Shown: piece by piece, positions 1-64,000 of the stretch
Layout: every line of letters begins with the position of its first letter
Numbering within the stretch: the first letter of the stretch is position 1
Source of the DNA: Hygrophila difformis
Lineage: Eukaryota; Streptophyta; Magnoliopsida; Lamiales; Acanthaceae
DNA: 64,000 bases
Assembly: GCA_030278955.1 (NCBI GenBank)
Contig: JAOANR010000003.1
Span: 26,923,227-26,987,226 of the forward strand
Direction of reading: 5' to 3'
Position numbers and translations under genes: made by a program
The notes under the pieces: model-generated
Told to the model about the DNA's origin: nothing
Database searches by the model: none
The model's input: the letters and a program-made list of their open reading frames with translations, nothing else

Positions 1-301
1 TAATTTTATCAAATATACTCGAATTTGGACGTTCTTTATATGAAAATTTACCTATTCAATGCAAGGAATCTAAATTTTCTATCAAATTTCAGAAAATCCA
101 ACTTGAGATATATAAGATTAAGAGAGACGAGAGATGTACAAGGATGATGATTGAGTAAAATGAATGAAGATAATTTACATTTTATTAAAATTACAAGAAT
201 ACTCTTTATATTAATCTTAGCCATTAATTTTAATATTTGATCAATGATTGAGAAGCCTTCCGTATGGTGAAGATTTTTTTTTTCATCCGCACCATAACAC
301 A

Positions 302-575
302 TTTATTATAAATAAAATAGCTCACATACACGTGTACGATTATTACACATTATAAACCATTCCTCACTAACAATATTTCCCACCTTTAATTTGTAATCAT
401 TGCATTGTATAATTACACATCCATTTCCAACACACAAAACCAGAATCTAGCGCCACTTTGATAAACAACCTTTGTGACGTTTCCTACGAAAAGCCCCAAA
501 ATCCGGACGAGTTATTATGCTAAAATACTTTTTTTCATCATATGTTTAACGTGTTGGAACCAACATTTTTATTTT
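302..575. repeat. Direct repeat, copy 1 (upstream of the bHLH gene)
   Basis: This stretch closely resembles 1165-1445 in the same orientation: both contain the blocks AATAGCTC, GTGTACGAT, CTTTAAT, AATCATTGCATT, CCAACACACAAAA and AAAAGCCCCAAAATCC in the same order. No protein is evident. The two copies are separated by a Stowaway MITE, so a local duplication of about 260 bp probably came first. The remaining DNA of 1-900 is AT-rich and shows nothing else I can name. Confidence 0.7.
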
Positions 576-897
576 AATGCTCATTTTTGTTTATTAAACG
601 AGCCGAGCTCATCAAGTATTTACTAGTCGAGTTCCCTCGCTCGTTTCACAACTATTGTTTCAGTGAAATGATCCTTGCTAGTAGTATCACCAACACCATT
701 CTTTATCTAAGAAGAAAAGGCCAATAATGAAGGCTCGAAATTTACACTAATCCTCAAAGGCAGCTCTTTTACCGCTGGTTTGAATGTTGAAAGTATTTTA
801 CTCGCACAATCTATTTTTCTTTCCAAATTAGAAAATTTAATTTCTTTTTGATTTAATACATTTACGCTACATAAATCTTTGTCGTACACGTATATAA

Positions 898-1160
898 TAC
901 TCCCTCCGTCCCACTTAACTTGTCTTGTTTCACTTTTGCACACAATCCAATGCACTTTTTCAACCGCTAATATCTTAAAATATATACAACAAAAAATTAT
1001 GTAAAATATATATTCTAAAACTACATGATTATACGATTCTAACAAGACCCAACTCGACTATTTTTTCTAAATATATATATGCAATAAAATCGAGTCAAAG
1101 TAGAAAAATAAGCAGTGTCAAAAAATCAAACAAGACACATTAGCTGAGACGGAGGGAGTA
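898..1160. mobile_element. Stowaway-type MITE 1
   Basis: The element begins CTCCCTCCGTCCCA at 900 and ends in the inverted copy GAGACGGAGGGAG at 1146-1158, flanked on both sides by TA (898-899 and 1159-1160). CTCCCTCCGT ends with a TA target site are the signature of Stowaway MITEs of the Tc1/mariner superfamily. The inverted repeats extend about 28 bp with a few mismatches. It has no coding capacity. Confidence 0.9.
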
Positions 1161-1164
1161 TAAT

Positions 1165-1445
1165 TCATAACAAAATAGCTCGCATACATGTGTACGATGG
1201 AGATGCATCAGGTCTTATGGACCATTCTCACTATAAAATTTCCTACCTTTAATTGTAATCATTGCATTCTCTAATTATACATACATTCCCAACACACAAA
1301 AACAGAATCCAGTTTCACTTTGCCTAACAAATAACAACCTTCATGACACTTCTTACCAAAAGCCCCAAAATCCCGGATGAGTTATTATTCTCAAATACTT
1401 TTTCATCAAAATGTGTTGAATCCAGCATTTTTTATGTTGGACATG
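1165..1445. repeat. Direct repeat, copy 2
   Basis: Second copy of the 302-575 repeat, diverged by scattered substitutions and small gaps. It lies between two Stowaway elements and carries no recognisable gene. Confidence 0.7.
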
Positions 1446-1484
1446 AAAAATTATATTACTTCCTTTATACGGCTAAAAATGTTA

Positions 1485-1747
1485 TACTTCCTCCGTTTTT
1501 AAATGATAGCTACGTTGGAGAATTTGGCACTATTCACACAATCACTTTGACTTGAAGTTTTATCATAGTTATTCAAGTTAAAATATAGTCAATTGAGATC
1601 TTGTTAGATTCGTCTCGTCTTGTAGTTTTTAAATATCGAACTTTTAGAATTTTTACTTGTACCGAACTTGAGTTATTACTGATTTAAAATGTACATTGGA
1701 CTGCGTGCTGCGTGGGTCCGTAGCAAACAAAAAAAACGGAGGGAGTA
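1485..1747. mobile_element. Stowaway-type MITE 2
   Basis: Termini CTTCCTCCGTTTTT (1487 on) and AACGGAGGGAG (ending 1745) are inverted copies flanked by TA at 1485-1486 and 1746-1747. Its interior (about 1570-1700) is the reverse complement of 3120-3240, so a related element lies in opposite orientation on the other side of the CACTA insertion. Confidence 0.85.
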
Positions 1748-1801
1748 TCACTTAATTTGAAAGTAAAATTGATTAGTTGACCCATTGCCTCTAACATTAA
1801 C

Positions 1802-3058
1802 CACTACAAGAAATTGCGGGATTCCCGACCGACAGGATGCGGTTGGCATTTCCGACCGCATCACTGACCGCAATCCGCGGTCGGAAATTTTTCCGCGTTT
1901 TGCATTACGCGGTTCTTTGCCGACTGTATTACCGACCGCAACAACGTTGGTCGATATTACCGACCGAATTACCGACCGCAATTGCGGTCGGAAATTTTTT
2001 TCCAATTTTTTTTAATTTTTATTAGTTTTTTATGAAAAAATTCAATTTAGCGACCGACTTACCGACCAAAAATTCTGTCGCCACAGTTACCGACCGAAAT
2101 TTGGGGTCGCTAAAGTTTTTCCCCATTATTTTATTTTTGAATTTTCTATATTGTTTGCTTTTTTGAATTTTTTTAAATATAATTTAATTTTTAATTTTTT
2201 ATCAAAATAATTAAGTAGCTTTTTATAATTATTTATTTTAATTTTGAATTAAAATTTTCTTTTAATTAATTTATTTTATTTTTATTTTATGTTATAATTT
2301 AATTATTGAATTGTATTTTAATGTAATAAATTAATTTTAATTTAATAAATATCTATTTCATTTTTCTTTTATTGGGGATTTTTATTATTTATAAAAAAAT
2401 TTTTGATTTAATTTATGATTCCTTAAATTTTAATTAATATAATTTTAATTTTTTTATTTTGTTTCAATTTAGTTAATTTATAAATTAATATTTGTATATG
2501 TATATATATAAATTTATATATATTATATATAAAGAGTTACTCATAATGACATGAAATGTATTGTGTCCCAATGGTACACGCGCGCGAGAAGACCTTTCCC
2601 ACCAGGGTTCGAGCCCTCTCTTAAGCATCTTCCAAAATATATTTGTGAGAGCTGTAATATATGACACATGGAGTGATATCATTTGTGGATTGGGTAGCTA
2701 GCCAAGTTGGTTGAGGGCGAAGGTTGGTGGGGTTGAGGGATTGGGTTCGAGCCCTCCTAAGCACATTCTTTTTTTCATAAAAAAGAATTACCGACCGCAA
2801 ATTGTTGTCGGTAATTCGGTCGGTAACCGTATACGGGACCTTTTGGTACTAGATAGTACCGACCGCAATTGCGGTCGGTAAATTTGCCGACCCGCGTGCG
2901 GTCGGCAGGGTCCTGACAGCAAGATTTTTTGGTCGGCAAAAAATTCCATACCAACATATTACCGACCGACTTTTGCGGTCGGTAAAGGCCGAAACGACCC
3001 GTAAAAGAGGGTTACCGACCGCATTTTTCGGTCGGTAATTCGTTTTTTTCTTGTAGTG
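1802..3058. mobile_element. Non-autonomous CACTA (En/Spm) transposon
   Basis: The left end reads CACTACAAGAAA and the right end TTTCTTGTAGTG, the perfect inverted termini expected of CACTA elements. A 3-bp target duplication AAC flanks both sides (1799-1801 and 3059-3061), the length this superfamily makes. Subterminal DNA is packed with ACCGACCGCAA / GCGGTCGG repeats on both sides, the usual transposase-binding layout. The 1.26-kb interior is AT-rich and encodes no transposase, so movement would need an enzyme supplied in trans. Confidence 0.93.
2690..2765 (+). repeat. tRNA-like (SINE-type) Pol III promoter remnant inside the CACTA element
   Basis: TAGCCAAGTTGGTTGAGG (about 2698-2715) resembles an A box and GGGTTCGAGCCCTCC (about 2744-2758) a B box, spaced as in tRNA-derived promoters. 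A second GGGTTCGAGCCCTC lies at about 2605. No full cloverleaf can be drawn, so this is more likely a SINE or tRNA-derived fragment than a working tRNA. Confidence 0.35.
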
Positions 3059-3061
3059 AAC

Positions 3062-4011
3062 GGGTTAAATACTACCACCATCTGGTTATGTTTTTTTACA
3101 TACACACTTTTTACACAGTTTAATGCACATTCTAAATCATTAATAACTCAAGTTCGGTACGAGTAAAAATTTTTAAAGTTCGATATTTAAAAATTACATG
3201 ACGAGACGAATCTAAAGTTCGATATTTGACTATATTCTAAACCTTAGGTGTCGTTTGGTTCGGGGGATTCAAGATTCCCACTGGATAGGGAATGTGATAT
3301 GTGCGCGTTTGGTTCGCGACATCTTTCACTTGGGAATGTCACATTCCCATCGAGGTGGGAATGTTATAGGTTTTTTGTGGGAATCACATTCCCATATGTG
3401 GGTAGGTAATCTTAGATTACCACCTCCGATTTGCCTACTTTTATACTAATTTGATTTCTTTACCCTCACTTTTTATATTTATTTTATTTTTAAAAAATAT
3501 TTGTATTCTAAAAATGATAATATATAAAATTTTGATTTTTAAAAATGAACTGAAAAATTTTAAATTATTTAAACATATTTTTTAATATATATTCTCATAT
3601 TTTCTTAAAATTCATTTATGTATTTAGAAACATTAAATGAGTAATTATGATATAATAAATTAAATATAAAGAATTTTTTATATTTAAAAATATAAATCGA
3701 CTGAAATATTTTCTATTGTGTAGCAACATGGCATATTTATAACATTCATTCAATTAAAATTCAAGGACATTATAATAAATTAATTAGATTTGGAAATCTG
3801 AGATTCTCCATCTAACCAAACTCAATAATCTTAAAATATCAAAAAATAAGAATCCTAGCAATTTCATATTCCCAGTAATCTTACATTTCAAGCAATCACA
3901 TTCTCACTGGTAATCTAAGATCCCTCCAACCAAATGCACCGTAAGTGAAAGTTTATGTGTAAATAGTAGCACATTATCAAATATTTTAAATAAAACGAGA
4001 CGGAGGAAGTA
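3062..4011. mobile_element. Stowaway-like remnant, split by a nested MITE
   Basis: The segment 3120-3240 is the reverse complement of the interior of MITE 2 (1485-1747). The right end ACGAGACGGAGGAAG followed by TA (4010-4011) is a Stowaway terminus. The left terminus is not visible next to the CACTA element. The body is interrupted by the 3245-3945 element. Confidence 0.55.
3245..3945. mobile_element. MITE with GGTG..TTTGGTT termini (PIF/Harbinger-like or similar)
   Basis: The left end GGTGTCGTTTGGTT and the right end AACCAAATGCACC are imperfect inverted repeats, and the interior is AT-rich with mirrored GGGAATGTGA / CACATTCCCA blocks near the left. No clean target duplication was found (CTTA left, GTAA right), so the superfamily is uncertain. 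It is nested in the Stowaway remnant. Confidence 0.6.
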
Positions 4012-4360
4012 ATTAAGTTCTATGAAGTGATTCGATTGATATATATTCTAATATTACAGTATTAAATTCAAATTCATATATCTTTTTTAATCAATCTAAT
4101 ACAAATTGAATATTTTAAGCACACTCCCACATCTCAGTGATAATTTTGTTCCTAAATAAAACCTATAATGTCTGTCACTATTACTGATATGAAGGAAAAT
4201 ACCAAAATCAATTGAATTGATTAGTTATGCTTAATTTTGTTAATTTCAAACAGTCAATCATCCATAATAATAATAACATATTATAAAATCCCTTAAAATA
4301 GATATATATATATAAAATAAAAAATAAAAAATAAACCTTATTCAACATATTCAGCATATG

Positions 4361-4546
4361 GACCAAACGCAGTTGACCTGAGTGGTGTGGGGCTCTGGCA
4401 GCTTAAGTAAAAGTATCGAGTTCGAGCATTTGTGTATGCAAAATTCTGGTTTGTGTGAGATAACCCTTCAATGCTCACTCAATACTCGAGAGATTAGCCT
4501 TTATCTATTTAAGTTTAGGGATATCTAGGTATTCAAATAAAAAAAT
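4361..4546 (+). mobile_element. SINE insertion upstream of the bHLH promoter
   Basis: A 14-bp perfect target duplication ATATTCAGCATATG flanks the insertion (4347-4360 and 4547-4560). The 5' part has an A-box-like TGACCTGAGTGG and a B-box-like GAGTTCGAGCA about 45 bp later, and the 3' end runs into an A-rich tail. These are the hallmarks of a tRNA-derived SINE moved by LINE machinery. It sits about 150 bp upstream of the TATA-like region of the next gene. I cannot name the SINE family. Confidence 0.8.
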
Positions 4547-4694
4547 ATATTCAGCATATGAAGATTAGTAAATCACATCCCCAAAATCCTTCAAGATGTA
4601 CCGGCAATTAATTCATTACATATCCATACATCCATACATACCAAAATTCATTACATACATACCATATATTACATACCCTTCCTACCCTACATAT

Positions 4695-4891
4695 GTGTAT
4701 ATATATATATGTGTCTGCATTTGTTGTCAAAACGTCTCACTCAAAACATAGACAGTTCCCTTTTCCTTCTGCTGCAAATATACTCCATTAGCCTGAATTG
4801 CCCTGAGTGAAACTCCACCAGTTGGTTTGATTAGAATCCCAAACCACCTCTTTTAAGGGTTTTTGTTTATCTAGAAATTTAAACCCCAAAA
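4695..4891 (+). promoter_or_regulatory. Putative core promoter and 5' UTR of the ICE1-like gene
   Basis: A TATA-type run GTATATATATATAT lies at about 4697-4710, roughly 185 bp before the chosen ATG, followed by a pyrimidine-rich leader. The transcription start is not known. The position relative to the coding start is the only support besides the motif. Confidence 0.45.
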
Positions 4892-7800
4892 ATGTTATCC
4901 AGAGTGAACAGCATGGTTTGGATGGAAGAAGGCAAAGCTGGGGAGGAGCATCAGACGGCGGCAGCGCCGTGGCCACAGGCCAACAACAATGGCGGCGGCG
5001 GGGGCAATGGATTGGAGAGCAAAGAGGAAATGGAAATGGGAGCCATCTCCACATTCAAGTCGATGCTGGAGGCTGAAGGGGAGGATTGGTACATGACCGG
5101 CGGAGGCTCCGCCGCCGCCGGCCACCAGGACATCTCATTCTCGCCAGGATTTGCGGAGGACGCGGCGAACCACCTGCTTCTGCAGGCCGTCGATTCGTCG
5201 GCGTCGTGCTCGCCGACGTCGGCGTCGGTTTTCACGAACCTTGATCCTTTCCAGCACCAGGCGAATTACTCAAATCTCCAGCTGAAATCTTTGATCAATC
5301 CAATTCCTAGTAACATCAACATGAACAATAACAACAATAACCCCAATTTGGATGGGGGCTTCGATTTGGGGTGTGAGAACAATGGGTATCTGGAGAGCGC
5401 CCTGACCGGCGGATTCAACGATTTGGTGGCACAAAATCCGATGGATCATCATCACCAGGGGTTGAATCTGAGCTCGAATCATTTCCCCGGGAGCAATTTC
5501 ATCAGCCAGGGTGGATTAATTGGGGGATTAGGGTTTGGGGACGGATCCCTAATTGGAGCAGTGAACAACAACACCTCACTGTTCTTCAACAGGTCCAAGA
5601 TTCTCAAACCTCTCGACAATTTCACCACAATTGGATCACAGCCCACTTTGTTCCAAAAAAGGGCTGCCCTCAGAAAGAGCAACACCAATTTGGGATCTTT
5701 GAACATTGGATCAAACCACATCACAAACCCTCGTCATCAGATAACCCTAACTTCTCCAATCAGGAACACCATTGAGATCCTAGGGTCCGACAAAAAGCCC
5801 GACGCCACCGAAGAAAACGACCGGAAAAGGAAGGCCAGCAGCGGCGACGATGTGGAGGATTTGAGCATTGATGGATCCAATCTCAACTACGACTCCGATG
5901 ATCAATACTTAGAGTTCAGCACTGTCAACAAGGCAGAAGATACAACAAAAAACGGCGCAAGCAGCTCTCAGCAGCCTCTCCCCGGCGACCCCAAAGGGAA
6001 GAAGAAAGGCCCTCCGGCGAAGAATCTCATGGCGGAGAGGCGCCGGAGGCAGAAGCTCAACGACAGGCTGCTGATGCTGAGGTCAGTGGTGCCAAAGATC
6101 AGCAAGGTAATTTTATTCATTCTTTCCGTAGTGAATTTCTCGTGAATTGTTACATCGTTTGAAACATGTTTTCGCCATGGAAGTGTGTTGGATGGCCCTA
6201 AACAAGCTATTCACGCGTTCATCGCGAACTTTTTGGTTATCCTTAGTTGTTCTTCATGTTTTTCGAATTCTTTATTTTTTATTAAAAAAACTTTTAAAAA
6301 AAAATTTGTTCTTTTTAAGATTTGAATCTTTGCTTTGCATAGATATTGTTGGTGTGAGTGCATTAAATTAGTAGCTAGCTAGTTTTCCATTGCCTAAATT
6401 TGATTTTTATATTTTTACAGTTTTCTTTCTGATTGATGAGAGGTATACACATTAAAGTTTTTTGTGATAGCATTTATTTCACTCACATGGAATCTATGAA
6501 CTGATTTGAAAAAACTAAAAAAACTAAAATGAAATAAAATTTTCATCTTACAGTTTGGACCACAGACAGGAAATGAGACATTATTCATTTCAAAGCTCAC
6601 AAAATTTTGAAACTGTATAGCAGCTATAGAATTTATTTTCGTCTGACACTACAGAATTGGGATTAAATTTTCTGCATTTATTGTTAAGCACAAAATTGGT
6701 TGCCTTCTTTCTCTTTGGTTTCTGAAAAAACTAAACAAAACGAAAAAAATCTCTCAATGTGAAGGTTTTATTCAGGTGTTTTAACCGACTATTAAAATCA
6801 TATAGCAGCTATGAAACGTTACTAATCGTGTTTAATTAATAGATAAGTTATGGTAATAATTGTTTGATTCTAATCATTAGTTAATTTATTGGCAGTTATA
6901 ACTACTAGATATAATAATTAATCATTTAGTATTTCATTGCCATTAATGTGTACTAACTGCTTAGATTCTTAATTATTGCCTCTAGAGATTTAAGAAATTT
7001 GAGTATGTTTTCAGTTGAAAGAAAAGCTAATTAATCATTACTTGTTTTGTATAAATTGTTTGGTGGAATTATTTCTCTGCTACGTGACCTTGTAGTTAAT
7101 TAACCATATCATATCATACAATAACGGTTATTTGTGTTTTGACCACTTAAAATTATTTGATAATCATTTCATGAACGCAAAAAATAATTAGGTGTTCTTA
7201 CCTAGTATTTTATTTCATATCATATACCAAAATATATACTCATTCTCTTCAATTATAAGTTCCTTTAGAAAATAAGAACCTTAGATAGATGATAAAATTC
7301 ATGAGTTTTAAATTTTTTAAGAAAATAAAAACAAAATAAGTACAATATATAATTAATAATATTAAGTACGGATATATCATTTTGCTACTTAAAATGATAC
7401 AATTATAATTAGTTACTATAGGAGGGGAATCAAAACAATAATTATATAAACTTTAATGATTATTTTAATACTTCTAGTTTTACATGATACTATTGTTATA
7501 AAAAAAAAAACTAATAAATGAAATTAAAGTACATTTTAATTTCGAAAGTTTGTCTTACTTATTTTACTCCTCTAGTCCTTCTTGTTTTCTTTATATTCTT
7601 TCCTTTTTCAATTCGTCTCATCTGTTTACCAAAAAAATAAAAATAAAAAAAAATCGTCTCATCTAAATATAGCCTTGTTTAATTTCCTTCTAAAAGTATA
7701 ACTATTAGATTTACTTAAACTTTTAATTTAAGACAAATTATTATTATTATTATTATCAATCTAATACAGTAACAATAATAATTGAATAGGCTGTCAAGCT

Positions 7801-8792
7801 AAATAACAGTAATAATTAATGCCTGTAATTTATTACAAAAAGCTTCAAGTGATTACATGAAGATTTATGTATGTCATTATGAGCATTTACTTGGTCCTCC
7901 CCTCAACAAAAAATGAAAAATGATGATGGTGGGCTTGTTGTTAGATGGACAGGGCTTCAATCTTAGGCGATGCCATCGATTACCTGAAAGAGCTCCTGCA
8001 GAAGATCAACGATCTCCACAATGAACTGGAGGCGATTCCAAGCAGCTCATCGGTGACTCCTTCGACGAACTTGTACCCATTAACACCAACAACTCCGGGG
8101 CTTCCCCCGCGTATCAAGGAAGAGCTTTGCCCCAGTGCTTTTGCAAGTCCCCTGTCCAGCCCCACCGCCCAGCCTGCTAGGGTTTGTGTCCCTATGCAAC
8201 TCCATCATCATTCCTACCTATCTTATAACTATAAGTATATGTTTACGAGTTCCTTCTACTACAATCCTTGATCATATTGTCTGGTGATATTATTACATCA
8301 TGCATCGATCAGGTTGAGGTCCGGATCAGAGAAGGCAGAGCTGTGAACATCCACATGTTTTGTGGGCGCAAACCAGGACTTCTTCTCTCTACTCTCAAGG
8401 CCATGGACAATCTTGGCTTGGATGTGCAACAAGCCGTCATCAGCTGCTTCAATGGCTTCGCCTTGGATGTTTTTCGTGCTGAGGTATATCGATCTATATA
8501 ATCACACTTGCCCTCGCATTCTTACTAAAAAAGAAAAAAAAGAATACTATATAAAATCGTTAAAAATAACTACTTATGATGGTACGTTGTATTTCGCTTA
8601 GTTATGATGTTTGAAGAAATTGCTTGCGGTCCATTCCACTAGAATATGATTTGGTCAGTAACAAAACTAATTTTGTGGTGGTCCATATGTATACTTGTAA
8701 ATTAGCAATGCGGGGAAGGGCAGGATGTGCTGAGTCCAGATCAAATCAAGGCGGTGCTCCTCGACTCAGCTGGCTTTCATGGGATGGTGTGA
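4892..8792 (+). CDS. ICE1-like: ICE1/SCREAM-like bHLH transcription factor (4 exons)
   Basis: Exons read 4892-6106, 7945-8181, 8313-8483 and 8706-8792; all borders are GT..AG and all junctions fall between codons, giving 569 aa. ICE1/SCRM proteins dimerise with SPCH, MUTE or FAMA in stomatal development and activate CBF cold-response genes in the nucleus; that role is inferred from the family. Visible features: an Asn/Gly-rich N-terminus; the KRAALR box (residues 256-261), where the Arabidopsis scrm-D change maps; the basic region with MAERRRR ending near 386; an HLH continuing over the exon 1/2 border at K405/M406; a sumoylation-type IKEE with K463; and a C-terminal ACT-like domain from residue 485 ending GFHGMV. 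The length exceeds Arabidopsis ICE1 (494 aa), mostly through the N-terminal half. Intron 1 is 1.84 kb and AT-rich. The start could also be one of the nearby in-frame ATGs at 4913 or 4922. No disruption is seen. Confidence 0.95.
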
Positions 8793-8817
8793 GCGCAGCA
8801 CAGATAGATGTTAGCAA

Positions 8818-8850
8818 CAACGACGACGACGATGATGATGATGATGATCC
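8818..8850. repeat. GAC/GAT trinucleotide microsatellite in the ICE1-like 3' UTR
   Basis: Just past the stop codon there is a run of GAC followed by GAT triplets (about 8820-8848). It is outside the coding sequence. The rest of the 3' region up to about 9240 shows only AT-rich DNA without a further gene. Confidence 0.8.
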
Positions 8851-9242
8851 TCAAGTAATCATCCGCGGATCCAGCCGTGTAGCTGTTGCCTGATATATGC
8901 CAAGCCTAACATATTGGTTGGGCAGTTGAAAAACTATCTAGCTAGTAATTAGCTATCTCCTCCCAATTTGTGAACTTAGCTGCTTGTTTTAATCATTTCT
9001 GTTTCTTCAAGGAGACTATCCCAACAATTACTGATGATGATTTCTCATCTTATTTTGAATGTTAATTATTTCGCTTGTTCAATTTCAATCATATTTTGCT
9101 GTGAACTTTCATTATGTTTGTGCTGCTCTCTTATAATTGTGCACAAAAACAATAATAATAAATTATTTTAACGGGAAATTTGCGGAAAATCCACCGCTCC
9201 AAGCTGAGGTCCCTTGGTGCCCCCTTGCGAATCAAAATGTAA

Positions 9243-9813
9243 GACCATCTCCAGCGCTCACTGGAAAATGACGTTTAACACAAAAAGTAATGGAGCGGCT
9301 GCTCCAGCGCTCCCGTCAAACTGGCGGCCGGTACCGCTTTTTTTGCGGTATGGAACAGTGTCCCGCTTTTTATTGCGGGCACTGTTCCGCTAACGCTATT
9401 TTTTTTTCATTTTCTCTTTAATTTATTTTTTTTTAAAGATGAGTGTCTTTTTATTATTTTAAATTCACCTCATTTTTTTATTCTTTTTGCTTTTCTATTT
9501 CTTTACTTTTTTTGCTTATTATAATTATAATTTTTTTTATTTTTTCTTCTGTTTTAATTTCAGATTTTAATTTTTGAAATTTTAAATTAAATAATTTAGA
9601 ATAAAAATTAAATATTATATATTTAAATAATATGTATTAAAATTAATTGATAGATGAAATATAATATGAATAGTAATGGAATCAAAATAGAATATTCCAT
9701 TGTAGAGAGAAATATAGAGTTGTGGGTTGGAGAGGAATAATGGAAAACTGTAAATTTAACTGGAAAATAGAGATAGTGTAACTGTAAAATAGAGTGTTGG
9801 GTTGGAGATGGCC
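9243..9813. mobile_element. Tourist/PIF-Harbinger-type MITE
   Basis: Left terminus GACCATCTCCAGCGC and right terminus GGGTTGGAGATGGCC are inverted copies (GRCCATCTCCARC), flanked by the 3-bp target duplication TAA at 9240-9242 and 9814-9816. TAA is the target typical of PIF/Harbinger and Tourist elements. The interior is AT-rich except for a GC-rich left part and has no transposase. Confidence 0.75.
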
Positions 9814-9816
9814 TAA

Positions 9817-10763
9817 GAAAACCCACAAAGGTTTGAAATTTTGAAAAATAATAAGAAAAAAGGGAAAAGAAATCAATATTTTAATTTAACCCGTACATGA
9901 CATCCTCGCTTCTCTCACATCCCTCTTCTGAGTTTTCTTCGTCTTGGGAAATTGAACGGAGAAACGGCCACGCCGCCACGGTAAGGGCAACGTTGAGGCG
10001 GCAAGTGGGGGTTTCTAAGGTGCGGTTTGTTGCCGGGAATGCCGTCCCCATGTTGGTCGGGCTACTAGTAAACGGAAGGCGAGGTCGACGCTTCTCGAAA
10101 GGAAGAGGGCAGCGTAGAAGCGGTGGAAAGGGGTGGCTGAGGTCGTAGCCGGAGGTGGAGGTTGGCGAGGGAAAAAATCACAGTGTACTACTTATAGTGG
10201 TAAGTAATGCCGCTTGAATTCGGGTGTTTTGAGGGTGGGGAAAAAACAGGATAGCGTCGGAACCCTAACCGGAAGAACCCTTAGCGTGGAGACGGTTGAA
10301 GGGGTATGAGTGGGGAGGTTTTGTCCAAGTATTAAAACCATGTTTTCTGGATTTATTTACTTAGTACTGGTGTGTTTAGTGTTATTATTATTTCGATGGA
10401 CTGTTGTTTGTCAATTTCAGTATGAAGTCTGAAATGCTTTTGTGGATTTTGTACCGCAGAAATTGTGGTAATCGTTGGTGGAGGGGATTGTAATTGTTAA
10501 TTCTGAGGGAGATGCAATGAAATAAATGTGTTGTTGTTATTATGTGATGGTGTTAGTTTGCTATCGTGGGTGAGATGTTAAAGGAGGTTTAATTTGTTTG
10601 AAATTTGAGATAATTGAATTCTGGCATGTTAGTTGTAAGGAATAATTTTAGTTATAGCAATTATGTGTGTTTGCAATTGGTGTTTATAAGTAAGTTCATA
10701 TTGTTTCAGGTAGACTTATGTGGACGAGGGTTTTATAGGTTGAAATTGGAAGGGGGAATTGGA
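9817..10763. other. Intergenic leader of the following pseudogene
   Basis: Around 9897-10150 there is an open stretch rich in Arg and Gly codons without a recognisable domain. The region 10150-10700 is non-coding and ends in a plausible splice acceptor (TTGTTTCAG, about 10709). It may be the 5' part of the degenerate transposon gene that follows. Confidence 0.3.
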
Positions 10764-11790
10764 ATGGCACCGAAGACAAGTGGAAAGAACGGTGGGAAAA
10801 GTGTGAAGGGAAGTATGGAGGAGAGAGGGGAAAGTAGCAAAGGGCGGAAGAATGATTAGGGAATGGGAAAATTAGAGAATAAAATGGACAAGGATCGGGA
10901 TTCTAGGAAGAATAAGGAAGGAGGCGAGGCGGGGCTGATCACAAGGTGCTCACAGCGATAGTTTAGGGCGACTATGGATGGAATTCTGGAAAAACTAACG
11001 GATGCGCAGATCAGTGCACTGAGGAGGACTCCATTTTGGCATTTCATGAAACGTCCAAAAGGGTACAGTATCTATCATGGCTAGAAGCAATAGTTGGGTG
11101 CTACGATGTGCAGGGTAGAAGCTTCATTATGGGAAATGGGATTGAGCTAAAGTTTCGTGTGTCATGGCACTTCAGTATGAGGGGCCGTATGTCCATCCAA
11201 AAATGGTGGAGAGTAACAGGACACTTGATAAGTATTTTGGGGGCAGCGGTGTGAATGTGGGGAGGAAGAAAATAATTGCCATAATGAAGAAAATGTTCTG
11301 GGAGATGGTCCTGAGTTGGGAAGAGATGATCTGGATGATATTGCGGGATATATATCTTATTTGTGTTCAATTGTATCTTGTTCCCAACTGCCCACCAATA
11401 TTTTTCAGCCTTTGTAGAACACTATGCTGATGAGTTGGATAGGATAGGTCACTATGCGTGGGGAGCGGCGGTGCACGATTTCCTGTTAGAATCACTGAAG
11501 AAATGTTCAAAAGGGAAGAGGTATGCAGACGGATTTGTGTTCGGGTTAACGTAAGACTTCAAATATTTGGTTGTGTGTAAAATTAATATTTAGACATTAC
11601 TGTTTGTTTTGTTTTTCATAACGTGAACTGATATTTGTTGTGCAGAGTTGGTTTTTCGAGCGCGTACCCCTTCTCGCAAAGCCAACCGGGACGGAATGTG
11701 TTCCTCGATTCTTGAGGTAGCGAACTAGCCACCCCGGGGTCAAAGAATGTGTGGAGGCATTGAAGAACTTGAGAGCGTAGCATGTGAAGA
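10764..11790 (+). pseudogene. Degenerate DUF1985/Ulp1-associated transposon-type gene
   Basis: From the ATG at 10764 one frame encodes a Lys/Gly-rich start, then after two stops a segment RATMDGILEKLTDAQISALR (about 10965-11024) followed by TPFWHFM. Later pieces, in changing frames, include an HYAWGAAVHDFLLESL block (about 11450) and, behind a short intron-like gap, WFFERVPLLAKPTG followed by VPRFLRW-like residues (about 11650-11720). The order 'ITRCS..I..L..AQ..A', '..Y.WG..V...L..SL' and 'FE..P.LA...VPR.LR' is the pattern I know from plant DUF1985 proteins linked to transposon Ulp1 proteases. At least three stops and two frame changes make it a pseudogene. A plant-mobile-domain protein is the main alternative. 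Confidence 0.5.
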
Positions 11791-11809
11791 AGTTCTTCCC
11801 AGTGTCAGA

Positions 11810-14656
11810 TGTAACACCCCATTTTCCCTAAAGGCTCAGCGGAAGCAAAGTGCGGGAACTAGGGACCAATGTTACACCACGTATTCCGGGCCGTCCGGAA
11901 TACGCTAAGGCTAGCACAAATATTCGCGGAAAAGTCAGAGTTGAATATGTAATACCCGAGAATTTTCCAACATAAAATAAAACAGTAATTAAATAAATAA
12001 ATAATAAATAAAATAAATACCATAAGTAAATAAATGAATCCAGCAAATAAAGAAATAAATAAAGATAAGGAAATGAGAAAATGAGATTTAACTTAAAAAG
12101 GAATTAAAGGAATTTAATTAAATAAAAGGATGGATTAAAGGTAAATAAATTATACACCGAAACCCGACTAATGAGCTCGAGGATTCTAGTCCAAACATCC
12201 AATTAGACCTGAGTAAAAATTTAGAGAGAAAGTAGAAACCCGAAGATACCCCGGAAATCGGAATTCGGGAGCATAGAGGGATAGAAACCCGAAAGAGAGG
12301 CGGAAAAGCACGACGGATCGCACGACCCGCCCGGACCGAAGTCCAGGCGAAGTCGGCGCGGTGGCTGCGCGGTCAATAGGCATAGGGCGCGCCACGACCG
12401 CGCCACGCGACAGATTCACCCGTTGCGTGAATCTCTCGCCCGAACGCGGATTTTTCGACTTTCAGTTGAACGTCTCTCGACCCAAGACCCTTGGGGTCAG
12501 ATTTTGGACGCCCTAGGTCTTAGATATCTATAAATAAGACCTCCTAGGAGCTCCGAATACTTTTACAAAACCCTACAACTTTCTACACATTCGAAACCCT
12601 AAAATCGAATATCGAATCGAATCAAATATTAATCGAATATTAAAGTTCCGAATAATTTCGAATCGAATCACGAATCGAACCAAAAATATTTGATTCTTTT
12701 ACAACCCTAGTCGGAGGCACGAAACCAAGACGAACGCTGTTGGACGAAAATTCTAAGATCTCCATAGTCGTGGTAAGTCTCGATCCAATCCTTGTTCAAT
12801 AAACGATTCGAAAACGAATCCTAATCTTCTTCTTTTCTCTTCTACACCTCGTATTGGATCTAGATCGTAGAACCCGACGAACGGAGAGGAGGAACGGTGG
12901 ACTGGAAGCCACGCCTTCGAATAGACGATCCCGGACGCTCATAAACTCTGTAAGTTAACTCTTACATGGTTTTGGGATGAATTAAAACATTCAAAACTAA
13001 AAGATTAACAAGAAATCGAAAATCTGTCAATTTATACTTTCCACCGACGCAACAGATTTGATAAATTTTTCCGAACCTTAAAACGAACTCAAACGGAAAA
13101 ACTTAAAACACGAAAAACGTTCCTAAGGCTTAGACCTATCTACTGTAAAGTTTTGAGAATTTTTAGAGAAGATTTGATATGTGAAAACCCATCGAAACCG
13201 AACTGCTTGAATCTAGATCTTGAAATTCTTGATAGAACTTAGGAATGATCTTGTTCACGTTTTTGACATATGATCTAGACTGTTTTAGATCTTTGGCCGA
13301 ACATGAAAGTCGTAGATAATTGTCTGAAGATGATCTCTGTAAAATTTCATCAAATTTGGAGTTGAATTGCCATGGTAGAATTCGAAATCTTTGAACTGTG
13401 ATACATTAAATTCGGACAGAATTATTCTTCTGCGAAAATTGGCGATTTTGACCTGTTTAGGTATCTCGGATTGAAAAGGTTAAAACACGAAAGTTGTAGA
13501 TCTCGACGTTTCGAAGTCAGTTGTGAAAGTTTGGAATTTTTGGAGTTAAATCTGATTTTAGACGAATTTTAGAGTAAACTGTGGTTTACCGGAAACAAAA
13601 TCTTGAAATCTTGTTGAAACATGGAATTAACCTTTAGGGTTGAAATGAGTTGAGATATTATTTTTAAATGAATACAATTAAAGTCAGAATTTTAAAACTA
13701 AATCCCCTTACAAACTTGATAAATTAAAATTAGGGGTGAGTGCTCTGCATAGTGCCCCCTAACTGCTTCACTTCGTGCCTTAATGGACGATGGTGACCCC
13801 CGCGCGCTAAACTTGAAATGTGATATTGCCTAAACGGCGAAATATAGAGCCTACACTCTCGTGAATATCCACATGGGTTTCCCGAGGCTCCGGAGTGGTA
13901 CTGGGTATGGCTGATACGGTTGCGGCCGCCGGGCTACCTGCTAAACTTGTTGACATCGCGATGCTATCGTGAAACTTTGAAATACCAAATCGGGGATGTA
14001 ATGGGGATATTAAACTAAATTAAATTAAATTAAATTATGTTTGTTGTCCAATTAAATTATTTAAATGCTTTCTTTAAATTACGGCTATTATTCTAAACCA
14101 TACGATATGAGTTATTAAATAGAGCCCTGAAATAGATTATGCTACTGGATAGGTGATTAGAGTAAATCGAATATTATGATATTATCATGCTTTAGTTATT
14201 TACTAAATTAATGGCTTTTAAACCCTACGATCATGCATGTGTTAACTTACTCAGCAAGTTTGCTGACCAAAACCATTTTTATTCATTTTCTTACAGAATA
14301 TGTGGAATGAGCATGTGTGAGCACGATTCATGCATGGGATTTTGGGAAATGTTATTTTGCTTTTAAATTCGTACTTTAGACTATATTATGAACGGGCCTG
14401 TTTAACCCGTGTTTTGGCCATGTCGGCCCTATTTTATTTTCCGCTGCGATACTGTACTAAACCAATTATTTCCGCTGCGCTATGTTAAATTTTATTTTCG
14501 AATTATATTGTATGGGCTATTTTGAATGATTTAAATGTTTTAAATACTGCAATACCTAGCCTTGCATCTCTTTAGTAAGTTCGGAGAAACCGTGTCTTAC
14601 TAGGGGGATGTGGCGGTGACATCCCGACCTGGGTGACCAAAAACCGGGGTGTTACA
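11810..14656 (+). mobile_element. LTR of a Ty3/Gypsy-type retrotransposon (solo or orphan LTR)
   Basis: The segment opens TGTAACACCCC and closes GGGGTGTTACA, the classic inverted ends of many plant Ty3/Gypsy LTRs, and spans 2.85 kb. A TATA box (CTATAAATAAGA, about 12529) is followed by a leader and, further on, by the TACTCAGCAAGTTTGCTGAC block (about 14247-14268) common in these LTRs. Immediately downstream no primer-binding site is visible, and the 5-bp flanks (TCAGA left, GAATA right) do not match. It is therefore a solo LTR with decayed or rearranged flanks, or one LTR of a broken element. Assignment to a lineage such as Tekay is a guess. Confidence 0.7.
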
Positions 14657-15600
14657 GAATATCTATGCTAATTGTTATGCTTATATCGTAATCTCTGAAA
14701 AGAAAAGCTTATAATACTACAGCGTATAAAATAAGCCTTAAATTAGAGTTTTGGTATACAATCCAAAAATAAACGGTGACGCATTAAAAAGAGCTCACCC
14801 ATAATAATGATATGATAAGAGAAATCCTCCATTCAAAAAAGGGGGGGCAAATTAATCATGCTTTTTGTCAAAATAACCATGTTCATCGTCGGGTGAAAAT
14901 AGTGAGGCGTAGAAAATTACAGAAGTGGGCAGGCACCCAAATACACACCCTCAAATCAGAAAAAATCATATGCCAAGTTAAATCCGCTAAGGAGACTTAA
15001 AAAGTTATACACTTTTTCTTAAATCCAAAAACATTTAAAAATAACCCGAACTATGCCCCGATGACATGAAATGACTAATGGTCCGCTCAGATATCAAAAC
15101 CGGAAAAGGAATAAATAAAGTATAGAGTCAGCGAATACAATCGCTGAGTAAGTAGAACCTTACTCCCGGAGGAGATTGGGTTGCAGAAATAATTTAAAAA
15201 CAACAGCTGTGGTAAATGTATGCTTAAACGATGATACTGTGTACATAAATGCAATATTAATCTGGAAACCCGCGCTCAGACAATATAACAGTATGTGTTG
15301 TCGAAAAAATAATATTTCAGCCTTCATGCCAATTGGAAGGGGCCCAAAGTAGGGTACCCATTCTCATATGCACATTCAAGGATTGTGGAAGATGTATGAT
15401 ATTTCCTTCATCCACCTGGCATAAGGTGTGGTATCGTTCCGGCACCGTTCCCGAGTGGCAATGGATGCACACAACAGTGAGGGTGGTGACAAGAACCACG
15501 ACCGATTCCAACTCCGTAACAGTGGTTAACCATAATTCAGAAGTTATCACACTAAATTATAAAGCACGGTAAAATAGCATACCAATAATCCAAAAGCAGT
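14657..15600 (-). mobile_element. 3' half of a second LTR, minus strand
   Basis: Read on the minus strand, this region has TACTCAGCGATT..CGCTGAC (about 15125-15150) and a preceding block with CCTTGAATGTGCATATGAG (about 15360), equivalent in position to the 13740-14268 part of the neighbouring LTR. The sequence is otherwise divergent. Coding potential is absent. It joins head-to-head with the plus-oriented fragment that follows. Confidence 0.45.
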
Positions 15601-15659
15601 AGGGAGCAATAAGCATAAATTTAAAATATAATAAAACAGTATTTAATATAGAAACTGAT

Positions 15660-16620
15660 GGGCCTCAATATTTATTTTCTTGGGTTAACAGATGCCTCAC
15701 TCGCGCAATTTGTCTGAATAGAATTTTTTTAAAGACAGATTTGCACGCTTAACTTAGGATTTAGAGATTTGGCCCATTAAGGCCTGTTAGGGTTGAAAAA
15801 ACCCTAGCCCACCTCTATAAAAGGCATGTGTCTTCATTTTTTGCCACTTTCCAAAATTTTCTCTCATTTTCTCTCTTCCTCCTCCTAGCTCGGCCGCTGC
15901 CTTGGGAGCCGCCGGCAAGGTTGCCTCTCGTTCGTGATCCGCTGTTTAAGTTCCCGGGGCACCGCTGCTCCGTCGTCGTGTTCCCGAGCTGCCATCGCCA
16001 CATTGGGCCGCCATCATCGCGTCCTCCTTGTTCTGGAACGCCTCCATCGTCCCTGTGAGCACCGCCATCTGCCTCTCCATCCCCGAGCCGCCATCACGCG
16101 GAGCCGCCATCGCTGTGCTGCTCGAAGACCAGGCCGCCATCTCTATCAGCACCGCCATCACCCTTCGACTCGAGGACCGCCGCCATCGTCCTTTTCATGG
16201 GCCGCCATCCAAATCTTCTCCGGCCGCCATCCTCGTCAGGCCGCCACCATTGCCAAGCCGGGCCGCCGTCAGGATCTCTCGGGCCGCCATTGGAGTCATT
16301 AGCGTCGCCATCCACTTCGCCTAGGGCCACCACCCGCTCGCCTAGGGCCGCCACCCGCTCAATCGGGCCGCCCTCCTTGTTCCAGGCCGCCACTTGCCCC
16401 GGCCACGAGCCACCATCCTCCTTTGTCTGAGCCGCCACTTGCCTGTCTCATGGATGAGGTTTGTTCAGTCATCCCTTCCTTGTTTCGATTGTTTTGTTGG
16501 CGTAGACATTGATTTCGTAGAGTGTGATTCGAGACTAGGACTTAGTAGTCTGAGCATTTCTAAGTTATGGATGTAGACTCTGAATTATGTGCCGGGTTTG
16601 TTCATCGTTGATTTCCATAT
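15660..16620 (+). mobile_element. LTR promoter fragment with GC-rich GGCCGCCATC leader
   Basis: A TATA box (CTATAAAAGG at 15816-15825) is followed by a CT-rich initiator region and then by about 540 bp (15,900-16,440) of GC-rich DNA with the decamer GGCCGCCATC and variants repeated many times. This is the layout of an LTR promoter plus transcribed leader, in contrast to the AT-rich surroundings. Open frames on both strands (for example 16028-16324 plus, 16094-16438 minus) are products of the triplet-like composition, not recognisable proteins. The DNA 16,620-16,930 shows no further feature. Confidence 0.45.
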
Positions 16621-17089
16621 ATTATGGCTGAATTTTGTATACTCATCTGTGCTCGCATAGTGATCCGTATCTCCCCAAACACACATTATATATTTGCTTG
16701 ATGACATAGGATCTAGCAAAATTATCTACCTTTATTTTGCCTATCTTCTTAATGAGCATCGCCTCAATGCCTACTGATAATGGCCAGAAATGTCCATTAT
16801 TTTTCAATCCATTTCCGTGTCTGAAACGGGCATTTGATCGCATTCCTGTCTTATACTCCTATTAAATAAGAAAGCTGTTGAATTGAACTGATTTATGCAT
16901 TTCTGTAAAAATAATAAGCTGGTATGAAAAATGCATAAATGTGTAATTTTATTACACATTTGTGTTTGAAAAATTCAAAAACATGAGAAAAAGAAAAGGA
17001 AAGAAAAATGAATGAAAAAGATGGGCAAAAGAATAAAAACAGCCCACAAAATGTAATTTTTGGCCCATCTGGCCCAACAAGCCACTGTC

Positions 17090-17500
17090 CGGAACACCTT
17101 GTCGCTAGACCCCTGTCGCGAAACATGGTCTTGCGACAGGGGAGTTTCCTAGCGACACAGAGGCCACATGAAGAAGAGCCAAGTCCAAGACCCGTGTCCC
17201 TAGAACCCTGTCGCGAAACATGGTCTAGCGACATGGGAATTGCCTAGCGACACAGGAAACAAAGGAACAAGAGACAAGTCCAGAGCTCCATGTCGCTAGA
17301 CCCCTGTCGCGAAACATGGTCTAGCGACAGAGGAGTGTCTAGCGACACAGACGAAGAATTGAAGACACAGTCCGGAGAGTCTCACGACAGGGCATGAAGT
17401 CTTGCGACGTGGAGCCTAGTTTTGCGACATGCCGCGTGATCTTGCGACATGCAGTGAAGGCTTGCGACGTGTGTGAGTCTTGCGACAGGCGTGGGCCTCA
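17090..17500. repeat. Array of GTCGC-type palindromic motifs upstream of the element A TATA box
   Basis: The motifs TGTCGCTAGACCCCTGTCGCG, read in short pieces as GTCGCTAGAC, CTGTCGCGAA and TCTAGCGACA, recur at about 17,098, 17,195 and 17,290, then as single TTGCGACATG-type sites to 17,490. Each set contains both orientations of GTCGC. They occupy the part of the LTR just before the TATA box. No protein is encoded. Confidence 0.8.
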
Positions 17501-18149
17501 GATCAAGGCCCATGGACCTAGGGTTTCATCTCTATAAATATATGGTGATCCCAAGATGCCATGGGTTAGCAAATTCATACATCTTGAAGGCAGAATCAAG
17601 AACTCAGTGTTAGGTAGTTTTTAGTTCAGTTTAATTTCTATATTTAATTTTTGCACTAGTTAGCTTAGATTAGTTTAATTTTCTTGTTTGTTTTCCATTT
17701 CCTTAGCTAAGTAGCCACTTTCCTTATGTTTTCTTTTTCTAAACTCTTTGTTTTAGGGTTTGGAATACCCAAATGATGGGTATTATCAAACCCATTAATA
17801 AAATGGGAAGTTAATCTCGATTTGTATCCCAAAAACATGAAATGGGTGTTCTAAACCCATGGATATTTACTGTTTTTATTTTATTTTGATCACTTGATCA
17901 TTTTATTATTTTTGGTATCCTGTTTTGGTGTTTTAGATAGTGTTCATGCAATATGAGTGGTTAAAACCCTAGATTAGGATCTTGTTTTATTTAAATCTTG
18001 TCCTTAGTTAGATTTACATTTTTAAGCATGTTCTAGTTAGATTTGAATTCTGCTCGTGTTCTTTTGGTTAGAATAGCTTTTTGATCCGAAAAAGGGTAGA
18101 AGTCACGCGTATTGCATGCTACTGTTCGTGCCTGACGTGTACTGAACAC

Positions 18150-19010
18150 ACCCATGTCGCTAACCGCCTCATGTCGCGAGACCACGTCTTGTGACATGAG
18201 GGTAGTCTTGCGACATGGGTGTCTCAAGACACTTGTCTTTATTTTAAAACCCCATGTCACAAGACACTCCTATCGTGAACCCATGGTTCGCGACACACTT
18301 TCATGTTTAGCAAAATGGGATCAAATCCTTTATTTTAATCCTGAAAGGCCCCTGTCGAGAGACATCCTGTCCTAAACCCAAGGTTCACGACATGGAAATT
18401 ATGCCTTAGAATATATTTCAAAAACCCCATGTCGCAAGACCCTCCTGTCGTGAGACCAAGTCTCATGTCACAATTTTAGTCTAGTGACATGGGACACCAA
18501 TACTTAAATTATTTTTGAAAATTTCATGTCGCAAGACCCCCGTCGTAAGACCATGTCTCACGACACAATTTCTAGTCTAGCAACATGGAACCAAATACTT
18601 GGATTATTTCTGAAAAACCTCATGTCGCAAGACCCCTGTCGCGAGACCATGTCTCACGACACAATTTTGCCTAGCGACATGAGCCCCATGCCTTGCAAAA
18701 ATTCTACAACTCCACCCATCACAAGACCCATGTCGCAAGCCTAGGCTTGCGACACAATTTATGGTCTCATGGCAGGGTCCTCACCCATTTTTAAATTCCA
18801 AAATTTCTAACTTCTGACCCCATGTCGCAAGACCCCTATCGTGAGACCATGTCTCACGACACAATTCTTGTCTAGCGACATGGAAACCCTAATTTTCCAA
18901 AATTCACTTTTTTTTATATATATATTTATTTCCCACCCCTCATGTTGCAAGCCTCCCGTTGTGAACCCACAGTTCACAACGCAATTTCTGCCTTGCGACA
19001 TGGATGGCTT
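18150..19010. repeat. Array of GTCGC-type palindromic repeats downstream of the element A TATA box
   Basis: About seven to nine units spaced 90-120 bp each contain CATGTCGCAAGAC, GTCGCGAGACC, GTCTCACGACAC and TCTAGCGACATGG in this order (starting near 18,152, 18,250, 18,428, 18,527, 18,621, 18,728, 18,822 and 18,941). The units are separated by unrelated AT-rich spacers. The same vocabulary appears upstream of the TATA box at 17,090-17,500. The rest of the LTR to 21,532 shows no such array. Confidence 0.85.
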
Positions 19011-21532
19011 TCCCTTGCCAAAATTTTTATGTTTCTCCATATCTCACTATTAATTAATTGAACCATTGAGTCAATAATTAATGATCGAGATTAGCAATAA
19101 TTAAGATCAATAATTACCATGATTAGAGGACCTTTGTTCAATTTTCACTAAAATATTCTTCTATAAACAAAATATTAATCTCTTAAGCAGATAATCTGGA
19201 CTGTAATTAATTATATGGATGATCATTTAAAGGATTAAGCATGGATTTAATTCCATAACCTTGCATCGAGAAACCAATGTCTCTCGTGCAAAGCATTTTT
19301 CTTTCTTTCTATTTTTGTTCTTTTCTCATGTTGGTGCAACGTGTGATGAGAGATATCACAGACCAATGTTGGAAAAAAGGTCCCTTTTAGGGATACAACT
19401 CGCTCGTCTTCTGTGTATAAATCATTATCTGTTATTTTGCATGGTCTGATTAATGACTGATGGAAGCTCCGGCAAAAATGTCTCCTCACAGAGATAACGA
19501 TTAGCGACTCAGTCAGTTCCTAATTAGATACAGTTTCTTTTTCTTTATCTTAATTTCCAAACCTGAATTCTAATCTGTAATACAAGTCAATTGATATCTG
19601 TCAATATCAGCTGATAATTATTATGGGAAGGGAACATGTAGGTTTTTATCCGAATTCACAGACAGTAGAGACCCAACTGGTAGCGACACTTCCATTATAG
19701 GGTTTTCTGCTGTCTAAATTCATTCGATCCGAGTAATTGGGAAACTGGATAGCAGATGTTTGCAGTCCACCTGATTATTCTGCCATCATTTTTTTGCCTC
19801 ACGGCAAATTCACCTCTGTGTTCCACATTCTGTCTAAACCCATCATTATATTTTGGGTTAATCGATTTTACACTTCATTATATCTGTATGCATGATACTA
19901 TTATGTAATTGTTGTGGTCACAGTATTTTGGGATCCTTCCCTTGGACATAGAAGTCTTGTTGTTTCAAAACAGATGTTTCGCATTAAATTTCCAACAAAA
20001 AATTCATTTATAAAATCCGAATCTAAGTAAGGGATAAATTCCTCAGTTATGATTAATTCATATTCTACTGGGGGTTGATTTTGGGAAATTAGAAGCAGAG
20101 TCAGCGATTAGGTCTCATCTGGACTGAAAGGGTCTGTGTTCTTATTGAGAGTCTAGTACCTGTTTAGGAAATGGTTTTCAAATCTTTTATTTTCCAAAAT
20201 TGCTGAGTATAGGGAATCTGATATTAAATATTACACTGAGATGGGGTCCACTTGGATTCAAATACGGTGTGATAAGTAATACCAGAGGAACAATACTCGG
20301 GCCTTGGTTATTTTCTGAGATAGGGTTGAGTACTCTTTCAACTGCTGTTCTCCTCTGCCAAAGCCTATTATTGAGTCCTGAGTGAGTGCATCCGGAACGA
20401 ACTAATTCATTAGTTCGTTTCATTAGTTTGTCTCTCATAAACACCCGGGAGGAAGTGAACACTGCGAGCGGTTCACTGGTAACCGGGAATTCTTGATCCA
20501 CATCCGGTCATCCTGACTGGGGGCTTTCTTATACTACCAGGGTAGCGCTTTTAAAACTTCCGAGTGATAGGATTTTAAATGCTTTATTTATCGCTTTCTT
20601 TACCATTTTCTTTTAAAAAGCTTTCTTTAGAGGTCACTCGGATGTGATGAGAGTGGTTTAACTGTTTCTAGGTTTTAGAGTTATGGGATAGTTCAGGCTT
20701 GATTAGAGTCTTTGGGTGTGACATGGGGGATCGATATCAGTACTTGACATTTCAACTAATGATTTGTCAGGTATTTCTTGTCCACCACAAATAAATAACA
20801 TACCCTGGCCAGGGCAGTTATAAGTCTGTGGTATCTTAGAATTTGTGGTCTTAAGAACATGTAAACTCATACTGTAAGTACCTGTCTGTTAAAGGGAACA
20901 TAGTACTGAGAGCATGAGAATTGGCTATCTGACAGGATTATCCCAAACAAAGATCTGTGTATTAAAATGGAAGTTTAATTATGTTTCATCTGAATCATGT
21001 CCAATTTTTATTCTTTTCTCCCTGTCCCTTCTGTCGTATTTAAATCTGCTTTCTAGATAGCGTAGTATAAACTTGCTGCTTTCCTAGAATAATTTTCACT
21101 GCTTTTTTAGACTAAAATTGATTGCTTTATTAGAATAGATTTAACTGCTTTCTAGAACAGTTTTAAGACGCCTTATAGATAGATTTTATTAGCTTTCATA
21201 GTATAGTTTAAATTCTGTCAGTAGATGTTAGTTTTCAAACCCCATAACTGATTTGAGCAATACGAGTGGAAAATCTTATGAAACGATGTGGGACCTGCTT
21301 CTATCGCACATTCTCCAGTGAACGATCCGGTCTTACTATAAATTACTGCAATTTTTGACACCGTGCGCTTTCGGGCCATAGTTTCGTAACACGAGTAATA
21401 AAAACGTGACAACCTATAAATATATCCATAATCCCAAATCCACCATCATAAATTGGTTTCATTAAATTAAATCTAAACTGGGATTATTTTCATTTTTATT
21501 ATTACTCGTGTGGAAAATTGTCAAAAGTTTCA

Positions 21533-21550
21533 TGGCGCCGTTGCCGGGGA
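21533..21550 (+). other. Primer-binding site of element A (tRNA-Asp)
   Basis: TGGCGCCGTTGCCGGGGA directly follows the LTR end CA. It is complementary to the 3' end of plant tRNA-Asp and is the primer site typical of the Athila and Tat lineages. Element B has the identical 18 bp. Confidence 0.9.
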
Positions 21551-21687
21551 GGATGCAACGCCGTTTTATTAAGAGAATTACATTCCTGATAGCTCCGAGT
21601 TAGTTTATACATATAATTATATACGCCATTAAACAAATTCTAATTTGGGGATTGTACAGGTACTTTCATTACTGAAGCAACTGTTTT

Positions 21688-22960
21688 ATGCAACGGAGAA
21701 AGGAAACACCTGCCGAGATCCCGTATAACTCTGAAATCGAAAGAACAACTAGACATCTTAGGGTGCAGGCTAGGCAAAGAGAAGAACAGGAAAGGCAGGC
21801 ATTACTCTCTCCCAGTACGAGCAGTGACCTATTGGAAATGGCACAAACCCGGACATCCCACCCATCATACCACCTAACCCACCACTGCAAAACATCCGAG
21901 AGGATCCCGAAGACATTGATGACGAGAATTTGGACGATCCCCCTCCTCAGGTAATTAAAGGAGGAGGAAACCTGCCAAACCTCGGACATCAACCTTTTGA
22001 CACTCCTCCGGCTCCCATAAACAATCCCAATAACCAAAACTTCCAAAATAATCCCAATTTCCAAAATCAGCAGTATCAGAACCCACAATACAATCAGAAC
22101 CAGTTTCCTAACCCCAATGACCCCAATGATCCAAGGAATTTCTACCCTAACCAGAACTTCAACCAGCAAGGACAATATCAAGGAGGATAAGGGAACAATC
22201 AGCAACCAGCTGCTGCTGATTACATGCAACCGATAGTAGAGCCATACCTCAATATGCCGGGAAGAGCACCAATTACAGCCCGAAACTTCGAGCTGAAACC
22301 CGCTCTGATCAATCTGGTGCAAAACAACCAATTCGCATGAGCAAATCATGAGGACCCCCACGATCATTTGCAGACATTCTTGGAGCTTTGCAACACGATT
22401 AAGAATCAGGGAGTATCCCAAAACACTATCAGGATGATGTTGTTCCCATTCTCGCTGTCCGGTGGAGCAAAAACTTGGTACAAGTCGATGCCGGTGAACC
22501 AAAGAAGCAACTGGGAGGATATTGTAAGAAATTTCCTGATGAAGTATTTTCTGGAGTCTAAGATAGATGAGGGGAGGTAAAAAATAGCTGAATTCAAGAT
22601 GAAGGCTGGAGAATCATTGTACAATGCAAAGGAAAGGTTTCTCAACCTTCTGAGAAAGTGCCCTCAACATGGATTCCAGGAGTGGGAACAATTAAGAAAG
22701 TTCTACAGCGGGTTGACCCCAGCTTGGAAGCACATGCTGGATGCAGCAGGGGGACAGCATTTGTTACACATGCCCATGGATCAAGCGTGGGCAAAGATAG
22801 AGACCATGAGTGTAAATCGTTCTGTATTAAATGATGACAATGTTAATGATCCCCCTCCCCGTGGATTGTATGCTGTAGGTACAACTGAAAAATCTGATTT
22901 TGAAAAGCTTCAAGGATATGCATTAGTTGTATTCTCATCTTCTCTTTTTCTTATCCCTTA
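21688..22960 (+). pseudogene. Truncated gag of Athila-type element A
   Basis: The reading starts at ATG 21688 with an Arg/Glu-rich segment, changes frame near 21,930, then runs through a Pro/Asn/Gln-rich linker and a gag domain containing FPFSLSGGAKTWY (about 22,445-22,485) and LRKCPQHG (about 22,650). Stops interrupt it near 22,188, 22,338 and 22,578. Homology to the gag of element B (FPFSLDGSAKEWY, LKRCPQHG) is clear. It breaks off at about 22,915 and nothing of protease or polymerase follows. Its product would be the structural capsid protein of the retrotransposon particle. Confidence 0.85.
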
Positions 22961-22990
22961 AGGATATGCTCTAAGGGTCCTTTCCTCTAG

Positions 22991-23967
22991 ATCCATACGG
23001 ATCAGGCTGATCACTCTGTGGCTGATACTTCTACTCTTTCAGCTGATTTGGTTGCGCCGCCTCCTCAGGTATATTTCATATTGTTTTTGTCATTGTAAGA
23101 TTCCTTTGAAACATACTAATATAAACTCATCTTCAGGCACCCACGGATCCTCCTTCAGGTCTCGCGACCTCTTCAGGTTCCAGGGCACCTGCCTCCATTA
23201 GTAGAGCTATTACTTCGGCATGTGAGGCGTTTGACCGCCTTCTATCCATCCAGACTGACCTACTCTCTGCTGAGGTGGTTTCTGGTCTCGATTGCCTATT
23301 TTCCGGCTTCCCTGAGTTCTCAGAGCTCATTTCTGACTTTTCTATTTCCTACCCTAAATTTAGTAGCACCGCAGACCAGTCCGCCCAGAACCTGATTTTT
23401 CTTGATGATCTCGAGGCTCGATATCGTGATATTTGCTCTCAGATAGAGGCCATTCGTCCTCAGTGTGAACAATTGTCTGCTGACTGCAGAGCCAATGAGA
23501 GTAGTAGGTCACAGCTTGAGAGTGCAATTACTCGGGCGGAGCGTAATATTGTGGAGTCGGAGCACATTATTTCCGACAGGAGGCGCACCATTCAGGCGGC
23601 CCAAGATGAGCTTGCTACGCTTGAGCCTTCATTAGCTGATATATCCATCCGAGCTACTACTTTGGAGACTACTTATGGTCGTTTAGTCACAGATGAGCGT
23701 GATCAATCGGCTGAGTTGCCAGTGGCTCGGGCTCGTCGGCTTCGGTTATCTGCTCGCGCCCGTGCTTCTGCGGCTGCGCTTCGTCGCCTGGCGGACATCT
23801 TGGGGCGCACATGTGACCAATGGGCTGCCATGCGTCTTCGCATACTAGGTGATGGACGCTGCCTCCCCCTTAGTAGTCTGCACTACTTTACTGGTTCAGT
23901 ATACTTTTGGGTCAGCCCATCGGCCTTTTGGTGGATAAGATTTAATCTATGTTTATTATATTGTTAA
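22991..23967 (+). pseudogene. Spliced coiled-coil gene fragment, family not recognised
   Basis: Two exons can be read: 22991-23068, preceded by a TTTCCTCTAG acceptor, and 23137-23967, joined by a 68-bp intron with GT..AG ends and a TACTAAT branch-point box. The frame stays open through both (about 302 codons). The protein has a Ser/Pro/Ala-rich start, then a long amphipathic heptad-like region rich in Glu, Arg and Gln (about 23,410-23,830), and a hydrophobic C-terminus. There is no ATG-led first exon, so the 5' part is lost. It replaces the polymerase region of element A and may be the tail of a transposon-associated gene or a captured host gene. Confidence 0.5.
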
Positions 23968-23999
23968 CTTAAAACTCTAGCAAAAGATTTGGAATAAAT

Positions 24000-25922
24000 C
24001 ATGGAAGATTTAAATCCCTAGGTGCTGCCCTTTACCTCTTTTTAAGTCAAATCTTTTACATCTTCTTATGTTGTTACTCAAACCATTAATGCGTAGACAA
24101 AAAAAAGGAACGAAGAATAAGAAAAAAAAAAGATGGTACTTCTTCTTCCAAGCATCAAGGACGTCCCATAATTGAAGTGGGAGGAACGGAGGCAATCGAA
24201 CAAGCGTATGGATCAAGGCGATAATTTTCCATAGGATTCCTCCACACTAGTTAAGGTAGGTTAATCTTCATCCCTATATTGCATTTTGATGTTAGATTTT
24301 GAAATAGCAATATTAGGGAAACTCTTCCTAGGTTAGGACTTCTGTGACAGATTTTGAATATTAGAAAAAATGAATTTTTAGTCCATCCTACGTCCTGAAT
24401 TTCAGAATTTGATAAACTAAAATGAATTTCAGAATTTGGTAAAAATTTTAGAAATTTTGAATGTGTTTTTCGACTCCAAAAGAATTTCATACCAGATCTA
24501 CCCCAAAGTGATTTTTCGGGACATATTTGCACATCTGTAAAACTCGTACTTTTTCATTAGGTTACAGATGGAATTTTTAAACCTTTAAAACACAAAACTT
24601 GTAGATAATGATGTTAGGAGACTGAACTAAAATTTTTGGAATTTTTGGAGCCATTATTTTATTAGAATTTATTTTTGAAGGCAACCTAGTTTCCGCTGGC
24701 AGATTTGTGCCTCAGTAAAGATCATAGATTTTCATTAACTTAGAAGCATAATTTGGAAACGTGTAAAACATAAAAGTTATAGATCTGTACGTCATGAGTT
24801 TAATAATAAAATTTGAGAATTTTCTGAATATCCATTAATTTATTAGAAATTTTATACATTGACCGCAGAAATTCTAACAATATATTTACAGTTATGCAGA
24901 AATATACACTTTCCGTTAAATGAATGGTAGAATTTGAAAAACTCTAAAAGATGAAAGTTTTACATCTTTGAATTTTGAATCTAACTTGAAAATTTGGGAA
25001 TTTTCTGATCAGTAATTAATTTTGTGGAATTTTTTATGCCAAGACAGTATATGTCGAATGTATTCCTGCGAGTTATTATGAAACTATGATTTTTCTTGTG
25101 ACATGGTTTATTGGTATTCTTTATTTAAGTATTAGAAATTTAAGGAACTCTTTAATATGATACTTATACTTGTCAAAGTACTTTAGGAAATCCAAGTTTT
25201 GAACGCCCATGATTGGAAATTTTGCATAAACGACTCATTCTATTGGAAGTTTTGCCTAAACGGCTCATGTTATTGAAAGAGGCCTAGACGGTATGCAAGA
25301 GTCTATACTCCCGTATATTTCCTATTTTTTAGATTATGCGTGGGCACCGGTGTGAGTTTGTATAGGGTCCGTTACATAACCATGGATCCGATTGTGATCC
25401 CGTAAGACAATTGTTTCTCACATATGATATTGATGTTATGGATGATATTATATTTGGGTGTCCTCGTGATGTCTTATTAGTACGGCGGCGATTCTAACAT
25501 AATTATTTTAATAATTCTTTTTACTTTTAAAGAATATATTATGATAATAAAAATTAACCTTGTAACTGAGACTATGATTAGCCTACTCAGTAATTCATAC
25601 TGACAACCTTTTTTTTTAAATTTTTCTTTTCAGACTTACAGAACTCGAAAGGTGGAGCATGGAGCATTACATGGGGATGGTTTCGCAAAAGACATGCTGC
25701 ATATTTTAATTATTTTTTTTCCTTGCATAAATCAATATTTTAAAACATGTTACTTATTTTTAACGCTTCCGTATATTTATTTTCTTTTGAGTAAATCCCT
25801 ATGCATTTGTTATGATAAAAATTAGCCTTAACATTTTCCTAGTTTAGTTAGCCAAGGGCGAGCTTAATTGGGGAGATGTGGCAGTAACATCCCAGCCTGG
25901 GTTATCAAAACCGGGGTATTAC
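24000..25922 (+). mobile_element. 3' part of a Ty3/Gypsy-type LTR (left end missing)
   Basis: The segment ends ...AACCGGGGTATTAC, close to the end of the 11,810-14,656 LTR (AACCGGGGTGTTACA), and both share GGGGAGATGTGGCAGTAAC- and CATCCC..CCTGGGT-like blocks just before. It also has the CCTACTCAGTAATTCATACTGAC block (about 25,580-25,605). The families are related but clearly different in sequence. The left end cannot be located; it may begin near 24,000. Element B is inserted at its very end. Confidence 0.6.
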
Positions 25923-26119
25923 CCGCCGCCTGATGACAGTCTTTTATGACTGTCATTTGCGTCCAATTTAGTGTCTTAATGATGATCTTTTGTTCTTAAT
26001 TCCATTAGTTTTTAATGAATAATCATGGAAGATGAGAAAAGATGGAAGAAGAACCAAGATTGTGAAGAAGTTGGAATTACATTGAAAATGGCTTGAAATT
26101 CTAAGTTTTCATTGCAAGT

Positions 26120-26465
26120 CTCGCACGCTATGTTTTTATTTGAACTGACTCACGCTTTGTCATTCAGCAGGAAGTTAAGTTGAAAAGCAGCGGGAGATGG
26201 AAAAGACATAGCGAGCAAAGAGAGGAAGTGCGAGGACTTACATACGAAATCAGGAAAGATCTAAGGAAAAATGTTCAGAAGCTGAAGCCCACGCGATGAT
26301 TGTTTGACATCGCGAGGAAAGGAAGTTTGTGCAAGACATGAAGCTTTAGATATTATGGCGAGAAGCAAACTGTTTGAAGAGACTGTGAGATCTCGCCTTG
26401 TCAAGAAAGACAATTACATTTTTTTGGCTCTCGCTTTGAAGGAACTGGACAAAGCGAGAGGAGAG
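26120..26465. repeat. CGCTTTGT hairpin-motif array, promoter-proximal, in 5' LTR B
   Basis: Inverted pairs are seen here: CTCTCGCTTTG (26,428-26,438) with CAAAGCGAGAG (26,450-26,460); CGCGATG with CATCGCG (about 26,292-26,316); CGCTATGT (26,126) with ACATAGCG (about 26,206). The loops vary. All lie within 400 bp upstream of the TATA box. Confidence 0.8.
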
Positions 26466-26516
26466 CTATTCTGATGCGAGCGGTTATCATCCAAGGCTGA
26501 AGCAGTTACAACGCCC

Positions 26517-26532
26517 ATCTATAAATAAGACC
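26517..26532 (+). promoter_or_regulatory. TATA box of the element B 5' LTR
   Basis: CATCTATAAATAAGAC lies about 590 bp from the LTR start, in the same place as the TATA box of LTR A. It would drive the genomic transcript. The corresponding sequence is deleted from the 3' LTR. Confidence 0.75.
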
Positions 26533-27404
26533 CTTGGGGGATCAGCTCGAGTAGCAGGAGATTGAAGAGAATAGCTCATTTTTACTCTCCAGTTCACTTT
26601 TAGAATTCAGTAGGTAGGTTAGTTAGGGTTTACTTTTCACTGCAATTTACTTCAAGTTCTTCAGATTTGTAATTCAATTTCGCAGTAGATTTTCTTCGGA
26701 ATATTTTGGAAGATTAGTTTGAGGATACCCTGGAAGAAGAATTGCTATCGGAATGCTTTGTTCATCCATTACGACGATCACCATCTAGTTTCCGACTCCT
26801 CCGTTCACATTCACATTATTCTGATTGCAATCAGATTTCCAGATGTATTCGTTTTAAATTCTTTGTTATTCAAGATATATGAAGAATGATCAGTTATCAA
26901 ATCGTGCATTTCTTATCTTCCTGGTTACAATTTTCGAAGTTTATTAGAAATCTGATGTCTTTCAATTCAGTTTCAGAGAAGTATAAACCTCGAATACAAT
27001 ATTCACTTTTTGGAATTTGCATCATATTCGATAATTTGATTCTCGAAAATCATGATACTCCCACATCTTTAATTCGTAATTTGTCCGTTCTAATTGCGCA
27101 AGAAGTTTGGATTTTGTAACCGAGTTAGGTATGAAACTGATAGAATTATGAATTCATTCAATTTTCTGTTGATACTATGTCTCGATCACAAATTTGGAAG
27201 AAATCCACAGAAATTAATGTTCAGAACTCTAAAAGGTTCCTAAAGACCCATGCAGTGTTAATCATCGCATGATAATCTTTAAGAATTAACAACTTTAAAT
27301 TCTCGAATTTGGATGTGAAAGGTTCTGTTCTCTTTATTTTCTGAATAGAGGTTCCAGAGGGTAGTTATGACGGTTATAGGACTTGATCATTTACTTCACA
27401 TAAG

Positions 27405-27790
27405 GATAAAACCACGCTTCATCCTAAAAGATGACGCGAGGAATTATTCAGACAACTTTGTTTCAAGAGAGGCTATTTCAACATTCTCGCGATGTCATTT
27501 TGACAAAGCGAGAGAATCAACTTATAATAGCAACAGAATTGATGCCCATTTCTTGGGACATCAACTACTCACTTCTTAAACATATATAACCCCTATTCTA
27601 TAAGAAGGAAGTGGATACCTCGCCGCATTCTTATAGACATTACTGCGAGGCATTCAGTTCTTTGTATAAACAAAATCCGAGGAACATTCTTTGAACAATA
27701 ACTCCCTCCACGCTGTACAGACATAGCGTGCGGAAAATTGGAATGTTCATAGTTTGAAACCCAGAGTAGTTACTGCGAGCTATTTTGGAC
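27405..27790. repeat. CGCTTTGT-type hairpin-motif array downstream of the TATA box, LTR B
   Basis: Pairs include CACGCTTCATC with GATGACGCG (about 27,412-27,440), TCTCGCGATGTCA with GACAAAGCGAGAG (about 27,485-27,512), CCTCGCCGCA with TGCGAGG (about 27,619-27,652) and CCACGCTGT with ACATAGCGTG (about 27,707-27,732). The same arrangement, one array before and one after the TATA box, is present in LTR A with a different motif. Confidence 0.75.
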
Positions 27791-29274
27791 ACCTATTTTG
27801 CAGAATTATTTCTCAAATCTTTTTCATAGGAAAGTGATTTCCTAATTCTGTCTAGTTTCCAGTTAATATTTTGGAAACACTCTAGCATTTTGATTAAGAG
27901 GATTCAGAACCCTCATCGTTTCCTTATACATATAATACTACTTATACATATGATATTTTGGGATATTTCCCAGTTTATGATGAGTAATCTTACTTCACAA
28001 ATACAGACTCATAATTCATACTTGTAATTCATATTACTATTTTCATTAGTACATTGAGAAAGATGATGATATAAGTTTTCTCAATCATTATTTACTCAGG
28101 GTAATGAAGAACAAACTTGTTCTTTAAGTTGGGCATTTAGTACCTGTCGTTTAAAGGGAAGGGTGTTTCAAAAACCATCTTTTGTCCCAATAATTAGTGG
28201 AGTTTTAGGAAGATTAATTTCCGGGGTTCATAGCTTTATAGTTTCCACTATATGCTATGGGTAGGAGATTAAATATTCTTTCTACAGTCTTACTAATCCT
28301 GAGTCAAGCCATGGGCATTTGGAATTGTTTACAAAGATTTCTCAAGCTAAAGCTTCTATATGAATCTGAGTGGTCTGGATAAGTCAAGGATTTTGAATAG
28401 AAATTTCATCTTGATATACTTACAGGACTATTACTTATTACAATTACTTGAAGGAATTACTCTGAGGAGTCAAGTCTTATGAAATCATTGGATGATAGAT
28501 TTAAATACTTAGTTTTTCACTTGTAAAGGACATCCAATATAGGGTCATGAGACCAGTTTGACTCAGAGTAATAAAAAGAACAACTTCAAGTTCAGATGAA
28601 TATAAGATGATTTAGATGTGACCTTGAGTGATCGAAGGCTTAATCTGAGTCCGAAAGAAATAGATTAAGTGACAGTTCTAAAAAGCTTTTGTCACAGAAT
28701 GAGTCTGACCGATCATCCTGTGATGACAGTATCCCATGATTTTAGTGCTTAGATTGTCATGACACTGAATCACAAGTACCTGTCTTGGGAAGTGATTTAA
28801 GACATGAAGATTTGATTAAGTTGCATAGAGGATTCATCTATCTCGATGAACTTTCATTCTGTTTTTAACCATTGAAGTATGATATTCTCATCATATTCTT
28901 ATTTCGTTTATTTGATTTGGTCCGCACTATCTTAAACTCATGAACATAATCATAACACTCAACATCATTTCAATTGTTTTCTTTATTATTGTTTACAGCT
29001 TTATGCATTTACAGTTCAACATTAAATTCTTAGTCATCATCATTACACCATCCTTAAACCAAGAGCAAAAACAAGTTCTAGAACTAATAATTCTATTAAA
29101 ACGCTTCTATCGTGTAACTCTCTAATGAACGATCCCGACAATAAAAATAAATATTGCAGCTTGATACCGTGCGCTTTCGGTAGGAAAAATTAGGCAAGCT
29201 CTTTAACAGTCCTATAGGATTATAGTTTAAAGGCTGTCGGGGGGCATTGCAGCGGGTTTTACCTCAAAGCTTCA

Positions 29275-29292
29275 TGGCGCCGTTGCCGGGGA
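29275..29292 (+). other. Primer-binding site of element B (tRNA-Asp)
   Basis: TGGCGCCGTTGCCGGGGA follows the LTR without a gap. It matches the 3' end of tRNA-Asp(GTC) and is identical to the site of element A. A splice-acceptor-like TTTTGTTCACAG lies between it and gag (about 29,386-29,397). Confidence 0.95.
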
Positions 29293-29414
29293 GGGTGTAG
29301 CGTTATGAATTTTAGAACTGTAGATACTCTTTGGTTTAATTGTAATTATTTACTTTATACCATAATAAATTCATTAATTCTTTCATTTTGTTCACAGAGA
29401 AGTCTCAACAGTTT

Positions 29415-30497
29415 ATGAGCGAAAGAACAACTCGATCTTCAAGGCAACCTTTGCTTCCTTTTAATTGTGAACTTGAAAGAACAGCAAGGCTGATCAGAGC
29501 AAGCGCTAGAAGGAGACAAAGAGATCTTGTAGAAGGGAATCTTTCAACAATAACTAGGATGGCTAACAATGGACAAAATGACAGACCTGGAAACTTACCA
29601 AATGGACAGCCAGAAAATCAGCAAAACGTACCACTTCGAGGACATTTTCAAGCACCATAGAGGGCTGCTGCACCACAATTTGTTCATCAGCACTACTTTC
29701 CACCAAATTTTGCTAATCCTGCTCCAAATCCTCAAGAAGAACAATATCAACCATGGCAACCAAACGTTGATCAGTACTTGGCTGGAACAGATGAAGAGGT
29801 TGATATACCACCTGGTATATTAAACTTGGCATCTTCCAGAGCTTTTTATGGGTTGAGTGCTGAAGATCCACACTTACATCTCAAAAAGTTTGTTGAACTG
29901 AGTAAGATAGTGAAGAAGGGTAGAGCATCAAGAGAAACCATTCAACTGGCAATGTTCCCATTCTCTTTGGATGGTTCTGCGAAAGAATGGTATGATTCAT
30001 TGAATGCTCAACAAAAGGCTACTTGGCCAGAACTAGTCAGAAACTTCTTGCTCAAATATTTTCCAGAAAGTAAAGTAGATGAATAGGTAGATAAAATTTC
30101 TAGCTTCAAGATGAGAAAAGGAGAATCTTTGAAGGATGCTCGAGACAGATTCTTTGATATGCTTAAGAGATGCCCGCAACATGGTATCACAGAAAGAAGA
30201 CTTTTGAAGATCTTTTTCACTGGACTCACTCACACTTGGCAGATGATGATTAATGCCACTGGAGGGGAACAATTACTTCAGATGCCACTTGATAGAGCAT
30301 GGTCAACAATAGACACCATGACAGCTAGCAGAGCAGTCCTCCAAGATGATGACCCACCATCTCCTACAAGAAAGAGTCTTTTCATCCACACAGACAAAAA
30401 TGAAGAGAAATTTGCAGCACTCACTAAACAGATTGTTGAGTTACAACTCGCTCAGCAAACAAGTCAGCAAGTTCAGCATCAAAAATAACAACAACCT
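29415..30497 (+). pseudogene. gag of element B, interrupted
   Basis: The ATG at 29415 opens a basic N-terminus (ERTTRSSRQ). One frame is kept throughout but is broken by TAG at 29,658, TAG at 30,084 and TAA at 30,486. The retrotransposon gag core runs about 29,830-30,330, with FPFSLDGSAKEWYDSL (about 29,960), a WPELVRNFLLKYFPES stretch and LKRCPQHG (about 30,160). It would form the capsid. The three single-codon stops with no frame loss suggest substitutions in an otherwise intact gene; several look like C-to-T changes. Confidence 0.92.
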
Positions 30498-32540
30498 GTG
30501 ATGATCCTTCAACCTACTCCAATGGAACCAGTTTATCAATGTGGAGTATGTTCTGGGCCACATCATAATGATCAATGCCCACAACTCCAGGAAGCACCAA
30601 AACAAGATGAGAGTTGTAACTACACTGGATTCCAGAACAAGCATCCAAATTTGAGCTATGGTAATACTCAAAACGCACAGAATGCACATCTCCTGAATCC
30701 ACCTCAACAGAATCAGCAGCAGTTTCGTCCTCAACAACCATTTTATCCACAACAACAAATGTACCCTCAGAGACCTCCTCAACAAATGAATCAACAGAAT
30801 AGACCTTATGGACAGTTTGCACCTATGCCTGCAAATTTTCCACAGCAACCAGTGCCACTAGGCCCTTATCCTGCTGTTCAGGATAACACTTATTCTTTAA
30901 AGGTGGAGAATGCTCTGAAGGAGTTTATTGTTAAGCAGACAGAGACGAACAACCAACTGCAGGCTTCAATCAAGAATGTTGAAAATTCAGTAACAGAGAT
31001 GGCCAAGTTACTACAGCAAATAGAAAAAGGAAAATTACCAAGTTCCTCTGAAACAAATCCACAATGTAAGGCAGTTACATTGAGGAGAGGAAAAGAAGTT
31101 GTTGATCCCGAATTTGAAAAGAAACGAGATAAGTTGCTGCAGCAGAAAAAGTTCAAAGATGTTCAGACAATGGAAGAAGATGATCAGCTTGAACAAAGGC
31201 AGATACTTGAGGATAAGGGTTTGGAAAAGAATGTCTCAGGACACTCATTTCCAAAGGAAAAAGAGGGAGGTAATGATATCCCTAACTCTACAGGTAACAA
31301 AAAGGATTCACTGGATGAACACATGCCCAGGATACCATATCCTGGGAGACTCAAAAATGATCTCCAAGAAATTAAATTTAAGAAATTTCTTGAAAAGATT
31401 AAGGCCATTGAAATATCAATCCCTTTGGTTGAATTAATTGCTGAAATGCCCACTTACGCTAAGTTTCTGAAAGAATTGATTTCAGGGAAACGAAGTGCGG
31501 GAGAGCAGCAAATGGTGGTCTTAAATCAGAATTGTAGCTTGGTTCTTCAACAAAGGATTCCTCCAAAGCTTGAAGATCCAGGGAGTTTTACTTTACCCCT
31601 GATTATCAACTGTAAAGAAGCTGGGCGAGGGCTCTGTGACTTAGGAAGCAACATCAATGTAATGCCACTTGCTATGGCTAGACATTTGGACTTGTGGAAG
31701 ATGAGGCCAGTCAATATGACTCTTTTCTTTGCTGACCAATTGAGCACCAGACCAGAAGGGATCATTGAAGATGTTTTAGTAAAGACAGGAGGCCTTTGTT
31801 TTCCAGGTGACTTCGTCATTCTTGATATCGATGAAAATGTCAGAATTCCTATCATACTAGGAAGGCCTTTTCTGGTGACTGCAGGAGCCATGATTGATGC
31901 AAAGAATGGCATAGTAAAACTTCACGTTGATGATCAGGAAGTTACTTTCGACATGATGAAGATGTCAACATATCCTTTTAATGCTTTTGAAACCAATGTA
32001 GCGGGAAAGGGATTAGATTCTAGTACTATGGAGGGGGGAAATCTTTTTGATTACTATAATCTCTTTACCACTGATGTAATTGAGAACAATCTCACCCCAC
32101 TCACAAATGCTGAAGATGCTACTTTTGCTTACTTGTGCGCAGTTAGATTCGCTGATCCTGAGACTGGTGAAATCAAGGATGGATCAGAAAGTGAGGATAT
32201 GTCATCTTCAGAAAAATCTGAGGATGACATTGATAAAACAGATCCTTCTAAAGAAGGATCTGATTTAAAGATGGAAGTGCAAACTCGAAGCAAATTAATT
32301 CCATCAATAGAAAACCCACCAGAGCTTGAACTTAAAGTATTACCAGAGCATCTTAAGTATGCCTTTCTGGCAGACAAAAAGAAGCTTCCGGTAATAATTT
32401 CATCTAGATTGACTGAAGAACAAGAACGAGCTCTAGTAGGTACTCTTAAAAATCATATTCAGGCAATTGCTTGGACTATAGCAGATATCAAAGGCATCAG
32501 TCCACACATTTGTATGCATAGGATCCTGATGGAAGATTAA
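30498..32540 (+). pseudogene. gag C-terminus and aspartic protease of element B
   Basis: This 680-codon open stretch continues the gag frame. It begins with a zinc-knuckle-like motif, CGVCSGPHHNDQC (about 30,538-30,578), then a Gln/Pro-rich linker and a coiled-coil-like segment (30,890-31,050). The retroviral-type aspartic protease has CDLGSNIN, with the catalytic Asp at 31,638-31,640, and the ILGRPFL strand at about 31,855. An acidic Ser/Glu linker (32,150-32,260) leads to the start of RT. TAA at 32,538 stops it. The role is processing of the polyprotein in the particle. Confidence 0.9.
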
Positions 32541-34128
32541 TACAAACCATCCAGACAACCACAGAGGAGACTAAATCCACCAATGCAAGAAGTTGTCAAG
32601 AAGGAGGTAATCAAACTACTTGATGCAAGTATAATCTATCCTATTTCTGATAGTAAATGGGTAAGTCCAACACAAGTTGTACCCAAAAAGGGTGGGATTT
32701 GCATTGTGACTAATGAACATGGTGATGAAGTAGCAACAAGACCAGTAACTGGTTGGAGAGTTTGCATTGATTATAGAAAACTAAATACTGCCACAAGAAA
32801 ATATCATTTTCCTTTACCCTTTATTGACCAAATGTTAGAAAGACTGTCAGGTAAACCATTTTACAGCTTCTTAGATGGTTATTCTGGTTATAATCAAATA
32901 GTTATTGCTAGTGAAGATCATGAAAAGACAACTTTTACTTGCCCATATGGAACATTTTCTTATAGAAGAATGCCTTTTGGATTATGTAATGCTCCTGCTA
33001 CTTTTCAAAGATGCATGATGAGTATTTTCTCTGATTTTATTGAAAAATGCATTGAAGTGTTTATGTATGATTTTACCGTTCATGGAACTGACTTTGAAGA
33101 TTCTTTAAAAAAATTTGTCAAAAATCTTGCAGAGATGTGAGGACACTAATTTGGTTCTTAACTGGGAAAAGTGTCATTTCATGGTTCAGGAAGGAATTGT
33201 CCTAGGACACAAAGTATCTAGAGCAGGAATAGAAGTAGACAAAGCTAAGGTTTCTGTGATAGCAAATCTACCACCACCTTTTCTTGGTCATGCTGGTTTT
33301 TATAGAAGGTTTATTAAGGATTTTTCTAAAATAGCAAGACCTTTGTGTAATCTTCTTCATAAGGATGTGGTATTTAGCTTTGATGAAGATTGCTTGACTG
33401 CTTTTAAGACCTTGAAAGAGAAACTTATCACTGCACCTATAGTTCAGTCTCCTGATTGGAATCTACCTTTTGAACTTATGTGTGATGGAAGTGAGACTGC
33501 AGTAGGAGCAGTTTTGGGGCAACATAAAGAAGGCAAACATCATGTTATCTATTATGCTAGCCATATTCTTAATGATGCTCAGATAAACTACACCACTACA
33601 GAAAAGGAAATGTATGCTGTAGTTTTTGCCTTTGACAAGTTCAGACAGTATCTTATTGAAGCTCAAACTATAGTGTACACAGATCATACTGCATTAAGAT
33701 ATCTCTTCTCAAAGCAAGAAGCCAAACCTAGGCTGATAAGATGGGTTTTACTTTTACAAGAGTTTGACATTATTATTAAAGACAGAAAAGGTAAAGACAA
33801 TGGCGTAGCAGATCATCTTTCTAGATTGGAAGAGAAAACAGAAAAGGAGGAAGTTGTAAATGATAAATTTCCAGATGAACAGTTGTATGCTTTGCAGTTG
33901 CATCAATTTGATTGTCCTTGGTTTTCAGATTTTGCTAATTATCTAGCTTGCAAAATTGTCCCAAAGTTTAAAGACTCTCATCAGAAGTTAAGATTTTTCA
34001 GAGAAATTCAGAAATACTATTGGGATGACCCCTTTTATTTAAGTTTTGTTCTGATCAGGTTATTAGGCGCTGTGTTCATGAGAAGGAAGGTTTTCAAATT
34101 GTTAGAAAGTGTCATGAGAATCCTTTAG
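32541..34128 (+). pseudogene. Reverse transcriptase and RNase H of element B, catalytically broken
   Basis: RT motifs follow the stop in the same frame: WRVCIDYRKLN (about 32,755), PFIDQMLERL, FSYRRMPFGLCNAPATFQR (about 32,955-33,012). The active-site box reads FMYD (33,060-33,071) where this lineage has F-x-D-D, so the first catalytic Asp is replaced by Tyr. Near 33,105-33,115 the frame shifts at an A7 run. RNase H then follows with [15 protein letters not shown] (about 33,478), [11 protein letters not shown] and [11 protein letters not shown] (about 33,675), ending with a chromoviral-like HLSRLE linker. A second frameshift lies near 34,035. Together with the upstream stop this copy cannot make active enzyme. 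Confidence 0.92.
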
Positions 34129-35192
34129 GAGGCCATCACGGTCCTGCTAGAACTGCTAGAAAAGTTCTAGACTGTGGCTTCTTCTGGCCGACTATCTTTT
34201 TGGATTGCCAGAAACTTATAAAGATGTGTGACAGATGCCAAAGATTGGGGAACATTTCAATGAGAGAAGAAATGCCTCAAAAAGGAATTTTAGAAGTAGA
34301 GATATTTGATGTGTGGGGAATTGATTTTATGGGACCTTTTCCCCCATCATTTGGTAATCACTATATTCTAGTAGCTGTTGATTATGTCTCAAAATGGGTA
34401 GAAGCAGTGGCTTTACCCAATAATGAAGCTAAACAAGTAACTAAATTTCTGCAAAAGAATATTTTTACCAGGTTTGGAGCCCCTCGTGCCATTATATCTG
34501 ATGGGGGATCCCACTTTGTCAATAAACTCTTTGAGAAGTTGCTGAAACAGTATGGTGTTCATCATAAAGTTGGATCATCATATCATCCTCAGACAAGTGG
34601 ACAGGTGGAGGTATCTAATAAGGAAATTAAGCATATTTTATAAGCTTCTGTGAATATTACAAGAAAAGACTGGTCAAAGAAACTGGATGATGCTTTATGG
34701 GCATACAGAACTGCTTTTAAGACTCCTATAGGAATGTCCCCCTACAGATTAGTTTTTGGAAAACCTTGCCATCTTCCAGTTGAGCTAGAACATAGAGCAT
34801 ATTGGGCCATTAAGATGCTCAACATGGATCTTCAGTCAGGACAAGACAAGAGGAAGTTTGATCTGTCTAAGTTGGAAGAGATGGGACTGGAAGCATATGA
34901 AAGTAGCAAGATTTATAAAGATCGAACTAAGAAAATTCATGATTCAAAAATTAAACATAAGGAATTTTATGTTGGTCAATTGGTTTTGCTTTATAATTCT
35001 CGTTTGAAATTATTTCCAGGGAAGCTCAGATCGAGGTGGACAGGACCATTCCCCATTGTAGCTGTTCATGACAATGGAGCAGTCACAATCATGCTTAGTG
35101 AAGGAGAAAAGACTGTAAATGGACACATGCTTAAAGAATATATTGGTCAACAAGATTTAAATATCCAAACTGAATATTTGGATAATCCCTAG
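34040..35192 (+). pseudogene. Integrase of element B, interrupted by one stop
   Basis: The HHCC zinc-binding region is split by the frameshift near 34,035 (H..H..C..C, ending CDRCQRLG at about 34,226). The catalytic core shows WGIDFMGPF (first Asp, about 34,315), [10 protein letters not shown] (second Asp, about 34,492) and [10 protein letters not shown] (Glu, about 34,600). TAA at 34,641 interrupts the frame, which then continues as [16 protein letters not shown] and a C-terminal domain with WTGPFPIV (about 35,038) to the stop at 35,190. It would join the DNA copy to the host chromosome. Confidence 0.92.
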
Positions 35193-35235
35193 TTTTTCTG
35201 AAAAAAAAATAAAAAATAGGGGGGTGGATACTACC
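35193..35235 (+). other. Internal polypurine-like tract after pol
   Basis: AAAAAATAGGGGGGTGGA (about 35,209-35,226) directly follows the pol stop. Athila-type elements often carry such a purine tract between pol and the env region, in addition to the one at the 3' LTR. Its activity here is not shown. Confidence 0.5.
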
Positions 35236-35419
35236 CAGGTTAACTGAGTAGTATTTCCATTTTTCTTTTGATATATGTTTTATCTCTAATTCTTATATTT
35301 TATATTTTCAAGAATTCGAGAAATGAAGCTGTGATGGAATGAAGAAGGATGAGAAAGAGATCTTCAACCAGGTTTTTGAGTATTAAGTGTTTGGAAATAA
35401 AGTGTGAACAAATTCTGAG

Positions 35420-35697
35420 GCCACGCTTTTGCTAACTTTGACATAGCGTGATTTAAGATCTATACTCATTCACGCTTTGTAAAAATTATAAAGCGAGGTG
35501 ATAAGTTCAAATTCTCATTCTTATGAAAATTTGATCTGTTTTTAAATGATAAGAATTTGATGTCTACGCTTTGTCGAAATACAAAGCGTGACCATTTTCT
35601 CTGAAAATTGTACAAGAATCCTTCCTCGCTTTGTAGTTTACAAAGCGAGAGACGGTTTCTATAACCACGCGATGACAATTGACAAAACGAGAGCCTG
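35420..35697. repeat. CGCTTTGT hairpin-motif array between pol and the F-box cargo
   Basis: Near-perfect inverted pairs: ACGCTTTGT (35,566-35,574) with ACAAAGCGT (35,581-35,589); CTCGCTTTGTA (35,625-35,635) with TACAAAGCGAG (35,639-35,649), a three-base loop. Further pairs lie near 35,425-35,450, 35,472-35,496 and 35,667-35,692. The motif vocabulary is that of the LTR arrays at 26,120 and 27,405. Confidence 0.85.
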
Positions 35698-35830
35698 GGA
35701 ATACTAAACGGATAGATTTTCAAACTTCTTAAGACCAAAATACCCCTTTTTCAGACCCTTCTTCTTCCTTTGCACTAACCATCACACGTCGTTTCAACCG
35801 CTTGTAATTATGGCATAATTTAGTTTTTCT

Positions 35831-35842
35831 GCTATAAAATCT
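35831..35842 (+). promoter_or_regulatory. TATA box of F-box copy 1
   Basis: GCTATAAAATCT lies about 85 bp before the ATG of F-box copy 1, followed by a CT-rich, ATG-free leader. This is a standard plant core promoter layout and suggests the cargo has its own transcription unit. Confidence 0.6.
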
Positions 35843-35920
35843 AGTCGAATCTTTCTCTCCTTTCATCTCAAACATTCCCACATTAGAACAATTATCCTAC
35901 AACCTTTATCAGAAATCAGA

Positions 35921-36661
35921 ATGGCCGCAGCAGCTCCCAATGCCAAAACATCCATTGTAGATATCCCTGATGAAATTTTAGGAGACATTCTTTCAAGACT
36001 GGGAAAGGAAGAGATGAGAGATGTAGCTAAAGCAGCCCCAACTTGCAAGAAATTCTTTAGAGCAAGTAAGGCACCTGCAGTATGGAGGAGAGCAAATGTA
36101 GTGAAGCGAATCACTGCGGAGAGAACGCATGATGCTCACTACGCACAGATAATGGAAAAATGCAGAGAGGCAGGGAACTTCATGCTCAAACTTGAACCTG
36201 CACTCGCGGCTTTCTGCAACACAGGGCTCATGGAAGTCGCTTTTGAAATCCTCAAGCCTGGAATTGAGGATAACCATCACCCTTCAATCTTCATCAAGGC
36301 TTTCATTCTTCTGAGTTCGGAGAGCCTTGAAGAGATTGATGAAGGACTGTATCTGCTTGGTCAATCTTTAAAGAGGAAGAGCACATCCACAAGATTAAGG
36401 AGATGATCAGCAGAGTTTTTATTTTACAGTGAAGAAGAGCCTAACCCTTTCCAGGGACAAGGGCATCGTTACTACTGTGATTACATAGCTCCACACAGCA
36501 GAGACTTAGTTAGGGAGCCTCCACACTATAATTATGGTGCCACAAACATTGATTATTTGTGTTGTGAGGTTACTAATTTGATTAGAGAATTAAGAGAAGA
36601 TTTCAATGAACATGTAATTGAATCTGAGTCAGAATTAGAAACTGATTCAGATTTTGATTAA
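35921..36661 (+). pseudogene. F-box protein, copy 1 (frameshifted)
   Basis: The ATG at 35921 starts an Ala-rich lead, then the F-box IVDIPDEILGDILSRLG..KKFFRASKAPAVWRR (residues about 11-55). F-box domains bind SKP1 in SCF ubiquitin ligases. After it comes a helical region with the signature CREAGNFMLKLEPALAAF (about 36,160) and AFEILKPGIEDNHHPSIFIK. Near 36,385-36,395 the frame is lost; the other frame continues with EPNPFQGQG, paired cysteines (YYCDY..DYLCCEV) and an acidic tail ending at 36,661. The overall plan resembles plant F-box proteins of the At2g35280/At1g67623 type; that assignment is from memory of the pattern. The gene has no intron and carries its own TATA box. Confidence 0.8.
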
Positions 36662-37067
36662 ATGATTATGTATTCCCTTAATTTTTGTTTAATTTTGAGT
36701 CCTCTGATGATGATATGTCTTCTTTACTCCTCGCTTTATTTTCTTGTCTTGAAAAATGACTTGATCTTATCTGTTGCACCAGATTTTTATCTGAGTCATT
36801 TTAAATAAATTTGTTTTTCAAATAGGCTTATTTTAGGCTTAATCATTACTCCCTGCAGAGACAAGATTTACTATCTTGACCCCTGCATTTCTTAGATAGA
36901 AATAGGTCGGCTATATCCTTGCAGTCATTCCTCTCAGTTGTCATTTCAAAACTTTTCATCAGTCTTTCTTTCTTTTTCTCTCCCGAGAAGAAATCGTCAC
37001 ACACCAATACCTTCATTTTTAATCATTTTCGTAGGAAGTTCATTCAGAAACCTAATCGACGAAGAAA

Positions 37068-38182
37068 ATGGCCGAGAACAATCCGTAAGCAATGTAGTTT
37101 ATCCTATCTTTCACATTGTTGTTCTATTCTGCAATGTTTGTTTCCGGATTACACTATTAGACCTAGGGTTTATGATTCTGAATTTTCGATGAGTTCATTC
37201 TGGCTGTAGAAATCGAAAAACTAAACATTGATTTCTCATAACTGAAAGCCGTTTCTTTAAACTCACTTAAACAATGTTTAATTTGGAGGGTTTCTTTCTG
37301 AAGTCTTTATTTAGTAACTGACGCATTATCCATACGAGATTATTGGAGCTTGGAAATAGAAATGAAATCCCATTTTCGAATTGATAGTTCCATCATTTTC
37401 AATAAAAGTTCTCTTCTGTATTCCTTATTGTATTCTTTTCTGGAAACAGAAATGCTAGGAATCCACAATTCCTTGGAACTCAGATATCTGATTTACCCAC
37501 TGAGTTGCTGGGAGATATTATGTCGAGACTTGGAAAAGACAGTGTGAGGGAACTCTTTAGGGTAGCAGAAGTCTCTCCAATATTCTATCAAGCAAGCAAA
37601 ACCCATCTTGTGTACAAGAGAGCAAACTTGGAATCATGTATGAGATGGAGGGAAAATGTCTATCCTGATAATCAGAAAAGGTTCATTCAAGAGTGCCAAA
37701 ATGCAGGGAATTTTATGTTTAATATCGAACATGCATTGATAGCATTTGTTGATGAACGGGATGAGAAGAAAGCCTTTGAACTCCTCAAGTCAGGACTAGA
37801 TGATGAACATCAACCCACCATTCTTCTCAGAACAATGCTTCTCTTAACAAAATAAGATGACAAGCTAAATGAAGCAGGTTTAGAGTTGATCAAAATAGCA
37901 GCTTCGAATGTCCTAGATGTTGTTTTCATTAAGCTCTATCTTTTTCATTGGCTAATCCATTTTCCAAGAATCCCAAACCTTTTTCAAGGTCAAGAAGAGA
38001 GAAGTTATTGCAAGACTCATACATTGCAGGAACGAGCCTTGTTACCACCATATGTTAGGATGGACTGTATTCCTTGTCAATTCTTTGACATAGTAAGGCA
38101 ATTCAGATTGTATTGTGGTGAGGTATTTCCTGATGAATTTCTGTGGACTGATTCTGATGAAGAGGAAATTGTTAATCCTTGA
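37068..38182 (+). pseudogene. F-box protein, copy 2 ('A' type), two exons, one stop
   Basis: Exon 1 is the 17-nt ATGGCCGAGAACAATCC (37,068-37,084), followed by GTAAGC. The intron of 365 nt ends in GGAAACAG, and exon 2 runs 37,450-38,182. The Pro codon is completed across the junction (CC|A). The F-box starts ISDLPTELLGDIMSRLGKDS. Helical repeats include CQNAGNFMFNIEHALIAF, and there is a Cys-containing C-terminus with YCKTH..MDCIPCQFF and an acidic end. The single interruption is TAA near 37,853, at a position where copy 5 has CAA, so it is a likely C-to-T change. Retention of an intron means it was acquired as DNA or from unspliced or antisense RNA. Confidence 0.8.
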
Positions 38183-38373
38183 ATAGTTCAGTATTTTCTA
38201 GAATAGGGAAATGCTATGGCTAATTTTTGTGTTTTCAGCAATCTTGGGATGAAATTTGGAACCACCTATTAATATGTTTCTATTAAACTTGTTACCCAAC
38301 AATTCTTGTACTTTCATTCCTTTATGCTTCTTTTCTTAATTCAATTGCATTATCTTTTCCAATTATTAACTAG

Positions 38374-38689
38374 TGATGAAACTGGAAGCTCCTCAAAGAA
38401 ACCAAAAATTTCATCAAAGGAGTCTGGATAAGGGGAAACTCAGATCACAACACTTCCCTATGAGATTCTTGGGAAAATCTTGTCAAGATTGGTGTTTGAC
38501 CATCAATTGCAAATTAATCTGTAAAATGTTGAATGAGGCTTCCAAACGTCCTTTAGGCTAAAAAGAGGAGTATATTCAGGGGATGAAATGAAAGGATTAG
38601 TAACCTTAATGAAGGAATTGAGGGTAGCTTTTAATTAGTACGTAGATGAATTGGATTTAGACTTTGAGTCTGATTTAGAATCTAATTAG
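38374..38689 (+). pseudogene. F-box protein, copy 3 ('B' type), internally deleted
   Basis: After a weak acceptor (TATTAACTAG at 38,364-38,373) the frame encodes DETGSSSKKPK and, past a stop, TLPYEILGKILSRLVFD, clearly matching copy 6 (CEIGSSSKQPR..DLPYEILGNILSRMAFD). The helical part is missing, and an acidic tail (DELDLDFESDLESN) ends at 38,689. At least three stops are present. No ATG exon lies directly upstream. Confidence 0.75.
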
Positions 38690-39088
38690 ACTCAATGCAT
38701 AATTTTGTAGCTTTAATCTTTTTCAATTTTTGCTCCTCGCTTTGTTTTTCAAACTAATCTATTTCGTCCAAAAAGCTTTGCCTATGTAGGTTTATCAACT
38801 CAAATTTTGAGTTAATATTCAAATCCACTGATGTGGCAGGCCTAGACTTAATTAGTATAATCTAAGAGAGGAAAAACGCTTGAGTATCCTACTCTGCAGC
38901 TTTTAAACTAGGCCAGCCCATTTCTTTTTATATCCTATAACCTCCATATCTTCTCAAATCACTTTCATATCTATCCATATATTTTTCTCTCGAAGGAGAA
39001 ACCGCCATCGTCAAGTTTCTCTCCTTCCATTTGCGAAACTTTCATCCAGAAACGTTCGAGATACCATCAATTCCAGGAACTCACTCAA

Positions 39089-40084
39089 ATGGCAGGCAAC
39101 AATCCGTAAGCCTTCCATTCATACTTCATTTTCTTCTTCTTCGTGTTTCAATTCTTCAGACTTTTCTTCTGCATTCCGCATTTAATTGTTTGATTCATAT
39201 ACTAGGGTTTATATTCTGCATTTCGCATAATCTCTCTTCGTTCATTCACATTCTTCTTTAAAATCGTAGAAATTTTGGTAGTATAATTTCATTAATACAA
39301 ATAACTGATTTTTCTTCTTTAAAACTCGCTCAAACAACAGTAAAGAGCAGGCTTCTGAGTTCTCTGCACTACACTTGACTGATCTTCCACTGGACATCAT
39401 TGGGGAGATTTTGTCACGAGTAGGGCAGAGCAGCTTCGAAGATTTGCTCCATTGCAAAAGAACTTGTTCAACATTCAAAATGGTTTCAAACTACCCTACT
39501 GTTTTCCGGAGATTCAATGTAGAGGATCCGGCTTTTAAGAGAATTTCTAATAAATCCTCTGGTAAAGCTGAGTTTCTACACTCCTGCAGAAGGGCTAAAA
39601 ATCACATATTGAACCTACATAAGACTATGGAACTATTCACACAGGTAAAGAATACAAGGCGTTTCAAATCCTGGAAGAAGGGATAAATGACAATTCTAAG
39701 TTTTCGCAATATTTTAAAGCCTTATGTTGTTTATGCCGAGTTTCTAGAAAGGAAATAGATACAGTGCTTCATTTAATTAGTCCTATATTAAATGATAGGT
39801 TAAATAGCTACGATTTTAGATATGATCTTCTCACTTTACTCTCAGAATGGGAATATGTCCCGAATCCCTTCTTAGGCCAGAAAAAGAGGGAATTCTGCAA
39901 TTTTGATAATCATGATCTGGAAAACTTTCATAGGCCATCATATTTTAATCATAGAGCAGATCAGATCAACTATCTTTGTTGTGATACAAGTAGAGCAATA
40001 GCTGATTTTAGGATGGCAGCAAAGGAGAATTCTGATAACCATAGCATTATTGAAGAATTCTTGGATGAAGGAAGAAGAGATTGA
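39089..40084 (+). pseudogene. F-box protein, copy 4 ('X' type), two exons, one frameshift
   Basis: Exon 1 ATGGCAGGCAACAATCC (39,089-39,105) is followed by GTAAGC, a 235-nt intron ending CAAACAACAG, and exon 2 from 39,341. The Pro codon is completed as CC|T. The F-box reads LTDLPLDIIGEILSRVGQSS. A one-base frameshift near 39,650 separates it from the second half, which carries the NPFLGQKKREFCNF and NYLCCDTS cysteine motifs and ends at 40,084. A TATA-like TTTATATCCTATAACC lies about 150 bp upstream of exon 1. The exon 1 leader resembles that of copy 2, showing that leader plus cassettes was duplicated as a block. Confidence 0.8.
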
Positions 40085-40255
40085 TGCGTGTGACAAGTCT
40101 CCTAGTATTAGATTTTGAAATTGTCACCAAACCAAGTCTTTTGTATTATGTAATGCAGCTTGGTATTGTTAATAAAATCTAATCTCTATTTCTTAATTAC
40201 TGCATAAATGATGAGTTTTACTCTTAATTCTGTGTTTTCCTCCTTTTCTTTTCAG

Positions 40256-41009
40256 AAATGTCGAAATCTCTCAACTCTTGGAAACTCAAATATTTGATTT
40301 ACCAACTGAGTTACTTGGAGACATTCTGTCGAGACTAGGAAAGGAAAGCATAAAGACACTTTTTAGAGCATCTGAAACATCCAAGCAATTCCTCTCAGCA
40401 AGCAGATCATCATTAGCTCTAAAGAGAGTTAATTTGGAAACCTGTGCTATTTGGAGAGGAAATGTTTATCCAAGTAATCAGGTCAAATTTATTAAAGAAT
40501 GTCAGGACGCAGGCAACTATATGTTTAATATCGAACCTGCACTGATAGCCTTTGTGGATGATAAAAATGAAGAAAAAGCCTATGAAATCTTAAAGGCCGG
40601 ATTAGATGATAAACACAAATCAACTGCTTTCATAAGATGTCTTCTATTGCTTTCCAAACAAGACCAACAACTGGATGAGGAAGGAATTCAATTGATTGAA
40701 TCTGTAACCCAGGATCCCTTCAATTTAGCTTTCCTTAAAATAAGTGTTCTGCACTGGCTTCTTCACTGTGAGAAGTTCCCAAATCCATTCCTTGATCAAG
40801 AGGAAAGGAGTTTTTGTAAGAATCACTCCCTTGAAGAGCGACAGCAATTACCCTTCATTGAAAGGATGGAGTGTATTCCATGTGAATTATTTGACTATGT
40901 CAAGCAATACAGAAGAGCAAGTGGAGAACAAGGCATATTATTTGACTGGGAGCAAGGGAACAATGAAGAAGAAGAGCAAAATGAAGATGAATTGCTAGAA
41001 TTAGACTAG
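40256..41009 (+). CDS. F-box protein, copy 5 ('A' type), intact 3' cassette without own AUG exon
   Basis: A strong acceptor (TTTTCTTTTCAG, ending 40,255) opens an uninterrupted frame of about 250 codons to TAG at 41,009. The N-terminal part matches copy 2 exon 2. The F-box reads IFDLPTELLGDILSRLGKES (residues about 14-33 of the cassette). A helical repeat region follows with CQDAGNYMFNIEPALIAF and YEILKAGLDDKH; then FCKNHS and MECIPCELF; then a Glu-rich tail. It is the only F-box copy without a stop or frameshift. There is no in-frame ATG near the start and no mini-exon immediately upstream. Translation would need splicing to the 39,089 or 37,068 mini-exon, for which the phase is correct. Predicted role: SKP1-binding substrate adaptor. 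Target unknown. Confidence 0.75.
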
Positions 41010-41171
41010 TGTAGTAATCAAGCAGTTCATATTCTCTTTTGCTTGTAATCTTTTGTGCTTATTGTCTTGAACAATGAATTCTCTGGATAACCTAATCTGT
41101 ACATTCCTTTTGCATTAATGAATATTCATTCCTTAGCTTTTAATTTGGCTATTGTTTTTAATTCTACTCAG

Positions 41172-41920
41172 CTGTGAAATTGGAAGCTCTTCAAAGCAAC
41201 CAAGGACTTCAATAAAGAAATCTGGATCGGGGGAAACTCAGATCACAGATCTTCCTTATGAGATTCTTGGGAACATTTTGTCAAGAATGGCATTTGATCA
41301 CCTTGAGACTGTTTTTAATTGTAAATTAGTCTGCAAAGAGTTTGAAGAGGCTACCCATCATCCTTTAGTCTCGAAAAAAAGCTTCTCTTGAAGAATTTTC
41401 TGCATGGGGATGGGGGACTTTTGAAGAAACACAGAGAGATTTTCTTGAAAGCTGTAGAAATGCAGGAAATTGGATGTACCAGTTACAGGAGGCACTGCGT
41501 TTGTTTGTTCAAGCTAAGAATGAACAAGCAGCATTTGATCTCTTGAAACCTGCAATTACTAATAATCACCCCCCGTCCATTTACATAAAAGCTCTTATGC
41601 TTTTGAGTCAGGATGAAGTTGAAGAACAAGAGAAAGGAATTTGGCTCTTTGCTACTCTATGTAAGAATAGACGAAGGCTCAAAGATCTTCGACTTCAAGT
41701 TAGAGGGTGGCTATCAAATTATGAGGAATTTATTTCACCTTTTCAAGGACAACCTAAGAAGAGATTTTGCAATCTTAGGAACTATTATGATAATAATCAT
41801 GGCCCTTCAAGGAACTCTTATGGAGTTACCTTAATTTACTGCATGAGGTGTTTAGTCTCTGAGCACTGTAATCTGTTTCTCAGATTTGGAATTGAGGGGG
41901 AGACACCTCCTTATTTGTAA
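41172..41920 (+). pseudogene. F-box protein, copy 6 ('B' type), one frameshift
   Basis: An acceptor TTTTTAATTCTACTCAG ends at 41,171, and the frame then reads CEIGSSSKQPRTS and the F-box ITDLPYEILGNILSRMAFDH. At an A7 run near 41,380 the frame shifts, and the helical part (CRNAGNWMYQLQEALRLF, FDLLKPAITNNHPPSIYIKA) and the cysteine part (RFCNLRN..IYCMRC) continue to 41,920. Phase at the acceptor again fits CC|C of the mini-exon. No own AUG exon is seen. Confidence 0.78.
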
Positions 41921-42082
41921 TTGACAGATTGGATGTCATAACAAACATCATGCTTTGTAATTCCATAGTATTAGCAAGAATCTGATGAATTCTATATTTT
42001 GTTTTGTTTGTTGATATTATGTTTGTAAGTTCTCTGTTATTTTTGTTCTGCAATAAGTGGACTTAGTCAGCATTGAAATCTT

Positions 42083-42225
42083 CACATTTAGAGCAAATCT
42101 CTAAATGTGAGTATGGTAATATCATGAAAAGAATGATGAATATAAAAAGGAAAACCTGGTATTATGTTTCCTTTTATCATCTGCACATTTAGAGTCAAGC
42201 TCTAAATGTGAGTATGGTGACACTG
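42083..42225 (+). repeat. Two hairpins copied from the 3' polypurine-tract region
   Basis: CACATTTAGAG (42,083-42,093) pairs with CTCTAAATGTG (42,099-42,109), followed by AGTATGG. CACATTTAGAG (42,184-42,194) pairs with CTCTAAATGTG (42,200-42,210), followed by AGTATGGTGA. The second halves match TCTAAATGTGAGGATGGTGA at the true 3' LTR border (46,451-46,470). They separate the F-box cargo from the next ORF. Confidence 0.75.
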
Positions 42226-42268
42226 GGTTAATCCGTTTATTCTTATTTCTTTCTTAAGGATTCATAAG

Positions 42269-45200
42269 ATGACCTATGAAGAACTGCAAGCTCGAGGTAT
42301 AGAATCAGATAAGAAAGAGAAATCATTCTTGATGATGAGGAAAACAGCAAAAATGGTGAAAACTATTCAGAAAAGCGGTGGATGGTCAGGGATGGAAATT
42401 TCACCTCCAATCTTTTATGTCAATCCATTCATGATTCAACATATACCAGATAAAGAAAAAGGAATCGTTGATGATTGATTTAGAAGAAGCATTCTGGGAT
42501 AAGATGAGTAAATTTTGGGATGACCAAATGATATTTCTCATCAATGATAAGCATCTGCCTAATGAAATCAGACTTGAAAGACTTTTGGAAAGGGAAAAGA
42601 AGTGCATGGCTGAGTGGAATCAGGAATGCTACAGAATCATCAATCCAAAAGATCAAATAGGGTTGGAGTTGGATTACTTTGATCCTCAACCACTACCTAA
42701 ATATGTGAAGCGACTCACCAAACACTGCTGCAAACTTCAAGAAATCCAAAATGCTAGAGTCTATGATGCTCAGCAGACACTTCCTGCATACATGCCTCCA
42801 ACATTCTTGAATAAGAAGGGACCCATTGAACAAAATTTCTTGGCAAATTTGGCCCTGGACAGGATTATTGATGCTCGGATCAATTTGAGACATGACCTCG
42901 AGCCTTATTTTAAGAAAGCCAAACAAGGCAAGATGGTATGGAGAGATGTCCTTAGAACCATTCAGGAAGCTAGGAATAGCTGGATCAGACATATGAATGA
43001 GTGGGCTAAGGGACAAAATCTGAGGAGAAGGATTCTTAAACCAGGGTTGACAAGGAAACCTGATGAGGAATTTCCATTAGAAGAGTTTGTTGATTTGATA
43101 CCAGAACAGCAAGCATAGGTTAAGGATGCAGAGGAGAGAGAAGCTGAGAGATCAGGGAAAAACAGGAAACAGAGATCAGATGCAAAACAGACACCACAGA
43201 ATATAGTCAGGAACATTTTCAGAGAATCTGTTGTTAATGAAGGACTGGAACCTATAACGAATTTCAGGAAAGTTTCAGCCCCATCAATAACACCAGCAGA
43301 TGCAGATCTTCTTATTACAGACAGACCTAACAAGATCATGAAGAGATTACCTCCAACTCTCCAACAAGAAGTTCATGGATATGTTCAGGAGAGAAAGAAA
43401 GAATTCATTGAGAAGTATATCAGATATGATAGTATGTGCAGAGAAAACGCATACAAGGAGCATAGACCTTATACTGATCAAACACAAGGAAGAATTCAGC
43501 AGGTAATCATTGATGATTGGGATGCATGGAATGAGAAATATCTGAACAGAAAGGGAATGAATGTTATGTTGAAAGGAATGGGTAAAAAATTTTTATGTCA
43601 AGAAACATGATTAAGATGAAGACAGCACAGATGATGAACAAAGAATTGAGAAAATGAGAGTAGTGGATGAAGTCACAACTATTGTAGGAGAAGGAAATGA
43701 TGAACTCCATCTGATCCTGCAAGAAAGTATGGACTATTATTATGCAAACAGACAAAAGGCAAAGCGTGAATGGGAGGAATTCATGAAAACCCAAGATAAG
43801 AAAGGTAAAAAGAAAGTATCCACCAGGAAGAGAAAGTCACACAATCTTAGTTCAAGCACTTCAGATGAAGTACTCTCAGCTAAGAAAAGGACTGGGAGAA
43901 AGGTGGAGACAAGCAAGTCTGAGAAAACTAGCCAAATTCCAAAGAAGATGAAGAAGGAAGATGAGCTAGCAACCAAAGAAATTTTGAACTTGACGGTAGG
44001 AATTTTAGAAGCAAGGGATTTGATGGATGAAGATAGTGAGATACTACAACCAGCTCAAGAAAAGAAGGAAGTTGTTACTTACAAAAGGAGAGGAAAGTTA
44101 CTTTCTGGGCAGAAGGAAACTAATCCTGAAGAACCTAAGCAGCAAGAATCTTCTCTTGAGAATGTAGAACAACTGGGAATCACTCCTGAGAGAGAAAAGC
44201 AACAAGAAAAAGAACCTGAGAAACCTGTTAAGAAGTTCAGAATAAAGATGAAGGCTAGGAAGCCTAAGTATGTGGTGCATGATACCAGCTTTGACGAAGA
44301 AAAAGTCAAACAAACTTTAGGGGTAGTACCCTATACAGAAAGGTTGGAACTCACTCCTTGTACTAATTTGGAAGTGGGAGATATAGATCCGGAAGGCTGG
44401 AGAGCATGTATCGATGAACATCAACCTGATGAACAAGGGTCAACTCAACCGATCACTGATCTTCAACAGACTCAGATTGTTGAAAGAGATAATATGGAAG
44501 GACAGGATGAAGATCAGCAAGCTCAGGTTAACAAGGATCTTATCCAAAGTCAGATTGATTTACAAGGATCTTCAGAAAAAAGAAACTGAACAAGATTCAC
44601 CACCAGAACAAGCTGCAGATGAGCAAGAATTTCTAGACCAAGTGGAGAAATTAGCGGTGAACACATTTCAAGATCAGTCACTTGAAGATTTGCAAGCCTT
44701 TGAAGATATGAACTTGCATGGAACTATAGTAGGGAACATGACTTATTCCTTGGAAGGATTAATCAAAAAGTTCAGAAAATTGGCAAGGGAAGGAGGGGAT
44801 GCACGGACCTCAGTAGAACAAGCAAGTGAATATGCAGCTAAACTTGAGTCAGAATTGGAGAAAGTACAACAACTAATGAATTCTGAGCAAACAGTGTAGC
44901 CATCTCCATTAGCAATCCAAGCTTATGAAGAAGAAGTGCAGAGAAATGAAATTCAAGAAGATCAACAGAGAAAGTATTTTGTAGAAGATACTGTTAATCA
45001 ACATCTCGGAGCACAGACAAATGCTGAGGATCAAATGGATCAATGGATTCTACCATCTCAAGTTAGGGATGAGGTAACTCAGAGAGCAATTGCAAGGATG
45101 AATGATCCTGAGTGGGTTGCAGAACAGAAGAAGAAAGCAGAAGAATATTTTGGAACCAAAGGATTTGAAGATTCGGAACCTACTGCTACCCCTCTTCTAT

Positions 45201-45322
45201 TAAACAAACCTGTACAGGAAGATCCCACAGAGATCTTAAACCAGCATAGCTTGGAAGTCACTGAGAAGATAGATACCAGCACATCATTGATACATGATTC
45301 ATACATAGGCAATCGGATCTAA
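42269..45322 (+). pseudogene. Large charged ORF at the env position, family unknown
   Basis: ATG 42,269 opens frame 1 of a product of roughly 1000 codons now split into pieces: 42,269-42,478; 42,471-43,610 with a stop at 43,116; 43,654-44,589; and 44,560-45,322 with a stop near 44,897. The frame changes near 42,465, 43,610 and 44,580. Composition is strongly Lys/Glu/Gln, with a basic, Ser-rich middle (KKGKKKVSTRKRKSHN, about 43,798) that looks like a nuclear localisation signal, and predicted coiled coil (44,810-44,880). No transmembrane segment, signal peptide or known domain is evident, so it is not an obvious envelope protein. Athila elements usually carry an env-like ORF here. Function unknown. 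Confidence 0.6.
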
Positions 45323-45851
45323 AGAAGTCTCCATCCATGCCACCTAAAGACCCAGACAATGATGCAGGACCGTCCTGAGATCACAGGGGAGTTTTCTGTA
45401 ACCTTCTCTTTCTTTTGTTGCAGTTTTTCCTTCTTTATTTCTTTCCTGTTCCCATTTATTTCAATTTGTGAATATGACTTAGAATAGAGTTGATATGAAG
45501 TTGTATCATAAGATTGAATTTCAAGTTGAGATTACAAAAAAAAAAAAAAACTCAAGTAGGCCAATAAACTGATGAAGGAATAGAAGATGAGTCTAAAGTG
45601 GCTACTATGGAAACATCTATTTTATAGATTTTGACAGCAAGCATGAGCCGCTCTTGAAAACTATTTTTAGCTGTAAACTCTGAGATTGATTGATGTCATT
45701 TCTAGATGAACAGTTTGAAGATTTTATGAATATATTAACTCTAGTGATTTGTATACTCTAAACAACAACTGCACAAGGTTAGAAGGATTGATCTAATCTA
45801 GTCTCTCTTAGAAGATAAGTGTGCATATTGAGTGAAGCAAGAGTCCAAAAA

Positions 45852-45892
<41 letters not shown>

Positions 45893-46448
45893 AAGGGAAA
45901 TTTCAGAAACAGACGTGGTAAAATAATGTGGATATAAGTAGCTGGCACAGCTGCCCCTCTGATTTATGAGTTGAAAAACTTTAAAAGAGCAGAATCAAGG
46001 GCAGGGGAGTTGAAGTTTCATCTGCAATGTCAGGTTATGCGACTCCTCCTAATAATGTGAAACCGAGCTATTGAAAGCCACGGAAGGCCACCCCTTGATA
46101 AAAAAAAAGAGTGTGTTTTAGTTTATTCTTTTTGAGTAAGGATTCAGAAGCACAAGATATGCACATGAGTTGGACAGGATTGAGCGTGAGAAGAGAAATT
46201 TGACTAACTAAGGAGCAGAACAATAATTCACATAAATGCAAATCACTTTTGTTAATGTTTTCATGAAATCTGGTAAACTTAAAGTTAGGTATGAAGCATC
46301 AATCAGTTGAAAGAGTTGAGCTTGAGATAGTTGGAAAAGTGAAGGTAGTGATCCATGAGAATCTTACATGAACATCTAAATCCTGGAAGCCACTAATTGG
46401 ACTTATTCTTTGAAACTTTACAAGTTTCCTACCACTTGAGGACAAGTG
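45323..46448. other. Non-coding region before the 3' LTR, with a GA microsatellite
   Basis: No convincing ORF follows 45,322. An A15 run lies at about 45,536 and a second A run followed by (GA)15 at 45,847-45,891. This corresponds to the long 3' untranslated part of Athila elements. Confidence 0.7.
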
Positions 46449-46467
46449 TTTCTAAATGTGAGGATGG
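46449..46467 (+). other. Polypurine tract at the 3' LTR border
   Basis: TTTCTAAATGTGAGGATGG lies immediately before TGATGACAG of the 3' LTR. The G/A-rich end is where plus-strand DNA synthesis would be primed. Copies of this motif occur at 42,100 and 42,201. Confidence 0.7.
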
Positions 46468-49400
46468 TGATGACAGTCTTTTATGACTGTCATTTGCGTC
46501 CAATTTAGTGTCTTAATGATGATCTTTTGTTCTTAATTCCATTAGTTTTTAATGAATAATCATGGAAGATGAGAAAAGATGGAAGAAGAACCAAGATTGT
46601 GAAGAAGTTGGAATTACATTGAAAATGGCTTGAAATTCTAAGATTTCATTGCAAGTCTCGCACGCTATGTTTTTATTTGAACTGACTCACGCTTTGTCAT
46701 TCAGCAGGAAGTTAAGTTGAAAAGCAGCGGGAGATGGAAAAGACATAGCGAGCAAAGAGAGGAAGTGCGAGGACTTACATACGAAATCAGGAAAGATCTA
46801 AGGAAAAATGTTCAGAAGCTGAAGCCCACGCGATGATTGTTTGACATCGCAAGGAAAGGAAGTTTGTGCAAGACAGGAAGCTTTAGATATTATGGCGAGA
46901 AGCAAACTGTTTGAAGAGACTGTGAGATCTCGCCTTGTCAAGAAAGACAATTACATTTTTTGGGCTCTCGCTTTGAAGGAACTGCACAAAGCGAGAGGAT
47001 AGCTATTCTGATGCGAGCGGTTATCATCCAAGACTGTGTATTCGTTTTTAATTCTTTGTTATTCAAGATATATGAAGAATGATCAGTTATCAAATCGTGC
47101 ATTTCTTATCTTTCTGGTTACAATTTTCAAAGTTTATTAGAAATCTGATGTCTTTCAATTCAGTTTCAGAGAAGTATAAACCTCGAATACAATATTCACT
47201 TTTTGGAATTTGCATCATATTCGATAATTTGATTCTCGAAAATCATGATACTCCCACATCTTTAATTCGTAATTTGTCCGTTCTAATTGTGCAAGAAGTT
47301 TGGATTTTGTAACCGAGTTAGGTATGAAACTGATAGAATTATGAATTCATTCAATTTTCTGTTGATACTATGTCTCGATCACAAATTTGGAAGAAATCCA
47401 CAGAAATTAATGTTCAGAACTCTAAAAGGTTCCTAAAGACCCATGCAGTGTTAATCATCGCATGATAATCTTTAAGAATTAACAACTTTAAATTCTCGAA
47501 TTTGGATGTGAAAGGTTCTGTTCTCTTTATTTTCTGAATAGAGGTTCCAGAGGGTAGTTATGACGGTTATAGGACTTGATCATTTACTTCACATAAGGAT
47601 AAAACCACGCTTCATCCTAAAAGATGACGCGAGGAATTATTCAGACAACTTTGTTTCAAGAGAGGCTATTTCAACATTCTCGCGATGTCATTTTGACAAA
47701 GCGAGAGAATCAACTTATAATAGCAACAGAATTGATGCCCATTTCTTGGGACATCAACTACTCACTTCTTAAACATATATAACCCCTATTCTATAAGAAG
47801 GAAGTGGATACCTCGCCGCATTCTTATAGACATTACTGCGAGGCATTCAGTTCTTTCTATAAACAAAATCTGAGGAACATTCTTTGAACAATAACTCCCT
47901 CCACGCTGTACAGACATAGCGTGCGGAAAATTGGAATGTTCATAGTTTGAAACCCAGAGTAGTTACTACGAGCTATTTTGGACACCTATTTTGCAGAATT
48001 ATTTCTCAAATCTTTTTCATAGGCTAGTGATTTCCTAATTCTGTCTAGTTTCCAGTTAATATTTTGGAAACACTCTAGCATTTTGATTAAGAGGATTCAG
48101 AACCCTTATCGTTTCCTTATACATATAATACTACTTATACATATGATATTTTGGGATATTTCCCAGTTTATGATGAGTAATCTTACTTCACAAATACAGA
48201 CTCATAATTCATACTTGTAATTCATATTACTATTTTCATTAGTACATTGAGAAAGATGATGATATAAGTTTTCTCAATCATTATTTACTCAAGGTAATGA
48301 AGAACAAACTTGTTCTTTAAGTTGGGCATTTAGTACCTGTCGTTTAAAAGGGAAGGGTGTTTCAAAAACCATCTTTTATCCCAATAATTAGTGGAGTTTT
48401 AGGAAGATTAATTTCCGGGGTTCATAGCTTTATAGTTTCCACTATATGCTATGGGTAGGAGATTAAATATTCTTTCTACAGTCTTACTAATCCTGAGTCA
48501 AGCCATGTGCATTTGGAATTGTTTACAATGATTTCTCAAGCTAAAGCTTCTATATGAATCTGAGTGGTCTGGATAAGTCAAGGATTTTGAATAGCAATTT
48601 CATCTTGATATACTTACAGGACTATTACTTCTTACAATTACTTGAAGGAATTACTCTAAGGAGTCAAGTCTTATGAAATCATTGGATGATAGATTTAAAT
48701 ACTTACTTTTTCACTTCTTGTAGAGGACATCCAATATAGGGTCATGAGACCAGTTTGACTCAGAGTAATAAAAAGAACAACTTCAAGTTCAGATAAATAT
48801 AAGATGATTTAGATGTGACCTTGAGTTATCGAAGGCTTAATCTGAGTCCGAAAGAAATAGATTAAGTGACAGTTCTAAAAAGCTTTTGTCACAGAATGAG
48901 TCTGACCGATCATCCTGTGATGACAGTATCTCATGATTTCAGTGCTTAGATTTTCATGACACTGAATCACAAGTACCTGTCTTGGGAAATGATTTAAGAC
49001 ATGAGATTTGATTAAGTTGCATAGAGGATTCATCTATCTTGATGAACTTTCATTCTGTTTTTAACCATTGAAGTATGATATTCTCATCATATTCTTATTT
49101 CGTTTATTTGATTTGGTCCGCACTATCTTAAACTCATGAACATAATCATAACACTCAACATCATTTCAATTGTTTTCTTTATTATTGTTTACAGCTTTAT
49201 GCATTTACAGTTCAGCATTAAATTCTTAGTCATCATCATTACACCATCCTTAAACCAAGAGCAAAAACAAGTTCTAGAACTAATAATTCTATTAAAACGC
49301 TTCTATCGTGTAACTCTCTAATGAACGATCCCGACAATAAAAATAAATATTGCAGCTTGATACCGTGCGCTTTCGGTAGGAAAAATTAGACAAGCTCTTT

Positions 49401-49470
49401 AACAGTCCTATAGGATTATAGTTTAAAGGCTGTCGGGGGGCATTGCAGCAGGTTTTACCTCAAAGCTTCA
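46468..49470 (+). repeat. 3' LTR of element B, lacking the TATA region
   Basis: 3003 bp. It matches the 5' LTR from TGATGACAG to AAAGCTTCA with scattered substitutions, but lacks the equivalent of about 26,500-26,844 (about 345 bp). The break lies at CCAAGACTG|TGTATTCG (47,029-47,045). The lost piece contains the TATA box and the transcription-start region. The hairpin arrays on both sides of the gap are kept. Confidence 0.93.
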
Positions 49471-49623
49471 CCGCCGCCGGGGACTCCGCGCCCGCCATCA
49501 CCATGTGCCCTTCCTGTGCGCGTCCTCGGCATATTTCACAGACACGGTGTCTTTCCTCTTCGGTCACTCTCCGGCTTCTTCTCTCTTCCGCTCTTGCCCT
49601 TTTTTTGTGTGTAATAAGAGATA

Positions 49624-50577
49624 TTGGTGTGGAAAGTGATGAGGGATGCCCTTCCAGTGAGATATAATCTGGCGTTAAGGGGGTGTCTACAAATGTCGAA
49701 TGCGTTATGTCCGTGTTGTGGGTGGGAACTGGAGACAGTTGATCATCTATTTTGTAGTTGCGCAGCTGTATCGGATCTATGGTATAAAGTCGTTAAGTTG
49801 TTTGGACTAAATTGGGCGATTCCAAACAGGGTGAAAAATCTAATAGAATGGTGGTTTGATGTCCAAATTAAGAAGAGTGGTCGAGAGGCTTTTCTGATGA
49901 TGTGTTTGGCTCTTATATGGGCGGTGTGGCGACAGAGAAACAGAGTGGTGTTTAAAGGGCAAGTATTTGACAGGAACATGGTGGTAGAGGAAGCTTGTGG
50001 AGAGTTGGCATATGGTGGCAGGCAAACTATGGTGGAGTTGATGCAAACTTTGCATGTTTGGATGAAGAGTTTCTGGGTTGTTTGACAAGGCTAATTGGAG
50101 ATAGGCTGAGGACACCACGAGAGGGTTTGGTGTGGGTGAGACCCGAAAAGGGTGGTGGAAAGTGAATATGGATGGGTCATCGTTGGGAAATCCTGGGCCG
50201 GCGGGGATAGGTGGAGTTGTTAGAAATGAAGTGGGGGAGGTTATATTTGTGCTATCAGATCATATTGGTTGTAAAGATTCCACGAAGCAGAGGTCTCCGC
50301 GGTAAGTAGAGTGTGCCGGGCGTTGATACGCGATCAAGGATTCCCACTATCGAAAATCATCTTTGAAATTGATTCAATAAATGTGGTAGGGTGGATGAAA
50401 AAGCCTGCAAGCTTTCTATGGAGATTTTCTAATTTGTTGATACCCATAATGGTGGTTCTTACATGCTGTGGGGAAGTGAGGATTGAACATATTTTCCGTG
50501 AACAAAATGAGTTAGCTGATTCTTATGCACGAAGGGGAGCAGCAGGTGGATCAACAGTGGAGGAGTGGAATTGAAAG
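49624..50577 (+). pseudogene. LINE remnant: RT zinc-binding domain and RNase H
   Basis: 49,624-50,085 encodes a zf-RVT domain with ALPVRYNLALRG, CPCCGWELETVDHLFCSC (about 49,706-49,760) and WAVWRQRNRVVF. Then, in another frame, the RNase H start VNMDGSSLGNPGPAGIGGVV (50,163-50,220) appears, and in a third frame IIFEIDSINVVGWM and HIFREQNELADSYARRG (about 50,360-50,540). This order is the C-terminus of the second ORF of plant L1-type LINEs. Frame changes near 50,090 and 50,280 inactivate it. Endonuclease and RT are absent because of 5' truncation. Confidence 0.88.
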
Positions 50578-52899
50578 TGACACAGGCGTGGTAATTAGTG
50601 GTAAGAAGTAGAGTGCTAATTTCTCTTGGTGATCTGTTGGGCTGGCCATTGAAAGTGCAGTTGTGCTTATGTTTTCATTGCTATAATTCACTCCTTGAAT
50701 TTCTTAAAAAAAAAAAACCCTTAATTCTTGAATGTTTATGAGGTGTAGTGTCATTTTGGTGGGATATTTGGTACTGCTGTACTGCTGGTTTTTTTTTGAA
50801 CAGGTGTCGTATTTGGAGATGGAGAAACAAAGTTCTACAAGAGAGGATGAATGAATTGGCGGATACTAGGTCCAAGACGTTGGGAACAGGATTTGAGATG
50901 GTATTGAGACGTCAAGCCTTTGAATGGGCGAAAAGTAACATGATACAATAGCTGCTGATGCTGCCAAATGGTGTTGCTGCTAAAGACAATGCTATGAAGT
51001 TGTTGCTGTGCGTTAATCTCGTTGTTGTTCCATGCATTCACAATGGCTCAGAATTGCTACTGGTTAACTAGGAGGCTGCTGCTGTTGGTGTTATTATGAG
51101 GATGTTGTCTTGACCATGCGGTGTACTATAATGCTGCTACTACTGGTTTCACGTGCCCCGTCGATACATGACTGCTACTGGTTAATTTGGGAAATACTAC
51201 TGATGCGGAGTACAATGAGGAGCCACTGACATTGCTGCGGGTGCTGCACAGGGTTACAAAAAAGTAGATGGTGGATCGATACAGGTTTTGAATGGTGTTA
51301 AGTATTTGGCGATCAACAGTGACTGCTAAAGGAATGATCCACTTACATGGAAAACTTGAGTCATCCCAAATATCCCCGGTGAGATCTTGCTTATTTGACA
51401 CTCTTAATCTTGCTTAACCACACACATTGAGCTTGCATTTATTCATTTCCAGCGTATTTGAAAATAATAAGGGTACTTGGATCAACCCGTTTGGCACTTA
51501 CTTCTCCCCTCACCAGCTTTCTTTTACCCCTAAGAACCGTTTGCACTTACTTCTTCCCTCACTAGCTTTCTAATAGATCTTCCTCCCCCTTCTCTCCCCA
51601 CACTCTACTCCTTTTATCATCAATCTTCCGCCTCATCTAGCCATTACAATCTCTTTTGCCTTTCGGGACATCAAGGAACCGTTCATGAAATTAACATGAG
51701 AAACTCTTTCGTGCTGTTGAGGTTTTGGTTTTGTTACTCGAAAGTGAGTGGGTATGTTTCCTCATTAGTAAGGTTTGGGTATCAGGCTTCGAAAAAGTAA
51801 AGAATGCTGGTGGTCGTTTCCTTTTTGATTTTTTTTTCTTTGGTTTGGGCTGTCCCTTGAAAAAAGAGAGAGGATATCTCATATTATAAAAAAATAAATA
51901 AATAAAAATAAAAATAAAAAAATAAAAAGAAAAGGAAAAAAGTGAGATAAGAATCAAGAAAAAAGATGAGGTATTTTCATAACAGGAAAAGAAACAAGAA
52001 GAATCAGGAGGAGTTTTGTATACTTACTAGAAAGGCAGTCCCCATTCGGAAGAGCTCCCGGAATATTGTGCAGTTGAGTTTTGAGTCGAGCTCTCATGGT
52101 CCTTTTGATCTGTCATGCTGATGTTTTTTATTCCCTTTGATTTTTGATCATTCTTTATAGAGGATAGTATTGCGTGTCTGAGATGAATTATATGGTTTTC
52201 ACTAATTAGTGACACAGTTTTGGTCTTGGAATTTCACTGATTAGTGATATGGTTTTTTGGTTTTGGAATTTCAACAGCTGAGTCACCTTTTCTCCTCAAC
52301 ACGCTTATGATCTCTTGTGTGATTTTCATGCCGTTCCTCACTCTGTTTCTAGCCTTTTTTTAACCCTTTCATTATCCCACCCGAGGCCTTTTCAAACTCA
52401 CCCTATACCCCTATGCTTTCAATGCGCTGGACTTGAGTTCTTGCAGGGGAGATGTATTCCTTAAGCAAGCTTAGGAGACTGTACTCGCTCGTGAGCTGAT
52501 ATGCACTATGGGATGGTCAAAAAGATGTTTTGAGCTCTTGGTTCACGTCCACAAGCAGCTTTACGAATGCCACTCAGAGTCACGCTCTTTTGTTTTCATT
52601 CAAAGAGGATGCGGATCTTGTTTTTCCCCAACACAGGCCTTTACTATTTTGGGGGTTGGTTGCTGTTGCTATTTTTGCTGCTGCTGCTGCACCATGTCGC
52701 TGCTGTTATGTTTTCTATTCTGCAACATGAGGCTAGCTATGACTTTGGAGATTTCTGGTGATCACTGAAGCGGCTTTCTTTTCCTTTCTCCATAACATTT
52801 CATTTTTCGCTTCTGTTGAGTTTTGGCTTCTCAATTGTTATGATGTATTCCAACACTTGATTTTTGAGTGGTATAATAACCATTTTCCTCAAAAAAAAA
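49624..52899 (+). mobile_element. 5'-truncated LINE with 3' tail
   Basis: The insertion begins abruptly at 49,624 and ends in an A11 tail at about 52,891. AAGAGATA occurs on both sides (49,616-49,623 and 52,900-52,907) as a target duplication. An internal A12 run (about 50,706) may mark an older poly(A) tail, so 50,718-52,890 could be a long 3' UTR, a 3' transduction or a second insertion. That stretch contains no recognisable gene; there is an AAATA-rich simple repeat at 51,888-51,935. Confidence 0.65.
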
Positions 52900-52918
52900 A
52901 AGAGATAATAGGATAATA

Positions 52919-53157
52919 GTCTTCCGCTCTTGCCCTTTTTTTTGTGTGTTTGTCAGAGATAATAGGACTCTTGGAGTAAAACGGGTAAAATGGGTTGAAA
53001 GGGTAAAATGGGTGGATATTTATTGTGTGTCCTAATCTCTTCTGCTCTTGCCTTTTTTTTTCTATGTGTTTGTAAGAGATAATAGGACTCTTGGAGTAAA
53101 ACGGGTAAAATGGGTTGAAAGGGTAAAATGGGTGGATGTTTATTGTGTGTCCTAATA
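52919..53157. repeat. Tandem duplication, 120-bp unit, two copies
   Basis: Unit 1 (52,919-53,038) and unit 2 (53,039-53,157) share CTCTTGCC, the T-run, GAGATAATAGGACTCTTGG and AAAATGGGTTGAAAGGGT with few changes. The first 35 bp also occur at 49,583-49,620, left of the LINE, so the LINE split an array of this repeat. Confidence 0.85.
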
Positions 53158-53223
53158 CTTGTGTGTTTGAAGTATAATATTGTGTTTATATAACCAGAGT
53201 CTTTACTCCAGTGTAGAAGGGAG

Positions 53224-53769
53224 TAGGGGTGGAAAAATTTACCGAAAACTCGGTAAACCGAGTTTGCCGTATCGAAAATTACCGAAAAATATCAAAATTT
53301 AGGTATACCGAAATTTAGGTATGCCGAAATATAGGTATGCCGAAAAATTCGGTACGGCAAAGGTATGGAGGTTACGGAATTTTCGGTATTTCGGTATACC
53401 GATATACCGAAATATTAATTTTAATATTATTTTAAATTATTAATATTCTTCATTAGCCCATTACTAAAGCCCACTTTTAAAGCCCAAACGTATGTTTCCG
53501 GCAACGGTATGGTTCGGTATGCTCACGGTATGGCTTTTTTTTCGGTATGGTTCGGTATGCCGATTTGTAACAGTATGTAAATAATTTTCGGTATGTCAAA
53601 TTTTCGGTATTTTTCGGCAAAAATTGAAAATTCGGTACGGTATAATTTTCGATATGATAACAATATCTATTCAGTATCGGTATCGGTATGGATTTTATCC
53701 ATACCTAAAATTTCGGTACGGTACGATAACGGTATCGGTATTTCGATATGCCGTTTTTTGCCACCGCTA
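53224..53769. mobile_element. hAT-type MITE
   Basis: Ends TAGGGGTGG and CCACCGCTA are inverted copies, and an 8-bp target duplication GAAGGGAG lies at 53,216-53,223 and 53,770-53,777. Eight bp is the duplication length of hAT elements. The interior is dominated by CGGTATGCCGAAAT-type repeats in both orientations. No transposase. Confidence 0.88.
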
Positions 53770-54084
53770 GAAGGGAGCAGTAAAAATAGGATAAGATTGA
53801 CCTACCCGATAAGTCAATGTTCCCAGCACATAACCCATTGGGTGAATGATGACTGTGGCCGGTCAGACTTTTGCAGCAACTTTTTTGCCCGCCACTTTAT
53901 AGATGTCAGTTTTTTACCCGAAAAGACGGAAAGCTTCTTGGACCGGATACTTGGACCGGACCCGGACCAAATAAAATACCCGGGCGAAGCTTGATCAAGG
54001 ATTATCCTAAATGATATTAATTAGGACTGTTTGACTCGGAATATTAAGCTTAGTCCGTGCATTATTAATATCCGGGCATAGCGC

Positions 54085-55250
54085 TGTCGCGGACCAAGCA
54101 ACAGCAATCCTCTTAGTCCGGGAATTCGCTATACCCGGCTATATAATAATTGGCGGACCAAGGCGCCGTTCTCCGGACCAAGCTGTTTGGTCCGCTTTTC
54201 CATTAGGTCCGCCCATTGTTGTGAGCGGACCAAGCGTTTTTGACCGAGTCAAGCCTCGGGAAGGCAACCGCTTTGTCATTACGTCTGCATTTATTCTCGT
54301 GAGTGCATGGAATATATTCCCCACTTCCCCCACCACCCGCCCATTCAGCGTTCATAATATCATTTCAAAAGCCACCTCTTTTTCTCTAGATCTAGATCCA
54401 GATCTACAGCGTCCGTTCACCACCATTCGTTTTTCTCCGTGACCGACGTTAATCCTCCGGCCATCTTCATTGTTGGGTATGATTATATTGTTCCATTTTT
54501 TTCCTTGTGCGTATAAATTTGGTGGGGTATTATTTTTAATCCGCCGACCATCGTCGTTGTTGTGGATTTTTTTTTTTCTTGTTCCGTATAAATTCAGTTT
54601 TTTCCTTGTAATTTTCAGATCCGCCGTGAAGGGTTAGAAGAAGTTCGATTTCCATTGAAGATCCAAATGCGGATATATTTATTGTTGGTAAGTTATAATT
54701 TTTTTTTGATTAAGTAGATATTGTTATTATTTCTAAGATTTCTGTGATTTTTTTTAAAAATTTTTCTAAGGTTTTATTTGTGTGATAATGTTAATTTTTT
54801 TATCCGAACGCGGATACATCTATGGTTTTATTTCAGCTATACAAAAAATTGTTCAATGCTAAACCTTTCGATTCTGAAATGCGCGATTCTGAAAGACAAA
54901 TTGTTCAATGCTTGGTCCGCTCGAAAAAATATACGGACCAAGCATGCAGTGTGCTTATATTCTGCTGATTATGACTTGGTCCGTGCATTAATGCTTGGTC
55001 CAATAATATGCGGACCAAGCATGCAGAGTGTTATATTAACCCTACTACTTGGTCCGTGCATTAAATATGCGGACCAAGCATGCTGTGTGTTTATTTTCTG
55101 CCGATTATGACTTGGTCCATGCATTAATGCTTAGTCCAATAATATGCGGACCAAGCATGCAGAGTATTATATTAACCCTACTACTTGGTCCGTGCATTAA
55201 ATATGCGGACCAAGCATGCTGTGTGTTATAATCCGCGGACCAAGCTTGAT
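54085..55250. repeat. GCGGACCAAGC site array upstream of the MULE gene
   Basis: GGACCAAGC or its complement GCTTGGTCC (some with one change) occurs about 17 times: near 54,094, 54,155, 54,175, 54,224, then densely from 54,913 to 55,243. The later part is a two-copy tandem repeat of about 136 bp (54,969-55,104 and 55,105-55,240). Each copy contains four sites in alternating orientation. A TATA-like CTATATAATAATT (54,139) lies among the first sites. A possible 5' UTR intron follows GTTGGTAAGTT (about 54,684). The sites could bind the transposase or a host factor. Confidence 0.8.
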
Positions 55251-55383
55251 GTGTCCAATAATGGGCGATCCTAGCATATTTTGAAATATATTGCTGCATA
55301 TTTATTTAATATATTGCTGCATTTATTAAAAATTGTTGGGTTTTTGAATAACTTGTGCGCAGTTGTATTTTGTCGGCGCAACA

Positions 55384-58300
55384 ATGGACTCGTCGTGGTT
55401 GTTTGGTCCGGAAGGGTTGTTGGGAGGGGAAGCAAACCGTGCGAATGATATTGACTACACAGTTAATCGTAAGTATTTATACGTGCTATTTACTTATGAA
55501 TTTAGTATTTGCGTTGTACATGCATATTTTTTGCATTTACTTGTACTTGTTTTCGTGGATTTATGTTATATGAATATGTTAAATTAATTGTTCAGTTCGT
55601 TAATGTACATTGTTAATTTGTTATTTTTTTTTTTGTTTGCATGAATAAATGGATATAGATTTGGATACATTTTACCGCTATATAGTAATTGTAGATTAAT
55701 GAACAAATAAAAAAGAAAGACGACATAAATTATTATTATTATTTTTCGAGTACTTGAACACACAAGTTATTATTATTCCGTCTATAGTATGAAAAAAATA
55801 TTACTAGATTTATATAAGTAAATAGTATTACTGGTGCCGATTTATTTTATTTATTACTTTTGTTATTAGTATTATTAATTATTATTTTAATTATTATTTT
55901 TTGAATTTTAAAATGGTAATTAAAAGATAATGTAGAAATATTAAAAAGTGTAAAGTAATAATAATATAATAATAAGGTTAAATTAAATAAAAAATAAAAT
56001 ATAGTAAAAATTTAAATTAATAATAATATATTAATTCAAAAAAATTAAATTTAAAAAATTTATTTAATTATTATTATTATTATTACTATGTTATTATAAT
56101 TATTATTATCGAGTACTCGAACACACAAGTTATTATTATTCTGTCTGTTGTATAAATAAAATATTACTAGATTTCTATAAGTAAATAGTACTATTGTTTC
56201 CGATTTATTTTATTTATTACTTTTGTTATTAGTATTATTATTACTTTGACTGTTATTATGTTATTACTATTTTAATTATTATTTGTTGAAGTTTAAAATG
56301 GAAATTAAAAGATAATGTAGAAATATTAAGAAGATTAAAGTAGTAATAATATAATTATAATGTTAAATTAAATTAAAAAATAAAAAATTAATATAATAAA
56401 AATTTAAAGTCATAATAATATAATAATTCAAAAAAAAAGAAATTTTAAAATATTTATTTAATTATTTTTATTATTACTACTATGTTATTATTATTATTGT
56501 TATTTTTATTATTTACTTTATTATTTGTTGAAGTCCAAAATGAAAATGAAAAGAATATGTGTAGAAATATTAAAAAATTTAAAGTAATAATAATCTAATA
56601 ATAAGGTTAAATTAAATTAAAAAATAAAAATATAATATATTAAAAATTTATAGTAATAATAATATAATAATTCATAAAAAGTAAAATTTAAAAAATTTAC
56701 AATATTAGTACTATTAAATGAATAGAATCTGTCATGGTAGGAAAATGAAAAATTTAAAATATACTAGTATAACTTAAGGTAAATTGCGTTTATATTTATA
56801 TTATGAATTGTTGATAGTTATTAGGACAATTATTTTTATCATTATAATTCTGCAAACCAATAATACGTTAACATTTTTATTTATATTAACAGTAATAAAA
56901 ATAATAGTTTATGGTGATCATAGTAGCTTAGAAGTAGTGTTGTATTAATATGTGCGAAAAGATTTTTTTTAAATGTATTAATAGTTTATGGTCGACAATG
57001 TTTAGAATGTACGAATGAATCAACTAATTACACACAACACCCCCGTTGTACGTACTACGCGTCCGGGGCGACGAGTTGGTCGGACTACATATTCGGTAAT
57101 CCACCGTCGCGGAATCCGTTGTGGGCTCCGAACGCAGGTGCTAGTAGCAGTGGCCACGTACCAGAATATGTAGGCGAATGTCGTAATGAGTACGGAACAA
57201 CCATCCCTGTAAGTTATCCAACCCTTACCGGGCTAGAGGAGGGTGAGACAAATGTAGCGAATGCATCAGACCATGAGGACATGGGCGCGCAGGATAACGT
57301 GGTGGATGAGGCACAGGATGACCAGAGTGATAAGAGTGAGGAGGAAGAATGGCAGGATGAATGGGGTGAGTCAGCAGCGGAAGTAGACTTTGAAGATTTG
57401 ACAGGGCATCGCTTGATACTCACCTATTTCAAAGCCTTCTGGAGAATTGTACGCGAGGGAGAATCCATAGAGGGACTCGATGCTGGCCTCGATCCAGCGA
57501 GGCGACTGCCGGCAGAAGGGTTCACGGTTCCTCAAATGACACGCGGGAACTGGAATTTGCCGCGTCCACCGCTTGAGCTGCCTGGAGATTACGTCGACCC
57601 GTACGTGGATGAAACCGTGGATAGACCACTAGCAGTGGGATCAGTGTTTGCGACAAAGAGGCGGTTGCAGGAGAAATTGGTCGAGTACTTGATCGGAGAG
57701 AGATATGGGTACGTGACTTGCAAGTCGGACAAAACACGATATTGGGTGCGCTGTTCCATGGAGGAATGCGCTTTCCAGATGTGCGCGCGAGGCACCCCAT
57801 CGATATGGACCGTATACAGATTGGTACCACACAATTGCACGTTTAACCCGGATAATATTCCAGACACGAGACTCCCGTCCAGTCACTTGGGGGCATATTA
57901 TGCGAATGTGGTGGCGGTTGGGTCGGAGACGATGGGACCCGAGTCACTTCGGGCGCGCTTGTTGGAGGACGGCGTCAGAATATCGGTGGATATGGCGAGA
58001 AAGATTCGGGCTCATGCCATTTCATACATTTTTGGTGGGCATGACGACTCCTTCCGAATGATTCCATCGTACCTGTATATGATGCGGGAGCAAAATCCTG
58101 GGACCTATACGGAGTACGTAGTTGATGATTAGGATAAGTTCTTGTACTGTTTCTATGCGTTGTATGCGTCAATTACTGGGTGGAAAGAGATGCGGCCCTT
58201 CATCGTGATTGACGGAACGCATTTGAAGGGGAAGTACAAGGGAGTACTTTTCGTGGCAGTGACGAAAGATGGGAACAATAAGATATTTCCGCTCTGTTTC

Positions 58301-59562
58301 GGGGTCGGACCGAAAGAGTCAACAAGGGCGTGGAGATGGTTTCTTACGCAGATGAGGGCCGCGCTTCTTCCAAACGACAATGTGTTGATAATCTCTGACG
58401 GTTCGCCCGCAATTAGAGCTGCGGTGGAGCAAGCGCTCCCGAGGAATCCACACGTTCTATGCTGCGTGCACCTAGCGAAGAACCTGTTGCGGTTCGGGGG
58501 GAAGGGAGCCCAGGACGCATTCATGGGAGCGGCATATGCACACAAGAGGTCCGTGTACGACCGGCATATGGCCACCCTAAGGGATGGGTATCCGAGCGCG
58601 TATAGACATTTGATGGAGGAAATAAGGCCAGAACGCTTCGCGCGAGTTCACTGTCCCGTCCGGCGGTACGACATGATGACGACGAACATCGTCGAAAGCA
58701 TGAACAAGGTCCTTTTGTGGGCACGCAGGTTGCCTGTGTGCGCTATGCTGGAGGTGATTCGTGCTACTGTCGGAGATTGGTTTAAGAGAAGACATGAAGA
58801 TGCTTCAAGAAACACAGACCGTTTAACCGATTGGGCAACTAGGGAGGTGTTTAATGCTCGAGCGATAGGTGATAAGTTGGATGTCGAGAACACGCGTTTG
58901 GAAAATGTGTACCAGGTCCGGCACGGCAGTAAGTCGTACACGGTAAGCCTTACGGAGGACCCATCGTGTACATGCCAGAGCTTCCAGCAGATGTTGATAC
59001 CGTGCTCCCACGCAGTCGCCGCAATACTGTAAGTATTCGATTACATCATTGCTTCAGAGGTTTATCGCGCTGGAAACATAAGTTGAGTGTATTTCCAATA
59101 TGCAGGAAAGCGAGGCACGAAATAACCCACTATGCCGGCGCCTTCTATCTTCGAAGTCGTTTGATGGATGCATGGAGCGGACCCGTGTATCCGATGGCAC
59201 ACCCGAATGATTGGGCGGTACCAACAGAAATTGCGGACGCCCCATGCAAGATGCCTGAATGCCCGCGCCAAGCGGGAAGACCAAGAACAACCAGGCTTCG
59301 ATCGGCAGTGGAAAGAGCATCGCGTGCCGGGATGCCTCAAAGATGTCGCAGGTGCGGCCAATCCGGCCACAACCGAAAGAACTGCACCGCGACGGTTGAG
59401 CCTGTGGCCGGGACATCAGAAAGGCGACCGCGTGCACCAAAAAAATGTAGTAGATGCGGTCAGGTAGGGCACACGGCACTGAGGTGCCCGCAGAACATGC
59501 CTCGGAATATCCCCGATTTGAATAGTACCGGACCATATGCCTGGGAGACGTGGCCCCACTGA
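55384..59562 (+). pseudogene. MULE (MuDR-type) transposase, three exons, one premature stop
   Basis: Exons: 55,384-55,468, 57,006-59,028 and 59,106-59,562, all with GT..AG borders and matching phase (C|AA and CT|G), about 854 codons. Domains in order: an acidic N-terminal region; the MuDR N-terminal DNA-binding domain (about 57,620-57,840, with cysteines in CSMEECAFQMC); the MULE catalytic domain with FIVIDGTHLKGKYKG (first Asp, about 58,205), VLIISDGSPAIRAA (second Asp, about 58,395) and TTNIVESMNKVL (Glu, about 58,683); a SWIM zinc finger CTCQSFQ..IPCSH (about 58,970-59,012); and two zinc knuckles CRRCGQSGHNRKNC and CSRCGQVGH. The only defect seen is TAG at 58,130-58,132. Intron 1 (1537 bp) is extremely AT-rich. 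Cut-and-paste transposase of the Mutator superfamily. Terminal inverted repeats were not found. Confidence 0.88.
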
Positions 59563-59776
59563 GTAACAATGAGCGATGGTCCGTTGCTGAATTTATGATT
59601 TCAAGTGTAATTGGAGTGTATGAAAGACAAATAACTGTATCCTCTATCAAATTGTTGCCACAATTATTATTCTCCAACAAAGCGGATAACATGTTTTAAT
59701 GCCCATTTGTCAACGAACAATCGGTCACATAATGTAAACAATCGGCAGTGGATTGTCATCCTTCTTGTCTATCTTC
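59563..59776. other. 3' flank of the MULE gene
   Basis: About 210 bp of moderately AT-rich DNA, without an ORF or recognisable repeat, separate the transposase stop from the first inverted repeat. Confidence 0.5.
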
Positions 59777-60106
59777 TCATTCAAGGATTTTGCTCCTGTC
59801 AACACTCTCAAACAAGCTGTAGTTGATTCCCAAACTGATACTCTCTGTGTTCCATGAGTATAATTTCACCATTCGAATTGTGTCCTTGTTCCCTTGTCTG
59901 CCCCGAGTTAGAAGTTGGCGACTCAGGCTGTTCTCCTTGCCTGACGGTTCCATACTTTGAAGGTTATGGAAAGAGGAATTAACTTGCCATTTTCTGAACT
60001 CTTCTTCCCAAGTGAGAAGCATGTCGGCTGGGGCTATAATTGCAGGCCGACAGTTTGGAAACTTTTTTATGTAGGTTTCAATGAATACAATGGTTAAACG
60101 GGTTTC
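59777..60106 (-). pseudogene. CLASSY-type SNF2 fragment, left arm of inverted repeat 1
   Basis: On the minus strand this arm encodes RLTIVFIETYIKKFPNCRP, then IIAPADMLLTWEEEFRKW and later IRMVKLYSWN..LGINYSLF. That is the stretch just after the Walker A motif through motif Ia of SNF2 helicases, with the wording of CLASSY 3/4-type proteins (FHNL, IRMVKLYSW, LGISY.LF). CLASSY proteins recruit RNA polymerase IV for 24-nt siRNA production. Walker A itself and the rest of the enzyme are missing. The frame is open across the arm. Confidence 0.75.
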
Positions 60107-60138
60107 AATTAGTATGCGCAATACTCCAGATTATGGGG

Positions 60139-60474
60139 GAAACCCGTTTAACCATTGTATTCATTGAAACCTACATAAAAAAGTTTCCAAACTGTCGGCC
60201 TGCAATTATAGCCCCAGCCGATATGCTTCTCTCCTGGGAAAAAGAGTTCAGAAAATGGAAAGTCAATTTCTCTTTCCATAACCTTCAAAGTATGGAACCG
60301 TCAGGCAAGGAGAACAGCCTGGGTCGCCAACTTCTAACTCGGGGCAGACAAGGGAACAAGGACACAATTCGAATGGTGAAATTATACTCATGGAAGACAG
60401 ACAGTATCAGTTTGGGAATCAGCTACAACTTGTTTGCGAAGTTAGAGGAGCAAAATTCATCAATAAGAAGATAG
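60139..60474 (+). pseudogene. CLASSY-type SNF2 fragment, right arm of inverted repeat 1
   Basis: Plus-strand arm encoding ETRLTIVFIETYIKKFPNCR, then IIAPADMLLSWEKEFRKWKV, FHNLQSMEPSGKENSLG and IRMVKLYSWKTDSISLGIS. The match to CLASSY-type SNF2 proteins is by conserved wording between helicase motifs I and II. There is no start or stop context of a gene, so it is a captured exon piece. An intact CLASSY gene elsewhere in the genome is expected but not visible here. Confidence 0.78.
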
Positions 60475-60845
60475 ACAAGAAGGATGACAATGTGATCATG
60501 CAATACAGATATGTCTATATTTGATCGAGACATAGATGGCAATCCAGAACCTTCCGGGCCATGCAGATTAATATTCTTGAAGAATGTGGATAACATGTTA
60601 TTCATTACACTTGAACTAAAGGAAAAATATTTCGGAATGGTTGTTCAGAGAGTGATGGTCACTATCTGCATCGTCCTATACAGAGGATATATGCAAGCCG
60701 TAAGAAATGCCGGAGTGGCCAGCGTGAATCGGCACGCCCTATTTACGCGACTGGCGTGCAGCTTCGACATTTTCTAGACTCACATAATGATCAGACTCTT
60801 ATGCCGCGATAAAATGTTGTGGTCGTGCGAGTTTTATTTTACTTG
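60475..60845. other. Spacer between hairpins 1 and 2 with a possible captured fragment
   Basis: A plus frame from about 60,511 reads FDRDIDGNPEPSGPCRLIFL, and a similar DNA block (TGATCGAGG..GACATGCAGATTAAT) recurs in hairpin 4. The block 60,646-60,705 recurs at 63,413-63,472. The protein is not recognised. Confidence 0.45.
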
Positions 60846-60847
60846 GT

Positions 60848-61582
60848 GGGAATGATATGATCCGGCATGCTTTGCCTGAAGGAATTAAGAAGTGCATGGT
60901 CGGAGATTGTGGAGAATGTGCAGCCCGGTTTGTGTCGCGGCATGTGTGCCCCCAATGCCTTCCGCACGAACATGGTGGACATTTCTACCACTGCATGGCA
61001 TGTAGGGCATGGGTTCATATTTTTTACTTAATACAGCGATGGAGCCTTACACGGTAGTGGAGAAAGGCATTCAGAATGACGAGCTCGCAAGACCTCGAAT
61101 GACTAGCCTGTGCGTAAAGGTGTGTATCCTCACATTCGATGACCACTGACCATTAAAACAATCCTTGTAGGGGTTTTAGAAGCAGATTCTTGGAAGCATG
61201 GCACCTTCAAATACTCTTGTAATCGTGCTTCAAAAAATCTGCTTCTAAAATTCCTACAATGATTGGTTTATTGCCCAGTGGTCATTCGATGGGCGGACAC
61301 ACACCTTTACGCACATTAGGGTCATTCGAGGTCTTGCGGGCTCGTCATTCCGGATGCCTTTCTCCACTACCATGTAAGGCTCGATCGCTGTATTAGATAA
61401 AAATACATGAACCCATTCCCTTCTTGCCATTGGGAGAAATGTCCGCCATGTTCGTGCGAAAGGCATTGTGGGCACACATGCCACGGCACAAACCGGGGTG
61501 AGAATTCTCGACAATCTCCGACGGTTCACTTCTTAATTCCTTCTGACAATAAATGTCGGATCATATCATTCCCATTAGGTAA
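60848..61582. repeat. Inverted repeat 2
   Basis: Arms 60,848-61,198 and 61,226-61,582 (about 350 bp) are reverse complements with perhaps 15% mismatches; the 27-bp spacer is bounded by GAAGCAGATT and AATCTGCTTC. One frame of the left arm is rich in Cys and His (GDCGECAARF, CPQCLPHEHGG, CMAC), but I cannot assign it. More mismatches than in repeat 1 suggest it is older. Confidence 0.9.
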
Positions 61583-61688
61583 AAACTAAAACGCGCACGG
61601 GCACAGTATCCTGCCGCGGGCCAGGAGCATTGATCATTATGCGTGCCAAGAATATGCCGTAGCAGCCCGCCAGCCAGCTCTCACGACG

Positions 61689-62205
61689 ATAACAAGCGGT
61701 AGAATGAGAGCCGGGATTGCTGTTTGTGATGTTGCGGCCTCTCTAGATGCAGGAGGCTATGTTCGAAGCAGGCAACGTTGGCACATGCCTGTGATGAGGC
61801 ACAACACATAGTCGGGCAGCATCGGCATGTGGAAGCATGCATAGTAGATGACATTTCTAACAATAGTTAGTGTTTTATCCAGATTACCTTGTGCACATTT
61901 GTCGTACTATGATCATCTCTGTGAATGGTTTTATTTGCGTACTGCATCACTAACCGCGCTGCCGGGAACTCTCCGTAATGTGTACAAACGAACACTAATT
62001 TTTTGTTGGGATGGGATTTTTAGAGAGGAGCAACACGTTCTTCGGGCTCGAGTTCTGTAAGAACGTGTTGCTCGTCTCTAAAAATCCCATTCCAACAAAA
62101 TATTAGTGTTCGTTTGTACACATTACGGAGAGTTCAGGGCAGCGCGGTTAGTGATGCTTTACGCAAGTATGATCAGTTACGGAGATGATCAAAGCATGAG
62201 AAATG
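61689..62205. repeat. Direct repeat copy 1, containing inverted repeat 3
   Basis: This 515-bp block recurs at 63,476-64,000 in the same orientation with few differences and one 16-bp insertion. Inside it, arms of about 135 bp (61,908-62,040 and 62,057-62,195) form a hairpin around a 16-bp spacer, with GAACGTGTTGCTC as the innermost stem. No protein recognised. Confidence 0.88.
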
Positions 62206-62699
62206 TGTACAAGTTAATCTGGCTAAAAATTATTGATTCTTTTCAGGTTGTATGTGTCAGTAACGGCATTCACTGCTGCATGATCCAACATACCTATATC
62301 GGCCCTTGTATGTGTTGTGCCATACTCAGAGCTGTGCGAACGTTGTGTGCTTACAACACAATCTTCCTGCATTTAGTAGATGCAGCATCATTTCATGCAG
62401 TTTTCTTGGTTTGGCACAGATCGAATAGTGCAGCATCATACGCAGGCATGTTCGAGAAGGTAACACTTGCCGCGAGCACGAGACCAACTGTACGGAAATA
62501 ACCCATCCGTCATTTGCGGCGCGAGACCAAATGGGAACGTTGCGGCTAGAGTCCAGTTGCTGAAGTTGCAACGATCGGCCGGCGAGTCAGATGAGGTTGC
62601 GGTGCAGGGTGAAATTCTTTGGCGTTCAGACGAAGGGACAAGGATAAGGATGTAGTCCACTGTTGGACAATTAGTCCTGGGCTATCCGAAACATCTTCA
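62206..62699. other. Unassigned fragment between hairpins 3 and 4
   Basis: The stretch contains a splice-acceptor-like TTCTTTTCAG (about 62,240) and a short open frame at 62,467-62,655 (NPSVICGARPNGNVAARVQL). The exon-like borders suggest captured genic DNA, but the source is not recognised. Confidence 0.35.
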
Positions 62700-63245
62700 G
62701 TTTTTTTATGCGGCGAATGCTCAAATTCTTTCCCCACTTCAGGTGTGCGAGGGACTTGTGTTTCGGCGAGTTTTCCTGTAACTGGTTCGCTGTCACAGTC
62801 CTTGCTATGTTATCACGCCGCACACCTGTATGGTGAAATGTGGCAGGCGACCGTCCTAATACGACTTTTCCATTAATCTGCATGGCCCGGAAGTTCTAGG
62901 TTGTCCTCTCTGCCTCGATCAAATGTAGACATCTGGGTATTTAAGCGTGTAATTCATAATGAGATGTGCATATCTAGATGAATTAATAAGTTCTTAATTT
63001 CCTCATGACTTACACGCTGAGTAACCCAGATGTCTACGTTTGATCGAGGCAGAGGGGACAACCTAGGACTTCCGGGACATGCAGATTAATGGAAAAGTCG
63101 TATTAGGACGGTCGCCTGCCACATTTCTCTATACAGGTGTGCGGCGAGATAACATAGCAGGACCGTGACAGCGAACCAGTTACAGGAAAACTCGCCGAAA
63201 CACAAGTCCCACGCACACCTGAAGTGCGGGAAGAGTTTGAGCATT
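62700..63245. repeat. Inverted repeat 4
   Basis: Arms about 62,700-62,952 and 63,010-63,245 are reverse complements at high identity (shared TCGATCAAA.GTAGACATCTGGG, GCAGATTAATGGAAAAGTCG, ACAGGTGTGCGGCG and others), spacer about 57 bp. The encoded frames show no known protein. Confidence 0.9.
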
Positions 63246-63475
63246 TTCAACATAAGAAATGCTGAAGAAGTTTTGGATCGTCGAGGAGTAATTGTACATC
63301 AGTGGACGTCCTGATTCTCCATGGCCCTTAATCCGAACGCCGAAGGACGTCGTCCCAAACCGCATCCTCCTCTTCCTCGGTATCCGATTGTTACCGGATT
63401 GCCTGAAGGCATCAGAGAGTGATGGTCACTATCCACATCGTCCTATACAGAGGATATATGCAAGCCGTAAAAAAT
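63246..63475. other. Spacer with a block repeated from 60,646
   Basis: 63,413-63,472 repeats 60,646-60,705 (GAGAGTGATGGTCACTAT, CATCGTCCTATACAGAGG). The part before it encodes no recognised protein. Confidence 0.5.
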
Positions 63476-64000
63476 AGGTAGCAGGAAAGACGGGATTGAT
63501 GTTTGTGATGTTGCGGCCTCTCTAGATGCAGGAGGCTATGTTCGAAGCAGGCAACGTTGGCACATGCCTGTGATGAGGCACAACACATAGTCGGGCAGCA
63601 TCGGCATGTGGAAGCATGCATAGTAGATGACATTTCTAACAAATACATACCTGAAAACAATAGTTAGTGTTTTATCCAGATTACCTTGTGCACATTTGTC
63701 GTACTATGATCATCTCTGTGAATGGTTTTATTTGCGTAGAGCATCAGCAACCGCGCTGCCCTGAACTCTCCGTAATGTGTACAAACGAACACTAATTTTT
63801 TGTTGGGATGGGATTTTCAGAGAGGAGCAACATGTTCTTACAGCTCGAGTTTTGTAAGAACGTGTTGCTCGTCTCTGGAAATCCCATTCCAACAAAATAT
63901 TAGTGTTCGTTTGTACACATTACGGAGAGTTCAGGGCAGCGCGGTTGTTGATGCTCTACGCAAGTATGATCAGTTACGGAGATGATCAAAGCATGAGAAA
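63476..64000. repeat. Direct repeat copy 2, containing inverted repeat 5; runs off the window
   Basis: Second copy of the 61,689-62,205 block, shifted by about 1.79 kb. Its hairpin arms are about 63,710-63,840 and 63,854-63,990. The window ends near the end of the repeat, so the array may continue. Confidence 0.88.

Follow-up and report, generated by a model that had tools for sequence, protein, structure and literature searches.

CLASSY genes guide the silencing of transposable elements, and a CLASSY fragment folded back on itself beside a transposase raises the question of what such a sequence does in a transposon. How transposons escape RNA-directed DNA methylation (RdDM) is an open question, and the counter-measures that we encountered are VANC proteins and miR820. 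The locus considered here lies in a 64,000-nt stretch of the Hygrophila difformis genome (hereafter, the window). An earlier note on this stretch had proposed that a CLASSY hairpin next to a MULE transposase may act against host RdDM. The sequence part of the proposal stands (CLASSY identity, a host gene at 86–87%, exact 21-nt words and membership in a MULE), and the action itself is treated as conditional below. Beyond that note, seven more hairpins proved to follow this one (H1) in a tandem array of eight, and the unit as a whole is a multi-copy transposon.

The element is a MULE of approximately 19 kb, cut by the window edge; it starts at 53840, and its right end is placed provisionally at 72853. 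It was followed over 10 kb past the window (L031, where the window coordinate equals the L031 position plus 64000), and two further copies, on contigs C2 and C4, were also compared. The parts of the element are as follows, with the strand given where one applies.

53840–64000, plus strand: in-window part of the MULE, which runs on to window-equivalent 72853 in L031
54091–55244: subterminal repeats, non-coding, containing the motif GGACCAAG / CTTGGTCC (10 GGACCAAG and 6 CTTGGTCC)
54927–55227: 136-bp tandem repeat within the subterminal repeat stretch
55729–56716: AT-rich tandem repeats, resembled by an AT-rich block outside the window (71.4–72.8 kb)
56927–58132, plus strand: N-terminal part of the transposase, MuDR DNA-binding domain (PF03108, E 1.6e-7)
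58133–59032, plus strand: transposase core, MULE domain (PF10551, E 1.8e-18) and SWIM zinc finger (PF04434, E 5.6e-8)
58933–59562, plus strand: C-terminal part of the transposase, CCHC zinc knuckles (PF00098, E 1.5e-6)
59752–60106, minus strand: H1 left arm, CLASSY 3-like minus-strand ORF, on the plus strand antisense to the host gene CLASSY-A (L039; 87.2%, 360 columns)
60107–60138: H1 loop, 32 nt, the final 18 nt of which (from 60121 onward) can still be aligned to CLASSY-A
60139–60491, plus strand: H1 right arm, sense to CLASSY-A (85.5% to L039, 359 columns)
60751–61673: hairpin H2, palindrome 79.6%; its 94-bp part 60966–61059 occurs again in H8
61729–62391: hairpin H3, older CLASSY-A fragment, at 61873–62062 (63.4%, E 8.7e-11) and 62059–62245 (63.5%, E 2.4e-10)
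62570–63392: hairpin H4, palindrome 82.1%, of the same family as H6 and H7
63508–64190 (in the window to 64000): hairpin H5, duplicate of H3, derived from CLASSY-A (64.3%, E 4.6e-12, and 65.6%, E 8.8e-14)
64369–65132: hairpin H6
65576–66163: hairpin H7, with left-arm sequence from 65386
66352–67907: hairpin H8, a CLASSY-A piece and a core from a second host gene, CLASSY-B
70675–71388 (L031:6675–7388), minus strand: DUF1985 gene (PF09331, E 1.4e-9, 38.5 bits, cut-off 35.1)

From left to right, the order is thus GGACCAAG repeats, AT-rich repeats, transposase, eight hairpins, minus-strand DUF1985 gene and AT-rich repeats; the transposase and the DUF1985 gene are convergent, with the hairpin array between them. 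The transposase (overall 56927–59562, plus strand) is of the MULE type, with matches to PF10551, PF00872, PF03108 and PF04434, and lies upstream of H1, as had been claimed, with PF03108 in the ORF preceding that of PF10551. In the window copy, the DNA-binding part and the MULE core are separated at 58130–58132 by a single in-frame stop, or else by an intron. Pack-MULEs are non-autonomous MULEs bearing gene fragments, and this family, having transposase sequence of its own, falls outside that definition.

The element also encodes a DUF1985 protein, as VANDAL and KIU elements do, and this gene links it to the VANDAL group of MULEs, in which DUF1985 and DUF287 are domains of the VANC proteins (PMC5735166). 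DUF287 was not found in the minus-strand frames of L031, which were scanned without exon models. A Peptidase_C48 match in the C4 copy (E 0.0065, 16.8 bits) is below the cut-off of 20.7, and the window copy is without that stretch; this Ulp1-like frame (L035:3586–4266, minus strand) adjoins the DUF1985 gene, a KIU-like layout. The GGACCAAG and CTTGGTCC motifs are dense near the left end, in non-coding sequence upstream of the transposase, where VANDALs have VANC-bound motif repeats, and are considered here as candidate sites only.

The left end of the element, GGGTGAATGATGACTGTGG, is common to the C2 copy, with different flanks, and the right end is common to the C4 copy up to 72853 and is provisional. 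Target-site duplications of MULEs are typically of 9 bp; none was found here, with the right end of the window copy provisional, the C2 copy stopping short on the right and the C4 copy truncated on the left. No terminal inverted repeat was found between the parts below 57 kb and above 67 kb, where only AT-rich sequences were among the matches listed, given the same provisional right end. Rfam yielded no family at the gathering threshold within the window, and two weak matches to MLH3 among solved structures (E 0.03) were judged to be due to chance. Elsewhere in the window, a cluster of frames matching F-box and plant TPR_27 is located at 35819–41917, and a frame at 4883–6142 gave a partial match to HLH.

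The facing pair of CLASSY-like arms with a 32-nt loop, reported previously, is indeed present. The ungapped core of H1 (59806–60106 and 60139–60439, 301 nt, with 32 nt between) is 96% complementary, and the palindrome with gaps allowed is slightly larger, 59752–60491, with 91.6% over 742 columns. The arms proper are identical at 334 of 353 aligned positions, with 19 mismatches and, in addition, two gap positions. Both arms contain an open frame (59777–60130, minus, and 60085–60474, plus; the stop counted), and the folding energy of one RNA strand (740 nt) is –609 kcal/mol, compared to –191 ± 10 for 20 dinucleotide shuffles. An assembly artefact due to foldback reads was considered and rejected, given these substitutions and gap positions between the arms, the open frames and the inverted arrangement at all 40 scored loci described below.

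In the coding sense, H1 is CLASSY 3-like: seven proteins match at E ≤ 0.01 among 109 candidates, with 56–58% identity and 97% of the query covered, so that the label assigned in the earlier note holds, and three of the seven bear the name CLASSY 3 or CLASSY 3-like. In Pfam, the H1 ORF has only an SNF2 match below threshold (E 0.07). The arms start within the GTGKT motif (Walker A) of the SNF2 domain.

The left arm of H1 was used for a copy search in the 915-Mb assembly, with 40 of 481 candidates scored; as H1 served as the bait, elements without it are invisible to this search. Eighty matches from the 40 scored candidates correspond to at least 40 loci on 17 contigs. All 40 scored loci are inverted repeats, with both arms near full length in 38. 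Transposase sequence adjoins the repeat in all 30 fetched loci (the window's own counted), and the match extends back to 58221–58263, near the limit of the fetched stretch, in 28 of these, ending at 58664 in L005 and at 59425 in L002. Main blocks of the 29 other fetched copies are 96–98% identical to the window. Damage is observed in H2 of L010 and L021, and in H1 together with the downstream part in L018 and L019. Two hairpin copies with an equal score for one arm lie 13 kb apart (C7:1539269–1539997 and C7:1552257–1552985), perhaps as a segmental duplication, and another pair, on C10, is separated by 36 kb.

Dicer is expected to process long inverted repeats carried by a transposon, and Mu-killer is a siRNA source by which the host silences a transposon family. 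The hairpins might likewise work against the transposon and help the host to silence it, as long inverted repeats could trigger RdDM of their own element. We regard this reading as very improbable: at the thresholds used, the hairpins do not match the transposase or the DUF1985 gene, the repeat is a component of every one of the 30 fetched copies, not of one derivative locus, and the likeness of the copies suggests recent spread. That such hairpins could also feed 24-nt siRNAs back onto the transposon itself counts against the anti-silencing reading preferred below.

The folding energy of the eight hairpin stretches is –0.59 to –0.92 kcal/mol per nt, compared to –0.34 for a transposase stretch. 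The block 61698–62931 (H3 plus the H4 left arm) is repeated at 63477–64734 with 89% identity. H4 and H6 share 80% identity in their right arms, and H7 groups with both. Given the H3/H5 duplication and the likeness of H4, H6 and H7, the eight hairpins constitute about five sequence families. The arm identity in H2, H3 and H4 peaks beside the loop and drops outward, as if the arms had been mutually corrected near the loop or extended stepwise. The array also varies among copies, as 64341–65186 is absent from the C2 copy and 65169–65340 from the C4 copy.

Host genes were searched for with a CLASSY protein query, and 38 of 461 candidates were scored. Among these, we identified four CLASSY 3/4-like exons, L039 (gene A, CLASSY-A, on C14), L040, L041 (C6) and L042 (gene B, CLASSY-B, at C3:50187839–50189665), as well as more distant CLASSY-like exons (C10, three; C15, one). 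CLASSY-A, the host gene that the earlier note had suggested looking for, is located at C14:11418860–11420746, and its SNF2 exon, the part checked, is open over 634 codons; the relatives closest to it come from Rehmannia (74%) and Handroanthus (73%), both of Lamiales. L040 (C14:11433884–11435758) is a tandem neighbor of CLASSY-A, about 13 kb off, with one TAG in the matched frame.

The arms of H1 are 87.2% and 85.5% identical to CLASSY-A, above the 80% set in advance as the limit for a link with a host gene, about 78% identical to L040, and less so to other exons. Consensus arms built from 27 copies match CLASSY-A at 317/352 and 313/351 positions (90 and 89%). The longest exact runs shared by H1 and CLASSY-A are of 37 nt, and exact matches of siRNA length are present in both arms: counting both strands, 25 of 670 21-mers in the left arm and 18 of 666 in the right one are identical to CLASSY-A, and 168 and 138, respectively, have at most two mismatches. 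In all 30 fetched copies, one arm has an unbroken exact match to CLASSY-A of 29 nt or more. None of the 21-mers of H2–H7 and the transposase has fewer than three mismatches to L039–L042.

Other parts of the array also contain CLASSY sequence. H8 has an older CLASSY-A piece (76–80%, varying by alignment and arm) and an 88-bp core 91% identical to CLASSY-B. H3 and H5 match a different part of CLASSY-A at 63–66% (E 1e-10 to 1e-14), and the score of each of their four arms is reached by none of 60 dinucleotide shuffles (z 6.6–14.6; best decoy E 0.68). Hence four of the eight hairpins (H1, H3, H5 and H8), from three of the approximately five families, are fold-backs derived from host silencing genes, two in number, inside a transposon. 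The CLASSY matches are retained in all three copies read through the array, the window's counted.

For the remaining hairpins (H2, H4, H6 and H7), a convincing match was not obtained with CLASSY A or B, L041, L043–L045 or three RDR exon stretches (L072–L074); their comparison with Pfam gave nothing at E ≤ 1 (one zinc-ribbon match, E 2.2), and codon scores were uninformative. Several weak signals were rejected. The matches of H2R to L039 and of the H4/H6/H7 consensus to L042 were not accepted, as 5 and 4 of 200 shuffles, respectively, were at least as good. H4R and the H1–H2 linker beat 60 of 60 shuffles against CLASSY-A, but their scores were low (z 2.9 and 3.1; 68 such tests in total; BLAST E 0.85 and 0.034). 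The match of H3/H5 to the distant gene L044 is 21 bp long (E 0.018) and accounts for the four 21-mers with at most two mismatches in each of H3 and H5. The H8 core as a protein matched none of 140 candidates at E ≤ 1, and protein matches of H7 (E 0.02–0.03) were dismissed, their DNA backing being not clear (in the best case, that of L040, 2 of 200 shuffles). The CLASSY-B flanks also match AT-rich sequence of the element, among it the H8 tail, and we take these matches to be artefacts, as a reversed CLASSY-B decoy reaches E 1.5e-5 with this tail.

This mixed content bears on the main rival explanation, a passive by-product, in which the MULE lineage captures DNA in gap repair and re-copies it as fold-backs, the CLASSY pieces hitch-hiking without effect. 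Eight tandem fold-backs from about five sequence families, four of them (H2, H4, H6 and H7) matching no tested target, are what such a process could leave behind. On the other hand, a plant gene set comprises tens of thousands of genes, and random capture would be unlikely to bring into one element two CLASSY genes as well as two parts of gene A that do not overlap; the inverted state of all scored loci and the retained CLASSY matches also argue against it. On balance, we consider passive capture unlikely, though a serious competitor.

The positions of the pieces in L039 are 1754–2138 for H1, 1741–2050 for H8 and 2246–2448 for H3/H5, so that H1 overlaps H8 and does not overlap H3/H5. Together with the spread of divergence (63–66, 76–80, 85–87 and 91%), the matches to CLASSY-A and CLASSY-B suggest more than one acquisition, or refreshing of the captured pieces. 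Non-overlapping parts of gene A and a piece of gene B would be poorly explained by chance capture and might be explained by homology-driven re-copying: CLASSY sequence captured once, long ago, would have been renewed from host CLASSY genes by gene conversion or gap repair, with no need for selection. The common source of H1, H3/H5 and H8 in one CLASSY-A exon, the overlap of H1 with H8, and the adjacency of CLASSY-A and CLASSY-B pieces within H8 agree with it. We nevertheless find this scenario improbable, as homology would need to act at a distance to yield the non-overlapping H1 and H3/H5 pieces, and the CLASSY-B piece is N-terminal of the stretch homologous to the CLASSY-A piece of H8.

Diversity and pN/pS were calculated for 24 of the 30 copies, six rearranged or truncated ones being excluded. 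The pN/pS ratio is 0.52 in the transposase core and 0.43 in the C-terminal part from 59104 on, compared to 0.92 in the right and 1.77 in the left arm of H1. Wrong frames yield 0.34 and 1.49 (right arm), 0.85 and 0.31 (left arm) and 0.35 (linker frame); as they span 0.31 to 1.49, the ratio is noisy at such divergence, and selection on the transposase is not proven by it alone. Among the 24 copies, a stop occurs in 2 and 1 for the H1 arms, and in 3 and 4 for the transposase parts. The ratios of the arms suggest that no protein-level constraint acts on H1, and a role of the CLASSY ORF as a translated protein is not supported by them, a weak test given this noise.

Diversity is 0.019 and 0.024 in the H1 arms, 0.013 in the H1 loop, 0.016 in the spacer before H1, 0.014–0.017 in the transposase exons, 0.052 in the putative transposase intron, 0.033 in the linker and 0.029–0.044 in H2. 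As the arms are no less diverse than the nearby non-coding spacer and loop, they are not clearly constrained, which agrees with passive capture. Of the 29 differences from CLASSY-A common to both arms, polarized by L040, 14 arose on the transposon side and 10 on the gene A side, with 5 ambiguous; their distribution over the first, second and third codon positions is 4/8/2 and 2/1/7, respectively. Judging by these positions, CLASSY-A looks constrained as a protein, and the captured piece does not. Diversity is lower at CLASSY-matching sites than at other sites (left arm, 0.0136 vs. 0.0738, P 0.0002; right arm, 0.0191 vs. 0.0537, P 0.011; permutation test), but this comparison is confounded by polarity and was discarded as evidence, since a site with a common derived state is scored as a mismatch by construction.

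The reading that we prefer, and to which we give about an even chance, is that the captured CLASSY hairpins in a VANDAL-like MULE serve as an RNA anti-silencing device, like rice miR820 against OsDRM2. A VANDAL-like, that is, DUF1985-bearing, MULE would have captured pieces of host CLASSY genes and kept them as fold-backs between the transposase and the convergent DUF1985 gene. With these genes converging across the array, we infer that read-through from either side would transcribe the hairpins. The transcripts would be diced into 21–24-nt siRNAs matching CLASSY-A (from H1 and, weakly, H8) and CLASSY-B (from the H8 core), and these siRNAs would lower CLASSY 3/4-type activity. Reduced recruitment of Pol IV and reduced RdDM where those CLASSYs act would then favor the transposon.

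A broader version, which we put forward tentatively and hold to be somewhat short of even, is a two-part counter-defence against the Pol IV arm of RdDM, combining the DUF1985 (VANC-like) protein with hairpin RNAs refreshed from at least two CLASSY genes; H2, H4, H6 and H7 may then be older shots at other silencing genes. Such an element would be a natural link between the protein and RNA routes of anti-silencing. If the proposal is true, a family at at least 40 loci with hairpins of two CLASSY genes makes the arms race directly testable, with named targets, matching sites, copies and measurable CLASSY 3/4-type activity as the basis.

The closest known system is miR820 of rice CACTA transposons, which targets OsDRM2, the captured silencing-gene sequence being used by the transposon (PMC3459959). 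In both cases a fold-back similar to a host RdDM gene spreads with a DNA transposon, and the likely donor is the target. Unlike the miRNA precursor of miR820, the hairpins studied here are long, near-perfect and arrayed, reside in a MULE, correspond to the CLASSY component with two donor genes, and are known from sequence alone. The Drosophila element TART-A has captured nxf2, and small-RNA targeting of nxf2 has been proposed (PMC7785250), so that it also bears a piece of a host silencing gene; TART-A differs in being a telomeric element acting via piRNAs, and no inverted repeat is mentioned in the available part of that source.

With VANDAL and KIU elements our family shares the transposase and DUF1985 gene, the non-coding tandem repeats and the lack of a detected TIR; VANDALs are in known conflict with RdDM, their non-coding regions being RdDM targets (PMC5735166, PMC10398659, PMC13317346). 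It differs from them by the added array of gene-derived hairpins, and both anti-silencing and motif binding are putative here. MULEs with multiple long TIRs likewise have several inverted repeats per element (PMC3310237), but these are terminal, whereas here we observe eight internal fold-backs and found no terminal repeat. Pack-MULEs and the maize captured-gene siRNA reservoirs resemble the present case in MULE-borne gene fragments and potential siRNAs against the donor gene (PMC13317346); unlike them, as far as that source describes them, the family studied here also encodes a transposase, its fragments are inverted, and its known donors are silencing genes. In open-access literature, searched by title or abstract opening, with most subscription papers outside this scope, no CLASSY sequence captured as a transposon hairpin was found; one paper containing both words, PMC11986588, has CLASSY in a reference title only, in its available text. 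A transposon small RNA directed against a host silencing gene is of a known kind, and the arrayed long hairpins that this MULE carries from two CLASSY genes would be a new form of it.
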